NCBI RefSeq assembly: GCF_020966775.1 | Contig: NZ_JAJKFV010000011.1 | Coordinates: forward strand, 186,001-250,000 | Origin: Rhodopirellula halodulae | GTDB lineage: Bacteria; Planctomycetota; Planctomycetia; Pirellulales; Pirellulaceae | Length of the DNA stretch: 64,000 bases | Reading direction: 5' to 3' | Part shown: positions 1 through 64,000 of the stretch, one piece after another | Numbering within the stretch: the first letter of the stretch is position 1 | How the letters are laid out: the number at the start of each line of letters is the position of its first letter | The notes under the pieces: model-generated | Seen by the model: only the letters and a program-made list of their open reading frames with translations | The model's database searches: none | Told to the model about the DNA's origin: nothing | Position numbers and translations under genes: made by a program

Positions 1-3000
1 CGCGTTGCCAAATGCGGTCCGTGCCTCGAACATCTTCCAGTTCGTCCGAGGTCAGGTGCATATCCGTTCCTGAGAACGCATTGGAAAATTGGATCAGATC
101 AGCGACGAACTGAACGTCATCGTTGGGATCCACGTTGCGATAGATCGACGGCAAAGGCGTGTCGAGCAAACTGACCGAAATATTTTCGCGGCCCGCTTCT
201 TCTAAACGACGAGCCAACTCCAAAGCGAACACGCCGCCGGCGGACCAACCGATCAATCTCAGTTCATCGTCGGCAAAGTGTTGTTCAACGAGACCAACAT
301 ACTCGCGCATCATCGAATCCAACGACGTTGGCGGTTCGCTGACGCCATCGGATCCACCACCCACCAACGCGTACACGGGTTGATCCTCGTCCACTTGCTG
401 AGAGAAATCGAGGTAGCACGCGGATGAACCACCCAACGGGTGCACACACAACCAAGGCGACCGGTTCCCGTCAGACTTCAAAGGAACAATCAAAGCCGAC
501 GCTTCTTGCTTTCCGGATCCCTTCGCAGTCGTTTTGTCGGTCGCCTTGGAACCGTCGCCGTCACCAAACTGAGACACGACATGTGACACCAAACTGTTGA
601 TCGAAGGAGATTCCACCAAAGCTGACATCGGGATCGTGATCGCCAAGCGTTGTTCGAGGTTGTTCTTCAGTTCCATCGCGATCAACGAGTCCATCCCCAA
701 CTCGCTCAGCTTTTGCTTGACGTCAATTTGCTCGGCTTCCCATCCCATCAGACGAGCCAGCTCCGTCGCAAAGTACTCCCGCAAACGCTCGGATCGGTCG
801 TCCTCATTGAGCCCTGCAATCTGTCCCCGGAATTCATGATCGACCTGATCTGTCGAACGTTCCGAGTCCGCTGTTGCTTGATCAGCAAACTCAGCGAAGA
901 ACGGTCGGGTGCGACGCATGCTCTGAATCATCGCCGGCCAATCGACGTCCATCACGGCGACATAGCGATCACCAGCATCGACGACTTCCTGCATGGTTTC
1001 GAAACAGGCTTCCGCGGGAAGCAACCGCATGCCACGAGACTGCAACTGCGACGAGCGATCTTCGGTCGCTGCCATTCCCGATTCCGCCCAGGGCCCCCAA
1101 GCGATGCTGGTCGCTGGCAAACCCATTCCCCGTCGGTAATCTGCCAGTCCATCCAGAAAACTATTCGCCGCAGCGTAGTTGGCTTGTCCGGGCGAACCCA
1201 AACACGCAGCGATGGACGAGAACATCACAAATGATTCCAGAGGCAGGTTTTTTGTCGCCTCATGCAAGTTCCATCCACCCTGAACCTTGGGCTGGAACGG
1301 CACTCGCAGTTGTTCGTCGGTCATGTCCATCAGCAATCCATCACGAAGCACTCCCGCAGCGTGATAGACATGGCGAATCGGAGGCATCGTTGCTGGCAGG
1401 CTGGTCAGAGCCGCCTGAAGCGATTCCAGCCGACCGACGTCTCCTTGCACCACCTCGATGTTGACGCTGTCCGCTGACGCTCGAATGGAATCAATCGCCG
1501 ACGCAACTTCGGCGGATGGTTCCCGGCGTGACAGCAATGCCAAACTGCGGTGCCCATCTTCCACCAGTCGTTGAGCCAGCTTGAGCCCGATCGCTCCCGT
1601 TCCGCCGGTGATCAACACCGATCCTAATTCCGTTTGCGTCGAGGATTCCGACTCACCCGAATCAAGATCCACCCCGGTCGCCATCCGCGTGATGACTTTG
1701 CCGATATTCTTTCGCTGCGCCATGTAGCGGAAAGTTTCGACCATTTCGGTTTGATCGAATTCGGTGCAGGCAATCGGTTGCAGTTCGCCCGAGTCAACCT
1801 TCTCCGACAGCTCGTTCCACAACTTTTCAATCTTTGTCGGACGTTGGCGAAGCACACGGTCCAAGTCGATGGCGTGATATGACAAATTGTCCTGAAAGGG
1901 AAGCAAACCGACTTTGCGGTCTTGGTAGATGTCCGTCTTGCCGATCTCCAAGAACCGTCCGTAGGCATTCAGCACGCCCAAGCTCTTAGGAATCGCATCA
2001 CCGGGAAGCGAGTTCAGGACAACATCGACTCCTTCGCCGCCAAAGGTACGTCGAATGTCATCGGCAAACTGAGTCGTCCGTGAATTGAAGACGTGCTTCA
2101 CGCCGCAGCCACGCAAAAATTCACGTTTCTCGTCGCTGCCCGCGGTCGCGATGACTTCTGCCCCCAACAATTGAGCGATCTGGGTCGCAGCCAATCCAAC
2201 GCCGCCTGCACCGGCGTGAATCAAGACTCTCTCACCGGGTTGAACATCGGCCAAATGCACCAAGCCGTACCACGCCGTTAAAAACGCGATGGGAATCGTC
2301 GCCGCATCCACGTCGTCCATTCCGGCTGGCCTTTTGACCAACGTGTACTCGGGCGTCTTCGCATGAGAACCAAATGCAAACGGAGCGACTCCCATCACGG
2401 AATCCCCCACTTCGAAACGCTTGGCATCGGGACCGACCGCCGTCACCGTCCCAGAGCACTCGATCCCCAATGGAACCACTTTGTCAGTGATCCCGGGATA
2501 CAGCCCCATCACTTTCAACACGTCGCTGAAGTTCAAACCAGCGGCGGCGATACGAATCTCGACCTCGTTTCCGATCGGCTCCTCGCGTTCCATCGGCTCG
2601 AAGTACAGTGAATCAAAACTACCGGTTTGACGGAAACGCAAACGGTGCGGTTGAGCCGGGATGGTGATCGCGGTGTCACCATCGGTTGACTGCGGCAACT
2701 GCCGTTTCGCCAATCGACCGACCAGTCGTTCCCCACCGCGAAATAGCACGTGGTCTTCGCCATCTGCGTTCACCAGTTCCGAGGCAAGCAAGGAGGCGTT
2801 CTGGGCTGCTGATTGTTGCGGATCCAAATCCACCAAAGCCGGCTTCAGGTCGGCGAGTTCCATCATGCCAACACGAACCATTCCCCACAGAGACGACTGC
2901 GTCAATTGCGTCGTTTCCATGTTGCGTGCATTCCCCGAAACGCTAGATTGTGCACCTTCGGTGACATGCCACCACCCACGAAATTCGCTTGAGACGGGGA

Positions 3001-6000
3001 CGTCGACGATCGCGGAGCGAAGTTGTTGCAATGCCAATTGGCAAAGCGTTTCCGATTGATTCGCCACGTCAGAAACTTCCGCCGAATCGCCAGCGGCCCA
3101 CAGCGAAACGATCGCAGCCAACGGCCCCGCGTCTGACTGTTCACCCGCGAGCGTTTTCCAATCGCTCTGGAGATCGCCAGCGACGACCGTCGCGCCCTGT
3201 GCTCGCAAGCTCGAAACGACCGCATCGCGACGCGTGACATCGTCACCAAGCACCCACACTTGTTTTCCGCCAAGATCGCCCTCCGATTCAGCCGGAAATT
3301 CCTTCGATGCTTCCCAAGATAGCTGATACAACGCATCGTCGAGCGACTCCGTGGCCTCGCCACCAGCACGCCCAACGCGAGTCACTCGCACTCCGGTCCA
3401 TTCCGCGACCACCTCATCGCGATCATTGACCAGCCACACGTCGCCTTCCACGAACTCCGGATCCAAGACGTCGCCGGCGGAAGTTCGTTTGCCGTAGGTC
3501 CGCAGCGTTCCCGCGGGGGCTTGGTACACCGTGGCCACACCAACCTTCGTCGGCATGTAAGTGGCTTCGCTGAACGTGTCATGGTTGGGGCGAGGCACCA
3601 ACGCAGAAAACGTTTGCATCAACGCATCGCCGAGCACGGGATGCAAAACGTATTCTGCGAACTCGTTCTGCGTTGCTTCATCACATTGGATCAAACCGAC
3701 GGCTTCATCCAAGGAATAATCCACTCGCTGCAGCATTCGAAAACGCGGCCCGTATTCCAATCGCCGTTGCGACATCAGGTCGTAAAATTCGCCGTGATCC
3801 TTGCCCCCGACATAACGTTGACCGACCGTTGCCAACTCGTCGGGAGCCGCGACCGCGACGGGCTCTGATCCCTCATTTACTTCGGCGGGCACCAGCGTTG
3901 CTGACATGTGGCGTTGCCAGGTGTCCGAATCGTCGGATCGATTGCGAGAAAAAATCTCCAGCGAAAGGCTTTCGTCAACGATGGTCTGGAACGCTTTCCA
4001 ACTTTCCTTGCTGACGAACATCGCCTGTTCAATCGATGCGTCCGTCACTTGGTGATGGCCCTCGCCGAACCGTTGTCGTGCAGCGGCGAAGGCAGTTTCC
4101 ACAAACGCCGCTCCCGGCAAATTGACAGAACCCTGCACCGCGTGATCGGCCAAGAACTCGGGCGAATCGGCCGACAACGCATTTTCAAACAGACGACTTT
4201 GAAGAGCCGTCGGTTGCAGTCGCCCCAGCAACGGATGCAACGCATCACCGGACGCATGACTCCGTGACGGATCCCCCACAATTTCGTCGGATGGATCCAA
4301 CCAATACCGTTGTCGATCAAACGGATAAGTCGGCAACACCAATCGCCGACGTTTCCACGGCTGATCAAACGCCTTCCAATTAACCTTGGCTCCTCGACAG
4401 TGCACATCCCCAAGTGCTTCGCAGAGCGTGTTTTCGTCATCGTTTCCGGATCGCAATGACGTGGCCCAAGTCAACTTCGAATCAGGCAAACAACGACGTC
4501 CCATGCCGGTCAAGATCGGAGAGGGCCCAACCTCGAGCATCACGTCAACATCCATTTCTTGCAAAGCATGCATGCTCGGTTCAAACCGAACCGCTTGGCG
4601 AATGTGGTTGCACAAATAATCCGCATCCCACGTGCCCTCAAGCGTCTTGCCGGTCAGGTTACTGACCAGCGGAACGCGGGGCTTCTGGAACTCGCATTGC
4701 TCTGCGATGGATCGAAACTCATCCAGCATCGGTTCCATCAATTGCGAATGAAATGCGTGAGACACCTGCAGCGACTTCGATGCGATTCCGGCTTGCTCGC
4801 AGTGACCGGCGAACTCCTGCAACTCAGTCAAAGAACCGGAAACGACCGTATTCTGAGGCCCATTCTCCGCGGCGATCGACAGTGTTTGCTCATCATCGAC
4901 GCAGAACATCCGCAATTGTTCGGCAATCACATCGGACGATTCAAACATGGCCGTCATGCCGCCGCCCTCCGGCAAGGCTCCCATCAAACGACCTCGATGA
5001 GCGATGAGCCGCAACGCGTCGTCCAAAGTGACAATGCCTGCGACACAAGCAGCCGCGAATTCGCCCACGCTGTGCCCCATGACGACGTGCGGCTTCACGC
5101 CCCAAGACAACCAAAGCTGTGCCAACGAGTATTCGATCGCGAACAAAGCCGGTTGGGTGTACTTCGTTTGATGAATCAGATTTGAGTCCTGTTCATCGCC
5201 ATACAAGACGTCCAACAAACGTTTGGGCAGCAGGTCTTTCAACCCTTCGTCGCATTGGTTCATCGCCTCGCGAAAAACGCCGTGCGTTTCATACAGCCCA
5301 CGCCCCATCCCGGGAGCTTGCGACCCTTGGCCGGTGAACAAGAACGCGGTGCGAGTCGATCGACTGGTGACCGTGTGGCCACTTCGGATTCCGGGGCCTT
5401 TCTTTCCTTCACTCAGCGACGTCAATTGCTTGAGCAGTTGAGCTTCATCGGAAAAGACGACGGCCGCACGTTGCGGATGATGCACACGTCCCACGTTCAT
5501 CGTGTGAGCGACATCCAGCACGTCGTCTTCGGTGCTTTCTAGATGCTGCTGCAATCGCAAGGCGACTTGGGAAATCGCTTGTTCACTTTTTCCGCTGAGC
5601 GTCATGACATGACTGGTTCTCTCTGGCGGTGGTGCCTTGGGTTCGCCCGCATCCACCGTTGCGGACGAGAGATGCTGCTGCAACACCAAGTGCGTATTCG
5701 CACCTCCAAAACCAAACGAGCTCACCCCAGCGACCAAGGGTTCTCCATCCACCGGCCAAGCGGGTGATTCACTGGGGATCACGATTCGCGAACGTTTGAG
5801 CGACATTCGCGGATTCAGTTTCTGCAAGTGAAGCTGTCCAGGAATGGTTTGATGTCGCATCATCAGCAACAACTTGATGATGCCAGCCACACCCGAGACC
5901 GTTTCCATGTGACCGACGTTGGCTTTGACGCTGGTGACATAACATGGCGGATCGACGCCGGGTTGCCCTGCAAACACCTTGGTCAGCGCGTCAACTTCGA

Positions 6001-7171
6001 TGGGATCTCCCAGAGGCGTTCCGGTGCCATGTGCCTCGATGTAGTTGACTCGCGAAGCGGGAATACCGGCTTCCTTGAGAGCCGCGCGAATGACCGCTTG
6101 TTGAGAAACGCCGTTGGGCGCAGTGATCCCGCTGGTGCGACCATCTTGGTTGGTGGCGCTGGCAAGAATGGTTCCCCAAATGTGGTCGCCGTCGCGTTCC
6201 GCGTCACGCAAACGTTTCAGCAACAGCATGCCGCAACCTTCGCCGCGAACGTAACCGTTGGCATCGGCGTCGAATGGTCGGCACTGACCATCCGGCGACA
6301 ACATGCGAGCCTTCGAAAACGCGATCGTTGTCTCAGGAGTCAGGATCGCGTTCACTCCGCCGGCCAGCGCCGCATCGCATTCGCCCGATCGGAGACTCTG
6401 CACCGCCAAGTGAATCGCCATGGTCGACGATGAACACGCCGTATCAATCGCCATACTGGGACCGCGAAGATCCATGATGTATGACAACCGGTTGGCAGCA
6501 ATGGACAACGCGTTGCCCGTTCCGACGTGGGCATCGATGTATTGGTAGTAACCATCGTAGGTCGATGGCACCTTCGAATAGTCCGTCCCACCGATGCCGA
6601 CGTAGGCACCGACCGAAGTGCCCGCTAATTGGCTGACGGGAATACCTGCGACTTCAAATGCCTCCCAACTGACTTCCAACAGCATCCGTTGCTGCGGGTC
6701 CATCCGAGCCGCTTCGCGTGGTGAGATGCCAAAGAACTTAGGATCAAATTGGTCGATGCCATCGACCATGCCGGCACGACGCACCGACATCCGCCCCGCT
6801 TTTTGACCGGTCGGATCATAGAGCGAATCCACGTTCCATCGTTCGGGCGGGATTTCGGCCGTGGCATCAATGCCTTCTGAGATCACTCGCCAATACGCAT
6901 CCAGATCCGGTGCACCGGGGAAGCGGCACGACACGCCCACGATGGCAATCGGTTCGGCGGAATCACTCGCTCCCAGTTTCGCATTTCCGCTTTCGCTCTT
7001 GGTTTGTGATCCGCCCGCGGCCGTGGCACTTTGCGATTTGGCCAGTCGTTTTCGCAGGGCCGCTCTTTGTTCCGGAGAGAGCTTTGCGAGTCGTTCGGAA
7101 AGATCACGTTCGGGCGAATTCACGATGCAGAAGCTGGGTTGTTTGGTCAGGCGGTTGTCGAACGGATTCAC
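1..7171 (-). CDS. Highly reducing type I polyketide synthase, C-terminus beyond window
   Basis: One open frame of about 2390 codons runs off the left edge. Domains in order: ketosynthase with active-site Cys about residue 246 (DTACSSS) and His at about 381 (EAHGTGT) and 421 (NVGH); acyltransferase with GHSVGE Ser about 701 and HAFH about 805, the usual malonyl-CoA signature; dehydratase His about 1010 in [10 protein letters not shown]; a structural region; enoylreductase with HAGAGGVG about 1652; ketoreductase with TGGTGAIG about 1855 and the catalytic Tyr in NYAAAN about 1999; acyl carrier Ser about 2162 in LGMDSL; thioesterase GWSAGG Ser about 2310. All reductive domains keep their catalytic residues, so a saturated chain is expected per cycle. 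I checked that these motifs share one frame. The start is GTG 7171, or GTG 7123 sixteen codons later; an in-frame stop lies just upstream. The N-terminal [13 protein letters not shown] stretch resembles PKS docking linkers. Confidence 0.95.
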
Positions 7172-7379
7172 GGAGCCGAGCGATTCCCACGATTTTGGTT
7201 AGAAAGCCGAGAATTACTAGCACGGAGTCAGACCGGGAAGCTCTCAATTGTCAGTCGTCGATGCGGGAGTTTGCATCTATACTAACGACGAAACGCTCCC
7301 CTGATCGCCCATTCTCCTCTCGGGTGAGCCTCCCTGGCGTTCCTTTTCGACCACGCACCTTCCTGCCGACGATTTCTTG

Positions 7380-8222
7380 ATGCCGATTCGCTTGCAATGC
7401 TCCTGTGGCAAACAACTTAGCGTCCGAGATGAATTCGCTGGAAAAGCGGTGAAATGCCCGGCTTGCTCCAAACCCATTCGGGTGCCAGCCGCCGGTGCGG
7501 CCAAACCCGCGGCGGCTCAGGCGGGGAAACCTCGCGCGGCAGCAGCGGCCCGAACAGCCCCAGCCCCTACACAACAGGCCCGGCCGACCCCGACGCGAGC
7601 ACCTGGACAAGCCGATTCGCTGGACGATTTGTTTTCGGAAGAAGGGTTCGACCGCCAAATTTCCGCGGTCTGCCCCGCGTGCAAGAGTGAAATGGCCCCC
7701 AACGCCGTGCTGTGCACGAAATGCGGTTTCAACAAAGAGACCGGAACCATTCTGGAAGGCCACAAGGTCGCGGGTGTCGACATCGATATGGGAACTCTGG
7801 CTCTGATGAAAGCCGAGAGCGACATGGTTCGCGACGAGGCCTTGCAACAGAAGATGCACAAAGGTGCCGGCATGCCTCCGTGGATGCTGGCGTTGGTCTT
7901 GTTCATCCTTGGCAGTGCCGTGGCGATCGCCGTGTTGGCCGTGAACGCCTCGCGACGAACCGAACAACTTCAGTTCAAACCACTGCAGATGTTCTGCAAC
8001 CTCGGTGGCACCGCGTTCGCGTTGGTCGCAATCGGAACCGTGCTGACACTGATCGGACGCGCATTCAAGGTCAGCCGCAATGAAGGCCTGCTGTCACTGA
8101 CGCTGATCTATGTTCCGGTCTTTGTCATCCGCCACTTCCGAGCAAACTGGAAAGCCGGTCTGACCGCTATCATCTGTGGCGGATGCGCCGGCGGCTTCTT
8201 CGCCGCCGCATCTGGCATGTGA
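7380..8222 (+). CDS. Zinc-ribbon membrane protein
   Basis: The protein has 280 aa from ATG 7380; a TTG directly before it could also serve. The N-terminus has a CSCG ... CPAC pattern typical of short zinc ribbons, then an Ala/Pro-rich linker. A second ribbon follows, CPACKSEMAPNAVLCTKC, around residues 99-116. The C-terminal half has about three hydrophobic segments, suggesting an inner-membrane protein with the ribbons in the cytoplasm. Such ribbon-plus-membrane proteins are frequent in planctomycetes, but I know of no assigned function. It is transcribed divergently from the polyketide synthase across about 200 bases. Nothing in the sequence ties it to polyketide synthesis beyond that adjacency. 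Confidence 0.8.
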   Translation: MPIRLQCSCGKQLSVRDEFAGKAVKCPACSKPIRVPAAGAAKPAAAQAGKPRAAAAARTAPAPTQQARPTPTRAPGQADSLDDLFSEEGFDRQISAVCPACKSEMAPNAVLCTKCGFNKETGTILEGHKVAGVDIDMGTLALMKAESDMVRDEALQQKMHKGAGMPPWMLALVLFILGSAVAIAVLAVNASRRTEQLQFKPLQMFCNLGGTAFALVAIGTVLTLIGRAFKVSRNEGLLSLTLIYVPVFVIRHFRANWKAGLTAIICGGCAGGFFAAASGM

Positions 8223-8306
8223 TCACGGGTGTGAATGCTCACGGGCGTTCACGGCCGGTGGTCGAACCAACCAAGCCGTCCAGGCAAGGCGACCGGTCCG
8301 TTTTGA

Positions 8307-9503
8307 TCAACAACCTTCATCCACCAGCGGGCAACCCGCGGGGCCTTCCACATTCCAACGTATCTGGTCACTCCCACCGCGAAACGTGACCTCGTGTGAA
8401 CCGTTTGGGTTCCAAACGGAAGTCAGGTTTCCATCGGTCAGGTGACGCACACCCACATACGACGTGGTCATTCGCGGATTGATCTCAATCACGCAATCGT
8501 CCTCCGGCCGGTCCCCGAGAATCATGTCGATTCCAATGAATCCCAACTGAGAACTCGGCAGAGCACGACAAACTCGCTCCGCCAACGCCAGCCCGCGATG
8601 TTGCATTGCCTCCGTGGCTGGACCGCTGCCCCCGCGGTATCGGACCGACGAATCACCCGGTGATGAGCCCAGTGATAAGCCCGGTGATGAGCCCGGTGAT
8701 GAGCCCGGTGATGAGCCACCCCGAACGCCGGACTCCCAAGGACAATCCTGCCACATCACCGGACAGACCATCGGTCCGACTCTATCGGCACGCTCGCGAA
8801 AGAACTCATGGTCGTAGCTGAGCACAATCACCGAAGCGGAACGTCCGTCCACACGTGCTTGAAGAACGTCGCTAGTGTCCATGCCCGCAACAAGTGATCT
8901 CCAATCGCGACTCGCACGCACCGCGTCTCCGCTGCAACCGTCGCGTGGCTTCCGCAGCCAATTAGAACCTTCGTGACGCGACGTGCTGCCGACGCATCCA
9001 ACGGCCAGTTCACGCGGCGGGCCGGATGGATGCTCCGCGGCCAGCAGTTGCTCAGCAGACCATGTCAGCGGTGTCGGAATGCCATGTTGGCTCAACCACT
9101 GAGCGGTCAGCCATTTATCCGACGCCATGCGGATCACTGATTCCGTGCACGCCAACATTTGAACGCCGGCCTCGCGAAACGCCGCAAACGTGCTTTCGAG
9201 TACCTGGCCCGTTTCCGGAGCAACAACCAATGCCCAATCGCAAGCCTTTGCTTCCGCGATCCAGTCATTCAGAAAGCAGTCCGCATCATCGATCTTCACC
9301 GAGCGAACCCGCGGGTTTGCTTGCGAAAACTCGTCCACCAGCCGTCGATCAAGAGGCGTGACGACTTCCGCCCATTGACTGAAATCTTCGACCAAGGCTT
9401 GCCACATCGACGTGCCTTCGCAAAGCAACGTCGACGGAATCCGCTCAAGATCCGTGGCCGGCATTCCACCACCACAAAGAAATTCACCCACGAAGATTCG
9501 CAT
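8307..9503 (-). CDS. ATP-grasp ligase, possibly MfnD-like
   Basis: The protein has 398 aa from ATG 9503 (MRIFVGEFLCGGG). The C-terminal EINPRMTTSYVGVR motif is the Mg-ATP binding strand of ATP-grasp carboxylate-amine ligases, and KPRDGCSGD matches the ATP-binding lysine loop. The overall pattern recalls the tyramine-glutamate ligase (MfnD)/DUF201 group, which builds methanofuran-type cofactors. Planctomycetes are known to carry tetrahydromethanopterin C1 genes, so that role is plausible but not shown. A Gly-Ser-Ser-Pro tandem tract about residues 263-282 interrupts the grasp domain. It is the last gene of a minus-strand set with a YbgC-like thioesterase 20 bases upstream and a DUF59 gene. Confidence 0.75.
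   Translation of the reverse strand: MRIFVGEFLCGGGMPATDLERIPSTLLCEGTSMWQALVEDFSQWAEVVTPLDRRLVDEFSQANPRVRSVKIDDADCFLNDWIAEAKACDWALVVAPETGQVLESTFAAFREAGVQMLACTESVIRMASDKWLTAQWLSQHGIPTPLTWSAEQLLAAEHPSGPPRELAVGCVGSTSRHEGSNWLRKPRDGCSGDAVRASRDWRSLVAGMDTSDVLQARVDGRSASVIVLSYDHEFFRERADRVGPMVCPVMWQDCPWESGVRGGSSPGSSPGSSPGLSLGSSPGDSSVRYRGGSGPATEAMQHRGLALAERVCRALPSSQLGFIGIDMILGDRPEDDCVIEINPRMTTSYVGVRHLTDGNLTSVWNPNGSHEVTFRGGSDQIRWNVEGPAGCPLVDEGC
8658..8717. repeat. 12-base tandem repeat, five units, inside ATP-grasp gene
   Basis: Five consecutive 12-base units of the form CGGTGATGAGCC; the second is CAGTGATAAGCC and the rest are identical. Read on the minus strand they encode repeated Gly-Ser-Ser-Pro with one Leu-Ser-Leu-Gly variant. 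The period is a multiple of three, so gain or loss of units keeps the frame. It is likely a length-variable linker between two parts of the ligase. Confidence 0.9.
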
Positions 9504-9523
9504 GCTGATCGCCGCGGCGGAGA

Positions 9524-9922
9524 CTATTGCGGCTGGGGATCCAACTTGGGCAAACGGGTGAGTTTGCCACTTCGATCAATGCACGCAATCACCGAATCAG
9601 CCTCAACCAACAACTGGCCATCACGATGGATCTGATAGCGATGACGCATTCGGACCTTGCGAACTTCGGTGACCGTCGTGGTCAGTTCAAGACAGTCATC
9701 AAATTCCGCGGGCGCCATGTAGCGGACATTCATTTCCGCCACGACCAACATCCGACCGTCGTCTTCGATCGATTTGTAGTTATGGCCGAGATCGCGCAAC
9801 ATCTCGACGCGACCGCGTTCGAAGTAGTTGAGATAATTCGCGTGGTGTACACGGCGTTGCCCATCCGTTTCTTGATAGGCAACACGAAATCGGTACACGT
9901 GCGTCAGAGGAGAATCGCTCAC
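9524..9922 (-). CDS. YbgC-like acyl-CoA thioesterase (hot-dog fold)
   Basis: The protein has 132 aa from GTG 9922. A TTG at 9931 overlaps the upstream stop and would add three residues. The N-terminal Y-x-E-T-D-x-x-x-x-V-x-H-A-N-Y-L-x-Y-F-E-R-G-R pattern is the catalytic helix of 4-hydroxybenzoyl-CoA thioesterase/YbgC proteins, with the Asp as catalytic acid. The usual Gly before the Val is Arg here. Length matches the single hot-dog family, which hydrolyses short or aromatic acyl-CoAs in the cytoplasm. The start touches the end of the DUF59 gene, so translation is probably coupled. No tol-pal genes are nearby, so the E. coli type Tol association is not supported. Confidence 0.85.
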   Translation of the reverse strand: MSDSPLTHVYRFRVAYQETDGQRRVHHANYLNYFERGRVEMLRDLGHNYKSIEDDGRMLVVAEMNVRYMAPAEFDDCLELTTTVTEVRKVRMRHRYQIHRDGQLLVEADSVIACIDRSGKLTRLPKLDPQPQ

Positions 9923-9927
9923 CGAGA

Positions 9928-10248
9928 TCAAAAGATGCCGAGGTGATCACGGGCTTCGTCTGTCATGCAGTCGGGAGTCCAAGCGGGCTCCATCACGACT
10001 TTGACTTCGCAGGTATCGACCTCTTCCAACGACTCAGCGGCATTCTTGGTACCGGCAACCAACTGTGGACCCGCGGGGCACATGGGGCTGGTCATTGTCA
10101 TTTCGACGTTCACGTCGTGACGGCCATCTTCTTTCTCTTCTCCCACTTTCACGACGTACACCAATCCCAAGTCAACAATGTTGACGTACAACTCGGGGTC
10201 GATGACTTCTTTCAGTGCTTCGCGGACTTTGTCTTCAGCCAGAGCCAT
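9928..10248 (-). CDS. SufT/MIP18-like DUF59 iron-sulfur assembly protein
   Basis: The protein has 106 aa from ATG 10248 (MALAEDKVREALKEVIDPEL); a TTG at 10269 would add seven residues. The signature DPELYVNIVDLGLVY followed by MTMTSPMCPAGP is that of the DUF59/MIP18 family, including the conserved Cys. Members such as SufT and PaaD assist iron-sulfur cluster maturation of target proteins. It heads a short minus-strand set with a thioesterase and an ATP-grasp gene. No suf genes are visible in the window, so the client proteins are unknown. Confidence 0.85.
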   Translation of the reverse strand: MALAEDKVREALKEVIDPELYVNIVDLGLVYVVKVGEEKEDGRHDVNVEMTMTSPMCPAGPQLVAGTKNAAESLEEVDTCEVKVVMEPAWTPDCMTDEARDHLGIF

Positions 10249-10460
10249 TGCAGTGCTCGTTTCGGTCAATGGTGGGATGCAGTTTTAACAAACGGTCGGT
10301 CGCGGCTAACTGTGACAGGGCACAATCGCGATGCCGACAACATCGCTTGAGATGTTCTTGATTCGACAAGTGACCGCCGATCGGATGAGCCCTGCCTCTC
10401 GCAAAGAGATTTCCGGGCGTCGACGGTCTTGCTTCGAAAACCCGTACGAATCGGCTTTCG

Positions 10461-10991
10461 TCAGGGGTTCATCATGGCTGGCTCTTGCGAAATCGTCAAA
10501 CCGAACTGCCACTCGGCGAGGTCTCGGTCGATTCCGGCTGGCTGAATTGCTGGCCCGACCCTTTCAGGTACTTCCACGTGCACCCACCGTCTCAGCGACG
10601 CCAGCAATTTGGGCCCGACGCCATGGACATCGCCAAGATGTTCGATCGACCGGAACGGTCCATTCTGTTCGCGGTGCCGGACGACGCGTTCGGCCAGTTT
10701 TGGACCGATTCCGGGTAGCAACGTCAGCTCTCGGCAGTCAGATGCGTTCAGGTCGACACTGAGCGGCGGCGAAAGCTCGGCGTCCGCAGTGATCGAAACA
10801 TCTGGATTTGCCGTCGGCTGCTGCGACGTGAACCGACTGAAGCCCAGCAAAACGACCATGCCAGCAAACAACGTCGATTGGATGCCCGGGACCGTCAATG
10901 CAATCTTGGGCGTTGGCGTGGCAATCATCGAAACCGAATCGCCACGGCCCATTTCGGCGTGATCGGATCCGTCCTTTGCGGCAACTTCCAT
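10461..10991 (-). CDS. ComEA-like helix-hairpin-helix membrane protein
   Basis: The protein has 176 aa from ATG 10991. One hydrophobic segment about residues 38-55 (TLFAGMVVLLGF) suggests an N-terminal anchor. A ComEA-type double helix-hairpin-helix follows: VDLNASDCRELTLLPGIGPK then the FRSIEHLGDVHGVGPK region. This module binds DNA without sequence preference and in competence systems captures incoming DNA at the membrane. The usual NxA of ComEA appears as LNASD. The remainder after the module is unremarkable. No other competence genes are in the window, so a role in DNA uptake is inferred only from the domain. It is transcribed divergently from dapB. Confidence 0.8.
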   Translation of the reverse strand: MEVAAKDGSDHAEMGRGDSVSMIATPTPKIALTVPGIQSTLFAGMVVLLGFSRFTSQQPTANPDVSITADAELSPPLSVDLNASDCRELTLLPGIGPKLAERVVRHREQNGPFRSIEHLGDVHGVGPKLLASLRRWVHVEVPERVGPAIQPAGIDRDLAEWQFGLTISQEPAMMNP

Positions 10992-11328
10992 GACAGCGTC
11001 CCGGCGATGTCGTCAGTCAAACCTGCTCAGATTCCGTTCTGCCCAAACTCCGCGGGTCATCCTTCCCGTCGGGTGGTCCCTTCCCATCCAGTGGTCATTG
11101 TGCGACCGCCGAGTAGCGGGGCAACGCGAAAGTCTCGCAATTGTGAGAGATGTTGCGAGTCAGGAAGCGAGCACTGCCGGGTTTCCCGATTTTGCAGCGG
11201 CGACAATCACCGTGCCTCAGGGACGCTGGCTCGGCCGCTCCTCCCTGTCGATTTCGCGAGCCGCTCGCTAGATTGGCGAGTTGGCAAGCGATTCATTCAT
11301 CTTCCCTTTCACCCCATGGTTCAGTTCG
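10992..11328. other. Divergent intergenic stretch comEA-like/dapB
   Basis: About 337 bases without a convincing gene. It holds the start regions of two divergent genes and an inverted repeat at 11134-11159. Short open frames here lack family motifs. Part of the right end (11281-11328) could be the N-terminus of dapB if a TTG start is used. Confidence 0.6.
11134..11159. promoter_or_regulatory. Inverted repeat CTCGCAA-N12-TTGCGAG
   Basis: Perfect 7-base arms separated by 12 bases, between the divergent comEA-like gene and dapB. It could be an operator or an RNA hairpin; no T-tract follows, so an intrinsic terminator is unlikely. Confidence 0.35.
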
Positions 11329-12165
11329 GTGGCAGATTCAACAGGTCCAATTCTCCTGACAGTTCACGGTGCCGCGGGACGCATGGGCCGTCGCGTGGTG
11401 GCTCTCGGGTTGGCGGATCCAACGTTCCAATTGGTCGGTGCGATCGACCATGCGGACAGCGACCAAGCGGGACAGGATTCGGGATCGGTGGCTGGTGAAG
11501 CTCCCTCCGGCGTGGAGATTTCGGCACAGTGGCCCACCCTGGACGACGCATCGTCACCCAAAGCCGTGGTGGACTTTTCGTTGCCCGAAGCCATCGATGG
11601 GTGCATCGAACAATGCGTGAAAACTCAGTCGCCATTGGTGGTGGCCACCACCGGATTGTCCGAAGAACAAAAACAGCGTTTGGCCGAAGCCGCCAAGACC
11701 ATCCCGATCGTTTGGGCTCCCAGCATGTCGCTGGCGGTGAATCTGTCGATGAAAATCGCGGAACAGATCACAGCCGCTCTGAAGGACGTTTCGGGCGGTC
11801 TCGACGTGGAAATTTTGGAACGGCACCACCGATTCAAAGCCGACGCTCCCAGCGGAACCGCTTTGAAGTTTGGTGAGTTGATCGCGGGACAGTTGGGTGA
11901 ATCAACACAACATGTTCACGGTCGAGAAGGACACACGGGGGCGCGGACTCGCGAAGAAATCGGCTACCACGCAATCCGAGTGGGCGATAACCCGGGTGAA
12001 CACACCATCGTGTTCGGGATGCTGGGCGAGAAGATTGAACTGAACGTCGCCGCAAGCAACCGTGACTGCTACGCGTCCGGTGCATTGGCCGCGGCCAAGT
12101 GGTTGATTCAACAGCAAAAAGGCCCAGGGCTGTACAGCATGTTCGACGTGCTGGGCATGGCTTAG
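11329..12165 (+). CDS. dapB: 4-hydroxy-tetrahydrodipicolinate reductase
   Basis: The protein has 278 aa from GTG 11329; TTG 11281 would add 16 residues with no family support. It reduces hydroxy-tetrahydrodipicolinate with NAD(P)H in the lysine and diaminopimelate pathway. The nucleotide-binding motif GAAGRMGRR is near the N-terminus. The catalytic block ERHHRFKADAPSGTA carries the His-His and Lys of the family, and the C-terminal GALAAAKWL resembles other DapB ends. Length is close to the usual 270 or so. Presence of diaminopimelate synthesis fits the current view that planctomycetes make peptidoglycan. It may be co-transcribed with mqnD, 70 bases downstream. Confidence 0.95.
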   Translation: MADSTGPILLTVHGAAGRMGRRVVALGLADPTFQLVGAIDHADSDQAGQDSGSVAGEAPSGVEISAQWPTLDDASSPKAVVDFSLPEAIDGCIEQCVKTQSPLVVATTGLSEEQKQRLAEAAKTIPIVWAPSMSLAVNLSMKIAEQITAALKDVSGGLDVEILERHHRFKADAPSGTALKFGELIAGQLGESTQHVHGREGHTGARTREEIGYHAIRVGDNPGEHTIVFGMLGEKIELNVAASNRDCYASGALAAAKWLIQQQKGPGLYSMFDVLGMA

Positions 12166-12235
12166 GCGACCAAGTGTGCATGGTGTCTTCGGCCTTCAAA
12201 ACCTCCTCAGCTAGCGAACCTTTCTTAGCAAACCG

Positions 12236-13150
12236 GTGAACGCCATCGATTCCGCACCTCATGAGCTTCGCATCGGCGAAGGCCCCGAATTGCACCTGGG
12301 CATCTCCACCTGCCCCAATGACACCTTCGCGTTTTCGCGATTGCTGGACGCGGCCGCGGGGAATGACCAAGCATCGTTTGATACCGGCGGGTTCACTTGG
12401 CGGATCGAGCTTTTGGACATCGACGAGCTGAACCAGCGATTGCTGGCTGGCGAGTTTGATCTGGCCAAAACCAGCTTTCACGCGGCATTGCTGATGGCGG
12501 ACGAAACCGTCGTCTTGCCCGTTGGATCGGCGTTGGGATTCGGCGTCGGACCGTTGCTGCTGGCCGCCCGAGGCAACACCCGGCCGGAAGATTCGCAGCA
12601 GATCACGCTCTGTCCGGGTGAACACACCACGGCACACTTGTTGTTCCGGCTGTTTTTCCCCGAAACGACGTCCGTTCGGCAGGTCATCTTTTCGGACATC
12701 ATGCCGGCGTTGCAGAACGAGTCGGCCGATTTCGGCGTCTGCATCCACGAAGGCCGATTCACTTATCAAGATTCGGGACTGCATTTGGCCGCCGATTTGG
12801 GCGAAATGTGGGAAAAAGAGACCCGCCGGCCTCTCCCGTTGGGGGGATTGGTCATGCGGGACCGTTTCGACAGTTCGGCGATGGCGACCGCCTGTAACGT
12901 GATTCGTCGATCGCTTGAATCGGCGCGTCAAAACCCCGATTCAGCTCTTCCGGCGATGCGACGATACGCCCAAGAGATGGACGATAACGTGCTGATGAAG
13001 CACGTGGAGCTCTACGTGAACGATTGGACCGTCGATCTGGGCGAGCTCGGCCGGGACGCTCTCACCACGCTGTCGCTGCGGGCTCAGCAGGTTGGCTTGG
13101 GCACATCGAAGCTCCGCTTTTTCTGCGGCGAAACCGGCATCCACGGTTAA
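12236..13150 (+). CDS. mqnD: 1,4-dihydroxy-6-naphthoate synthase
   Basis: The protein has 304 aa from GTG 12236. The opening LHLGISTCPNDTFAFSRLLD is the hallmark of MqnD, and DIDELNQRLLAGEFDLAKTS and SALGFGVGPLLLA fit the same family. MqnD converts cyclic dehypoxanthinyl futalosine to 1,4-dihydroxy-6-naphthoate in the futalosine route to menaquinone, in the cytoplasm. Its length is slightly above the typical 280. No other mqn gene is in the window, so the pathway genes are scattered, as is common. It lies 70 bases downstream of dapB. Confidence 0.93.
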   Translation: MNAIDSAPHELRIGEGPELHLGISTCPNDTFAFSRLLDAAAGNDQASFDTGGFTWRIELLDIDELNQRLLAGEFDLAKTSFHAALLMADETVVLPVGSALGFGVGPLLLAARGNTRPEDSQQITLCPGEHTTAHLLFRLFFPETTSVRQVIFSDIMPALQNESADFGVCIHEGRFTYQDSGLHLAADLGEMWEKETRRPLPLGGLVMRDRFDSSAMATACNVIRRSLESARQNPDSALPAMRRYAQEMDDNVLMKHVELYVNDWTVDLGELGRDALTTLSLRAQQVGLGTSKLRFFCGETGIHG

Positions 13151-13237
13151 CGTTTGTTTGCTCGTTGCGGGGGAAAGAACTATCCTGGAAGGGAATGGAT
13201 TGCCTCTTCTCTTTGCTCTCTTCCGCCGCTGCGTCGC

Positions 13238-16200
13238 ATGGATTCCCGGTCGCTTCCACCTGCCGATTCCTCGCACCCGGACCGTTCAGCGGTTTTGCCG
13301 GAGGGGTCCACGGTGCAGCGTCGCCAAATGGCGGCGGCTGAATCCGATGCAGCTTCCGAGTCGGCGGGCCCAGAGCTGCACAGAAGCTCAGGGCGGCCCA
13401 CAAGCTCAGAGCGATCCAATCAAGAAGCCGAATTGGCCGAAGCCTCGCCATCAGACGAAAGCCGTTCGTCCAGCAAAGCGGCACGTTCCAAATCGAGCGG
13501 GTCGGCCTTTGACGAAGTGATCGAAGGTGCGGACACGGTCATTCGAGCGGGCTCGAGCCGGTCCAACATTTCTGCAACGCAGTCTCACCGGATGACCGGC
13601 GACTCCTTTCCGCTTCGTGGTTCGTCGCACAACTCTCACCGTGCTAACACGCCGGCGTCCATTACTCGCGAACTCGGTGGGCAGCGACTGAATCACTTCC
13701 TGCTGCTGGATCAAATCGGTGGCGGTGGGATGGGCGCGGTCTTCCGGGCTCGCGATGAACAACTGGGTCGCACCGTCGCGGTGAAAGTGATTCCGTTTGC
13801 CGCTGACGATCCGGACTTGCAACGTCGATTTCGAAACGAGGCACAAAGTGCGGCCAAGCTTGATCACCCACTGATCGCTCGCGTCTTTGATGTGGGCAAC
13901 GACGGACCGTGGCACTACATCGTTTTTGAATACATCGATGGGGCGAACGTTCGTGACATGGTCGCCAACGAAGGCCCGTTGTCGCTGGACGATGCGTTGT
14001 ACTTCACCATCCAAGTCGCCGAAGCGATTGGCCACGCGTCGCGCCGGGGCATCGTTCATCGCGACATCAAACCGTCCAACGTGATTGTGACAACGGATGG
14101 ATCCGTGAAGTTGGTGGACATGGGCTTGGCCCGATCCGACAACTTCGACACCAGCGAAGACATGACGGCCAGCGGTGTTACCTTGGGCACGTTTGATTAC
14201 ATCTCGCCCGAGCAAGCTCGCGACCCGCGGTTGGCGGACATTCGCAGCGACCTCTATTCGCTCGGTTGTTCGCTGTTTTACATGCTGACAGGATCGCCAC
14301 CGTTTCCCGGTGGAACGATGCTGCAAAAGCTGCTGAGCCACGGCAACGCGGCCATCCCCGACGTTCGTGAACAGCGCGAAGATGTGCCCGCGGAAATGAC
14401 GGCGATTCTGAACAAGATGCTCGCCAAAACACCGGAGGAACGCTATCAGCGCAGCGAAACGCTGATCGCTGACCTGCGCGAATTGGCGGCTCGCGAGAAT
14501 CTGCCACGCAGCCGGGGCGTCGCCGTCACGATGGTTGAAGACGACGACCACCGCGAATCCATGCGGCGATTGCGTCGCCATTTGCCTTGGATGATTGCGG
14601 CTGCCGTGTTGCTGTTCAGCGCGTTGGCGGTGGAACTGATCTCGCTCCCCACTCGACGTGAATTCAACCGAGTTGTCTCGTCGTCGGTTTCCGAAGATGC
14701 CATCGAATCCAAAGCTCCCCGTTCGATCGACTTGCCACCGGGAATACAAGGCGAACTGAGAACGGAGGAAGCGACCGGCAACGGGACCGACACGATCAAT
14801 CCTCCCGGTACAGAATCCAACATGGAATCGATGCCGAGAGCAGCCGCAGACGCCGACCTTCCCAGCGCGAATGGCACCACCAATGTCGCTCCCGGCATCA
14901 CCAATCCCGGCCTATTGCCACCGGGACAATTACCCGCGTCATCCGTGGGCGATCGCATTCCGGACAACGGAGTTGCTGCAACCGGAACGGCGAGCGGCGG
15001 GACGGCGGGCATGCCGGACGCTCGCACGCTTCCCGGCGACGCTTCACCAACCGCCGGTGCACTCAGTGGCAACACCGCAACCTCAGCCATCGGCAGCGAG
15101 ATCCCCTCCTTGCCGCCCAATCTGCAACCGGGATCGGTTGTGTCAGGTTCCGTCATCCCTGGGAATACACCACTGGCCGGCGGGCTGACCGCATCGGAAG
15201 GCGTCTCGCCGAGCAGCACCGAAGCCAGCGCCGGCAATCCAATGCCCAGCTTGGAAATCGATCCGCCGCAACTGAGCGGTTTGCCACTTCCGCCCGGCAT
15301 GGGCAACGAAGTCTTTCAAACGCTTCCTTTGGTTCCTCGCGTGGTTGAGCCCGACGAAGCAACCATGGACACCGCCCCAGCAACCAGCCTCACTGACTCT
15401 GCCACGGATTCTGCCACTGACCGCGACGGCAATACCAGCCCGCTGACCGGTGATTCCGTCGGCACTCCTGTCCCTCCAAACGCACTCGCAGCCAGCATGC
15501 TGCTGCCCAACGCAGAACGCTCCGCTGACACGGTGGCGGGCATCGATAGCACCTCGCCTCGTTCGCGAACCAGCGGCTCACCAACGGAGGCGATGACCAT
15601 TCCGGCACCAACACGGATCCAGATTGTTTCGGCCGAAGCGTTGCGGGTTCCTCAACTGCGCGAAGAAGCGGCTCGTGCGGGCGTCCAGTTGGCGACGACG
15701 CTAGCCGATGCATTGCAGCTGTCGAATGAGTTTGAAATTGAACGCATCGACATCGCGACTCCCAAACTGGTTTCGGCCCCCGTCATCATTCCCCGAAGCG
15801 ATTTGATTCTGTCATCGAGTTTGCCAGGCGGAACCGAAATCGTGTTTCGCTCGACCGACAACGTCGACATGCAGCGAAGTGAAATGATGACCATTGGTTC
15901 GCACCGCATCGAGATGTCCGGTCTGCACTTCAGTTGGACCGTGCCTGCGACCGAAACCGATGGCGGCGCACTCTTCGCGATCAATGACAACCGTCGTGTT
16001 CGCCTACGCGATTGCTCCATCACAATCGACAATGCGACACGACGCGATGACGTCCAAGCGTTCAGCGTCGTCACCGATCCGGAACGGTTGCCTTACGACC
16101 GCATTGAGAGCACCGCTGTGACGCAGACCAATGGTGCACTGCCGTTGGTGTCGATTGAAATGTTCAACGTCATTATCCGCGGCCAGATCACCATGCTTCG

Positions 16201-16831
16201 CATGGACGTTGCCGCCGAGTTGCAATTGCTGTGGGAAAACGGACTGCTCGCGGTATCACGCCGGATGATTGAAATGGGCGGAGCGTTGGAACCACCACGT
16301 CCATCGTCGGGGTCCGTTCGATTGTCGCTGGAACAATTGACCGCGATCACCCCAAAAGGCTTGCTGCAGATGCGGATGGGCGTCAGCTCTCGATATCCGG
16401 TCGAAATCGAACGTCGCGCGGAAGAATGCGTCTTCGTCGTCGATGCGGGAATTCCTCACATTGAATTAACCGGAATCCCACGTGTCGACCGCGATGAGAT
16501 TTGGGTCCGTCTGCGTGGTTCCGGAAACGCGTATGACACCGACACGACCCTCGACGACCCGATGCTCCTGATTCGCGACGAATTGGGGCAAACTCGGATC
16601 ACGACCATGAGTGATTTGCTTGAAATCCTGGAGGACCCGCCGCCTTGGATGAACGAGCGTCCACCTCGATGGACCGTCCGCTGGACCGAAAAACTGCCTG
16701 AAACCACCCCCTCCAACAGGTGGACACCGAGTGATTTTAGGCAAGATGGATCGGTCGTGGGTGGATTCCAGGAGCGGACTCTCCCTAGAATGCCGATGGA
16801 AGCAACATTTGACTTTCCCCCCTCACCGTGA
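13238..16831 (+). CDS. Receptor-type Ser/Thr protein kinase with large extracytoplasmic region
   Basis: The protein has 1197 aa from ATG 13238; an upstream TTG adds 28 residues that read poorly. After a Ser-rich leader, a PknB-like kinase domain starts about residue 151: glycine loop IGGGGMGAVF, Lys183 in VAVKV, Asp276 in HRDIKPSN, VDMGLA in place of DFG, and SPEQARDPR. A membrane segment lies about 449-470. A long Pro/Gly/Ser/Thr/Ala-rich stretch spans about 480-790. From about 830 the protein regains order, with ISHRIEMSGL-like turns and RLRDCSITID that resemble a right-handed beta-helix. It probably senses something outside the cytoplasm and phosphorylates cytoplasmic targets. DFG is replaced by DMG, which is frequent in bacterial kinases. 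Confidence 0.9.
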   Translation: MDSRSLPPADSSHPDRSAVLPEGSTVQRRQMAAAESDAASESAGPELHRSSGRPTSSERSNQEAELAEASPSDESRSSSKAARSKSSGSAFDEVIEGADTVIRAGSSRSNISATQSHRMTGDSFPLRGSSHNSHRANTPASITRELGGQRLNHFLLLDQIGGGGMGAVFRARDEQLGRTVAVKVIPFAADDPDLQRRFRNEAQSAAKLDHPLIARVFDVGNDGPWHYIVFEYIDGANVRDMVANEGPLSLDDALYFTIQVAEAIGHASRRGIVHRDIKPSNVIVTTDGSVKLVDMGLARSDNFDTSEDMTASGVTLGTFDYISPEQARDPRLADIRSDLYSLGCSLFYMLTGSPPFPGGTMLQKLLSHGNAAIPDVREQREDVPAEMTAILNKMLAKTPEERYQRSETLIADLRELAARENLPRSRGVAVTMVEDDDHRESMRRLRRHLPWMIAAAVLLFSALAVELISLPTRREFNRVVSSSVSEDAIESKAPRSIDLPPGIQGELRTEEATGNGTDTINPPGTESNMESMPRAAADADLPSANGTTNVAPGITNPGLLPPGQLPASSVGDRIPDNGVAATGTASGGTAGMPDARTLPGDASPTAGALSGNTATSAIGSEIPSLPPNLQPGSVVSGSVIPGNTPLAGGLTASEGVSPSSTEASAGNPMPSLEIDPPQLSGLPLPPGMGNEVFQTLPLVPRVVEPDEATMDTAPATSLTDSATDSATDRDGNTSPLTGDSVGTPVPPNALAASMLLPNAERSADTVAGIDSTSPRSRTSGSPTEAMTIPAPTRIQIVSAEALRVPQLREEAARAGVQLATTLADALQLSNEFEIERIDIATPKLVSAPVIIPRSDLILSSSLPGGTEIVFRSTDNVDMQRSEMMTIGSHRIEMSGLHFSWTVPATETDGGALFAINDNRRVRLRDCSITIDNATRRDDVQAFSVVTDPERLPYDRIESTAVTQTNGALPLVSIEMFNVIIRGQITMLRMDVAAELQLLWENGLLAVSRRMIEMGGALEPPRPSSGSVRLSLEQLTAITPKGLLQMRMGVSSRYPVEIERRAEECVFVVDAGIPHIELTGIPRVDRDEIWVRLRGSGNAYDTDTTLDDPMLLIRDELGQTRITTMSDLLEILEDPPPWMNERPPRWTVRWTEKLPETTPSNRWTPSDFRQDGSVVGGFQERTLPRMPMEATFDFPPSP

Positions 16832-16905
16832 CTTTAATAGGACGCCGACGGATTTGTCGGTCCCGCCTAAAACCCACCTTGATCTTTACCTGAGGAACTC
16901 TCTTG

Positions 16906-17301
16906 ATGAAACGTTTGGCTCTTGTTCTGGGCATCGCTGCCTGTTTCTGCACCCCTTCTTTCGCGATCAGCGAATTCGGCAAACAGTGGAAGGCTGACTA
17001 CCTGACGGACGACACGGACGCTGACTTCGTCAAATCCGCTCGTCGCGCCGGTTGCAACGTTTGCCACGTCAAAGGAGCACCCGAGAAGAAAGAAGCTCGC
17101 AACGAGTACGGACGTGCGCTGCACAAACTGCTCGACAAGAAAGACTTCCCCAAGGAATACTTCAAAGAGAAACCAGAAGAAGCTGCCGCCAAGATCACCG
17201 CTGCTTTCAAGAAAGTGGAAGAAGTGAAGAGCAAAGACGGCAAGACCTTCGGCGAGAAGATCAAGAACAACGAATTGCCAGCGACCGACGCAGGTCTCTG
17301 A
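16906..17301 (+). CDS. Small secreted c-type cytochrome-like protein
   Basis: The protein has 131 aa from ATG 16906, with a good ribosome site (GAGGAA) upstream. A signal peptide is clear (MKRLALVLGIAACFCTPSFA). A single haem attachment motif CNVCH lies about residues 50-54, and a lysine- and glutamate-rich C-terminal half follows. No Met occurs after the initiator, so the usual His/Met ligation is impossible. A second His is present in ALHKLL. Role unknown; probably electron transfer or a structural haem protein in the periplasm-like compartment. It has its own terminator, so it is probably monocistronic and well expressed. Confidence 0.8.
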   Translation: MKRLALVLGIAACFCTPSFAISEFGKQWKADYLTDDTDADFVKSARRAGCNVCHVKGAPEKKEARNEYGRALHKLLDKKDFPKEYFKEKPEEAAAKITAAFKKVEEVKSKDGKTFGEKIKNNELPATDAGL

Positions 17302-17365
17302 TTCGATCTGATCCGAACTAGCGACCCACGAGTCTATAGAAGGATCCAATTCGACTAGACTACGA

Positions 17366-17400
17366 AGCCCAACGAGTGTCTCGCTCGTTGGGCTTTTTTT
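17366..17400 (+). terminator. Strong intrinsic terminator after cytochrome-like gene
   Basis: An 11-base perfect stem (AGCCCAACGAG / CTCGTTGGGCT) with a 7-base loop is followed directly by a run of seven T. It ends transcription of the cytochrome-like gene 65 bases upstream and sits before the FAD oxidoreductase gene. Confidence 0.93.
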
Positions 17401-17459
17401 GCGCTTCCTGCCAAATGCATTCCCACCTCCCGTCCTCTCCCCACCGGACTCATCCTCCC

Positions 17460-19634
17460 ATGCACACTCCTCTCCATCTGCCAACAAGACTTCGTCATGG
17501 CTGGCACCGCTTTGGCTGCTGGCAAATTGGTTTGGCTTGCCTGCTGCTCGCGAACGCGTCCCACTTCGCCTTCGCCGACGATACCAAGCACGACGTGGTG
17601 GTTTACGGTGGCACGGCCGCAGCGGTTACCGCCGCCATCCAGTCGGCCGACATGGGGCAATCCGTCGTCATGGTTTCACCCGATGTGCACCTCGGCGGAC
17701 TCACCAGCGGCGGCCTCGGGTGGACAGACACCGGCAACAAGAACGTGATTGGTGGACTGGCCAAAAACTTCTATCACCGCGTCTACAAACACTATCGAGA
17801 CGATGCGTCGTGGAACTTCCAAACCCGGGCCAGCTACGGCAACCGAGCTCAGGGCCACCGTGCCAGCGACGACGATGATGCGACGATGTGGGTATTCGAA
17901 CCGCACGTCGCCGAAATGATCCTGGAAGAGATGCTCGCCGAACGCGATATCACCGTGATCCGCGACGCGTGGCTGAATCGCGAAAATGGAGTGACCACGT
18001 CCGATGGACGCATTCAATCCATTCGAACGCTGGACGGCCAAACCTTCGCCGGCCGCATGTTTATTGACGCAACTTACGAAGGCGACTTGATCGCCGCTGC
18101 CGGGGTCTCGACGACGTTTGGACGCGAGGGCATCGCGGACTACAACGAACCTCACGCCGGCGTGCAAACCGGCGTGCTGCATCACTCTCACCACTTTGAC
18201 GTGTTGCCGCGGCGAGTTGATCCCTACATCGTCCCCGGTGACCCCAGCAGTGGGGTGTTGCCTTTGGTCAGCCCCGACCCACCGGGCGAATTTGGTTCCG
18301 CCGATCATCGTGTTCAAGCTTATTGCTTTCGGACCTGCATGACGAATCACGAGGCAAACCGCATCCCATGGAAGAAGCCCGAAGGCTATGACCCTGCGAC
18401 CTACGAGATCATGGCTCGCACCTTTGAAGCGGGATGGCGGAACGTGTTCAACAAATTCGATCCGCTTCCCAACTTCAAAACGGACACCAACAACCACGGC
18501 CCCGTCAGCTTCGACAACATCGGTGCCAACTACGACTATCCCGAAGCAAGCTACGAGCGACGGAAGGAAATCATCGAACAGCATGAGCGTTATCAACGTG
18601 GGCTGCTGTACTTCATCGCGACTGACCCACGTGTTCCCAAGGAAGTCCAAGATGAGATCAATCGTTGGGGTTTGGCGGCGGATGAATTCACCGACAACGA
18701 CCATTGGCCGCATCAGATCTATGTCCGCGAAGCGCGACGCATGGTGGGTCAATTTGTGATGACAGAAAACCATCTTCGCAAAGACCTGCCCACTCCCGAA
18801 TCGGTCGGAATGGGTTCGTACAGCATCGACTCGCACAACACCCAGCGATACATCACGCCCGAAGGTTACGTGCAAAACGAAGGCGATCTTGGTGTCTCCA
18901 CTCGCGGGCCGTACATGATCGCCATGGGATCGTTGTTGCCCAAAAAAGACCAGTGCGAGAATCTGCTGTCGCCCGTTTGCGTTTCGGCAACCCACGCCGC
19001 CTTTGGTTCGATCCGTATGGAACCCGTGTTCATGATTTTGGGCCAATCCGCCGCGACCATCGCGGCACTGGCCAACGAATCAGACGTTGCCGTGCAAGAG
19101 GTTCCCTACGAAACCGTCCGCAAACGCTTGTTGGACGACAAGCAAATTTTGGAAGCACCGGCGGGCAGCACCACAACGCAGCACGCCAATGCGCGGAACT
19201 TGAAATCGATCGCGGGAATCACCGTGGATGACGCTCAAGCAAAACGCAGCAGCGGTTGGAGCCAAAGTCATGCGACGGGCGACTTCTACGGATGGGGTTA
19301 CCATCACGATGGCAACGCTCGCGACGTGGTGAAGACCGCGACGTTTCAGACCAATCTGCCGAAGTCGGGGGCATATGAAGTTCGCGTGAGCTATCCCGCC
19401 AGTGACAATCGATCCAAACAAACTCGCATCGACATCGAACACTCCGAAGGCACCACCACGCACCGCATCGATCAAACGAAGCCGGTTGGTGACAAGAAAG
19501 CCAATTCGTTGTTGCTGCTTGGAACGTACCGCTTTGACAAGAATCAGCCCGCGAAAGTGGTGATTTCCAATGAAGACGCCAACGGCTATGTCGTGATCGA
19601 CGTCGTCAATTGGCAACCGGTGTCGGAGCAATGA
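17460..19634 (+). CDS. Secreted FAD-dependent oxidoreductase with golvesin-like C-terminal domain
   Basis: The protein has 724 aa from ATG 17460. Upstream in-frame starts would place codons inside the terminator, so they are unlikely. A signal peptide (WQIGLACLLLANASHFAFA) is followed by the dinucleotide fold DVVVYGGTAAAVTAAI and HLGGLTSGGLGWTD. These are typical of the FAD_oxidored (PF12831) family often found beside planctomycete sulfatases and glycoside hydrolases. FIDATYEGDLIAAAG is a second family motif. The last 140 residues or so, with SSGWSQSHATGDFYG and GAYEVRVSYPASDNR, resemble the golvesin/xanthan-lyase C-terminal beta-sandwich. The substrate is unknown; a polysaccharide or sugar is the usual guess. 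It is convergent with the sigma-54 activator. Confidence 0.88.
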   Translation: MHTPLHLPTRLRHGWHRFGCWQIGLACLLLANASHFAFADDTKHDVVVYGGTAAAVTAAIQSADMGQSVVMVSPDVHLGGLTSGGLGWTDTGNKNVIGGLAKNFYHRVYKHYRDDASWNFQTRASYGNRAQGHRASDDDDATMWVFEPHVAEMILEEMLAERDITVIRDAWLNRENGVTTSDGRIQSIRTLDGQTFAGRMFIDATYEGDLIAAAGVSTTFGREGIADYNEPHAGVQTGVLHHSHHFDVLPRRVDPYIVPGDPSSGVLPLVSPDPPGEFGSADHRVQAYCFRTCMTNHEANRIPWKKPEGYDPATYEIMARTFEAGWRNVFNKFDPLPNFKTDTNNHGPVSFDNIGANYDYPEASYERRKEIIEQHERYQRGLLYFIATDPRVPKEVQDEINRWGLAADEFTDNDHWPHQIYVREARRMVGQFVMTENHLRKDLPTPESVGMGSYSIDSHNTQRYITPEGYVQNEGDLGVSTRGPYMIAMGSLLPKKDQCENLLSPVCVSATHAAFGSIRMEPVFMILGQSAATIAALANESDVAVQEVPYETVRKRLLDDKQILEAPAGSTTTQHANARNLKSIAGITVDDAQAKRSSGWSQSHATGDFYGWGYHHDGNARDVVKTATFQTNLPKSGAYEVRVSYPASDNRSKQTRIDIEHSEGTTTHRIDQTKPVGDKKANSLLLLGTYRFDKNQPAKVVISNEDANGYVVIDVVNWQPVSEQ

Positions 19635-19641
19635 AGCCGGT

Positions 19642-20796
19642 TCAGTCGTCGATGTTCAGACCGTAGTCTTTCATCTTCTTCGACAACGTGTTTCGATTCA
19701 TTCCCAAACGCGATGCGGTTTTGGTTTGCACACCGCCGCATCGCATGAGCAACTGGGAAATCAATTCTCGTTCGACTTGATCGACGACGACCGAATGCAG
19801 GTTCTCGGCGTCGTCGGCTTCGTCCAATCCGCGCTGCACCACGATTCGTGCCAGCGTTTTTAGATCCATTCGGTTGATATCAAACGCGGGATTGTGGCCG
19901 CCTGGACCGCCCGCACGATTCTCGGTGGCAGGCATGGCCGCGGGGGTCTTGCCGACAACCGGCGTTGACTTCAAACCGCCCGCCAAACTCTGCAATTCGC
20001 GAACGGGTGCACTTTGGTGTGGGTCGCGAACGCACAACGGCAAGGCATCGAGCACCAATTCATCCGTGTCGCTCATCACCACGGCGCGTTCGATGTAGTT
20101 TTGCAACTCACGAACGTTTCCGGGCCAATGGTAATCTTGCAGGGCTCGCATCACGCCGCTGCCCAAGTGCGCGACATAACGGTCGTTGACTTCGTTGTAG
20201 TGATCCAAGAAGAACGCAACGAGCGCCGGAATGTCTTCGCGACGATGCCTCAATGCGGGCAACTCGATTGGCACCACGTTCAATCGCCAATAAAGGTCTT
20301 CACGAAACTCATCCAGTTGCACCTGACGCATCAAGTCGCGGTTGCTGGCGGCGATGATGCGAGCGTCCGTGCGATGACTGGATGTGTCACCGACGCGTTC
20401 GAATTCTTTCTCTTGCAACACACGAAGCAGCTTGACCTGCAACGTCAGCGTTGTGGAGTTGATCTCGTCCAAAAAGATACTGCCACCGTCGGCGGCTTCG
20501 AATCGTCCGGCACGATTGGCAACGGCACCGGTGAAGGCCCCACGCACGTGACCGAACAATTCACTTTCCAGCAAACTTTCGCTGAGTGCGCCGCAGTTGA
20601 CCTTCACGAACGGACCGCCGCTACGGTGACTCAAACGATGCACCGCGGATGCGATCAGCTCTTTCCCCGTTCCGGTTTCCCCGAGGATCAGCACCGATGC
20701 ATTGCTCACCGCGACTTTTCGCGTGACGCGATCGACTTCGCGCATCGCGGGCGAATGGCCGATGACGCCAGGCAGCAACTGTCCTCGAGAACTCAC
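19642..20796 (-). CDS. Sigma-54-dependent transcriptional activator without receiver domain
   Basis: The protein has 384 aa from GTG 20796. It begins almost directly with the AAA+ domain: GETGTGKE (Walker A), [15 protein letters not shown] with the sigma-54 contact [16 protein letters not shown] (Walker B) and [16 protein letters not shown]. The C-terminus has a Fis-type helix-turn-helix ([22 protein letters not shown]). No receiver, GAF or PAS domain precedes the ATPase. Its activity must be controlled by a partner protein, by DNA binding or by expression level. A Gly/Pro/Ala-rich linker lies about 275-310. The start is four bases after the nitroreductase stop, so the two are co-transcribed. 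Targets are unknown; no clear -24/-12 site was found nearby. Confidence 0.93.
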
Positions 20797-20800
20797 GAAA

Positions 20801-21406
20801 TCACAACCAAGATGCGGATTGCCCGAACGCGTCAGCGAAGACTTGATTCGTCAGCGGCGTGCGTTCACGCGGCCCGCTTTGACGGTCTTCCAATTCCTGT
20901 TCCAGATCGGAATTGGGCTCCCGTTCATCGGCATAGCCAATCGCGATGGCCGTCGCGGGCTCGTAGCCTTCGGGAATTTGGTACTGGCCGCGGATCTGAC
21001 TCATGTTGATGCCCGCCATTTGGTGCACCTGCAGTCCCAATGACGTGGCTTGAAGTGTCAGGTGTGCGGCGGCGGCCCCCAAATCGTGCAGGGCAACGCG
21101 ATTGGGTTTTTGATTGTAGGAAAAGTTGGTTCGGATCACGGTGCAAATCAAAACGCCGGCCCGCGCCGCCCAATCTCGGTTGGCTTCCACCAAACATTGC
21201 AACATCGCGTCAAACGCCTCGCCGTCTTGGCGACGTGCAACAATCCAGGCCCACGGCTGATCGTTGAAACTGCTGGCCGCCCAACGAGCGGCTTCCAAGC
21301 ACTGACGCAATTTGTCATCTTCCACTTCGCGACTATCAAATCGGTAGGGGCTCCATCGCTCCGTGATGACGGGTAATACTTCTACATCCGTTTCGTTCAC
21401 AGCCAT
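20801..21406 (-). CDS. Nitroreductase family protein
   Basis: The protein has 201 aa from ATG 21406 ([14 protein letters not shown]). A longer frame extends upstream but overlaps the divergent dehydrogenase and reads as its antisense, so I cut it here. [12 protein letters not shown] and [21 protein letters not shown] are the FMN-binding N-terminal motifs. [25 protein letters not shown] is the central helix, and [16 protein letters not shown] the C-terminal motif. Such enzymes reduce quinones, nitro compounds or other electron acceptors with NAD(P)H. The substrate is unknown. It is the first gene of a two-gene set with the sigma-54 activator. Confidence 0.9.
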
Positions 21407-21472
21407 CTTTACCCAACACTTTCCAAGATTGTTTTGAGTCACGCACCCCAGGATGTTTCGTCGGACGACGCA

Positions 21473-22936
21473 ATGTCGCACCGCCCCGGAGCGGAGCGAA
21501 CAGGGTATCACGGCGGTGCAAATTGGGCTACGTGGCCGATCAACCAGCGATGCCGAATTGTCGGCAACACACGTTTCGAACTGGCGTCTCTGGTCGTCCA
21601 GTTCACACGATTGAGCCGCACAGAACAACGCGTCGACGACGCAGAAACGGTGGCGTCGGAGTTGTTCCCCTTGTGCGATGCGTTGCGGTGGATAACCACA
21701 CACGGCGCCAAAACTTTGGCCGACCGGAAAGTGGGGTGGAAAGGTCGTCCGGTGTGGATGTGGGGAGTCCACAGCGTGGTTCAACGCGTGCCGCTGGGGC
21801 GGGTGCTGATCCTGGGAACTTGGAATTACCCCTTGCTACTGCCCGGCGTGCAAATGGCCCAGGCTCTCGCCGCGGGAAACGAAGTGTGGCTCAAACCCGC
21901 CGAAGGCACCGAAGCGGTATCGGCGGAGCTTGTGAGATGCTTCCATCGCTCTGGCGTGCCGGAGACAGCCTTGCGTTTGCTGGATTCCTCTCCGCAAGCC
22001 GCCATGGACGCACAATCCAAAGGCGTCGATCTGGTGGTGCTGACCGGATCGGCGGCCACGGGCAAAAAGGTTATGCACCAAGCCGCGGACACGCTGACCC
22101 CATCGATCATGGAACTGTCCGGTGTCGATGCCGCGGTGGTGCTTCCCGGTGCGAAGCTGAACCGAGTCATCGATGCGGTCGCGTTTGGACTGCTTTTCAA
22201 CAGCGGCGCCACATGCATTGGTCCGCGGAGGTTGATGGTGAGCCCATCGGAGCAAACGGACCTCCTGGTGAAAGGCTTGACCAAGCGATTGAAAGCCGCT
22301 GATGCCGTCACGGTTCACCCGGCGGCTCGCGAAGAAGTCGCTCGTTTGGTTCAAGACGCAATCCATTGCGGTGCCACGGACCTGACCGAACGTTTTGATG
22401 GCGAGAAACTTCTGCGAACGGGACGAATGCATCCGGTGATGCTGAACAACGTTCCCGGCGATCATGCGGTTCTTTCCAGCGACATCTTCGCACCCGTGAT
22501 TTCGATCGTGCCGGTCAAGACCAAGGACGATGCGGTCAAGCAAATCAACGAATGCCCCTACCGCTTGGCAGCATCCGTGTTTGGTCCCACCGCCGAGGCT
22601 GGGGCGTTTGCGAAACGACTCAACGTCGGCGTGGTCACCGTCAATGACATGGTCGCTCCCACCGCGGATCCACGGCTTCCGTTCGGCGGACGGGGGCAAA
22701 GCGGGTTCGGAGTCACGCGCGGTCCCGAAGGCTTGCTGGCGATGACCACCACGCGAGTCATCGCGACGCGAAAGGGCAAAACGGCCATGCACTTGTCACC
22801 TCGGAACGATGCCGATGCGGAACTGTTGTCCGCGGCGCTGCAATGGACGCACGGATCGAAATGGTCGAAGCGAAAAGCCGCCTTGAAACGACTCACCTCT
22901 GCCGCCGGGAAATGGCGTGCATTAAAAAAGAAGTGA
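21473..22936 (+). CDS. Aldehyde dehydrogenase, carotenoid AldH candidate
   Basis: The protein has 487 aa from ATG 21473; TTG 21434 would add 13 residues. ALDH motifs present are LGTWNYPLLLPGVQMAQALAAGN, a KPAEGTE cofactor loop, VVLTGSAATGKK, catalytic Glu in MELSGVDA and catalytic Cys in NSGATCIGPRR, and LPFGGRGQSGFG. It resembles the class that acts on hydrophobic aldehydes. It is followed by a CrtN/CrtP-like enzyme, acyltransferase and glycosyltransferase, the same set of functions as AldH-CrtP-CrtO-CrtQ of the staphyloxanthin route. I infer that it oxidises a diapocarotenoid aldehyde to the acid. A tail rich in Lys and Arg follows the conserved domain. Confidence 0.88.
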   Translation: MSHRPGAERTGYHGGANWATWPINQRCRIVGNTRFELASLVVQFTRLSRTEQRVDDAETVASELFPLCDALRWITTHGAKTLADRKVGWKGRPVWMWGVHSVVQRVPLGRVLILGTWNYPLLLPGVQMAQALAAGNEVWLKPAEGTEAVSAELVRCFHRSGVPETALRLLDSSPQAAMDAQSKGVDLVVLTGSAATGKKVMHQAADTLTPSIMELSGVDAAVVLPGAKLNRVIDAVAFGLLFNSGATCIGPRRLMVSPSEQTDLLVKGLTKRLKAADAVTVHPAAREEVARLVQDAIHCGATDLTERFDGEKLLRTGRMHPVMLNNVPGDHAVLSSDIFAPVISIVPVKTKDDAVKQINECPYRLAASVFGPTAEAGAFAKRLNVGVVTVNDMVAPTADPRLPFGGRGQSGFGVTRGPEGLLAMTTTRVIATRKGKTAMHLSPRNDADAELLSAALQWTHGSKWSKRKAALKRLTSAAGKWRALKKK

Positions 22937-23141
22937 CGAAACGTCGGTTCATGACCGAACCACAACTGCACGTCGCGAATTCGCCATACTGTTTCGCCAT
23001 GCGGTGCTGAATTCCAAGACAGATGAAATTCGAAACCGCCGACTCACCCAACATCGGAAACCTGATCGACGAGACAACTACCGTCGGTTTCCCTTCCTCT
23101 CTTCTCCACCGTTCATTTGCCACCTGGAGCGAAAGCCTTCG

Positions 23142-24746
23142 ATGATCGCCACTGAAACCCCTGCGAATGAATCGCTCGCTTCCGCCCAAAAAACAGATCG
23201 ACCGCAACACGTCGTTGTGGTGGGAGGCGGCTTGGCTGGCCTCTCGTCGGCCTGCGTCTTAGCGGCTCGCGGCCACAAAGTGACGTTGTGCGATAAAAAT
23301 GATTGGGTGGGCGGCAAAGCGGCGGTGCACCGCACCGATGGTTACCGATTCGACATGGGTCCCACCATCCTGACCTTGCCCAGCGTCCTGCGTCGCGTTT
23401 TCGCAGAAGCCGGTCGAAAGATGGAAGACTATCTCGAGCTGGTCGCATTGGATCCGCAGTGGCGATGTTTTTTTGAGGGCTCGTCACACGCCAACACCAC
23501 CGAGAACACGGTTTTGGATTTGGTCGCCGATGTCGACCAAATGAAACGGCACCTGCGAGACTTCACAGGAAACGACATCGCAGGGCAGGGGTACGAATCC
23601 TTTATCGAACGCAGCCAACAACTGCACCGGGTCTCCGATCGCTTTTTCTTCTGGCGTTCGGTTGGTGGTTTGTCCGACACGATGGAAGTTGGCGGAGCCT
23701 TCAGTGCCGCCGTGCTGAAGGATGTGCTGTCGCTCAAGATGGGACGCAGTGTCGCTTCGATCGTGCGTTCGCATGTGCCAGAACATCGCGTTTCACAGAT
23801 GATGGATCACTTCACGCAGTACGTGGGTTCCTCGCCCTATGCGTCGCCAGCCGTGCTCTGCGGCATCGCTCACATGCAAACTGAAGAAGGTATTTGGTAC
23901 CCCATCGGTGGCACGCGAGCCGTCCCAGAAGCCCTCTCGAAATTAGCGGGTGAACTGGGTGTCGACATTCGTACCGGCACCGACATCATGCGAATTGAAA
24001 CCAGTGGCAACCAGGTCAGCGGCGTCACGACCGCCGGCGGAGAAACCATCACTTGCGATGCCGTGGTCAGCAACTGCGACGCCGTTCGCACCTATCGCGA
24101 ATTGCTGAGCGGAACACCAGAATCCACCAAATTTGAAAAGTCCAACCGGTACGAGGCGGCTTGCAGCGGCGTCGTGCTGTACCTGGGATTGAACCGTCGA
24201 TTCGATCAACTGCTGCACCACAACTTTGTGTTCTCGAAAGATCCCGAAGAAGAGTTCGATTACATCTACAAAAAAGGCGAACCGGCTCCCGACCCAACGG
24301 CCTATGTCTGTGCACCCTCGATCAGTGAACCCGAGGTTGCACCGGAGGGCGGTGAAGCGTTGTACATTCTTGTGCACACGCCGTACTTGCGGCCGAGTCA
24401 TGACTGGAAATCCATGTTGCCAAACTATCGCGAAGTCATCCTCGATAAACTCGAACGCACCGCGGGAATGGAAGGCATTCGCGACGCGATTGTGACGGAA
24501 GATTCGCTGACTCCTGAGGGAATTCACAATCGCTATCGTGTACTGAATGGTGCGATCTACGGATTGGCCAGCCACGGCAAATATCTGGGTGCGTTCAAAC
24601 CGGGCAACCGCCGCAAGGATCTGCATGGGTTGTACCTGGCGGGCGGCGCGGCTCATCCCGGCCCAGGCATGCCGATGGTCTTGATGAGCGGCTGGATCGC
24701 GGCGGATTCGCTGGACCAAGACGTCAGCAACGGAAAATTCGCGTGA
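23142..24746 (+). CDS. CrtN/CrtP/CrtI-type carotenoid desaturase or oxygenase
   Basis: The protein has 534 aa from ATG 23142, with GGAG 14 bases upstream. The N-terminal FAD fold VVVVGGGLAGLSSACVLAARG is followed by DKNDWVGGKAA and FDMGPTILTLPSVL, the classic start of phytoene/dehydrosqualene desaturases. The C-terminal HPGPGMPMVLMSGWIAADSL matches the family's flavin-closing motif. Sequence alone does not separate desaturation (CrtN) from terminal-methyl oxidation (CrtP). The neighbouring aldehyde dehydrogenase favours an oxidising step. Its last four bases overlap the next gene (GTGA), showing translational coupling. Confidence 0.9.
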   Translation: MIATETPANESLASAQKTDRPQHVVVVGGGLAGLSSACVLAARGHKVTLCDKNDWVGGKAAVHRTDGYRFDMGPTILTLPSVLRRVFAEAGRKMEDYLELVALDPQWRCFFEGSSHANTTENTVLDLVADVDQMKRHLRDFTGNDIAGQGYESFIERSQQLHRVSDRFFFWRSVGGLSDTMEVGGAFSAAVLKDVLSLKMGRSVASIVRSHVPEHRVSQMMDHFTQYVGSSPYASPAVLCGIAHMQTEEGIWYPIGGTRAVPEALSKLAGELGVDIRTGTDIMRIETSGNQVSGVTTAGGETITCDAVVSNCDAVRTYRELLSGTPESTKFEKSNRYEAACSGVVLYLGLNRRFDQLLHHNFVFSKDPEEEFDYIYKKGEPAPDPTAYVCAPSISEPEVAPEGGEALYILVHTPYLRPSHDWKSMLPNYREVILDKLERTAGMEGIRDAIVTEDSLTPEGIHNRYRVLNGAIYGLASHGKYLGAFKPGNRRKDLHGLYLAGGAAHPGPGMPMVLMSGWIAADSLDQDVSNGKFA

Positions 24747-25579
24747 CGTCGCAACCCGACGTCATTGCGAAACCGGCCGATTGGTTCCAAAACGGATTTC
24801 ATCGGTTCCTGCATTCTTACCTCCGCCGCAACTTCCACGCGATTGCAATCGATCGCGAAACTCGACTGCGTGAACAATTCGCGGCGGCGTCATCGGATCA
24901 GGCCGCACCGCAGGACGACGAAAGCTTGCCGTTGATCGTGTACAGCAACCACGCGTCGTGGTGGGATCCGCTGCTGGCTCACTTCATCAATGAACGATTG
25001 CTCGCACCGCGCCAGTTTTACGCTCCCATCGACGCCGAAGCGTTGCAGCAATACAAGGTGTTTGAAAAGCTCGGCTTCTTTGGCGTGCAAGCGGATTCCA
25101 AGCAAGGTGCCGTTCAATTTTTGAAGACCACCGAAGCGTTGTTCCAACGACCACACAGCGCCCTTTGGATCACACCCGAAGGCCGCTTTGCCGACCCGCG
25201 AGACCACTCGGCTGAACTGATGCCCGGACTGTCACATCTTTGTTCCAAACTCGATCGTGGCTGGGTCATTCCGCTGGCGATGGAATACGTGTTTTGGGAC
25301 GAACGCTTGCCGATGGTTCTGTTTCGATTCGGCGAGGTGGTGGCAATTCCCGACGCCTCGGATTGGGACAAACCTCGGTGGTCACAGGAACTGACCACGC
25401 GTTTGCGAACATCCCAGCAACGACTCGCGGAACTCAGCATGGCGCGCAGCAGTGATCCATTCGAAAACTTGCTTCGCGGCAAACGCGGAGCTTCGGGCTT
25501 GTACGATGTCGCGAGGCGTCTGAAAGCGTTCGCATCGGGTAAATCGTTTCAGGCCAGCCACGGGGACCAATTCGAATGA
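24743..25579 (+). CDS. PlsC-like acyltransferase (CrtO-type candidate)
   Basis: The protein has 278 aa from GTG 24743, overlapping the previous stop by four bases. The acyltransferase motif NHASWWD (His and Asp catalytic) is at about residues 70-76, and PEGRF gives the glycerophosphate-type binding motif. In the staphyloxanthin pathway CrtO esterifies the sugar of the glycosylated carotenoid with a fatty acid. Position between desaturase and glycosyltransferase fits the same role here. An alternative is lysophospholipid acylation, but coupling to the carotenoid genes on both sides argues against it. No clear membrane segment is seen. Confidence 0.87.
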   Translation: MTSQPDVIAKPADWFQNGFHRFLHSYLRRNFHAIAIDRETRLREQFAAASSDQAAPQDDESLPLIVYSNHASWWDPLLAHFINERLLAPRQFYAPIDAEALQQYKVFEKLGFFGVQADSKQGAVQFLKTTEALFQRPHSALWITPEGRFADPRDHSAELMPGLSHLCSKLDRGWVIPLAMEYVFWDERLPMVLFRFGEVVAIPDASDWDKPRWSQELTTRLRTSQQRLAELSMARSSDPFENLLRGKRGASGLYDVARRLKAFASGKSFQASHGDQFE

Positions 25580-26787
25580 TCGAATGGTTGACTTGGTTCA
25601 TCGCCGTTGTGCTGCCGTTTGTGGCGTTGGGCTTGGCCGGCATGGCAGCGGGTTTGTTCATGCAGAACCTGCCCCTGTTCACCGACGGTCGTTCGACGGA
25701 GGGTGCTCAACCGGCGGAACAAACGGAACCACCTGCTGTCTCCGTCTTGATCCCGGCTCGCGACGAAGAAGGCTCCATCGAGGCCTGCGTGCGGTCGATT
25801 TTGCAATCGCAGAACGTCGAACTGGAAGTCATTGTGTTGGATGACGGATCCACGGACGCAACAGGATCAATCGTCGCGAAATTGGCTGACGAAGACAGCC
25901 GGGTTCGTTTGCTTGCCGGCATCGACCTGCCGTCCGGTTGGAACGGCAAACAGCATGCATGTTGTCGGTTGTCACAAGCCGCCAGCCTTCCGCATTTGTT
26001 GTTCTTGGATGCCGACGTTCGGTTGCAGCCAAACGCCATTCGCGAATTGCACGAGCGGTATCAAGTCCGCTTGCATGATTCTTCGATCGGATTGCTCAGT
26101 GCGTTTCCGCATCAACAGACGGGCACCGTGGCAGAGAAGATGCTGATCCCGATGATGCACTTTTTGCTGCTGTGCTACTTGCCGTTTGCCCGCATGCGAG
26201 CCAGTGCCCATCCGGCGTACGCTTCGGGTTGCGGCCAGTTATTTTTCACATCGAAGGAAGCTTACGAGAACGCGGGCACCCACGCCGCGATTCGTGACAG
26301 CCGACACGATGGATTGAAGCTTCCCAAAACGTATCGCGAGCAGGGAATGCTGAGCGACTGCGTCGACGGGACCGATTGGGCGTCTTGCCGGATGTACACC
26401 TCGACCGGTGAAGTCGTCCAAGGATTGTTGAAGAACGCGAATGAAGGGATCGCCAATCCGAAGCTGTTGATCCCATTCACGATTCTGCTGGGCGGCGCCA
26501 ATCTATTGCCTTGGTTCACTTTGCCAGTCGGGCTTTGGCTGAGGACGGAAACGATTGCTGAGAGCCAAACGATTCCCATCTCGCTGGTGGCCGGGATTTT
26601 AGCGGGTCTGCTGGCGATATTGATCAGTTACGTGCCCCGGTTGGTGGCCGTTTTTAGGCTGCGACAAAGCTTTCTCGGAGCCATCCTGCATCCCGTCGCG
26701 ATCGCGACGTTTTTGCTGATTCAGTGGTGGGCCTTTTTCAATCAATTGCGCGGACGCCAGGTCGCTTGGCGTGGCCGAGCCAACTGA
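25576..26787 (+). CDS. Family 2 glycosyltransferase (CrtQ-type candidate)
   Basis: The protein has 403 aa from ATG 25576, sharing ATGA with the acyltransferase stop. One N-terminal membrane segment (residues 5-28) precedes a GT-A domain: VSVLIPARDEEGSIEACV, VLDDGSTDAT, LFLDADV and a later ASGCGQLFF acceptor motif. Two or three C-terminal hydrophobic segments (about 285-395) anchor the enzyme. CrtQ of S. aureus is a membrane-linked GT2 that glucosylates diaponeurosporenoate. Gene order and coupling make the same reaction the best inference. The cluster ends here; an unremarkable 133-base gap follows. Confidence 0.88.
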   Translation: MIEWLTWFIAVVLPFVALGLAGMAAGLFMQNLPLFTDGRSTEGAQPAEQTEPPAVSVLIPARDEEGSIEACVRSILQSQNVELEVIVLDDGSTDATGSIVAKLADEDSRVRLLAGIDLPSGWNGKQHACCRLSQAASLPHLLFLDADVRLQPNAIRELHERYQVRLHDSSIGLLSAFPHQQTGTVAEKMLIPMMHFLLLCYLPFARMRASAHPAYASGCGQLFFTSKEAYENAGTHAAIRDSRHDGLKLPKTYREQGMLSDCVDGTDWASCRMYTSTGEVVQGLLKNANEGIANPKLLIPFTILLGGANLLPWFTLPVGLWLRTETIAESQTIPISLVAGILAGLLAILISYVPRLVAVFRLRQSFLGAILHPVAIATFLLIQWWAFFNQLRGRQVAWRGRAN

Positions 26788-26920
26788 TCCCGGGAACGGC
26801 TCCGATCGATCGGCGACGGATTGACGCAGCCGGTTTGAATGCGTCTTTTTTTCCGGTTGGCTGTCCAGGGCAAATGTGCTCCGATGAGCGATTCCCCTCC
26901 GTCCCTGGGTTCCCCGTTTC

Positions 26921-28222
26921 ATGGCAAGGAAGAGTTCTTTGTTTGGTCGTCACTGGCATCGTTGGCTATTCGCACTGGGGTGCGTCGTGGTTTTCGCGGG
27001 GTGCAGCGATGGCACTTTGGAATTCACTCCCAACCGAGTCCATGCGTTGGCAACCGAGCGTTCGCGAGACATGCCGACGCAGGCGGCCCTCGACGACGTC
27101 ACGGTCGTGCTGAACAAGCTTTTCGGCACACCGGAGGAGCCTCGCTGGCCAGCGGATCTGCTGGAAAACGAGCAACAAGAACTGGTCTCCCTCGAACGAT
27201 TGCAACAAGCCTCCGGATCGGTTGAGAGCGACGAAGAGAACGTCCACCGCGGGCTCTACACCGAGCACTGCGTGATCTGCCACGGCGTTTCTGGCAGCGG
27301 CACCGGTCCTGCATCGATGTATCAGTGGCCTTATCCGCGAGACTTCCGAGCTGGGGTTTTCAAATGGAAATCGACCGAGCATGACGCCAAACCGACTCGC
27401 GAGGATCTGCGAGCCTTGCTCCAGCACGGCATCCCCGGCTCACCAATGCCCTCCTTTGCCACGGTGTCCACCGATGACCGCGAATCGTTGATTGATTACT
27501 TGGTCTACCTTTCTGTTCGTGGCGAATTGGAACGCAAACTGATCGCGTTGGCGGTGGACGAGATGGACTACGGTGACGAGGCACCGGAGCAGGATTGGCG
27601 ATTGTCGATCACCGATTCGGAGGAAAAGTCAGAAGGCGAGCAGGCGGTCATTGATACCCTTCGCGAAGTCGCGGGTGATTGGGTCGCCGCATCCCAAACC
27701 AGCGTGCCGCCGGAACCCATTCCCGGCGCCGCGGATGAACTGCATGCTTCGATCGCTCGGGGTGCCGCTCTGTTTGGCGGCCAAGTTGCGAATTGTGCAG
27801 GGTGCCACGGCCCGCAAGGGCAGGGCGGTATGGTGCTCAATGACTTTGACGATTGGACCAAAGAATTCACGACTCGGGTCGGCATCACCCCCACGGATTC
27901 GGATGCGGTCAAACCGTTCCGCAAAGCCGGAGCGTTGCCACCACGCACAATTGAACCACGACGTTTGGCCGGTGGCGTTCTGCGAGGCGGCGACGATGCG
28001 GAGACGATCTTCCGTCGCATCCAACACGGCATCGCGGGAACCCCGATGCCTGGGATCGAGCTGAGTGAACAGGCGGCGGGAACGACGGGGCTGTCTCCCG
28101 CTGACGTCTGGGATTTGGTCCACTACGTTCAGTCGCTGGTCCGCCCCACGCCAAAACCCACCGCTCACGCGGAAGAGGAGAATTCTTTGGCGGCGATTCC
28201 TGAATCAGGTGCAACGTTATGA
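26921..28222 (+). CDS. Dihaem cytochrome c lipoprotein
   Basis: The protein has 433 aa from ATG 26921. A lipobox (VVVFAGC) about residues 23-29 predicts a lipid-anchored exported protein. Two cytochrome c domains follow: CVICH about residue 117 with a later GSPMPSF Met ligand, and CAGCH about residue 292 with GTPMPGI. Each domain thus has His and Met ligands. It shares its stop (ATGA) with a 58-aa gene that in turn overlaps ctaA. This places it in a haem A/cytochrome oxidase assembly operon and suggests it donates electrons to, or is assembled with, the oxidase. Confidence 0.9.
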   Translation: MARKSSLFGRHWHRWLFALGCVVVFAGCSDGTLEFTPNRVHALATERSRDMPTQAALDDVTVVLNKLFGTPEEPRWPADLLENEQQELVSLERLQQASGSVESDEENVHRGLYTEHCVICHGVSGSGTGPASMYQWPYPRDFRAGVFKWKSTEHDAKPTREDLRALLQHGIPGSPMPSFATVSTDDRESLIDYLVYLSVRGELERKLIALAVDEMDYGDEAPEQDWRLSITDSEEKSEGEQAVIDTLREVAGDWVAASQTSVPPEPIPGAADELHASIARGAALFGGQVANCAGCHGPQGQGGMVLNDFDDWTKEFTTRVGITPTDSDAVKPFRKAGALPPRTIEPRRLAGGVLRGGDDAETIFRRIQHGIAGTPMPGIELSEQAAGTTGLSPADVWDLVHYVQSLVRPTPKPTAHAEEENSLAAIPESGATL

Positions 28223-28395
28223 GTCGCGAACACTTTCGAATGATTGGTGCAATCGTCGGTTTGGCGTTGGGGCTGGGTGCGATGTTTTTGGCGGGGATGT
28301 CAGGCGTGGTCCCCGGTGCGGCGTTTGGTGCGGGCGGATGCGTGCTGGGCGGGATCGCAGGCGAGCAACTTCATGATCGAAAGGGGCAATCATGA
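28219..28395 (+). CDS. 58-aa hydrophobic peptide coupled to ctaA
   Basis: ATG 28219 overlaps the cytochrome stop (ATGA), and its own stop overlaps the ctaA start (ATGA). This double coupling is the main evidence that it is real. The peptide starts MSREHFRMIGAIVGLALGLG, then has a second Gly/Ala-rich hydrophobic stretch with GAAFGAGGCVLGG, and ends with a polar tail (EQLHDRKGQS). It could form two short membrane helices or a hairpin. I recognise no family. A structural or assembly subunit of the oxidase or haem A machinery is an inference from position only. Confidence 0.8.
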   Translation: MSREHFRMIGAIVGLALGLGAMFLAGMSGVVPGAAFGAGGCVLGGIAGEQLHDRKGQS

Positions 28396-29471
28396 GCGAC
28401 GTTGCCGAGAACGAACCCGCGTTGAACGCGATGCCTGATTCAGTCAACGAACCTGTTCCGACTCACGCGGACCAAGCCGCCTCGTCTTCGGATGGTGTCG
28501 AATCCGTGCCCAAGTGGCCACGATTGCTGACGCGAGTGATGGTTTGCCTGACTTGGCCACTGATCTGGGTCGGCGGGCTGGTCACCACTTACGACGCGGG
28601 CATGTCCGTTCCCGATTGGCCGGGGACTTACGGGTACAACTTGCTGCTGTACCCGCTGTCGACATGGTTGCTTGGGCCGTTTGACTTGTTCATCGAACAC
28701 GGGCACCGATTGCTGGCTGCGTTGGTCGGATTCATCGCGATCGGATTGGTTGTGGCCTCGTTCACCTCCGAAAAACGACGCTGGGCCATTGGATTGTCGG
28801 TGCTGGTCCTGGCCGCGGTGATCGGACAGGGTGTCCTGGGTGGCTTGCGAGTCACGCTCAGTGCTCGAACGCTGGCGATGATTCACGGTTGCACCGGACC
28901 GGCGTTTTTTGTGCTTTGCGTTGTTGCCGCGAGTGTGACCGGTCGAAATTGGATCACCAGCTCCGTTCGCCGATCCGCAGAGGGAACCTCGTCCGAAACG
29001 CCCACGGCCTTTTGGCCCATCGCTCTTTTGGCTTTGGCGTACATGCAGTTGGTGCTGGGTGCCCTGATGCGGCACGCGTTGCCCGGAGCCAGCCCCGTTG
29101 GATTTGCTCATATTGTGAAGACGCACATCACCATTGCGTTCGTTTTGTGGGCGGTGTCGGGGCTTTCGTACTGGCGAATGCGGCGCTGCGGCGATTTGAC
29201 GCTGTCGCGACCGGCGGGTGCCTTGATATGCTTTGTGGCCGTGCAAATCGGCCTGGGTGTGGCGACGTGGATCGTCAACTACGGCTACCCACGGATTCTG
29301 GCGTCATTCGCGGCTTCTGATTCGTATTTGCTTCACAGCAAAAACGTGTTGGACGCGTGGATTGTCACCGGACACGTCGCGACCGGATCGCTGATTTTGG
29401 CGGTTTCCTCGTTGTTGCTCGTCCGGTTACTACGGCGTCGCCGCGTTTTATCCTTCTCTGTCTCATCCTGA
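28392..29471 (+). CDS. ctaA: Haem A synthase (Cox15/CtaA)
   Basis: The protein has 359 aa from ATG 28392. About eight membrane segments are visible. VGGLVTTYDAGMSVPDWPGTYG and EHGHRLLAALVGF carry the conserved glycines and the His pair of CtaA. MIHGCTGPAFF, GFAHIVKTHI and TGHVATGS add the later conserved His. It oxidises the haem O methyl group to formyl in the membrane, giving haem A for cytochrome oxidase. It is flanked by the 58-aa peptide and ctaB, 13 bases downstream. Confidence 0.93.
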   Translation: MSDVAENEPALNAMPDSVNEPVPTHADQAASSSDGVESVPKWPRLLTRVMVCLTWPLIWVGGLVTTYDAGMSVPDWPGTYGYNLLLYPLSTWLLGPFDLFIEHGHRLLAALVGFIAIGLVVASFTSEKRRWAIGLSVLVLAAVIGQGVLGGLRVTLSARTLAMIHGCTGPAFFVLCVVAASVTGRNWITSSVRRSAEGTSSETPTAFWPIALLALAYMQLVLGALMRHALPGASPVGFAHIVKTHITIAFVLWAVSGLSYWRMRRCGDLTLSRPAGALICFVAVQIGLGVATWIVNYGYPRILASFAASDSYLLHSKNVLDAWIVTGHVATGSLILAVSSLLLVRLLRRRRVLSFSVSS

Positions 29472-29484
29472 ATCCGGAACGATC

Positions 29485-30600
29485 ATGGCGTCTGATTGCC
29501 GCGAAACGCTCGAGATAGTTGCCGGGAATGGCTTGTCCCTGGATGGCAGTTTCGGCACCGCCGTGCTGGAGCCGTCTTCACGGGTGAAACCCAGTTCTCA
29601 ACCGCGCCCCTCGACCGACCGAGTCAGCCCATTGAACGATGAGATTCCAGTGTCGAATCCCGTCGTCGCCGCTGACGAACCTGCTGCATCCACCGGCAAA
29701 TCTCGCAGCCGCACCGAACGCGGATGGATGTCGGATGTGGTGGAACTGACGAAACCTCGTATCGTGACCATGATTTTGGTCACGACCGTTGCCTCGGCCT
29801 TGATCGCCGGAACCGCAACGTTGTCGTTGGTCGATTGGTTTTGGTTGATGATCGGCACCGGATTGATTGCGGGCAGCGCGGGTGCCGCCAACCAGGTTTG
29901 GGAAAGCGTCATCGACCTTCGCATGCCTCGCACAGCGAATCGCCCGGTCCCCGGGGGTCGGCTGAGCCGTGGTTTGGCAATCGCCATTACAAGCTCGATG
30001 GGCATCGCTGGAGCCGCCATGTTGTGGCTGGGCAACGGCATGGTGCCAGCCGGCGTCGGCATCGCGACTTGGTTGCTGTATGTGTTGGTTTACACACCGA
30101 TGAAGACACGCACGTCTTGGAACACGACCGTGGGTGCGATCGCCGGAGCCTTGCCCGTCTTCATGGGTTACACCGCCGCCGGAGGATCGCTGACTGACAT
30201 TCCCGGTTGGATGCTGTTTGGCGTCTTGGCGTGCTGGCAATACCCACACTTCATGGCGATCGCATGGTTGTACCGGACTCAGTACGCCAACGCCGGTTTT
30301 CAGATGACCACGACCGTCGAACCCACCGGACGACACGCGGCTTGGCAAAGCATCGCGGGCAGCTTGGCGTTGGCCACTTGTGGTGTTGTCATGGCGTGGT
30401 TCCCCGCCGGCGAATTGGTTGTTTCGATCGCCAGCGTTGCCGCAACCGTTTTGATTCTCGCCGCGTCGTGGCCACTGCTTCGTGCTTCGCTGAACTTCCG
30501 AGCCACGCCGAATGACCAAACAGCTCGCAAGATGATGCGTTGGTCACTGGTGGTGCTTCCAGCGGTCCTGTTGGTGATGACTCTTCGAGCCGCCCTGTAG
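29485..30600 (+). CDS. ctaB: Protohaem IX farnesyltransferase (haem O synthase)
   Basis: The protein has 371 aa from ATG 29485. The first 80 residues are polar and likely disordered; the enzyme proper starts at DVVELTKPRIVTMILV. The prenyltransferase motif is NQVWESVIDLRMPRTANRPV, where classic CtaB has N-D-x-x-D; the first Asp is replaced and the later Asp, Arg and Asn are kept. YTPMKTRTSWNTTVGAIAGA is the second conserved loop. Seven to nine membrane helices are apparent. It adds a farnesyl group to protohaem, feeding CtaA. The long N-terminal extension could mean that the true start is internal (ATG 29728), which would still leave a full enzyme. Confidence 0.92.
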   Translation: MASDCRETLEIVAGNGLSLDGSFGTAVLEPSSRVKPSSQPRPSTDRVSPLNDEIPVSNPVVAADEPAASTGKSRSRTERGWMSDVVELTKPRIVTMILVTTVASALIAGTATLSLVDWFWLMIGTGLIAGSAGAANQVWESVIDLRMPRTANRPVPGGRLSRGLAIAITSSMGIAGAAMLWLGNGMVPAGVGIATWLLYVLVYTPMKTRTSWNTTVGAIAGALPVFMGYTAAGGSLTDIPGWMLFGVLACWQYPHFMAIAWLYRTQYANAGFQMTTTVEPTGRHAAWQSIAGSLALATCGVVMAWFPAGELVVSIASVAATVLILAASWPLLRASLNFRATPNDQTARKMMRWSLVVLPAVLLVMTLRAAL

Positions 30601-30608
30601 CGACATTC

Positions 30609-31586
30609 ATGGCATTGAGTTCCACCGCCTCCGCTCCTGACGAGGCCCCCGCGACCACGTCCGACCCCTCGCTCGGCGACGTGCTGTGCGAAGTCCGTGA
30701 CCTGCACCACCGCTACGGTGAACACGTGGCCTTGGCCGGTGTCGATCTTTCGGTGCGGGGCGGCGAGATTGTCGCCGTGCTCGGTAAGAATGGCAGCGGC
30801 AAGACAACCCTGTTTCGTTTGCTGAGCACGCTGCTGCCGATTCAAAAGGGCGCCGCCATCATCGATGGTTTGGACGTTTCTCAGCACGTCCACGCGGTCC
30901 GAAGTCGGTTGGGAATCATTTTCCAATCACCCAGTTTGGATATCAAACTCACCGTCGATGAGAACCTTCGTTGCCAAGGTGCACTCTACGGGCTGTCGGG
31001 ACGCGAACTTTCCAACCGCTGCGATGAGTTACTCAATCAATTCGCTCTGACGGATCGCCGACGCGATTTTTGCCAGACATTGTCAGGTGGTCTGAAGCGA
31101 CGGGTGGAACTGGCCAAAGGCTTGTTGCATCGTCCGCGAGTGATGCTGTTGGATGAACCCAGCACGGGATTGGACCCAGCCGCGCGGCTTTCGCTCTGGG
31201 AGGCGTTGCAACAGTTGGCCGATTCGGGCGTCGCCGTTCTGCTGACAACGCACCTGATGGAAGAAGCCGCCAAGGCAAACCGCGTCGTTCTGATGGACCA
31301 AGGCCAAAAAATCGCCGACGACACTCCCTCGCGATTGCGAGCGGGACTTGGCGGAGGCGTCCTGACCATCGTGCCCGACGACATCGCCACCGCGAAAGAA
31401 ACTCTGCAGCGTGAATTGCAACTCGATACACAAACCGTTGGCGAAACTCTCCGCACACCATGCGATGCACCGGAGTTGGTGGCAACGGTTTCGCGAATCT
31501 TGGGTGACAACGTGCAATCAATCAGCATTGGTCGCCCGAACCTAGAAGACGTCTTTGTGGCCAAAACAGGGAAGCAATTTCAATGA
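30609..31586 (+). CDS. ABC transporter ATP-binding protein
   Basis: The protein has 325 aa from ATG 30609, nine bases after ctaB; a longer frame starting inside ctaB is less likely. Motifs: GKNGSGKTT (Walker A), LSGGLKRRVELAKGLLHRP (signature), VMLLDEPSTGLDP (Walker B) and THLMEEA with the switch His. It is of the DrrA/NatA export type and pairs with the ABC-2 permease next to it (start and stop overlap). Its place between ctaB and SCO1 is a common planctomycete arrangement. It may move a haem- or copper-related compound or a lipid needed for oxidase assembly; the cargo is unknown. Confidence 0.9.
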   Translation: MALSSTASAPDEAPATTSDPSLGDVLCEVRDLHHRYGEHVALAGVDLSVRGGEIVAVLGKNGSGKTTLFRLLSTLLPIQKGAAIIDGLDVSQHVHAVRSRLGIIFQSPSLDIKLTVDENLRCQGALYGLSGRELSNRCDELLNQFALTDRRRDFCQTLSGGLKRRVELAKGLLHRPRVMLLDEPSTGLDPAARLSLWEALQQLADSGVAVLLTTHLMEEAAKANRVVLMDQGQKIADDTPSRLRAGLGGGVLTIVPDDIATAKETLQRELQLDTQTVGETLRTPCDAPELVATVSRILGDNVQSISIGRPNLEDVFVAKTGKQFQ

Positions 31587-32464
31587 GTTCGGCCAGCGTC
31601 CACCAATCGGAGATGCCAACCTCGGCTCGCATGGGCGCCGCTTGGATGCTGGCACGTCGTGAGTGGACGCGGTTCTTCCGCCAACGCAATCGAGTCACCG
31701 CGGCGATCGTTCAACCGCTCCTGTTTTGGTTGCTCTTCGGGACGGGCCTGCGGGGATCGTTTGAATCGGCCGGAGGCGAAAGCTTCTCGCAGTTCTTTCT
31801 GCCCGGCACTATTGGCTTGATCGTTTTATTCACCGCCATTTTCGCGACGATCTCGGTGATCGAAGACCGCCGCGAAGGCTTCATGCAATCGGTGTTGGTT
31901 TCTCCGGCTGGGCGTTTTCCAGTCCTGGTGGGCAAAGTCTTGGGCGGGGCCGCGATTGCATGGGCTCAGGCGCTGATCTTCCTGGCTTTGGTTTATCTGG
32001 TCGGCGCCGCCTCGATCGCGTGGACGTTTCCGCTGCTGTTGCTGCTGTTGGCGGTGATCGCCATTGCGATGTGCGCCCTCGGGATGATCGTTGCCTGGCC
32101 GATGGAAAGCACGCAAGGCTTTCACGCGATCATGATGCTGGGCTTGATGCCCATGTGGCTGTTGGCGGGAACCTTCTTTCCAATTCCCGCCTGGAAGATC
32201 ACCGGTCCCGTTGTCGAATCGGGGACCGCGACGCTGGGCGACTGGGGCGGCTGGGCCTTGGCCGGTGTGATGCAGGCCAATCCTCTCAGTTATTCCATGT
32301 TGGAACTGCGTCGTTTGCTCAATCCCACGTTGGACCTCAGCGACGCCGGGTTCGCCCCGTCATCAGCAACCTGTTGGGCAGTGACCTTGATCGCGACCGT
32401 TGCCGTGGTGGTGATCGCGTGGTTGCTGATGCGAGGAAGTCGCAAAGCCGACACGATGGTGTAA
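31583..32464 (+). CDS. ABC-2 type transporter permease
   Basis: The protein has 293 aa from ATG 31583, overlapping the ATPase stop by four bases. Six hydrophobic segments follow an amphipathic N-terminus (ARREWTRFFRQRNRV). FLPGTIGLIVLFTAIFATISVIEDRREGF is the usual ABC-2 loop region, and MLGLMPMWLLAGTFFPI is the typical late motif. It forms the membrane channel of the exporter with the ATPase just upstream. No function beyond transport can be read from the sequence. Confidence 0.9.
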   Translation: MSSASVHQSEMPTSARMGAAWMLARREWTRFFRQRNRVTAAIVQPLLFWLLFGTGLRGSFESAGGESFSQFFLPGTIGLIVLFTAIFATISVIEDRREGFMQSVLVSPAGRFPVLVGKVLGGAAIAWAQALIFLALVYLVGAASIAWTFPLLLLLLAVIAIAMCALGMIVAWPMESTQGFHAIMMLGLMPMWLLAGTFFPIPAWKITGPVVESGTATLGDWGGWALAGVMQANPLSYSMLELRRLLNPTLDLSDAGFAPSSATCWAVTLIATVAVVVIAWLLMRGSRKADTMV

Positions 32465-32506
32465 ATTCAACGCGGCAAAGTTTCCTTCCTCTTGCAGGCC
32501 AATCGT

Positions 32507-33703
32507 GTGAATTTCATTTGGAATGATGGCGGGCGTTCGACGTCAGGATTTGTTGGCTTGGCCGGAGACTGCGTGACTCGCGCCATCGCGATCGCAACCG
32601 GATTGAACTACCGCGACGTTTACAACTCACTGGGGAAAGCGGCCAACAAAACGGTTCGCAACGGAGTGGCCTGCTCGGTCGGCGACGACTTCCTTCGCCA
32701 GCGTGGTTGGAACGTGGAACCAGGCGGCGATCTCCCGTTCCAAATGGAACACCTGCCTCGTGGCGTCGTTGTCACGCACTTGGAGAAACGAGATTCGCGT
32801 CGCGGAGGGCATTTCTGCTGTGTGATCGATCACGAGATTCATGACACATGGAACCCAATGGACGATGGCGACTACGTCATTGTCGGTTACTGGATTCATT
32901 CCGGTGCCAAGACTGGTGACGACAAACTTTCACGAGCCCCACTGCGTCCGCGAGACGACAAACAGGAACTGACGCAGAACGAGTTTGAGAAGATTCTGAA
33001 ACGATTGCGGGCGTTGGACACCACGGCCAGCAACCACGCCAGCACGGAAGGAGAGAAACGCAACGCTCTTCGGATGATGCAGAGTTTGATGCTGCGTCAC
33101 AATTTGTCTCGCGATGACATCACAGACGACGACAACGTCGAGAATGTCTCCTACACGCGGATGGCGTGCCCGGTCAACGGACGTCGCGCGTGCACGTGGG
33201 AGAAGTCGCTGGCCGCCTACGTGTGCGATGAAATGTTTCCGATGGTGCAGTGGTACTACGGACGCAAGCAAAACCGAACGCTGTTTTGGTTCTACGGTCC
33301 CGTTGACGACGTGCAGAATTGCATCGCCTTGTTTCGCGAACTGCTACTGACAATCGCCACCGCGGCGCAGCTGCAATACGGCGGCTACTCACGTGGCAGC
33401 GGCGCCTCGTATGCGGAAGGTTACGTTCGCGGCATGCCCAAACAACTTTCTGAGCCGGCTCCTGAAACGTCAGCCGATCACATCTTCAGCCAATCCGCTT
33501 TGATTCATGTACGAACGCTGGCGGTGCATCAGGCCGCATTGGATTGGCTGCGTTTGGAGTGTGGCATTTCATTGGTGACCACACGCGGCAGCGGTCGCGG
33601 ACAACACGATCCCGAAGCCGCGAACCGTGGAAAACGTCACGGTTCGAAACATGATCTGTCGTCAGTCGCTGGCAGGAAGCGGATCACCCATTCCAACCGA
33701 TGA
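32507..33703 (+). CDS. DUF2786-domain protein with papain-like N-terminal domain
   Basis: The protein has 398 aa from GTG 32507; TTG 32492 is an alternative. The N-terminal 115 residues have GDC at Cys22 (GLAGDCVTRAIAIATG) and RGGHFCCVIDHEIHDTW, which look like the Cys and His of a papain/C39-like fold. Residues about 150-200 (EFEKILKRLRALDTTA ... LMLRHNLSRDDI) match DUF2786. About 210-310 (WEKSLAAYVCDEMFP ... FWFYGPVDDVQNCIALFREL ... GASYAEGYVRGM) fit the domain that usually follows DUF2786. Such proteins are common in phages and plasmids. The gene sits inside the oxidase assembly region with no functional link that I can see, so acquisition is a reasonable guess. Confidence 0.75.
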   Translation: MNFIWNDGGRSTSGFVGLAGDCVTRAIAIATGLNYRDVYNSLGKAANKTVRNGVACSVGDDFLRQRGWNVEPGGDLPFQMEHLPRGVVVTHLEKRDSRRGGHFCCVIDHEIHDTWNPMDDGDYVIVGYWIHSGAKTGDDKLSRAPLRPRDDKQELTQNEFEKILKRLRALDTTASNHASTEGEKRNALRMMQSLMLRHNLSRDDITDDDNVENVSYTRMACPVNGRRACTWEKSLAAYVCDEMFPMVQWYYGRKQNRTLFWFYGPVDDVQNCIALFRELLLTIATAAQLQYGGYSRGSGASYAEGYVRGMPKQLSEPAPETSADHIFSQSALIHVRTLAVHQAALDWLRLECGISLVTTRGSGRGQHDPEAANRGKRHGSKHDLSSVAGRKRITHSNR

Positions 33704-33704
33704 C

Positions 33705-34784
33705 TCAGCGTCTTTTCAGCAACGAATCGACAAACTCGAGCACGTCATTGTTGTAGACCTCGTCATCAAACTTCTGATCACCATGACGAGCCCCTTCGAC
33801 GACAACCAACTTGCTGGACACGCCGTGACTTTTCAGTAGCGAGTTCAATAACACGCTTTGCGTCATTGGGACACGCGTGTCTTCGTCACCGTGAAAGATC
33901 AAGAATGGCGGCGAGTCTTCGCTCACATAATTCGTCGGTGATGCGGCGCGAGCTAGATCAGGGCGAGTCAGTGGCGAATGCCCCAGAAAGCGAGCCTCCG
34001 GAGAAGCATCGTTTTCGTAGTCGATTTCGTCGCGTTTGCCTTGCAAGAAAACCAAGTCAGCCGGACCGTAGAAATCCACCACACCGAGCAGCGTCCCCAG
34101 GGATTGCTGCGGGTCCGAAACAAACTCCGCTGGCAAATCATTGAATGCGGAACCGATCAACGAAACCAAATGTCCTCCTGCCGAAGTCCCCATCAAGAAC
34201 ATCCGATCCGTATCCAAGTGATACTCATCGCGATTGCGATTCAGAAACGCCAGGGCGTCGACACAGTCGCGAACGGGTTCTGGATAGCTGGCTTGGCCGG
34301 ACAATCGATACTCGATGGAAACAAAGGCCATTTTTCGCTGGAGCAGGCGTGACGTCAGTTGATCGAAACGATGCAGGTCGCGGGCTTTGTTGCCTCGCAT
34401 CCAGGCTCCACCGTGAATCCAAACCGCGACCGGCAACGATTCACCGGATGGATTTTCAGGAAGCAGCAGGTCGAGCTTCAACTCCGTTTCGTCAACGGTC
34501 TTGAAGACCACATCGCTGATGTATCGCGTTCCCTTTGGCAGCTTCGTTTCAATGAATTCCTGATCCAAGACCGGAGACGTTTCGTTGCGAGTGCGACCAC
34601 CGGATCGCTCGCCGCCGCTGGGGCCGCCGCGATTGCTTCGCTCACTGCGGATACCACCCGATCGATCGGGGCGTTGAGCGGAGACTGGCCCGCAAACAAT
34701 CATTCCCATGACAATCGCCAGCAGCGAACCTCCATGAAAACAACGGCCCCCAAAAAGGCAGCGACTTAGGAGCGAACATTTCAT
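33705..34784 (-). CDS. Secreted alpha/beta-hydrolase (carboxylesterase family)
   Basis: The protein has 359 aa from ATG 34784, giving a leader with a hydrophobic core (GGSLLAIVMGMIVCGPVSA). A basic, Gly/Arg/Ser-rich linker follows. The esterase domain has the oxyanion motif WIHGGAW, the nucleophile GTSAGG, the acid region HGDEDTRVP and the His in GARHGDQ. It resembles the BD-FAE/Est-type hydrolases that deacetylate or de-esterify plant or algal polysaccharides. It is convergent with the DUF2786 gene (one base between stops) and divergent from SCO1. Confidence 0.87.
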   Translation of the reverse strand: MKCSLLSRCLFGGRCFHGGSLLAIVMGMIVCGPVSAQRPDRSGGIRSERSNRGGPSGGERSGGRTRNETSPVLDQEFIETKLPKGTRYISDVVFKTVDETELKLDLLLPENPSGESLPVAVWIHGGAWMRGNKARDLHRFDQLTSRLLQRKMAFVSIEYRLSGQASYPEPVRDCVDALAFLNRNRDEYHLDTDRMFLMGTSAGGHLVSLIGSAFNDLPAEFVSDPQQSLGTLLGVVDFYGPADLVFLQGKRDEIDYENDASPEARFLGHSPLTRPDLARAASPTNYVSEDSPPFLIFHGDEDTRVPMTQSVLLNSLLKSHGVSSKLVVVEGARHGDQKFDDEVYNNDVLEFVDSLLKRR

Positions 34785-35142
34785 ATCGGATTCGTTTGAA
34801 ACGAGTGGGTGGTAGGTAGGCGTGAGCCATCCCGTTGGCAGAAAGAGACCGGAACGATCGGAAATCGGTTTGTCCGCCAAGAATGCTCAAGAAGCCCCAT
34901 CCCTTCAAGCTGTCGACGAGCATTTGTTACGAATGATTCTCAATAAGACAAGATTCCCTTCTGGTTTCGATTGTCGCACAACCGGATTGCCGGTTAAGCA
35001 ACGAGGAAAGCTGGCTTACAATTTTGTATTCGCATCGCATACCGAAAACTTTTTTGGCGGATTTGCATCGATCCAACTTTGGTGCACGCTCGTCTTGACC
35101 AGCGGACGCTGAGTCAAAATCAACCCAAATATTCATGCTGAC
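34785..35142. other. Divergent intergenic stretch esterase/SCO1
   Basis: 358 bases with no convincing gene. It contains a 16-base palindrome at 34980-34995 and a possible -10 hexamer TACAAT at 35017-35022, about 120 bases before the SCO1 start. No good -35 hexamer is seen at the usual spacing. Confidence 0.5.
34980..34995. promoter_or_regulatory. Palindrome AACCGG-ATTG-CCGGTT upstream of SCO1
   Basis: Perfect 6-base arms with a 4-base centre, 22 bases upstream of a TACAAT -10 candidate. It could be an operator for a regulator of the oxidase assembly genes; this is position-based inference only. Confidence 0.35.
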
Positions 35143-35829
35143 ATGAAAACCTTTGTTCACATCGGATTGATCCTTTGCACGGGAGTCGTGCTGGGTTTGA
35201 TCACTCGCCATTTTCGATCGCCAGGCCGCACGATGGATGGACCTCCGCCGGGCGAAGTCGTTTACACGAACGACAACGCGGTGATCGACAACGACACTCT
35301 TTCGCCCGAAGACGTGGCCAACGACACGCCGTCCAAGCCACCCGAAGACGTCGCTTGGCTCAGTGAATTTGAACTGCTCGAACGCAGTGGCGAATTGGTG
35401 TCCACGCGAGACCTGAAGGGCATGCCTTACGTGGTCAGTTTTTTCTTCAGCACCTGCCCCAGCATCTGCGTCAGCCAAAATCAGAAACTGAAAGAACTGC
35501 AGGATGAATTCGAAGGACGCGGTGTCCGATTTGTCGCGATCTCGGTCGACCCTGAGACGGACACGCCTGAAGTTCTTCGCGAATACGCGGCGAGGTTTGG
35601 CGCCGACGAAGACCAATGGCTGTTTCTGACTGGTGAACTGAATTACATTCGCCGCATCGGAGCGGAGATCTTCCAACAACCCGTCAACAAACAATTCCAC
35701 ACCGAGCGTTTTGTGTTGGTTGACAGGCAGGGAAAGATTGAAGGCTTTTACAACTGGCCTGAGAAACGCCAATTCGCAGAATTGAAAGAGAGCATTGAAT
35801 CGATGCTCGACCAAGACGCCTCTTCATAG
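35143..35829 (+). CDS. SCO1/SenC copper chaperone for cytochrome oxidase
   Basis: The protein has 228 aa from ATG 35143. An N-terminal membrane anchor (IGLILCTGVVLGLITRHF) leads to a thioredoxin-like domain with the copper site Cys105-P-S-I-Cys109 and His186 (QFHTERFVLVD). These are the three ligands that define SCO proteins. ISVDPETDTPEVLREYA is the second family motif. It delivers copper to the CuA centre of cytochrome oxidase subunit II outside the membrane. The next gene, 12 bases downstream, is DUF420, which strengthens the oxidase assembly context. Confidence 0.95.
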   Translation: MKTFVHIGLILCTGVVLGLITRHFRSPGRTMDGPPPGEVVYTNDNAVIDNDTLSPEDVANDTPSKPPEDVAWLSEFELLERSGELVSTRDLKGMPYVVSFFFSTCPSICVSQNQKLKELQDEFEGRGVRFVAISVDPETDTPEVLREYAARFGADEDQWLFLTGELNYIRRIGAEIFQQPVNKQFHTERFVLVDRQGKIEGFYNWPEKRQFAELKESIESMLDQDASS

Positions 35830-35841
35830 AACCAACGACAC

Positions 35842-36294
35842 ATGTGGGACACTTTGGCGGCCAACTTGCCGCACTTGAACGCGGCATTGAACCTGACTGC
35901 GACCGTGCTGTTGGGCTTGGGTCTGTACTACATCAAGAACGGCAGAGCCAAGATTCACAAACAAATGATGCTGCGTGCGTTTGGCGTCAGCATTGTTTTC
36001 TTGCTGTGCTATTTGCTTCACAAATTCGCGTTGTTTCAATCGACGGGCGAGTGGAACCGTAAGTTTCCCTCGGACGCTCCCGTGGCGGCTCGTTACACGT
36101 ACCTATCGATTTTGATTCCCCACATTTTGCTGGCGATCGCGGTTCCCTTCTTGGCTTTACGAGCGATCTACCTCGCCAAAAACGGACGCATCGTGGCTCA
36201 CAAAAAGCTGGTCCGAATTGCCTATCCGATTTGGATGTATGTCTCAGTGACGGGAGTTCTGGTCTACCTCATGCTGTACCAATTGTACGGGTAA
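35842..36294 (+). CDS. DUF420 (CtaM-like) membrane protein
   Basis: The protein has 150 aa from ATG 35842 with four membrane segments. LPHLNAALNLTATVLLGLGL, NGRAKIHKQMMLRAF, CYLLHKFALF, YLSILIPHILLAI and HKKLVRIAYPIWMYVSVTG contain the conserved histidines of DUF420. Proteins of this family, such as CtaM of Firmicutes, are needed for maturation of haem A type oxidases. It follows SCO1 closely and probably forms one transcript with it. Confidence 0.9.
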   Translation: MWDTLAANLPHLNAALNLTATVLLGLGLYYIKNGRAKIHKQMMLRAFGVSIVFLLCYLLHKFALFQSTGEWNRKFPSDAPVAARYTYLSILIPHILLAIAVPFLALRAIYLAKNGRIVAHKKLVRIAYPIWMYVSVTGVLVYLMLYQLYG

Positions 36295-36502
36295 CCGTTT
36301 GAAACATTCCGTCTCGGCGGTTCGGTTCGTGCGAACGTTGGTGCGGCAATTGCGTATTGATTGGCATGGCGCAGCGAGTGCCTGCCCAATTGGCCCGATG
36401 ATGTCCAAAACCTTTGTTTTGGGCTGTCAAAACGGCTGATTCCTGGAGTTCCAGTGTTTTTCTTTCACGAGATCGCCTGGCTCCCAGAAGCGTTTGCAAT
36501 CG

Positions 36503-37201
36503 ATGTTTTTAGGGAACATTCCTTCGATGGGTATCTACTTCCTGTTTGTTTTGCCTCCGTTCTTGCTGGGCCTGTACGCGCAGTGGAAGGTGAAATCGTC
36601 GTTCGCAGCAATGGCACAAGTGCCCGCTCGCATGACCGGTGCCGAGGCGGCGCGTCGCATGCTGGATCAGGGTGGATTGCAGTCGGTGGGCATTGAACAC
36701 GTCGGTGGTCACTTGTCTGACCACTATGACCCCCGAGCCAAAGTCCTGCGTCTAAGCGACGAGGTGTATCGCGGCCGTTCGATGGCGGCTTTAGGTGTGG
36801 CCTGTCACGAGGCCGGACACGCCTTTCAAGACGCGAAAAATTACGCCCCGTTGGTCGTGCGCAACCTCGCCGTTCCCGCCGCGAATTTTGGCAGTGGCAT
36901 TGGTGCCACGTTGTTGTTCATTGGGGCGATCATGTCGTTTCCCGCTCTGATGTGGCTCGGCGTGATTCTGTTCTCGGCCGTGGTGTTTTTCCAAGTCGTT
37001 AACTTGCCGGTGGAATTCAATGCTTCCAGTCGTGCTCGCGAGCATCTGGTCGAGTATGGTTTGATCTCGGCGCAGGAAGAACGCTATGTCGCAAAAGTTC
37101 TGAATGCTGCCGCGTTGACCTATGTTGCCGCGACATTGCAATCGATCATGACGCTGGCGTATTACCTCCTGATTCTCACCGGTGGCCGACGTAGTGATTG
37201 A
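36503..37201 (+). CDS. YugP-type neutral zinc metallopeptidase
   Basis: The protein has 232 aa from ATG 36503; TTG 36494 and ATG 36527 are alternatives. The zinc motif [10 protein letters not shown] gives the HExxH ligands and catalytic Glu. [20 protein letters not shown] and [24 protein letters not shown] are the membrane helices and the third-ligand region (PVEFNAS). Location is the inner membrane. Substrates are unknown for the family. The last 20 bases overlap the start of the dehydratase gene, suggesting coupling. Confidence 0.9.
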
Positions 37202-39200
37202 TCCCGCTGATTACTTTGCCGCCTTGGACGCTCCAGAAACCCTGGCGACCAAGGCGGATGGTCCAGATGGCAAACTTCCTCTTTCGGATGAAATCCTTCG
37301 CACCTGGACCAGCGGTGATCTGTTTGGATTGACTCAAAGCGTCGGCATGGGATTTGACCCACGACGCGTTCTCGGCGATCAGTATTTGATTCTCAGCACG
37401 CAAGGTGGTGTGCGGAATCCTGATGGCACGCCACAAGCTCTCGGGTATCACACCGGGCACTGGGAAGTCGGCTTGCTCGGCCAAGCCGCCGCGGAACAAA
37501 TCGAAAAGGATGGCGGCGTTCCTTTCGCCGCATTTGTCAGCGACCCATGCGACGGACGAACGCAGGGCACAGACGGCATGTTCGATTCGCTGCCCTATCG
37601 CAACGATGCCGCGATCGTGATGCGACGCCTGATTCGATCTTTGCCACGACGCAAAGGTGTCATCGGCATCGCGACGTGCGACAAAGGGTTGCCCGCGATG
37701 ATGATGGCTCTCGCCGGTACAGGTCATTTGGCGAATGTTTTGGTCCCCGGCGGCGTGACGTTGCCACCGACCGTGGGTGAAGACGCGGGCAAAGTCCAAA
37801 CCATCGGCGCCCGATACACTCGTGGCGAGATGAGTCTCGAAGAAGCCTCGGTTGCCGGCTGCAAAGCATGCGGCACGCCCGGCGGCGGATGCCAATTCTT
37901 GGGCACCGCGGCGACCAGCCAAGTCATCGCTGAAGCACTCGGCATGACCGTACCCCACGCGGCTTTGGCACCCAGTGGCCAACCCATCTGGACACGATTG
38001 GCACGTGACGCGGCGGCATCCTCCGCAGCCATGCACTCCGCCGGCATGACGCTTCGCGACGTGTTGACGGACAAAGCGTTTGAAAACGCGATGCTGATGC
38101 ACGCGGCGGTCGGTGGCAGCACCAATCTCTTGCTGCACATTCCCGCGATCGCTGCCGCGGCCGGACGTCGTCGCCCAACGGCGGAGGACTTTCGAAAAGT
38201 CAACCAATCGGTGCCCCGGTTCGTGGATTGCTTGCCCAATGGGCCCGTCGGCCATCCGACCGTTCGCCTGTTCTTGGCTGGCGGCGTTCCCGAGGTGGCT
38301 TGGCATCTTCGCGAAGCCGGTTTGTGGAACGGCGAAGAAAAAACCGTGTCCGGGATGACCTGGAACGAACTGCTGGATCGCTGGCAATCTTCTGACCGAC
38401 GCGCGGTATGCCGCGAACGTTTGCAAATGGCCGACGGTGTTGATCCCGATGATGTCATCATGCCACCGGCCATCGCCAAACAACGCGGACTGACCAGCAC
38501 CGTTTGTTTCCCAACAGGCAATCTGTGTCCGGAAGGCTCGGTCATCAAAGCCACCTCGATCGACCCGACGGTCATTGATGATGATGGTGTCTATCGCAAA
38601 CGAGGACGTGCACGCGTTTTCACTTCCGAACGTGATGCCATCGCGGCGGTGAAAGGACAAACCGACACTCCCATCGAAGCCGGCGATGTGATCGTCCTGA
38701 TCGGCCGAGGCCCATTGGGCTGCGGCATGGAAGAGACCTATCAAATTACATCAGCGCTCAAGTATCTATCCTTTGGCAAACATGTTGCCTTGGTCACCGA
38801 CGCTCGTTTTTCTGGCGTGAGTACCGGAGCCTGCATCGGTCACGTCGGACCAGAAGCATTGGCGGGTGGCCCAATCGGCAAAGTTCGCGACGGCGACACA
38901 GTCCAAATCACGGTGGACCGAAACACCTTGGATGGCACCGTGAATTTGGTCGAGACCGTCGACGGTTTGGATCCAATCACCGCTTTGAACGAACGCAGTA
39001 TCGCGGATGGATTGAGCAGCGACGCAGCGATCCCGGATGACACTCGTCTGTGGGCAGCTTTGCAACAGGTGGGTGGCGGCTCCTGGGGCGGATGCGTCTA
39101 CGATGTCGACAAAATCATCGAGACGCTTCAAGCAGGACAGGCCGCGTTGGCCGCCAAAGCATCCGGCGAACCGAAGTCGTCCATGGCGGAGCAATCATGA
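37182..39200 (+). CDS. IlvD/Edd family dehydratase, YjhG/YagF (D-xylonate) type
   Basis: The protein has 672 aa from GTG 37182; GTG 37194 is equally possible. The iron-sulfur cysteines are in [20 protein letters not shown] and [47 protein letters not shown] and [20 protein letters not shown] are strongly reminiscent of E. coli YjhG/YagF rather than IlvD or Edd, and the length (about 655 there) agrees. That group dehydrates sugar acids such as D-xylonate to 2-keto-3-deoxy acids. It shares ATGA with the DUF971 gene after it. No xylose dehydrogenase or aldolase is nearby, so the actual sugar acid is uncertain. Confidence 0.88.
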
Positions 39201-39580
39201 CTTTTCGCGAACGCAAGATCGAAGATCCTGTCGCTTACACGCCCACTTCAATTCAGCGCGAAGGCGAACGCGGCATCCGAATCGAATGGAACGACGGCGA
39301 AGTCAGCACGTGGACCGCGAGAGAACTTCGCGACACGTGTCCGTGCGCGACCTGCCGAGAGAAACGCGGTGAGACCGGTGGTCACCAAGCGTTTACGGTG
39401 ACCGATGCGAACGCGCCAGCCAAACCCATGGGACTGCCCGTGCTCAGTGCCGCGGAAGCACGGCCGCTCACGATCGATGGCATGCAGCCCGTCGGAACGT
39501 ATGCCTACAACATCCGCTTCAGCGACGGCCATTCTTCCGGCCTGTTCACGCTGGAACGTTTGCGGCGACCGGCGGACTGA
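39197..39580 (+). CDS. DUF971 domain protein
   Basis: The protein has 127 aa from ATG 39197, which overlaps the dehydratase stop by four bases; an upstream frame inside that gene is not used. [31 protein letters not shown] and a [20 protein letters not shown] end define DUF971 (the N-terminal part of gamma-butyrobetaine hydroxylase). The CPCATC cysteines may bind metal. Members are often linked with iron-sulfur proteins; coupling to an iron-sulfur dehydratase suggests it helps that enzyme, which is inference. Its last 35 bases overlap the convergent transglutaminase gene. Confidence 0.87.
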
Positions 39581-41837
39581 GCTTCACCGCCTCGTGTTCG
39601 CCGCGGTAGCACGCCACCGCGTGATCCCGATACCAATCGGCAGCACGCAATAATTCCTCGCGAGCGGGACTGTCAGTGGTCTCGACTTCCAAACGAGTCG
39701 CAAAACGATGCAGCGTTTCACTGGGACTTCGGACCCAACCAAGACGTCGGATTCGGCGGTCCATGCGTCGACGCTCCGCTGCCAGACGAACGCTGCGTTC
39801 GTCAATCTCATTCCCACGATTGCGTCGCCATAAAACCGCGACCAAGAAGATCAACAAAGGAACCTGCGCCCAACGGAACAAAGTCACCAAGGTGTCCGTT
39901 GTCCGCACCGACGCCCACCACTGAAGCAAGGGTGAAAAGAAACTGGTGCTGACGTCTTCGGCCGCATCCGCTCCGCCATCACCACCAGCCGCCAACAACG
40001 CTTGCTCTTTGCGACGCAGAGTGAAGTACGAACGCCCCGGAGTGGACTCAACCGGCAACCAGCGTGATGACTCTCGGTCAAAGTACTCCACCCAAGCGTG
40101 TGCATCACGGTTTCGGGCCAGGTACGCGTCACCGGCGTCATTCAGCTCGTCCATGATGTAGCCGGTGACATACCGCGATGGGATGCCCTCCGTTCGCAGC
40201 ATCAACGCCGTTGCGCTGGCAAACAATTCGCAGTGGGCTGGATGCCGAGATCGCAAGAAATGAATCAACGGATCCAATCCCTCGGGCACCGTCACCGGCT
40301 TGAGCGAGTATTGATAGTTTGATTGAAAGTGTTCCGCGATCCGTTCGGCCTTTTCCGCATCCGTTGACGCTCCGCGAACCAACTCCCGAGTCAATCGTGC
40401 GGCCTCGCGTTCAATTGCCGTCTCCACCCGCGTCATGGAATCACGTTCTAGTTGGTAAAGCGTTTCCGCCGGGGGTAGATCCTGCACCGCGACCACCCAT
40501 GGGTGACGCACTTCGACGCCATAGCTGAGCAGCCCGTGCGGCGAGACCCCCACGCCTTCGCCCGCAAGCTCCACCCAACGTGTCGTCGCCGGCAAGAAAA
40601 CTTTCCGCCCCTTCGCGGGATCCCCCTGAATTTCAATCGTCCCAACGAAGTCACCGCCACCCGGATCTGCACCTTCGACGCCGTTCCAATTCAACAGTTG
40701 GATGGAGTCATCGACCTCCTCCTCCACCGAACCGAATCGCATGCTGTACCGGCGTCGTTGGTGGTCAGCCATTTCTCTCAGTGGCACCGTCGCGGGACCG
40801 GTTGATCGCAAAAAGCGAGCTTCGGCGACTCGCCGCACACCGCTGTCCGGCGGTGATTGAAAGATCCATTTTCGCGACGTTCGCCAACGCCCATCGCTGT
40901 ACGAGTCATACACGTTGCCTCGAAGGTACCCCGGTTCCGTTTCAGCGAAACCTCGCAGGGCCACGTTCGCTGGGTCATTCAAAATGGACTCTCGAACATT
41001 CCCAATTCGCGACCCGTTGACGTATCGATCACCGCCTCCCCAACCGCGAGTGGTGTTGGCTTCCAAGCGTTCGTTCAGTTGTGCCATCACGCCCGCCTGA
41101 ACTTCCGGCAGCACGGCAATCGTCGCGTGCGTGGTGGCTGAGGCTGCGACCAACATGGCAAAGAGTGCAAAGAACCGAAACAGTCCCGCGCTCATTCGCT
41201 TTGGATTTCGGTAGGCATCGGATGTCCCGCCGCTGGACAACGGTTGGAACGCGGACTCGGTGGAATCATGGTTTCCGGAAATGACATGTGCGGCAAAAAC
41301 GAAGCCCACACAAACGATCAAACCAAGCCCCGTTTGTGCGGTGACGGTCGTGCTCAAACCACCGCCGGCGACGGCCATCAATACAACGATCATTCCCAAG
41401 ATCAACATCATCACGTGCCCGTGCTTGGGCCAGCGGATCCAAAGAATGCAAAGCAAAACAAACGCGGTGTGACCGATCGTGTCGACCGCGACCAACAGGA
41501 TGTTGGGCACACCTTGCAAGGCGGGAACGAATCGCCAGACAAACACGAGAAAGACTCCGCCCACCAGACTGACAAAGAGTAGCAAGCCTCGGATCAACTG
41601 CTTCTTCCACGACTCTTGCTTGACCGGACTCGTCGTCTCGCCCGCACGCGTTTCACGCAAATGCGACACCACCACCGCGACAACGGCAATGATCGCAAAC
41701 GTCAGGCAACCCGGTGTCGAAACGAATGTCCCACCAATGAAGAACGCCAACCCGACCGTCAGTGCACCCAGGATCGTCCGGTTGTCTGTCAACCAATCTC
41801 GCCAATCCATTGGCCTCGTCACGGCAGTTTCTCTCAC
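39546..41837 (-). CDS. TgpA-like transglutaminase membrane protein
   Basis: The protein has 763 aa from GTG 41837, overlapping the DUF58 stop by four bases; ATG 41810 is an alternative. Six N-terminal membrane segments (to about residue 240) precede an extracytoplasmic transglutaminase domain. Its catalytic set is visible: Cys in HCELFASATALMLRTEGIPSR, His in DAHAWVEYF and Asp/Glu region LPVESTPGRS. One further membrane segment (VPLLIFLVAVLW, about 655) and a cytoplasmic tail follow. With DUF58 and MoxR it forms the widespread three-gene module thought to assemble or process surface proteins. It is convergent with, and overlaps, the DUF971 gene. Confidence 0.92.
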   Translation of the reverse strand: MRETAVTRPMDWRDWLTDNRTILGALTVGLAFFIGGTFVSTPGCLTFAIIAVVAVVVSHLRETRAGETTSPVKQESWKKQLIRGLLLFVSLVGGVFLVFVWRFVPALQGVPNILLVAVDTIGHTAFVLLCILWIRWPKHGHVMMLILGMIVVLMAVAGGGLSTTVTAQTGLGLIVCVGFVFAAHVISGNHDSTESAFQPLSSGGTSDAYRNPKRMSAGLFRFFALFAMLVAASATTHATIAVLPEVQAGVMAQLNERLEANTTRGWGGGDRYVNGSRIGNVRESILNDPANVALRGFAETEPGYLRGNVYDSYSDGRWRTSRKWIFQSPPDSGVRRVAEARFLRSTGPATVPLREMADHQRRRYSMRFGSVEEEVDDSIQLLNWNGVEGADPGGGDFVGTIEIQGDPAKGRKVFLPATTRWVELAGEGVGVSPHGLLSYGVEVRHPWVVAVQDLPPAETLYQLERDSMTRVETAIEREAARLTRELVRGASTDAEKAERIAEHFQSNYQYSLKPVTVPEGLDPLIHFLRSRHPAHCELFASATALMLRTEGIPSRYVTGYIMDELNDAGDAYLARNRDAHAWVEYFDRESSRWLPVESTPGRSYFTLRRKEQALLAAGGDGGADAAEDVSTSFFSPLLQWWASVRTTDTLVTLFRWAQVPLLIFLVAVLWRRNRGNEIDERSVRLAAERRRMDRRIRRLGWVRSPSETLHRFATRLEVETTDSPAREELLRAADWYRDHAVACYRGEHEAVKLSPPVAANVPA

Positions 41838-43207
41838 GCCAGCACCCCTTCACGAGATTCGCTTGGATTTTCAGTACGGATTTCGGTGGAAGCACCTGCT
41901 GGATCGTTTCCAAACCACTCCTCAGCAAAGTCCTCCACATTGATCCACATCAAATCGGGCATGTTGGAACCATTGACCGTTTCACGGTCACGTCTCGAAA
42001 ACACCACCCCGTGGAACGTGCCGCCGGGATGAGGCAGGGCGTTCAGAATCTCGTCCGCCTTCGAAGCATCGATGGGCTGCGCCTCCGCCAGCGCCATCAG
42101 CAACGGGATCGGATCCGCAGCACCTTCGCAGAGAACGATCTGCAGATCGCCCGACTGCTCTTGCTTGTGAAGCACCGACGGCGCGTTCCATGGAACCACC
42201 AATTGCACCTGAACGTTGGCTCCCACCAACGTTTCCAATCCCGCCGAAGCGATGGACAACAACCTTTCCAATGAAATGTCTTCGTCTTCCGTGACACGCC
42301 GCCAACGAAACGATTGCGGCAACGGAACGGCTTCCTCGTTGGGTGACGTGTCGACAAATACGGTCACGGTTTGCTTCGCCGCCGAGTTGAACTCACGCAA
42401 AATCGGTTTGCCCAATCGTGCCCAGGACGCAAAGTCCCAACGCCGCACCGACATGCCAACTCGATATTCACGACTGCCGACATAGTGTTGGTGATCACCT
42501 TGGGCCAACCCGACCGCGAGCCCCCGCAGGTTCGCCTGAATCGCTCGCCAAGCCATGTCGTTCTCAAAATCCATTCGACGTGGCGTGACCACCACGGTTT
42601 CATCGCTTGCGATCCACTGCGTGCTTCGGAACAAGTGGAACGGGAACAACGACTCAACTCGTACCGCAGGCATGGACTGAACGCCCCGTCGAACAAACGT
42701 CAGTACCTGATCGAAGTAGGCGCTGCCGCGGGGTTCCATCTCGGGAATCGACAGCATTCGAATCTTGTGTTGATCCAGTTCGATCGTTGCGCGTCCCGCC
42801 GCGTCCCGTTTGGGATCCAATCCCGCATAAAGATTCATTGCCGGCAAGCGTCCTTGATGCAGAAGGTTCACCCGCGTCATCAACGGATCACCAGCGCGCA
42901 CCGCAATTGGCAAATCCATCGCCACTTTCAAACGAGGCGTCATCACACGATTGATGGCCCAACCAACAACAAACATCGCGAAGCAACTCGCGAACATTCC
43001 CATCCAAGGATATCCCCAGACGATGTTCATTGAGATGATGCCAATCAACAACAACGTGACGGAACCACCCGTCAAGCTGCGTCGCAGACTCAACCACCAA
43101 CCAATGGGATTGCACCAACGCAGAGTTTTGAGAAACAAACGCCGCATCGAACGCCGACGTTTCAATGCGGCCGCCTCAGCTGTCAATTCTCGTTTGCTTT
43201 GTGCCAT
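41834..43207 (-). CDS. DUF58 domain protein
   Basis: The protein has 457 aa from ATG 43207. A basic N-terminus is followed by two close membrane segments (about 45-85). The DUF58 block is at GDHQHYVGSREYRVGMSVRRWDFASWARLGKP, matching the usual G-D...R-x-Y-x-x-G-D-x-x-R-x-I-x-W pattern, with VFVDTSPNEE after it as a von Willebrand A-like strand. It acts with MoxR ATPases and transglutaminase-like proteins. It lies 85 bases downstream of moxR and is translationally coupled to the transglutaminase. Confidence 0.9.
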   Translation of the reverse strand: MAQSKRELTAEAAALKRRRSMRRLFLKTLRWCNPIGWWLSLRRSLTGGSVTLLLIGIISMNIVWGYPWMGMFASCFAMFVVGWAINRVMTPRLKVAMDLPIAVRAGDPLMTRVNLLHQGRLPAMNLYAGLDPKRDAAGRATIELDQHKIRMLSIPEMEPRGSAYFDQVLTFVRRGVQSMPAVRVESLFPFHLFRSTQWIASDETVVVTPRRMDFENDMAWRAIQANLRGLAVGLAQGDHQHYVGSREYRVGMSVRRWDFASWARLGKPILREFNSAAKQTVTVFVDTSPNEEAVPLPQSFRWRRVTEDEDISLERLLSIASAGLETLVGANVQVQLVVPWNAPSVLHKQEQSGDLQIVLCEGAADPIPLLMALAEAQPIDASKADEILNALPHPGGTFHGVVFSRRDRETVNGSNMPDLMWINVEDFAEEWFGNDPAGASTEIRTENPSESREGVLA

Positions 43208-43292
43208 CGTGATCTTCCGGTTCGCCGTGTGCCATCACACCAGCCAAGTTGGATGTTTCTCATCGGTCCCGCGGACGGAAACGGGGTCTGTC

Positions 43293-44309
43293 TCAAACGG
43301 GGATCGGCGTTTGATCCACAATCGACGCGATGATCTGACGTGCTTCCATCGAGGTGGCGGTTCCGTGACGCGTGCTAACACGGTGGGACAACACCAACGT
43401 CGCGAAATGTTGCACATCATCAGGCAACACATAGTCCCGCCCACGCAACACCGCTCGCGCCTGTGCCGCACGCAACAACATTTTGCTTCCTCGCGGGCTG
43501 CATCCAACCCGCAACCGAGTGTCCTGACGCGTCGCAGTTGCCAACGCCACCACGTACGACGCCACTTTCCGATCCGTCCGAATTCGTCGCACCCAGTTTT
43601 GCAATAAGATCAATTCGTCCGCATGCATCACCGGCTTCAAGCCGACTACTGGCTCGGACTCGGACTGCTCCAGCAACAGTTCAATTTCGCTTTCGGCATC
43701 GGGGTAATCCATCGACAACCGTAGCAGGAACCGGTCCAGTTGCGATTCGGGCAGTGGGAACGTGCCTTCAAATCCAGCCGGGTTCTGAGTGGCGATGACC
43801 ATGAATGGATGCTTCAGATCGTAGCGTTCCCCATCGATCGTGACTTGCGATTCCGCCATCGCTTCAAGCAATGCACTCTGCGTTCGCGGTGACGCTCGGT
43901 TGACCTCGTCCGCGACCAACAGATTGCAAAACACCGGTCCAGGACGAAACTCAAACTCGCCTTTGGATTGCAAGTAAATCGGACCACCCAAAATATCCGC
44001 GGGCAGCAAATCGGGCGTGCATTGAATCCGCTGGTATTCCAAATCGATCAAACGCGAAACGGATTTGGCCAGGGTGGTTTTGCCGACGCCCGGTACGTCC
44101 TCCAGCAACACGGACCCTTCGGCCAGCAGAGCCGTCAGCACCGCTTCGATCACGTCGTCTTTTCCACGAATGACCTGACGCAAACGCACGGACACTTCCT
44201 GCAAATGCTTCCAAGGCAACTGCAACTCATCCGGCAAATTGGATTCAGTGTCTTTGGCGACCGTCACAGGATTCGCGGACGGGGCATCGGATGGGGCAGG
44301 GGAATACAA
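43293..44309 (-). CDS. MoxR-family AAA+ ATPase
   Basis: The protein has 338 aa from TTG 44309; GTG 44267 (MTVAKDTESNLPDELQ) would shorten it by 14 residues. Motifs: GKDDVIEAVLTALLAEGSVLLEDVPGVGKTTLAKS (Walker A), VFCNLLVADEVNRASPRTQSALLEAM (Walker B), VIATQNPAGFEGTFPLPESQLDRFLL (sensor 1 and arginine region). CSPRGSKMLLRAAQARA is the C-terminal sensor 2. MoxR proteins act as chaperone-like ATPases for partners carrying von Willebrand A or DUF58 domains. It is the first gene of the three-gene operon. Confidence 0.94.
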   Translation of the reverse strand: MYSPAPSDAPSANPVTVAKDTESNLPDELQLPWKHLQEVSVRLRQVIRGKDDVIEAVLTALLAEGSVLLEDVPGVGKTTLAKSVSRLIDLEYQRIQCTPDLLPADILGGPIYLQSKGEFEFRPGPVFCNLLVADEVNRASPRTQSALLEAMAESQVTIDGERYDLKHPFMVIATQNPAGFEGTFPLPESQLDRFLLRLSMDYPDAESEIELLLEQSESEPVVGLKPVMHADELILLQNWVRRIRTDRKVASYVVALATATRQDTRLRVGCSPRGSKMLLRAAQARAVLRGRDYVLPDDVQHFATLVLSHRVSTRHGTATSMEARQIIASIVDQTPIPV

Positions 44310-44383
44310 AACAGTTCACTCGGAAGAAAAGAGAGAAGAGGCTGCCAACGTGAAATGGATCCAGCGGGATCCGCCGCGATGAC

Positions 44384-44836
44384 TCACGAAGGATCGTTCG
44401 TTTTGTTCTGCGACGTTGCGTTGTCTGAAGTTGTGTTGTATGACGTTGCGTTGTCCGAAGCGGCTTCGCCACCTTTGTTCTTGACCAGACAATGAAATCC
44501 GTAACAGGGTTGTTCGTCTTCGCGTTCTTCAACCGAAGCCTGCAGGATCTCTTGGACCTGCGCCATTCGGTCTTCGTCCAGCGTCATCGAAACCACTCGC
44601 TGTTGTCCGTCGGGTCCCAGCACCGCGGTGGTCAGCACCGCAACGCAACCAGGGTAACGCAGGGCTCCGATGATATTCTCCCCGACTTGCTGTTCAGCGT
44701 TCTTGATCGTCGTCACGAACTGAGCCAACTGATTCGCGTCCGGCGGATTCGCGATTTGAAAATTGGACAGTTTTTCAGGCGGCGGTTGCCCCTCGGGGAA
44801 ATCCTCCGAAGGCGAGGGAAACGATGGGGAACTCAT
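44384..44836 (-). CDS. Conserved hypothetical protein with repeated Asn/Thr-rich tail
   Basis: The protein has 150 aa from ATG 44836. The N-terminus is Pro/Ser-rich. The central part (NAEQQVGENIIGALRYPGCVAVLTT ... DGQQRVVSMTLDEDRMAQVQEILQ) looks folded. CYGFHCLVKNKG follows, and the tail has two 10-residue units (SDNATSYNTT, SDNATSQNKT). I do not recognise the family. It lies 74 bases upstream of moxR on the same strand and may be the first gene of that transcript. No signal or membrane segment is visible. Confidence 0.65.
   Translation of the reverse strand: MSSPSFPSPSEDFPEGQPPPEKLSNFQIANPPDANQLAQFVTTIKNAEQQVGENIIGALRYPGCVAVLTTAVLGPDGQQRVVSMTLDEDRMAQVQEILQASVEEREDEQPCYGFHCLVKNKGGEAASDNATSYNTTSDNATSQNKTNDPS
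44399..44458. repeat. 30-base imperfect tandem repeat, two units
   Basis: Two consecutive 30-base units on the coding (minus) strand share the core GACAACGCAACGTC and encode the paired Asn/Thr-rich decapeptides at the C-terminus of the hypothetical protein. The period keeps the frame. Confidence 0.75.
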
Positions 44837-44967
44837 GAAGCAGCGTTCTCGAGATGGAAAGACAAGATGGAATCGATGGAACGACGACAGCAGGGTAAAC
44901 AGTAGAAAAGAAACGAGACTTCATCGCACGGGAAGAACACCGCCAACGTTCCTGCCGCCTCCCCATT

Positions 44968-45513
44968 CTAGCCAACTCGTCCGTGCAGTCGTGACGCCGG
45001 AACAGTCTCGATCCGCCCTAATCCCGCGATGACGTGGCATACGTTGACCCGTAGAACATAAAACGCGAAATCGGAGAAGTCCGCCACCATTCGCGAATTG
45101 GGATGACGCCGCAAGAAAACTTCTCGCGCATTCATCTCCTCATCATGCGACAAAGGTTGCAGTTCCCCGATCAAGGTCGCACGTCCGGAACTCATGGGGT
45201 CGATCCCTGACAATGTCGATTCGCACAGCAAGAGCGACACCGCCGACGACCGCGCCAGGTTTTGGGTATGCACCGCCAAACGGCTCAGCAACATCGCCAC
45301 CGACGCCGCCCCAACTCGAGCCACCGACACCAATGAGACATACGGAACCACATCGTCCAGCGACGCGGATGTCACAGGTGGATCCTTCGCCGGTGATTCC
45401 GCAGAGACGGTCGGCCAATCCGATCGGACGGAAACGGTCCCCAAGAAACCAGCGCCGCACTCGTTCATCAACTGCGATGCCACGTCCTCGGCCGAGCGTT
45501 TAGGCGTCGTCAT
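44968..45513 (-). CDS. HugZ-like pyridoxamine-oxidase-fold protein
   Basis: The protein has 181 aa from ATG 45513. AMLLSRLAVHTQNLARSSAVSLLLCE and GRATLIGELQPLS are the split-barrel strands of the FMN/haem-binding PNPOx family. REVFLRRHPNSRMVADFSDFAFYVLRVNVCHVIAGLGRIETV matches the HugZ subgroup (ARH-P ... F-x-D-F-x-x-Y ... GFGR), where some members degrade haem. The C-terminal extension of full HugZ proteins is missing, so it may be a shorter relative. Its start lies 14 bases inside the end of the GNAT gene, so the two are probably coupled. Confidence 0.8.
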   Translation of the reverse strand: MTTPKRSAEDVASQLMNECGAGFLGTVSVRSDWPTVSAESPAKDPPVTSASLDDVVPYVSLVSVARVGAASVAMLLSRLAVHTQNLARSSAVSLLLCESTLSGIDPMSSGRATLIGELQPLSHDEEMNAREVFLRRHPNSRMVADFSDFAFYVLRVNVCHVIAGLGRIETVPASRLHGRVG

Positions 45514-45988
45514 ACGGCTTCACCATTTTGCGGTGTGGTAAAGAAATTTCCGTGAAGGTTTCTCCCACCTGCGTGTAGCCCGCTTTCTCGTAGAACCCGA
45601 TGGCGGTTTCTCGAGCGTGCAAATGGAACTGTTGATAGCCGCGTTCCTTCAGGGCTTCTTCGACCTTCTGCAACAGTTGCTTGCCGACCCCGGTTCCTTG
45701 GCACTCAGGGTCCACCGCCATCTGACGCAACTTCACCGAACTGGAGGTCAGCGGTTTCGCGGAAATCACCGCGGCGAGCTGGTCGGAACCGTTTCGCAAT
45801 CCAAAGTGCAGGTCAGCGTATTCGCCGTCCAATTCTTCCGCCGTCAACTTCAGTCCCAGCGGTTCGCGCAGCACGCGATGCCGTAGATCAAGAGCTTCTT
45901 GATACAGCGGTGTGCACCATTCGATTTCCAGGAATTCCAACCGATCGTCTCCCGGTCCAGTCCAACGTGTAGGTTCCTCTCGCGGCAT
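45500..45988 (-). CDS. GNAT family N-acetyltransferase
   Basis: The protein has 162 aa from ATG 45988 (MPREEPTRWTG); an upstream TTG frame adds 16 residues. It is similar to the ElaA-type group: LYQEALDLRHRVLREPLG near the N-terminus and VKLRQMAVDPECQGTGVGKQLLQKVEEALKERGY as the acetyl-CoA binding loop (Q-x-x-G-x-G). LHARETAIGFYEKAGYTQVGETF is the final motif. The substrate is unknown. It overlaps the HugZ-like gene by 14 bases. Confidence 0.9.
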   Translation of the reverse strand: MPREEPTRWTGPGDDRLEFLEIEWCTPLYQEALDLRHRVLREPLGLKLTAEELDGEYADLHFGLRNGSDQLAAVISAKPLTSSSVKLRQMAVDPECQGTGVGKQLLQKVEEALKERGYQQFHLHARETAIGFYEKAGYTQVGETFTEISLPHRKMVKPYDDA

Positions 45989-46066
45989 CGACAGAAACCA
46001 TTGTAGCGGACCGAGCGAGCGTTCACCCGCCAGCACACCCGTCAGCAGGCATTCATCCGATCGGGC

Positions 46067-46945
46067 TCATTCGTACTCGTCGAATTCGTCTGGATCGCCG
46101 CAAATCGGATCCAAAACCAGACCGCTCCACACGACCATTCGTCCGGCGGTGGGCCACAGAGCCAACACGGCCGCGATGGAAATCGCCGTAACAAGTTCGT
46201 CCAGCATCCACGGCAATTCGACTCGAGCCAGCAAACATCCGGCCGCGGAAAAGCAGGCGGCGGAGATCAACAAGGCGGATCGATAGGCCCACGCGATGCG
46301 GCGGCTGACCCGGCATGATTCATAAATGTTCCGGCTGGGGTTGTCCCACTGAGCGATGAAGCTGCGAAGCGCCACACCACGAGGGTAGTGACGCAAACCG
46401 TTGAGCAACGAATCAAATCGAGCTTGCCGATACAGGTGAGGCATTTGCCAGTGAATCAGACCACCGGCAACCAAAGCCACAACCGCCAGTCCGAACATCC
46501 ACCACGGCGACAACCAAGGTGCCAAGCCTTCTCGCACGGACGCACGCAGTGACACGGAGTGCGCGAGGCTGGTTTGCAATGGGAACATCGCCAGGGCGAT
46601 CAAGCTGGCTCGCAAGAAACGTCGCTCAACCGCCAGATTCGAAAGCTGCAATTTCCGGCGTGCGATCGCGGGATACCGATGCTTCACTCGAACGCCGAAC
46701 GCACGTGCAAACAGCGGAAACACGAAGAGGCTGATTCCGATCACCAGCGTCGTTGCAACCACGGCATTCAAAACGCTGATGGTCGCACCGCTCACCGATG
46801 ACAACACCAACAACAGTTGGATCGTCTCCGTCACCACACAAGCGAACGCTAAAGACAACGCCAAGGAACCAGTGGCAGCCAACGTCAACGCGCCGCGGCG
46901 CATCGAGACTCGGTTGGACGTGGAAGTAGTGGGTTTCCAGAGCAA
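46067..46945 (-). CDS. Multi-pass membrane protein of unknown function
   Basis: The protein has 292 aa from TTG 46945; ATG 46903 is the first ATG. Hydrophobic segments lie about 20-45, 55-78, 108-125, 148-165, 220-240 and 250-270. No enzyme motif is recognised; the tail PICGDPDEFDEYE is acidic. The reading frame upstream of the TTG stays protein-like (IEIGDANPDVPL) back to a TGA at 46984-46982. In the same frame it continues beyond that TGA as an 82-codon open frame from GTG 47230. The gene may therefore have lost its original N-terminus to a nonsense change, or begin at a weak start. Confidence 0.65.
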   Translation of the reverse strand: MLWKPTTSTSNRVSMRRGALTLAATGSLALSLAFACVVTETIQLLLVLSSVSGATISVLNAVVATTLVIGISLFVFPLFARAFGVRVKHRYPAIARRKLQLSNLAVERRFLRASLIALAMFPLQTSLAHSVSLRASVREGLAPWLSPWWMFGLAVVALVAGGLIHWQMPHLYRQARFDSLLNGLRHYPRGVALRSFIAQWDNPSRNIYESCRVSRRIAWAYRSALLISAACFSAAGCLLARVELPWMLDELVTAISIAAVLALWPTAGRMVVWSGLVLDPICGDPDEFDEYE

Positions 46946-47264
46946 GGGAACGTCCGGGTTGGCATCGCCAATTTCGATCGATCATGGACAGACAAAGTCG
47001 TCCAACTGAGCAATCTCAGGCGGAGTGAGGAAAAGGGATTCAAAGGGAGGAGAAGACGACGACGAATGTCGACCCGCTTTCCAAAACGCGTGATCATCCG
47101 TGGGTGCCCGCATTGCAGCGTTGGCTACCTCGGCCATGCGTTTAGGAAAGCGATGGCACCGACAAAACGGTGCGTCATCCAAAGCCGGGTGATTCGCGGA
47201 AATGCCAATGGAGTCTCCGCCATCACTCACAAGCTTGGGTCACATTAGTTTCCCAAATCCTTCA

Positions 47265-47280
47265 TAGCAAACGTTTTGCG
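47265..47280. promoter_or_regulatory. Operator candidate TAGCAAA-CG-TTTTGCG
   Basis: The left half-site TAGCAAA is identical to that of the palindrome before imuA' (48212-48229); the right half TTTTGC has one extra T. It lies 35 bases upstream of the minus-strand GTG 47230 and 170 bases upstream of the clamp-motif gene, so either could be the target. Confidence 0.4.
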
Positions 47281-47351
47281 ACGACACGGGGAATTCGAGC
47301 ACCCCCTAAAAGGACAATCCTTTCAACCGTCACAAACGGTCGACTTTCGGC

Positions 47352-47370
47352 TGTGACCAAACGTGTCACA
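47352..47370. promoter_or_regulatory. Inverted repeat TGTGAC-N7-GTCACA
   Basis: Perfect 6-base arms 80 bases before the clamp-motif gene; a third copy of GTCACA is at 47329-47334. The spacing is too wide for a classic CRP site. It could be a regulator site or a weak hairpin. Confidence 0.4.
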
Positions 47371-47450
47371 GGCCTGGCGAACAATCTTTTCAGTGAGACG
47401 TGACCCCCACGTCCTCTCGGCCTCCCGCCCCACTGACGAAGGTTTTTCGA

Positions 47451-47816
47451 ATGACTCAGCTGTCCCTTTTCGACGCCATCGCACCGGTTTCTCCCGTGGT
47501 CGTCCCGGCTTCCGCAGTCACTGCATCGGAACCGGCGGCATCCTCCGCTTCAAAGCCATCGTCAGCCTCTTCGAATGACTCCGGCCGCACCGACGATTCG
47601 GGCACCTCGTTGCTGGCCCTCGCCGAATTGATTCGCGAAGGCCGTGAACAGCTCGCCGCTCACCGCGGCACCACTCAGCGTCCCATTCAACGCATCGGTG
47701 ATTTGGCTCAAGCCGTTTTACATCGCCACGATCTGGTGGCACGTCGCCGGGCCGCTTCGCGTCAGAAAGCCAACGACTTTGACGCTGCCACGGACAACGT
47801 TCAGGTCGCTTCCTGA
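47451..47816 (+). CDS. Small protein with N-terminal beta-clamp binding motif
   Basis: The protein has 121 aa from ATG 47451; a TTG-like upstream start (47400) reads poorly. It opens MTQLSLFDAIAP: QLSLF is the consensus pentapeptide by which bacterial polymerases and repair proteins bind the DnaN sliding clamp. A Ser/Ala/Pro-rich linker (about 15-55) follows. A helical part comes next, LLALAELIREGREQLAAHRG and RIGDLAQAVLHRHDLVARRR, rich in Arg and Leu. I recognise no family. Proximity to imuA'-imuB suggests a role in DNA repair or translesion synthesis. The end overlaps the convergent LapA-like gene by 16 bases. Confidence 0.7.
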   Translation: MTQLSLFDAIAPVSPVVVPASAVTASEPAASSASKPSSASSNDSGRTDDSGTSLLALAELIREGREQLAAHRGTTQRPIQRIGDLAQAVLHRHDLVARRRAASRQKANDFDAATDNVQVAS

Positions 47817-48169
47817 TCGATGCCGATGGACTCTTCCGCGGAACGGTTGTTCCCGAGCCCTTTTTTCTTGCTCGGGGGGGACGCTGCTTTGGCGGAAGTG
47901 TCTTCCTTCTTGGCTTTCGCGTTCGATTCCGTTTTGGCTTTGGAGTCGCGTGCTGACTGAGCCTTGTGGCGACTTCGAATTCGCCATGCGGTCATCAAAC
48001 ATCCCAGCACAAAGCTGACTCCCGAACATCCCAACAACAGCAATGTCAGTGGGTATTCGCCACTGAAAAAGAGGATGGTCAGCGGCACCGCATCTTGGTT
48101 TTGGAAGGCCACGATGACGACGACCAAAACGGCGATCAACGACAACGACCAGCGAATTTTCTGAAGCAT
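47801..48169 (-). CDS. LapA/DUF1049-like membrane protein
   Basis: The protein has 122 aa from ATG 48169; TTG 48199 would add ten residues. Two membrane helices (IRWSLSLIAVLVVVIVAF and LTLLLLGCSGVSFVLGCLM) flank the short loop NQDAVPLTILFFSGEYP, the defining layout of the LapA (lipopolysaccharide assembly A) domain. A lysine-rich cytoplasmic tail (about 75-115) follows. In E. coli LapA works with LapB in lipopolysaccharide control; no lapB is visible here. It is divergent from imuA' over 98 bases and overlaps the clamp-motif gene at its 3' end. Confidence 0.8.
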   Translation of the reverse strand: MLQKIRWSLSLIAVLVVVIVAFQNQDAVPLTILFFSGEYPLTLLLLGCSGVSFVLGCLMTAWRIRSRHKAQSARDSKAKTESNAKAKKEDTSAKAASPPSKKKGLGNNRSAEESIGIDQEAT

Positions 48170-48211
48170 CGGGAAATCAGCGAGAGGGAAATCTGACAAA
48201 AAAGGGATTTG

Positions 48212-48229
48212 CTAGCAAATGTTTGCTAG
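48212..48229. promoter_or_regulatory. Perfect 18-base palindrome before imuA', LexA-like operator candidate
   Basis: CTAGCAAA-TG-TTTGCTAG is a perfect palindrome 38 bases before the imuA' ATG. The octamer TTTGCTAG is also present twice as a direct repeat 14 bases apart (48208 and 48222). A possible -10 (TAGGAT, 48227-48232) overlaps its right edge, so a bound repressor would block transcription. imu genes in other bacteria are usually LexA-controlled; the planctomycete LexA site is not known to me, so the identity of the regulator is inference. Confidence 0.6.
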
Positions 48230-48267
48230 GATCAAAGGACTGACCAAATGAGGCAGGCAACAAGACG

Positions 48268-49638
48268 ATGCCAAACAGCATTTCCACCCCCAACGATCAC
48301 GCTTCGAAACGTCAGGCCGCCAATTCGGGTGTCTTGGGCGCCCATGCTTTGGATCGAACTCCTCAGCAGCAAACCTTCGCGTTTTGGGAGGAACCTGCCA
48401 TTGCCCGCCCGATGGTCGCTCCCCCAATCGGTTCTTCCACTGTAACCGCAAAACCCAAACGTCGTCACAAAGAGACACGCTTTGCCGTCCCGCAGACGGT
48501 TCCCGAAGAAGCCATTTCGTCCACCCCCGCAGCAGAGGTCACGGCGGAGAAAGTCGCTGCGGAAAAAGTCACTACGGAAGACGAACCCGCATCGCTGACC
48601 CGCGAAGCACTGCTGCAAAAGCTTCGTCGGCAAACCCAAGCCATCTCGGACCCGCTGGCCTCCTCCGAATCGATCGATTGCTTTTCGACCGGATCCAACG
48701 TGTTGGATTCTTGGTTGCCCGACGGCGGCATGCGCCGCGGCACGATCAATGAATGGATCTCCGAAACCGAAGCCGGTGGGGCGGGCACGTTGTCGCTGAT
48801 CGCGGCCGCGAAACTGATGGGAGCCCATCACAACTCATTGCCACATCGCTCACCGCCTCATCGCTCGTCAACCTTCACGCACCGTGGGCCCACCACGCAC
48901 AACGGCCCCTTGATCGTGGTGGATCCGGGCGGGCACTTCTACGCTCCCGCCGCAATTGCTTGCGGCATTCCCGCTGAACGAATCGTTTGGTGTCGAGTGA
49001 CCAATCGCCGCGACGCGGTGTGGACCCTCGACCAATCTTTGCGATGTGGTTCCGTGGCCGCGGTGTGGTCCATGTTGCCATGGAACCTGGACGATCGAGA
49101 CGCGAGACGATTGCAACTCGCGGCGGAAACCGGACAAACACCTGGACTGTTCGTTCGCACGGCTTCCGCGGGAAAGCGGCCTTCGTTTGCTTCCGTTCGT
49201 TGGCACGTCCGTTCGGTGCCCGCGGCGCCCGAGCAAATTGTTCCGCTCGCTCATCCGCGTTCCGCTTTGCCGCCGATCAATCTCAAACGTTCCCGCGACC
49301 TTCGGGTCACTCATGTCAGTCTGCCTCATGCCAAAGGCAACGTGACTCGCCAAGCCTTTTTGGCTCTGACTCCTGACGCGGCCATTCACAATTTGGATTC
49401 ACGTCCATTCCTTGCCGCATCGTCCACCACAGTTTCCTCTCAACCCACCACTTCCACACTCGTGGGGACCTCCGACTCCGCAGACACATCCACGGCAAAC
49501 ACTCATGAAAAGGCTGCTGTGCATCTGGCTGCCCAATTGGCCCATCCAACGTCGACTCGCCGAGACAACAGCCAAACCCAACGAAACGCAAACTCCCGAA
49601 GCAACGAACGACGCGACCGTCGCCGTCGCGCGGGATAG
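48268..49638 (+). CDS. imuA: ImuA-like RecA-related protein of mutagenesis cassette
   Basis: The protein has 456 aa from ATG 48268. The first 130 residues are low-complexity and include QQTFAFW, a weak match to a clamp-binding hexapeptide. The conserved part starts FSTGSNVLDSWLPDGGMRRGTINEWIS (about residues 142-168), a RecA/ImuA opening; a proper Walker A is not seen (ETEAGGAGTLSL). GPLIVVDPGGHFYAPAAIACGIPAERI and WTLDQSLRCGSVAAVWSMLPW complete the domain. ImuA proteins assist the error-prone polymerase with ImuB after DNA damage. The last 134 bases overlap imuB in another frame, giving a Arg/Asn-rich tail that is probably unstructured. Family membership is supported by the adjacent imuB. 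Confidence 0.8.
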   Translation: MPNSISTPNDHASKRQAANSGVLGAHALDRTPQQQTFAFWEEPAIARPMVAPPIGSSTVTAKPKRRHKETRFAVPQTVPEEAISSTPAAEVTAEKVAAEKVTTEDEPASLTREALLQKLRRQTQAISDPLASSESIDCFSTGSNVLDSWLPDGGMRRGTINEWISETEAGGAGTLSLIAAAKLMGAHHNSLPHRSPPHRSSTFTHRGPTTHNGPLIVVDPGGHFYAPAAIACGIPAERIVWCRVTNRRDAVWTLDQSLRCGSVAAVWSMLPWNLDDRDARRLQLAAETGQTPGLFVRTASAGKRPSFASVRWHVRSVPAAPEQIVPLAHPRSALPPINLKRSRDLRVTHVSLPHAKGNVTRQAFLALTPDAAIHNLDSRPFLAASSTTVSSQPTTSTLVGTSDSADTSTANTHEKAAVHLAAQLAHPTSTRRDNSQTQRNANSRSNERRDRRRRAG

Positions 49639-51379
49639 CCCGCCTCTGATCCTGTGGCACCAAGACCCACGTCGCGGACGCATCGTTGCCGCCAGTTGTG
49701 CCAAGGCGGCGCGCCTCGGAGTGCGTTTGGGGATGCCGATCGCACAAGCCGTCGATCTGACCAGCTCACAAGCCACGTCGCCTGGTCAACCAAAACACCA
49801 TGTTACAAAGCCGACCAGCAACCACGCGTCAGACACAACCAACGCACGTGCTGCCACTGCCGAACACGCTACGATCGACGAACACAACCGAGTGGCCGAC
49901 CGACGGGCGTTGCATTCGCTCGCCACCGAACTGCAACATCACCTCTGCCCACAAATCGCGACCGAAACGTTGGACCGTTTCAAATGGTCAGGTCGTTTTC
50001 GCCATGATCCCGAAGCCTTGGTTGCGGAGATTCAAAGCGTCACGCATCTGTTCGGCAACGAAACCGATCTTTTGGCCGCCGCGGCCAGCATCCTTCAACG
50101 ACGTGGACTGCGGGCACGACTGGCCATTGCCAGCACACTAGGAGCCGCGTGGGCACTGGCCAATCATGCCCCTTCGCATTCTCGCAAACCGGACGTGTCC
50201 GATCAAAACGCCCCTTCGTTCGACTTCTTCGTGGCACCACCGGAACGCACCCACGAAGCATTGCAAACGCTGCCGCCCTCGGCGTTGCGTTTGAATCCCA
50301 CCGACGTGGAAACACTGCATCGATTGGGAATCGATACCGTTGGTTCACTGCTGCGATTACCACGCAACGGATTGGCGACCCGCATCGGTCATGGACTGTG
50401 CCAACGAATCGCTCAAGCACTGGGGGAGATCGACGAACCCATCTTGGCAATCGACTTGCCGACCGAGCACGCGGCTGAACTGGAACTGGAATATCCCACC
50501 GACGCGGTCGACCTCCTTCGAGATCGCATCATTCGGCTGATTGATTCCGCCACGCAAAACCTGCGTCCACTCAACCGCGGCGTTTTGCGTTTGCGATGCC
50601 AAGTCGAGTTCACGGAATCACCGCCGGTGACTTTGGAATCGGGATTGTTCTCGCCCACGTTGGATCTGAATCACCTCAGCAACTTGATGATCGGAGCTTT
50701 TGAATCTCACCACATTGCATCCAAAGTTTCGCATCTTCGAATCGGTGTCTTGCAAGACGCTCCGTTGGCGAGCACGCAACCTTCCATCTTCGGTCCCGGT
50801 TTCGAAAACGATGCCCAAACCGATTGGACGCGGCAAACCGACGTCGCGAGATTGATCGATTCGTTGAGCGGGCGTCTGGGCGAGGACGCTGTGCGTGGTG
50901 TTCGCATCAACCGTGACCCGCTGCCTGAAAATGCGGTGACGGAATTCCCGCTGACACAATCCCGCGGTCGCAAACTGGCAACCGCTCGGCCCAAACGAAA
51001 CCGTTCCAAACCACGTTCGGGAAATCAGCCACCGGATTCACCTCTTCCGCGAACCGGGCATCGTGCGGGTGTGCCCACCGCAACGGATGCCGGCCGCCGC
51101 CCGCTGCAATTGCACACATCGCCCCAACGAATCACGCCCCTGAGTCACGGCAAAGAGCCGGTTCCCGAAAACCAATTCCCACCGCGATTCCGATTCCGCG
51201 GTCGCGTTTGGGACGTGCGTCAACACTGGGGCCCGGAACGGATCGAAACGCGGTGGTGGCAGGGCCCCATGATCCGCCGAGATTACTTTCGGGTGGAGCT
51301 TCAAGACGGGACGCGGTGGTGGATTTTTCGCGACTTGAACCAACCTGCGGATTGGCAACTTCACGGTTGGTTCGATTGA
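49505..51379 (+). CDS. imuB: ImuB-like inactive Y-family polymerase
   Basis: The protein has 624 aa from ATG 49505 (MKRLLCIWLPNWPIQRRL), starting 134 bases inside imuA. In active Y-family enzymes this segment holds the first catalytic Asp (D-M-D-x-F); here it is WLPNWPIQ, as in ImuB. The second catalytic pair is replaced by EIQSVTHLFG. ASTLGAAWALANH is a family motif. A helix-hairpin-helix region (ETLHRLGIDTVGSLLRLP) follows, then the little-finger region, and the C-terminus RDYFRVELQDGTRWWIFRD with LHGWF is typical of ImuB. ImuB bridges the sliding clamp, ImuA and DnaE2. No clear clamp motif is seen in it. dnaE2 is not adjacent. Confidence 0.9.
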   Translation: MKRLLCIWLPNWPIQRRLAETTAKPNETQTPEATNDATVAVARDSPPLILWHQDPRRGRIVAASCAKAARLGVRLGMPIAQAVDLTSSQATSPGQPKHHVTKPTSNHASDTTNARAATAEHATIDEHNRVADRRALHSLATELQHHLCPQIATETLDRFKWSGRFRHDPEALVAEIQSVTHLFGNETDLLAAAASILQRRGLRARLAIASTLGAAWALANHAPSHSRKPDVSDQNAPSFDFFVAPPERTHEALQTLPPSALRLNPTDVETLHRLGIDTVGSLLRLPRNGLATRIGHGLCQRIAQALGEIDEPILAIDLPTEHAAELELEYPTDAVDLLRDRIIRLIDSATQNLRPLNRGVLRLRCQVEFTESPPVTLESGLFSPTLDLNHLSNLMIGAFESHHIASKVSHLRIGVLQDAPLASTQPSIFGPGFENDAQTDWTRQTDVARLIDSLSGRLGEDAVRGVRINRDPLPENAVTEFPLTQSRGRKLATARPKRNRSKPRSGNQPPDSPLPRTGHRAGVPTATDAGRRPLQLHTSPQRITPLSHGKEPVPENQFPPRFRFRGRVWDVRQHWGPERIETRWWQGPMIRRDYFRVELQDGTRWWIFRDLNQPADWQLHGWFD

Positions 51380-51639
51380 ATCCAGGCATCCGGCTCGGCA
51401 TCAACAAAACCCCGCCCGAAAACCCCGCCCGTTGGGGACGCCCCGCGACTTGGTGGGACGGCCAAAGTTTGCAAAAAACCGCGGCCGCGGACCTCCAACG
51501 CTCGGATTGAAACCGTGATCCCCACCAGCCATAATGGTTGCACCGGATCGAGCGAAAGAAAGTCCCCGCCTTTTGCTTTTCCTCCGCATGTTCCAAGGCA
51601 TGCGGACGCTCCATCCTCCCGCCTTTCTCCCCCCGCCTC

Positions 51640-54378
51640 ATGCCTGCCAAACCATTCCCAGTGAATGCGCTTGTCCGATTTGTGCTACTCGGATGTTGCT
51701 CGCTTGGGGCGATGCCCGCTTTGGCGGTCGAGAAGTCTCCGGCGTCCGCACCGACTCTGCAGGAACTGAAAACTGAAGGTGCTCGTCAATCGAAGTACTT
51801 GCACCCAACCTCGCGTTCGACGCCGACCGAGACCCCGGAAGCTGACCTGGCCACGTTTCAGGAAACCATTGCTCCGATCTTGGAAGCATCCTGCATCGAC
51901 TGCCACAACGATGACAACACGGAAGGCAACATCTCCATCGAATCCTTGGATCCCAATCTGCTGGAAGGAGACGATGTCGATTGGTGGGTGGAAGTGTTGG
52001 CGGTGCTGAACAACGGCGAGATGCCACCGCCCGAAGACATGGAAATGGACGACGCCGATCGCCGAACCATCGTCGAGTGGTTGTCGGGCGAAGTTCAAAC
52101 GGCCTCCATGTTCCGTCGAGCCACCGGTGGGCACTCGTCGTTTCGCAGGCTGACGCGATACGAAACCAACTACGCACTGCAAGACTTGCTCGGTCTGCCC
52201 AACCAATTTGCCGGTGATCTCCCGCCGGAAGCTCACTCCGACGATGGTTTCCAAAACAGCTCCGAGATGCTTCACATGTCGGTGAAGCAACTTGAAACCT
52301 ACCAAACGCTCGCTCGCCAAGCTCTGCGTCGCGCGATCGCTTTGGAGGAACGCCCCGCACCGCTTCACTGGAGCATCAGCATGCGGGACGCCAGCCAAAT
52401 TGATTGGAAGCAACAACAAGCCTCCGTGGACCAAGCCGCTGAAAAGCTGAAGGACGATCCCGAAAAGCAGCGAGCCAAAATAGAAGAAATGCGAGCCAGC
52501 TTTCTTCGGCCAACCAACCAAACTCACTATCGCAATCTAAAAACCGGAGCCAATGTCCCGACGAGCTGGGCTTATCAAGGGGCTCGTTATTCCTTCGCCC
52601 CCGAAGAGGCTCCCACGGTCATGCCGCCGGACTTTGACCATGTGGCCATTCTGCCGGGAGCACGCAGTCGCCGATTGATCGTCGAACTGGGCAACCAAAT
52701 TCCCGACACCGGCGTCATGCGAGTGCGTGTCCGAGCCGCACGTGTGCTCAAGGACGGGCAAGCCGCCGATTCGTTTCCGCCGAGTCTGCAATTGGAATTT
52801 GGCTGGCGTGCCAGCAACGAAGGCCGGGCCGACATGCGAGTCAGCGACGCCGACATTCCCATCACCGCTACCGTGGACGCACCGGAGATCTACGAATTTG
52901 AGTTTCAGCTGGGCGACATCTACCCACGCAACTCCGTCCGAAAAACCTCCCCGATGGGAAAGATGCCCAACCCTTCGGAATACATTCGGTTCGTCAACAG
53001 TTCGGTTTCGGATCAAGCCGTTCAAATTGACCATGTTGAAATCGTCGCCCCGGTGATCACGCAGTGGCCTCCCGAATCGCACACGCGAATTTTCTTTGAT
53101 AGCCCACACCGCGAAAACGAAACCCGCTACGTCAGCGAAGTTCTGGCTGCCTTCATGCGGAAAGCGTGGCGTCGTCCTCCCACACCCGAAGAACTGCGTC
53201 GCAAAGAACAGCTCTTCCGCACGCTGCGTCCGCATTGCGGTTCAATGGAAGAGGCCGTCTTAGAGGTGCTATCGACCGTACTGGCGTCGCCTCACTTCTT
53301 GTACGTCGTGCGGACGAAGTCACCGTCCACGGATTCCGATTCGCAAACGGCGATGGCATCGTCACCCAAGCTGACACCGCACGAACTAGCAACGCGATTG
53401 TCTTTGTTTTTGTGGTGCAGCATTCCAGATGATGAACTGCTGACTCTGGCTAGCACCGGAGCGTTGCAAGAACCAGACGTCCTTCGGGAACAAGTGCAAC
53501 GCATGCTGGCAGACCCCAAATCGCGACGTCTCAGCGAGCAGTTCGTGCACCAATGGTTGGACATGCAGTTACTGGATTTCCTCAACATCAAGGAAACCAC
53601 ACCAAGACTGAACACGCCATTGAAAGAAGCCATGCAGGAAGAACCCATCGCTTTCTTCCACGAGTTGCTGCAACAGGACGAAAGCGTGTTGCAATTCATT
53701 CACGCCGAATTCGCGATGTTGAACGAACGACTCGCACGGCACTACGGATGGAACACCGTGCATGGCAACCATTTTCGCCGTGTCCCCATTGGATCCGATC
53801 CACGACGAGGCGGTTTGTTGACGCAAGCTGGCCTGTTGGCAATGAACTCCGCCGGCGCGGATTCACACCCGCTGAAGCGTGGCGTTTGGTTGCTCGAAAG
53901 CATCCTGAATGATCCGCCACCGCCGCCCCCACCGGCCGTTCCTGAAATTGACCTTGCCGATCCGCGAATCGCGGAGATGACGCTGATCGAACGCATGGCT
54001 GATCACCGCAACCATCCGGCGTGCATGTCATGCCATTCCAAAATCGATCCTTGGGGCATCGCGTTTGAAAACTACGACTCGGTGGGTCGCTGGCGAACCA
54101 AGATCAACGACAAACCCGTCGTCGCATCGGCCACGTTGTTCAATCAACAAGAACTCGCGGGTATCGATGGCTTGAAGCGATACCTACTCAGTGAGCGACA
54201 AGACCAGTTTGTCCGCGCGCTGGTCCACAAGCTCGCAACCTATGGGCTGGGTCGCCCCCTCACATTCGCGGACCATGCCCACATCGACCAGATCACAGCC
54301 GAAGTCCGCAAACGCGGCGACGGCTTGTCGACGATGGTTCAACAAGTCGCCACCAGCGATCTGTTTCAATCCAACTGA
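51640..54378 (+). CDS. DUF1592/DUF1588/DUF1585/DUF1587 cytochrome protein
   Basis: The protein has 912 aa from ATG 51640, giving a clear signal peptide (FVLLGCCSLGAMPALA). Domains in order: planctomycete cytochrome C with haem motif Cys85-I-D-Cys88-His89 and the NNGEMPPPE ligand region; DUF1587 (RRLTRYETNYALQDLLGLP); a beta-sandwich region; DUF1595 (YVSEVLAAFMRKAWRRPPTPEE); DUF1592 (HELATRLSLFLWCSIPDDEL); DUF1588 (RRGGLLTQAGLLAMNSAGADSHP); DUF1585 (LVHKLATYGLGRPLTFAD). This layout is nearly confined to planctomycetes and relatives. It is probably exported and redox-active, with unknown substrate, often linked to polymer breakdown. The DUF1552 gene follows 60 bases downstream, the usual pair. 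Confidence 0.94.
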   Translation: MPAKPFPVNALVRFVLLGCCSLGAMPALAVEKSPASAPTLQELKTEGARQSKYLHPTSRSTPTETPEADLATFQETIAPILEASCIDCHNDDNTEGNISIESLDPNLLEGDDVDWWVEVLAVLNNGEMPPPEDMEMDDADRRTIVEWLSGEVQTASMFRRATGGHSSFRRLTRYETNYALQDLLGLPNQFAGDLPPEAHSDDGFQNSSEMLHMSVKQLETYQTLARQALRRAIALEERPAPLHWSISMRDASQIDWKQQQASVDQAAEKLKDDPEKQRAKIEEMRASFLRPTNQTHYRNLKTGANVPTSWAYQGARYSFAPEEAPTVMPPDFDHVAILPGARSRRLIVELGNQIPDTGVMRVRVRAARVLKDGQAADSFPPSLQLEFGWRASNEGRADMRVSDADIPITATVDAPEIYEFEFQLGDIYPRNSVRKTSPMGKMPNPSEYIRFVNSSVSDQAVQIDHVEIVAPVITQWPPESHTRIFFDSPHRENETRYVSEVLAAFMRKAWRRPPTPEELRRKEQLFRTLRPHCGSMEEAVLEVLSTVLASPHFLYVVRTKSPSTDSDSQTAMASSPKLTPHELATRLSLFLWCSIPDDELLTLASTGALQEPDVLREQVQRMLADPKSRRLSEQFVHQWLDMQLLDFLNIKETTPRLNTPLKEAMQEEPIAFFHELLQQDESVLQFIHAEFAMLNERLARHYGWNTVHGNHFRRVPIGSDPRRGGLLTQAGLLAMNSAGADSHPLKRGVWLLESILNDPPPPPPPAVPEIDLADPRIAEMTLIERMADHRNHPACMSCHSKIDPWGIAFENYDSVGRWRTKINDKPVVASATLFNQQELAGIDGLKRYLLSERQDQFVRALVHKLATYGLGRPLTFADHAHIDQITAEVRKRGDGLSTMVQQVATSDLFQSN

Positions 54379-54438
54379 TTCAATCGCCCCACCTTCACGC
54401 CATCCGAATTGCCAACGAAACGTCCGAAGGATTCTGCC

Positions 54439-55845
54439 ATGACATCGCCACTGAACCGATTGGATCGCCGTCGCTTTCTTCGCGGTACCGGGGTCGCTCT
54501 CGCCTTGCCGTGGCTGGAGTGTGCACGCCCTAATTCAGCGTTCGGCACGGAAACTGTCAGCAATCCTAAACGTCTGGCGTGTTTCTACTTTCCCGATGGC
54601 GTTCCGATGCCTTTGGCCGAAGACCCCGCTCACCAAGATTGGTCTTGGTTTCCGCATGGCGGCGGATCGGAGTTCACATTCACTCAGTGCATGACGCCCT
54701 TTGAATCGTTGCGAGAGGACCTCAGTGTGCTGTCCGGGTTCTCCCATCCCAAGTCACGCAGCGTTCATGGTCACTCCAATGCCGATCAATTCTTGACGGC
54801 AGCCGACACCGGATCCAACGGTCCCTACGAGAACAACATTTCGCTGGACCAAATCGTTGCGGAACATGTTGGTAACCAAACACGTTACTCGTCGTTGGTG
54901 ATGTCCACCGACGGAGGCACCGGGACGCCGCGTGGGACGCACACGCTGTCGTTCAATCGCAATGGACGCCCGATCCCAGCGGAGAATCGCCCCAAGCGGA
55001 TCTTCGACATGTTGTTTGTCAAAAGCGACAACAACGCCGCTCAACGTTTGGCACTCAGCCAAAGTGCATTGGATGATCTGTTGGCCGATGCCAAGGCACT
55101 TCGCAAAACACTGTCGGCCAATGACCAATCCAGCCTGGACGAATACTTGGACTCCGTTCGCGAAGCGGAGATCAAGGTTGAAAAGGCCAAACACTGGCTC
55201 AACACGCCACTGCCAACCGTCGATGCAGACCATCTGAATTTGAACGTCACTCCGGACGAACCACGTCAGTATCTGCAGACCATGTTCGAGTTGATCTACC
55301 TCGCGTTTCGGACCGATTCGACTCGTGTGGCGACCTATCAAATTGGACGTGAAAACGGTGTCGGAATCAGCGATCACTTGGCACGTGCGGTTGGATTCAA
55401 TCTCTCGCACGCTTTGTCACATGAAACCAAGAACCCCGGTGGCTGGAAAAACTTCGGCATCTACTGCCATTTTCTGAACGAAGAGTTCGCCCGTTTCCTC
55501 ACGCGATTGAAAGAGACCGCCGAACCCGCCGGAACCGGATCGATGCTCGACAATACCATGTTGCTGTACGGTTCCGCGTCCAGCGCTTTCCACCTTTCGA
55601 GAAACTATCCGTTGGTGCTGGCCGGTGGCAAGAACATGGGTCTCCAACATGGCAAGTATCTGAACTTTGCCGGAGCCAACCCGCAGGGCGGAGCATGGGA
55701 CGGCGGGCGAGAACCGTGGCAACAAGAGATCTCGCACGAAGATCGACCGCTGTCAAATTTGTTCGTCACGATGCTGCAGCAACTCGACGTGCAAACCGAA
55801 CAATTCGCGGACAGCGACGGCAAGGTGAATGAATTGGTCGCTTGA
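54439..55845 (+). CDS. DUF1552 protein with Tat signal
   Basis: The protein has 468 aa from ATG 54439; TTG 54409 would add ten residues before the Tat motif. DRRRFLRGTGVALALPWLE is a twin-arginine signal, so it is exported folded. ACFYFPDGVPMPLAEDP, SGFSHPKSRSVHGHSNADQFLTA and LSHALSHETKNP, with GNTMLLYGSASS-like end motifs (DNTMLLYGSASSAFH), are of the DUF1552 family. It is structurally expected to resemble sulfatase/phosphatase-fold proteins. It is nearly always paired with the DUF1592 protein just upstream and likely works with it. Function is unknown. Confidence 0.93.
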   Translation: MTSPLNRLDRRRFLRGTGVALALPWLECARPNSAFGTETVSNPKRLACFYFPDGVPMPLAEDPAHQDWSWFPHGGGSEFTFTQCMTPFESLREDLSVLSGFSHPKSRSVHGHSNADQFLTAADTGSNGPYENNISLDQIVAEHVGNQTRYSSLVMSTDGGTGTPRGTHTLSFNRNGRPIPAENRPKRIFDMLFVKSDNNAAQRLALSQSALDDLLADAKALRKTLSANDQSSLDEYLDSVREAEIKVEKAKHWLNTPLPTVDADHLNLNVTPDEPRQYLQTMFELIYLAFRTDSTRVATYQIGRENGVGISDHLARAVGFNLSHALSHETKNPGGWKNFGIYCHFLNEEFARFLTRLKETAEPAGTGSMLDNTMLLYGSASSAFHLSRNYPLVLAGGKNMGLQHGKYLNFAGANPQGGAWDGGREPWQQEISHEDRPLSNLFVTMLQQLDVQTEQFADSDGKVNELVA

Positions 55846-55951
55846 GAAAGTCAGCCGAACCAGTGCAGACTTTTCAAAATTGTCCTGGACACTTCTGCGT
55901 GGTCTCAAGCACGTTCTCGTTGCGTCACGCCAGAGTCGAAGACGCAATCGA

Positions 55952-56395
55952 TCAGCGGTTCGGAATGTCTGACGTCGAAAAGGCGTCAGGCAGCAACTCA
56001 GAAAGACGACGCATTTGTTGATCACCGTCGATCACGTCAATCGTGTAGACGAACAAATCGGAACCAAACTCAGCCAAGACCTGGCGACAGGCACCGCAGG
56101 GCATCGCACCACCGATGCTGGCAATTGCAACCGCGTGGAACATTCGGTAACCACCCGCGACCGCCGTGCAGACCGCTGTTCGCTCCGCACACTGTGTCAG
56201 CGAATAACTGGCGTTCTCAACGTTGCAGCCTTCCACAATCCGACCGTCATGGGTCAGCAGTGCGGCACCCACATAGAAATGACTGTGCGGTGCATAGGCA
56301 TGGTCTCGCGCCGAGATCGCCGCATGGATCAACCGTTGAACCTCTTCGTCAGAGGGAGGATCGATCTCGGACGTTTGGCTGTGGACATCGGTCAT
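55952..56395 (-). CDS. cdd: Cytidine deaminase
   Basis: The protein has 147 aa from ATG 56395; a frame to 56455 adds 20 residues without support. HFYVGAALLTHDGRIVEGCNVENASYSLTQCAERTAV holds the zinc ligand Cys and catalytic Glu (C-A-E), and PCGACRQVLAEFG holds the other two zinc cysteines. It deaminates cytidine and deoxycytidine to uridine forms in pyrimidine salvage. Length fits the homotetrameric (about 130 aa) class. It is convergent with the DUF1552 gene and divergent from the HtrA protease. Confidence 0.95.
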   Translation of the reverse strand: MTDVHSQTSEIDPPSDEEVQRLIHAAISARDHAYAPHSHFYVGAALLTHDGRIVEGCNVENASYSLTQCAERTAVCTAVAGGYRMFHAVAIASIGGAMPCGACRQVLAEFGSDLFVYTIDVIDGDQQMRRLSELLPDAFSTSDIPNR

Positions 56396-56776
56396 GGCAG
56401 GATAAAGAGACAAGGATGTAGACTCGCCGAAGAGAGGAGCTGATTCCGCCATCATTCCTCATTAGAGTACCCAGATCCCTCCGTGAAGCAATGCGGCAGA
56501 GCGTAAGTTCGACTCCTCCGGCGACATTCTAATCTCTTCTCACCATCGCTTGCCGCAAAGTCATCCTGAACGTCCCACTCACCCAAAAATTGACATCTCC
56601 CATCTCACCGCCTCAGGGGAGCTCAACCAGCGACTCGCAATTGTCCTGGCACGAAGTTCTCCCTCACGGCATGCCACGAAGGATTCGCAGCACGGTGAAG
56701 GATTCAGAAATGCCGTCCGCGCGGTACATTGGTTCATTCTGCTGAGCTGTCCCCCTTGGAATTCTCTCCGCGCATC
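56396..56776. other. Divergent intergenic stretch cdd/HtrA
   Basis: 381 bases with no convincing gene. A TTGACA hexamer is at 56590-56595 but no good -10 follows. A stretch at 56506-56526 resembles the 3' end of a tRNA but the rest of a tRNA is absent. Confidence 0.5.
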
Positions 56777-58075
56777 ATGACTTCACGTTCAACTCTCGTT
56801 GCTGACATCTCCACCCGCTGTCACCGTCCGCGTTGCCACCGTTATTGCTTCCACGGTCACTCCTTCCAAAGTCATTGTGGTTGGCCCGCCGCATTGATTG
56901 TGATGCTGCTTGGATTGACCTTCGGACTCCATCACGCAAGTCGCCTTCATGCTGACGATGCCGCACAGGTGAGTGCCCGGACACTTTCCAAAGCCTTTCG
57001 TGATGCGGCTCGCCAAGCCACTCCTTCCGTCGTCACCGTTTCCTCCTACGGCCAAAACGACACGTCCTCGAACAATGCGTCGTCCGATTCGCAAGATGGA
57101 TCAGATGATTTCCAAGAGGACCTTCCGAATGAACAAGTTCAACCGTCGCCACCGAGGGAATTTGAAGATGGCAAGTATGAGCTGACGGGCCTGGGTTCGG
57201 GGGTGATCATCAATCCGTTTCACGACGCGAGCGATGACGATGCATTGGAAAGCTCCAATCAATACTGGGTGATGACAAACAATCACGTGATCAACAATGC
57301 GAAGAAAGTAACCATCCAATTCCCAGACGAAACCGAACTTGTGGCCGAAAAAGTGCATGGCGATCCAGCCAGCGATATCGCGGTGCTTCAGGTGACTTCC
57401 GATGAACCTTTGACCGTCGCCCAATACGGCGATTCAACGACGCTGGACATCGGTGATTGGGTGCTGGCGATCGGCAGCCCTTTTAAACTGGAAGCCACAG
57501 TGAGTGCGGGCATCATCAGCGCGAAAAACCGTATTCTGAAACAGATCCGACGGAGCCGTTTGCTGCAGACCGATGCGGCGATCAATCCAGGCAACTCCGG
57601 CGGCCCTTTGGTCGACCTGGACGGCAACGTGGTCGCGATCAACACCGCCATCGCGACTCGCAACGGAAGTTACCAAGGCATCGGGTTTGCAATTCCAATT
57701 GACCAAGCCAAATGGTTGGCTCGAGAGCTGGCAAAGTATGGCACCGTGCGTCGCTCGACGCTTGGTATCACGACCGCGGAGCTGACCGCCAAAATTGCCA
57801 AGAAAGTTCGCTTGCCCGAAGGGCTTGGCGTGCTGGTCTACGAGATCATTCGCAACAGTGCCGCGGACCGTGCTGGCCTGAAACAACTGGACGTCATCAC
57901 CGAATTCGCGGGCCAGCCGGTTCACAAACCGATTGATCTGCGGGACGCCATTGAGCGTCAACCGGTTGGATCCAAGCAATCATTCAAGATCATTCGCGGT
58001 GGCGAAGAAATGGAACTGGAAGCGACGCTCGCTCCGGTTGACGACCCCACCGCATCCCCCGGCGAAGAAGAATAG
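56777..58075 (+). CDS. HtrA/DegP-type serine protease with one PDZ domain
   Basis: The protein has 432 aa from ATG 56777; an upstream GTG/ATG frame adds 16 residues. A membrane anchor or signal (ALIVMLLGLTFGLHHASRLHA, about 45-65) precedes an acidic Ser/Asp-rich linker. The trypsin-like triad is His170 (TNNHVI), Asp200 (DPASDIAVL) and Ser274 (NPGNSGGPL). One PDZ domain follows (GLGVLVYEIIRNSAADRAGL). The usual second PDZ of DegP is absent, so the layout is closer to DegS or HtrA of Gram-positives. Its place is outside the cytoplasmic membrane, for degrading or sensing misfolded proteins. Confidence 0.94.
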   Translation: MTSRSTLVADISTRCHRPRCHRYCFHGHSFQSHCGWPAALIVMLLGLTFGLHHASRLHADDAAQVSARTLSKAFRDAARQATPSVVTVSSYGQNDTSSNNASSDSQDGSDDFQEDLPNEQVQPSPPREFEDGKYELTGLGSGVIINPFHDASDDDALESSNQYWVMTNNHVINNAKKVTIQFPDETELVAEKVHGDPASDIAVLQVTSDEPLTVAQYGDSTTLDIGDWVLAIGSPFKLEATVSAGIISAKNRILKQIRRSRLLQTDAAINPGNSGGPLVDLDGNVVAINTAIATRNGSYQGIGFAIPIDQAKWLARELAKYGTVRRSTLGITTAELTAKIAKKVRLPEGLGVLVYEIIRNSAADRAGLKQLDVITEFAGQPVHKPIDLRDAIERQPVGSKQSFKIIRGGEEMELEATLAPVDDPTASPGEEE

Positions 58076-58124
58076 TCGCCGGGCGTCGATTCACGTCACC
58101 GGTCCAAGCAAGCCACGACGCCGG

Positions 58125-58631
58125 TCACTCGGCGGCGGCTCGTTTGGGCAACACCCAATCGGGACGAGCGAAGTGACACGTGTACCCGTCGGGATATCGC
58201 TCCAAGTAATCCTGATGCTCGGGCTCGGCTTCCCAAAAGTCACTCACCGGTTCGACCTCGGTGACCACTTTCCCGGGCCATAACCCCGACACATTCACAT
58301 CGGCGATCGTATCCAGAGCCGTTTGCTTTTGCGTCTCATCGACATAGTAGATCGCTGAGCGATAGGACGGGCCTCGGTCGTTGCCCTGACGGTTGGGCGT
58401 TGTCGGGTCGTGGATTTGAAAGAAGAACTCCAGCAACCGCCGATAGCTGATTTGCTCGGGATCGAAAAAGATCTCGATCCCTTCGGCATGGTTGCCGTGG
58501 TTGCGGTACGTGGCATTGGGGACTTCGCCACCGGTGTAACCCACGCGGGTTTTCTCGATGCCGGGGAGCTTGCGAATCAAGTCCTGCATTCCCCAAAAAC
58601 ATCCCCCCGCCAATACAGCTCGTTCGCTCAT
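58125..58631 (-). CDS. msrA: Peptide methionine-S-sulfoxide reductase
   Basis: The protein has 168 aa from ATG 58631. The active site is [10 protein letters not shown] with the nucleophilic Cys; [30 protein letters not shown] is the second family motif. The C-terminus lacks the resolving-Cys cluster of E. coli MsrA. A Cys in [11 protein letters not shown] could act as resolving residue. It repairs oxidised methionine in the cytoplasm. It is convergent with the HtrA gene, and lies downstream of mnmE beyond a 166-base region with two palindromic repeats. Confidence 0.95.
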
Positions 58632-58705
58632 TTTTCCGTTCCAAAGTCAAAAGAAATTTGTCGCACAACAGGCGGTCGCACCATGACGCAGGCCGCAGGA
58701 GACGA

Positions 58706-58762
58706 GTGCGTCCGGTGGAACCGGACCTACGGTTGCGGTGCGTCCGGTGGAACCGGACCTAC
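58706..58762. repeat. Two tandem copies of a palindromic intergenic repeat
   Basis: The 25-base unit GTGCGTCCGGTGGAACCGGACCTAC (first 20 bases: GTGCGTCCGGTGGAACCGGA) occurs at 58706-58730 and 58738-58762, identical both times, 32 bases apart. Each has a hairpin GTCCGGT-GGA-ACCGGAC (58710-58726 and 58742-58758). They lie between mnmE and msrA, both on the minus strand, and have no T-tract. They look like a REP-type element that could affect mRNA ends or be copied around the genome. Confidence 0.85.
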
Positions 58763-58797
58763 TGGGACGCATCCCATCATAGGCACCCGACCAGCCG

Positions 58798-60192
58798 TCA
58801 CTTCCCGATACAGAACCGGCCAAACACTCGATCCAAAATGTCATCGGTATAAACCTGCCCGGTGACCTCACCGATCGCCTCCACGGCCAATCGCATTTCC
58901 GCCGCGACCAATTCGTGACCAGCCGATTGCTCCGTCCACACAATCGCCTGCTGCAAATGCTGCGTGGCGGATGCGAGCGACTCTCGGCAGCGTGCCGCGG
59001 TACCGATGACGTTCCCCGTCTCGCCAGCGTCTCGCGTTTCGGCAAAGGAATGTAACCGATCAAGCAACATGTCCAAACCGAATCCAGATTCGCTGCTGAC
59101 CGCCAAGTCGGCTTGGATCGCTTCCGCCTTCCAATCGCTCGGCAACAAATCTCGTTTCGTGGCCACACAAATCAGCTCGGCTGACTGTTTTGCAGTTTCG
59201 ATCGACAAGCCCGATTGCTTCAACTCGGCAAAGCTCGGATCGCCTGACGCGTCAATGCACCATAAATGCACGTCAGCGTTTTGTGCCGCTTCGGTCGCTT
59301 GTTGCTGTGCCTCGGCCGAGATCGTCGCTTCCGGGTCAGTGTCCTCACGCGTCTCGATTCCGGCGGTGTCAATCAGCAAAAACCGTTGACCGCGAACGAC
59401 CAATTCAACGGTCACCAAGTCTCGCGTCGTCCCGGCTTGATTTGTCACAATCGCGGATTCGGATCGCGTCAACGCGTTCAACAAACGGCTCTTACCCGCG
59501 TTGGGCAAGCCTCGCAGGATCACGCGAATGGCTTCGGATCCGCCGCCTCGTTCATTCATTTGATCCCGAGTCGTGTTGAGCTGATCACAAAGCTGTGCCA
59601 GACGCTGCACCAGTGCCTCGTCCGAGATGAACTCAATGTCTTCATCGACGAAGTCCAACCCAGCTTCCACGTCAGCGATCAAATCCAACAACGTCGACCG
59701 GGCTTCTTGCAACGGACGCGAAAGATTGCCTGCCAACTGCGAGAGCGCCTGATCCAACGTCCCGCGATCTTCCGCTTCGATCACTCCCAAGACCGCTTCC
59801 GCTTGGGTCAGATCCAAACGTCCTGCCAAGAAAGAACGCATGGTGAATTCGCCCGGTTGTGCCGGACGGGCTCCCGCTTCAATCGCTCGGTCCAAGCTCG
59901 ATTGCAGCAGCGGCAGGGAACCAATCAAATGCAACTCGGCGGACGGTTGCCCCGTGTAGCTGCAGCCTGTTGGCCACACCAACAGATCCACCTCGATTTC
60001 GCCGAGCGGTTGGCCGAGATCCAACGAGCGCGACGTCCGAAAAGATCGCGATGGCAACGGGTCGTCATTCAACAACCCCATTCGCCGCAGCACGTCCATG
60101 CAATCAAACCCAGACAGTCGCACGATGCCGCGAATCGCCGGGGTCACCGGCGAAGCAATGGCTGCGATCGTGTCATCCGCCTGCGAGATCAC
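58798..60192 (-). CDS. mnmE: tRNA modification GTPase MnmE
   Basis: The protein has 464 aa from GTG 60192, overlapping the upstream DsbD-type stop by four bases. The N-terminal tetrahydrofolate domain has GEFTMRSFLAGRLDLTQAEAV. The G domain shows GLPNAGKS (G1), NQAGTTRD (G2) and DTAG (G3). The G4 element is ATKRD instead of the usual NK-x-D. The C-terminal FGRFCIGK carries the conserved Cys. With MnmG it adds the carboxymethylaminomethyl group to wobble uridine of several tRNAs. The G4 change deserves attention but TKxD is known in other GTPases. Confidence 0.95.
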   Translation of the reverse strand: MISQADDTIAAIASPVTPAIRGIVRLSGFDCMDVLRRMGLLNDDPLPSRSFRTSRSLDLGQPLGEIEVDLLVWPTGCSYTGQPSAELHLIGSLPLLQSSLDRAIEAGARPAQPGEFTMRSFLAGRLDLTQAEAVLGVIEAEDRGTLDQALSQLAGNLSRPLQEARSTLLDLIADVEAGLDFVDEDIEFISDEALVQRLAQLCDQLNTTRDQMNERGGGSEAIRVILRGLPNAGKSRLLNALTRSESAIVTNQAGTTRDLVTVELVVRGQRFLLIDTAGIETREDTDPEATISAEAQQQATEAAQNADVHLWCIDASGDPSFAELKQSGLSIETAKQSAELICVATKRDLLPSDWKAEAIQADLAVSSESGFGLDMLLDRLHSFAETRDAGETGNVIGTAARCRESLASATQHLQQAIVWTEQSAGHELVAAEMRLAVEAIGEVTGQVYTDDILDRVFGRFCIGK

Positions 60193-62894
60193 CGAGACGC
60201 CATGCCCACACTGGCCATGGCCGCTTCCGCGCCGGATGGCGATGATTGCTTCGCGGGCTGACGTGCAAGCTTGGACGCACCCGTCGTTTGACTCGGGCCG
60301 GCTTCCTTCAATGCATCCAACACCATTTGTTGCGACACCAAGTCTCGCAGCACGATCGGCTCTTCGGGCGACTTGCCGGGATAGATCGCAAGGATAGGAA
60401 TCGAACGGCTTTGAAGCTCTTTCAGCTTGGCTTCAATCTCTTCGTCTTGATCGGTCCAGTCGGCCAGCATTGGCACCGCATCCAACTCTTCGATCAACTG
60501 ACGAGTCGGCTCGGTGTTGAGCGCGACGTTGTAGTTCACGATGCAGTTCACGCACCATTTGGCAGTGAAGTCAATCATGACCGTGCGTCCTTCGGCTTGC
60601 AGTTGCTGCAACTTGGCCTCGTCGTAAGGCTGCCAAGCAATCGTCTTCACGCCCTCGGCAGGTTCCGGCGCGGGGCCTAACCAACTGAACGCGGCGACAC
60701 CAATGACAACCGCCGAAACCACGCCACCAGCCCAAGCGTACAAACGCGAGGTCAAACTTCCCCAGTTGGGAACTTTGCCAATCATCCAACAACCGAACCA
60801 AACACCGATCAACGCTACGAACACTGGCAGCTTGTGATCATCACTGAACTGATTGAAGAAGAACGCCACCGTTCCAAGGAACAGGAACGCCAAGAACTCC
60901 TTCAACGTTTCCATCCACGTTCCCGGTTTGGGCAACCAAGCCACCAAAGCAGGCCAAATTCCAATCAGCAGATAGGGCAATGCCATGCCGATGCCGACCG
61001 TCATGATCACCGCCGTGGTTTGCAGACTGGTCAAAGCAAACGTCAAACCCAAGATGCCGCCCAACAGCGGTCCGCTGCATGGCGTCGCCAAGACGGTCGC
61101 GAAAACACCTTTGAAGTAGGCTCCCGTGTAGCCTTCCCGTTGCTGCAAAGATTGCGACGTCTTGCCCGCGGCCATCCCGGGCACGGGAATCTCCCACACG
61201 CCCAAGTAGCTCAGCGCCATCGCGAACATCAACAACGTCAGTCCCAAACGCACGGGGAAGTAAGTGAATTGCTGCCCCCAGTTGAACGACAACGCCACCG
61301 CCAGTGCCGTCAACACGGCAAAGACAGACAAGATGCCGACCGCGTAGACCAAGTTCAGCAAGAAGATTCGCTTGCGATCTTCGCCTGCCTGCTGGACAAA
61401 GCTCATCACCTTCAAGCCCACAACGGGCAACACGCACGGCATGAAGTTCAAGATCACACCGCCGATAAAAGCGAATAACAACGTGGCTCCAAAGCCGTTG
61501 CTTTTCTGCATCTCTTCGGCGTCTGGTCCGACCGACGCATCCGCAACTTCAGCCGCAGCTTTTGTCGTCGCCGCAGCGATCGCTTCTTCCGATTGAGATG
61601 CATCACCAGCATCCGCGATGGCCTGTGCCGGTTCGGTCGCCGATGGTAGAGCATCGGTTTTTGGTTGGGATTGGGCGTTCAACGCAGCATTCGCCTGCGG
61701 ATCAACCCACTGAATCGTGGCCGCGTCATCCAGCACCAGCACGCGTTTTTTCGCGGCGACTTGCATCACAACGGGCGAGTCCGATGCGGTCGCCTCTTCG
61801 ACCACATTCACGACCGTTTGAAATTCAAACGCTTTGGGTTGCTGGCAACTGTCATCCGTGCAGGCTTGATAAGCGATTCCGCCGACCAACTTGTGCTCAC
61901 CGGCCTCAGCATCGCTTGGGATGGCAACGGGCAACGTCCAAGTCACGTTGCCTTTGTGATAAGTCACACCGGGCAACAGGTCATAGTCGATCGGCGCGGA
62001 CTTCGTTTGTGGAGCACCGACCATCAATCCTGACTTCTCGCTGACAACGAAATTTGTCTTGGATTGCTCGTCGTCCACGGCGGAGGTGTAAACGTGATAG
62101 CCAGCATCCGGAATCGCGGTGAAGCGAAGCAACCCAGTTTGTCCCGGTTGCAAATTGGGCGTCAGGTTGATGGCTTCCCATCGCACCACGTAGTCTTCGT
62201 CGCGAAAGGTTTTCTTCAGGTTGACCGGATGTGCTTTCAAACTAGCCGGATCTTTGGCGTTCGCGGAAACCATGACCGGCGAATTTCCAGCCTTCGTTTC
62301 ACCAACGAACTTTGCCGTGAGTGTTTCTTTAACGGGCATACACGCACCGCCCGTCATGCAGGCGAGCGCATCGACGCGAATTTCTAGATCGCCTAGTTCG
62401 CTGATTGAGGTGGTTTGATCGGTCAGCTTCGCGGTGGCGGTGAAGGTGACTTTGTCTTCGAACTCTTCCACGGTGATCCCGCCGAAGTCTTGCGAGACGC
62501 TTCGCAGGGGTTCACGGTCGCTCTTCCATTCGCCGGCGATGGAGACCGATTGCGAATCAGCCAAACTCAACTTCGTTGGTTTCGGACCGCCTTTGGGCTG
62601 AGTGGTGGAATAGAGATGCCACTTGGGTTGCAACGTGACGTCGACGCGAATTTCGATTTCACCTTCGTTCGCGCCGGGTCGATAGCTCGCAGTCAGATCC
62701 GCCGGATCGTCGGTCTGCAATGCATTGGTGGCGGAGTCGAAATCGTCGAGCGAAAAGTCCGAGAACAACCCCGTCACATCCGGCTTGTCCGCACGCGCAG
62801 GCACCACAACCAAGGCGACCAGCAGCGTCGTCAGGAACGCGGGGAAGAACAGCCCTAGGCTGCGAATAACTCGAGGTTCCGAATAGCGATCCAT
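60189..62894 (-). CDS. DsbD-type thiol:disulfide interchange protein
   Basis: The protein has 901 aa from ATG 62894, chosen for a clear GGAGG nine bases upstream; ATG 62939 also exists. A signal sequence (LGLFFPAFLTTLLVALVVVPARA) leads to two N-terminal DsbD-alpha-like domains. The first has the Cys pair in ACMTGGACMPVK and the second CTDDSCQQ. The membrane domain of about eight helices has the two redox cysteines in NFMPCVLPVVGLK and ATPCSGPLLGG. The C-terminal thioredoxin domain has KWCVNC. It moves electrons from cytoplasmic thioredoxin to the outside, for cytochrome c maturation and disulfide repair. The tandem N-terminal domain makes it longer than E. coli DsbD (about 565). Confidence 0.93.
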   Translation of the reverse strand: MDRYSEPRVIRSLGLFFPAFLTTLLVALVVVPARADKPDVTGLFSDFSLDDFDSATNALQTDDPADLTASYRPGANEGEIEIRVDVTLQPKWHLYSTTQPKGGPKPTKLSLADSQSVSIAGEWKSDREPLRSVSQDFGGITVEEFEDKVTFTATAKLTDQTTSISELGDLEIRVDALACMTGGACMPVKETLTAKFVGETKAGNSPVMVSANAKDPASLKAHPVNLKKTFRDEDYVVRWEAINLTPNLQPGQTGLLRFTAIPDAGYHVYTSAVDDEQSKTNFVVSEKSGLMVGAPQTKSAPIDYDLLPGVTYHKGNVTWTLPVAIPSDAEAGEHKLVGGIAYQACTDDSCQQPKAFEFQTVVNVVEEATASDSPVVMQVAAKKRVLVLDDAATIQWVDPQANAALNAQSQPKTDALPSATEPAQAIADAGDASQSEEAIAAATTKAAAEVADASVGPDAEEMQKSNGFGATLLFAFIGGVILNFMPCVLPVVGLKVMSFVQQAGEDRKRIFLLNLVYAVGILSVFAVLTALAVALSFNWGQQFTYFPVRLGLTLLMFAMALSYLGVWEIPVPGMAAGKTSQSLQQREGYTGAYFKGVFATVLATPCSGPLLGGILGLTFALTSLQTTAVIMTVGIGMALPYLLIGIWPALVAWLPKPGTWMETLKEFLAFLFLGTVAFFFNQFSDDHKLPVFVALIGVWFGCWMIGKVPNWGSLTSRLYAWAGGVVSAVVIGVAAFSWLGPAPEPAEGVKTIAWQPYDEAKLQQLQAEGRTVMIDFTAKWCVNCIVNYNVALNTEPTRQLIEELDAVPMLADWTDQDEEIEAKLKELQSRSIPILAIYPGKSPEEPIVLRDLVSQQMVLDALKEAGPSQTTGASKLARQPAKQSSPSGAEAAMASVGMASR

Positions 62895-62975
62895 CGAAAT
62901 CAACCTCCGACGAGACAATGCAATGAGATGAAGAGGCATCGAACCCCATCGTTCGACCGAAATGAGTCCCGTAGC

Positions 62976-64000
62976 TTAGCAAAAGTGGCAAACTGAATCG
63001 ATCAAGCCGGAAATTCGTGCTCCCAGCCGTTTGGGCGAGGCGTGAAACACTCGCCGACGCAGCCCGATCCACTCCACCCAGTTCGCCAAGCTCACCCAAG
63101 CGTTGATACGCATCAAACTGTCGCCCAGTGCGACTTCCTCGGGTGAAGGGCTCTGCAATCGAAATGGGCCCTGTTGCGTGTGATCCGCCATTTTCGTTGA
63201 GCTGAATGGCATCAAATCATGTTCCGTCCGCTTTTGCTCCCACCGTGCCTCGCACTGATGAGCGTAGGCCCGCACGGCCCAGGCCAGGCGAACGCTGTGG
63301 ACGGCACCATCGGCCGCCGTTTCCAATTGCACCGTTTCCAATTGCGCCGGAAAGCTGCCTGCCCAACGAGCCAAGTCCATGATCGGTAGATCCCAGTCCA
63401 TCGAATCATGGTCGATGATGCCGGTGACTCGAGTCCGGCCCTCGTCGAAAAACACATGTTCGCGATGCACATCTCTTAGCACCCAACTCGATCGCCACGG
63501 CGACGGTTCATCATTCGAAGAATGAACGGAGTGCATCTCGCAATACGTGCTGAGCTCCGATTCCAATCGCGGGTGAACGGTGGCGGCATGTCGCCGCAAC
63601 ACTTCGGTTGCGCGTGACATCTGGTTTGCCAACTCTTCCATCCGATCAGGCGTGCGGCCGAACGTTGCCGCAGACACTTCTTCTTGGATCGCCCTGGCCA
63701 ACAAAGCTGACCACTCCGCCGTCGTGCCGGGCAACTTCGAAACCATCGGCGACATCAACCACGAACGGATCGAACGCAAGCGTTCAGCACGATCTCGCAA
63801 ACAACGCGGCAGCATGGCCGCCGTTGTCGGGAACGTCGATTCCGCTGCATCGTGACCCGCAGGTGATGGCAGATCCAGCAAGCATGCATGGGCCGCCGCG
63901 ATGGCTTCGGCCCCAAGACGAATCAGCGTTTCGCTGTTTGGCGACGGATCAGCGGGAAACGCAGCCGCCTCCTCGTCATCACACGGTCGCCCGGCGACCC
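62976..64000 (-). CDS. APH-like phosphotransferase family protein, N-terminus beyond window
   Basis: The frame is open from the stop at 62976 to the right edge, at least 341 codons; the start lies outside. ILRDVHREHVFFDEG-type motif (VLRDVHREHVFF) matches the catalytic loop (H-x-D-x-x-x-x-N-x-x-F) of aminoglycoside/choline kinases in a changed form, and VTGIIDHDSMDWDLPIMDLARW gives the metal-binding Asp and following Asp-Leu-Ala. Usual loop HGDLHPGN is RDVHREHV here, so the catalytic Asp and Asn are shifted or altered. The real substrate is unknown, and antibiotic resistance should not be assumed. It reads as a diverged small-molecule kinase family member, possibly inactive. The next gene on the same strand is the DsbD-type protein. 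Confidence 0.75.
   Translation of the reverse strand, partial: VAGRPCDDEEAAAFPADPSPNSETLIRLGAEAIAAAHACLLDLPSPAGHDAAESTFPTTAAMLPRCLRDRAERLRSIRSWLMSPMVSKLPGTTAEWSALLARAIQEEVSAATFGRTPDRMEELANQMSRATEVLRRHAATVHPRLESELSTYCEMHSVHSSNDEPSPWRSSWVLRDVHREHVFFDEGRTRVTGIIDHDSMDWDLPIMDLARWAGSFPAQLETVQLETAADGAVHSVRLAWAVRAYAHQCEARWEQKRTEHDLMPFSSTKMADHTQQGPFRLQSPSPEEVALGDSLMRINAWVSLANWVEWIGLRRRVFHASPKRLGARISGLIDSVCHFC

Follow-up and report, generated by a model that had tools for sequence, protein, structure and literature searches.

A small gene near imuA-imuB in Rhodopirellula halodulae encodes a predicted clamp-docking protein carried by part of the Pirellulaceae

Introduction

In our view, the field has yet to settle how error-prone polymerases take the sliding clamp over from the replicase. 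The locus studied here lies in a stretch of 64,000 nucleotides of Rhodopirellula halodulae, called the window in what follows, in which a small gene whose product opens with MTQLSLFD is found close to an imuA-imuB pair. A first-pass annotation, made from the letters alone, took QLSLF for a clamp-binding motif and proposed that the protein tethers the mutagenesis complex to the clamp or acts as a separate clamp regulator. Is the gene real, does its product dock on the clamp, and does it serve the ImuA-ImuB mutasome? If a stand-alone clamp-docking protein is indeed tied to ImuA-ImuB, it would offer a separable handle on the polymerase switch. The features on which the discussion relies are collected in Table 1.

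Table 1. Position, strand and evidence of the features of the locus (positions in the window)
Feature	Positions	Strand	Evidence or remark
Box GTGACCAAACGTGTCAC, ahead of the small gene	47353..47369	+	common to recA and other genes
Small clamp-docking protein gene (predicted), 121 aa	47451..47816	+	ORF and family evidence
QLSLF, clamp-binding-type pentapeptide, residues 3-7	47457..47471	+	Q3, L6 and F7 invariant in 29/29 aligned members
Conserved C-terminal module, residues 54-101 (LIREGR ... IGDLAQ.VL.RHDLVARRRA)	47610..47753	+	alignment, constraint
LapA-domain gene	47801..48199	-	PF06305 E 1.1e-11; convergent, 16-base overlap with the small-gene end
Palindrome TTTGCTAGCAAA ahead of imuA	48208..48219	.	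LexA-type site possible
imuA	48268..49638	+	NF033429 E 3.7e-23, 82 bits, below the model cut-off of 150
Clamp-like motif QQTFAFW at the ImuA N-terminus, residues 34-40	48367..48387	+	expression match, carriers
imuB, start MKRLLC inferred	49505..51379	+	PF00817 IMS 4.6e-4, PF20114 DUF6504 0.12, both below cut-off; beside imuA
QPSIF, clamp-type motif of ImuB	50777..50791	+	alignment of carrier ImuBs

The small protein and its N-terminal motif

The coordinates, strand and start of the 121-aa frame were all verified, and the earlier reading of QLSLF as a clamp-binding consensus agrees with the published one, which part of PMC12309361 gives as QL[S/D]LF and, more generally, as QxxLF. Among 3019 starts in the window followed by at least 60 open codons, the small gene alone presents M-x(0-2)-Q[LM]xLF after the start codon, and Q[LM][SDT]L[FW] occurs once in the six frames of the window when open stretches of at least 60 residues are considered. 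Judging from alignment and substitution rates, the motif is more than chance, because Q3, L6 and F7 never vary and the first ten residues have a dN of 0 in every pair compared, 8 of the 15 possible close-species pairs. In these same 8 of 15 pairs, the linker shows almost free evolution (dN 0.20-0.68 versus dS 0.44-0.81), and the C-terminal residues 54-104 give dN of 0.03-0.11 versus dS of 0.58-1.20.

An AlphaFold model from 7 sequences, of low confidence (mean pLDDT 63.5, pTM 0.25), places helices at residues 49-72 and 82-113 and leaves QLSLF outside helices. The layout, as predicted from sequence and model, is a docking peptide, followed by a tether and then by a short basic helical module with a conserved GDLA...RR pattern. 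The small protein is probably mostly disordered, and it probably docks on the clamp through its first residues.

Distribution and conservation

A phylum-wide search with the single sequence returned the own genome of the window alone (1/392) and was too insensitive, so profiles were used instead. The 13 genomes of the genus that were searched all carry the small protein, and the genus alignment retrieves six loci of named relatives, which are Rhodopirellula europaea, sallentina, solitaria and rubra, Neorhodopirellula pilleata and Aporhodopirellula aestuarii. The genus profile, at E 0.05, matched at least 42 of 149 family genomes, and a wider profile, at E 0.001, at least 37; 36 of the latter were accepted as carriers, each with a match that begins at profile position 1, and they are spread over 11 genera. 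A class-wide profile search gave matches in at least 24 of 397 genomes, with 18 accepted, all within the family of the window, the Pirellulaceae. All carrier counts are minima, as they come from scoring the best 11 candidates at most per genome in the class search and the best 30 at most in the family searches.

Several candidates were set aside. Six weak genus-profile matches (G412, G425, G474, G482, G489, G508) were gone with the wider profile at E 0.001; six matches outside the family and a second match in G274 (L091-L097) were read and, on inspection, looked like unrelated frames or antisense ones; and two wider-profile matches confined to the C-terminus, in G499 and a second one in G396, were dropped on the strength of that pattern alone.

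The first-pass annotation had named conservation of the motif in orthologues as a check, and the motif is indeed kept: all 13 genus members open with M[TN]QL[ST]LF, and the three key residues are held in 29/29 aligned sequences, where G83, L85, A86, R92 and R100 are also invariant. The motif was present in 23/23 members screened, several of which were found via C-terminal positions alone, and therefore it is no artefact of the search. Comparison with Pfam, NCBIfam, PHROGs, PADLOC and PDB sequences gave no notable match to the small protein, just scattered weak ones with E of 0.027 or above, so that the earlier remark about the lack of a described family holds for these five collections. The small gene is real and has no match to any described family in the libraries searched.

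Neighbourhood of the small gene

The imuA gene begins about 450 bases past the small-gene frame, as first annotated, with an ImuA assignment that comes from a match below the model cut-off (Table 1). Other genomes repeat the arrangement of small gene (+), LapA-domain gene (-), imuA (+) and imuB (+), and even in distant genera the LapA-domain gene is kept before imuA, with its end facing that of the small gene. Among 20 distant loci, imuA was present in 15, imuB in 14 and the LapA-domain gene in 14; the other neighbours from the window were found in 2 (a 292-aa gene), 0, 0 and 0 of the same loci. No conserved direct neighbour besides the LapA-domain gene was seen beside the small gene.

Linkage to imuB in other genomes, also put forward earlier as a check, was found at 4.5 kb or less in 25 of the 36 carriers. 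The distance is 8-12 kb in two more (G504, G430) and 231-410 kb in four (G409, G470, G480, G498), and in another four the two genes are on different contigs: in G402 and G464 the small gene lies away from the contig end, so it is apparently unlinked, and G274 and G519 are undecidable. One carrier, G530, gave no ImuB match.

The small gene is tied to imuAB by position and partly by a common box, which is described below. The two are not in one operon, because the convergent LapA-domain gene stands between them, and the linkage of the LapA-domain gene is as tight as that of imuA; therefore the linkage to the small gene is not specific. Moreover, ImuB is present in 130 of the 149 family genomes (E 1e-20), versus at least 36 for the small gene, and therefore most mutasomes of the family work without it. 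A set of 20 imuAB loci from genomes without an accepted small gene, which includes three cut by a contig end and from genera with carriers (L158, L159, L160) that are no true negatives, contained no LapA homologue at E 1e-3. A looser expression applied to these 20 loci picked up an ORF in L152 (MQIAIL, 195 aa, no GDLA), which was not counted.

Clamp-type motifs in ImuB and ImuA

According to the first-pass annotation ImuB has no obvious clamp motif, which turns out to be mistaken: QPSIFGP is present near the end of the Y-family region, the usual place. The aligned position is Q in all 25 carrier ImuBs aligned, the window counted, with 11 QxxLF, 3 QxxLL and 11 QxSIF, and position 4 of the motif is weak in the genus of the window.

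The ImuA of carriers has a clamp-like motif as well. A regular expression for QQTFxF[WLMF] or relatives matches the N-terminus in 25/25 carriers of a first set, and a slightly wider one does so in 9/13 uncut loci of a second set, or 12/13 when L247, L248 and L250 are added by eye (L245 is without the motif); other carrier ImuAs read QLQLW, QLELW or QPMLW. In the loci of non-carriers the expression gave no N-terminal motif (0/17 uncut) and one match at residue 152, and two of these ImuAs (L147, L154) have Q-less LPLLD/LPLFD stretches. This contrast between carriers and non-carriers is a lead, obtained with an expression that was written after part of the data had been seen and on N-termini that are stop-to-stop frames with uncertain true starts. 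The motif of the carriers, which look related, may come from common descent. With one motif in ImuB and a clamp-like one in the carrier ImuAs, the idea that the small protein supplies a clamp motif missing from ImuB is not supported.

A box common to the small gene, recA and other genes

Upstream of the small gene there is a box, GTGACC-N2-ACGTGTCAC, which was scanned for as an exact pattern, TGACC-N2-AC-N-TGTCA, and as a relaxed one, GACC-N2-A[CG]-N-TGTC. The box precedes the small gene in 33/33 loci with the relaxed pattern, which was picked after the upstream regions had been seen, and in 29/33 with the exact one. Small genes unlinked from imuAB keep it too (L021, L065, L066, L068, L070).

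The genome of the window has 12 exact boxes versus 0 for the reversed pattern. They are followed by recA, priA, a RadD/SSL2-like helicase gene, a C5 DNA methyltransferase gene, cas3, csrA, a gene for a WYL-domain protein, two MAKFYVQ-type genes, a gene for a 263-aa protein, the small gene itself, and an XRE regulator gene followed by a putative M78 protease gene, recognized by eye. Four other genomes from four genera gave 35 exact boxes versus 0 for the reversed control. There, 18 of the 30 box loci examined have a homologue of a box gene from the genome of the window (tblastn, E 1e-3), with recA, the WYL gene, csrA, MAKFYVQ-type genes and the small gene each boxed in 3/4 of these genomes; the other 12 are without such a homologue and hold, by eye, one ssb-like, two AddB-like and one Cas3-HD-like gene, with eight unexplained. 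The box stands ahead of recA in 4/5 genomes read. Across the 149 family genomes there are 526 exact boxes versus 51 for the control, with a mean of 6.8 in carriers and 2.5 in non-carriers; the highest number, 34 (control 0), was found in G492.

We infer that the box-bearing genes form a damage regulon, because recA and its companion genes carry the box. The box precedes many unrelated genes, and therefore it indicates co-regulation at most for the small gene and imuAB. A literature search found no account of such a box in planctomycetes; some prior work on planctomycete LexA exists. The genes behind the box are probable damage genes and make up a list open to testing.

The imuA gene was scanned with the relaxed pattern over the 300 bases ahead of the open frame and the first 150 within it, a span for which about 0.001 matches per locus are expected by chance at equal base frequencies. 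No box was found in the 29 loci with an adjacent small gene (8 genera), and one was found in 8/9 loci with the small gene apart or on a different contig, with G402 as the exception. These eight come from three genera alone (three loci in g273, four in g294, one in g328) and therefore are not independent. A box also precedes imuA in 9/17 uncut loci without the small gene. Another carrier locus, L254, is truncated. An earlier contrast made with the exact box (0/20 imuAB loci without the small gene) was withdrawn in view of these nine. The simplest reading would be an ancestral imuAB controlled by the box, which in genomes with linked genes stands ahead of the small gene.

In the genus of the window, imuA is without the box and has another palindrome, TTTGCTAGCAAA, possibly a LexA-type site. 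It lies ahead of imuA in 14/39 loci and ahead of 2/7 lexA starts; in G000 there are 10 sites (control 1), of which those at imuA and an XRE gene alone are recognized as damage-related. A lexA gene above cut-off was found in 5/5 genomes. Of the 7 lexA loci above cut-off, 5 are without the box core, and the other two have it at a distance of 712-755 bases upstream of the gene. In L227 and L228 (G414, G506) the box core is followed by an ORF and then by a second lexA with TTTGCTAGCAAA at -119.

Possible function of the small protein

We think that the small protein is best explained as a damage-regulon, clamp-docking accessory of the ImuA-ImuB mutasome in part of the Pirellulaceae, a reading based on sequence to which we give a little less than an even chance; it is kept under that mark because the separated boxed loci come from three genera. 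DNA damage would turn on the small gene through the box, together with recA, and the N-terminal QLSLF would dock in the peptide cleft of the clamp. Thanks to the flexible linker, the GDLA/RRR helix at the C-terminus would be free to bind a partner, for which ImuA, ImuB or DnaE2 are the likeliest candidates, and the clamp motifs of the small protein, ImuA and ImuB might together bring the error-prone complex to the clamp, or keep it there, when a fork has stalled. Against the accessory role stand the four carriers with a gap of 231-410 kb to imuB and the two more that are apparently unlinked. A more specific version, rather doubtful to us, would make the protein a fourth dedicated mutasome subunit, which, like ImuA and ImuB, brings a clamp motif of its own to the two-cleft clamp, and would have the box shared with recA read perhaps by a WYL protein and not by LexA.

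The closest known system is the ImuA-ImuB-DnaE2 mutasome of mycobacteria, which resembles the present one in having imuA and imuB and a clamp-type motif on ImuB, given as QLPLWG in part of PMC10421592. The locus described here differs from it in the extra clamp-motif protein and the N-terminal clamp-like motif on ImuA, and the available portions of PMC6511836 and PMC12926913 make no mention of an extra clamp-motif subunit of the mutasome. Two other likenesses concern single proteins, one of them the Caulobacter clamp-binding toxin SocB and the other the regulator of DnaA inactivation, Hda or HdaA. SocB is small in size, and Hda has an N-terminal clamp motif and an AAA+ domain. SocB is described in part of PMC9690074 as having the usual clamp-binding motif, as the small protein does, and the same portion presents Hda as a clamp-anchored regulator, similar to the role proposed here. 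The likeness to SocB is by description, and the small gene differs in having a box in common with recA and no conserved antitoxin-like partner: no adjacent antitoxin gene was seen, the LapA-domain gene being the sole conserved direct neighbour. As for Hda, the small protein has 121 aa and no notable Pfam or NCBIfam domain match, so no AAA+ domain was seen after its motif.

The main rival to the accessory role, which we regard as rather unlikely, is a brake on the clamp, in which a damage-induced protein fills the cleft, displaces the replicative polymerase and slows the fork, and the link to imuAB reflects co-regulation. Such a competitor would need just what is seen here, a very small protein with the consensus motif free at its N-terminus; SocB blocks elongation through the usual clamp motif according to part of PMC9690074, and the five unlinked small genes have kept the box. 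Yet competition alone would not call for a conserved module at the C-terminus, and this module is constrained; apart from the LapA-domain gene, no conserved partner gene adjoins the small gene. Unlikely to a similar degree is a factor that is guided by the clamp but belongs to a different pathway of the regulon, be it restart, recombination or Hda-like control of initiation, and for which imuAB would be a mere neighbour. That priA and recA are boxed as well, together with the ssb-like and AddB-like genes recognized by eye, and that several genomes have the small gene away from imuB, would suit this factor, but the imuA-imuB neighbourhood is retained where other neighbours vanish, and no known domain was found in Pfam or NCBIfam.

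Improbable in our opinion is the explanation that the N-terminal motif is recognized not by the clamp but by another protein, to which ImuA too binds via QQTFxF. In its favour, most ImuA variants (QQTFxF, QQLFxF) fall outside QxxLF; against it, QLSLF fits the consensus printed in the cited part of PMC12309361 and QMxLF fits QxxLF, and the ImuA of other carriers reads QLQLW, QLELW or QPMLW. A chance ORF or artefact would go with the lack of a family match in the libraries used, but it is scarcely credible given that both the N-terminus and the C-terminal domain are under constraint and that accepted orthologues occur in 11 genera.

Other genes under the box

A WYL-domain protein is found under the box in four genera (L175:3052-3417 in G000, L193, L204, L212), in frames of 97-135 aa, and is a candidate sensor or regulator. 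This arrangement resembles the PafBC and DriD damage regulons, as far as these are described in the sources available, in that one promoter box serves a WYL-domain gene together with recA and further repair genes. It differs in the protein itself: the one scanned here (L175, 122 aa) matches Pfam WYL with E 6.9e-5 and has no other Pfam match.

The XRE regulator with its putative M78/ImmA-IrrE-type protease (HEIAH by eye) was found in L179 (G000) and L188 (G414). The two XRE proteins are 94% identical across two genera, with the box and GCTAGCAAA ahead, and the pair is perhaps mobile. PriA (L182:3065-5467, G000) has an N-terminal QSELF, also within the clamp consensus. The presence of cas3 (L180, G000) and of the Cas3-HD-like gene (L186, G475) under the same box suggests that CRISPR genes may respond together with recA. 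Two related small MAKFYVQ proteins are also under the box (L177:2471-2878 and L181:2586-2972, G000); they gave no match in Pfam (L177) or NCBIfam, and their homologues are boxed in three other genera.
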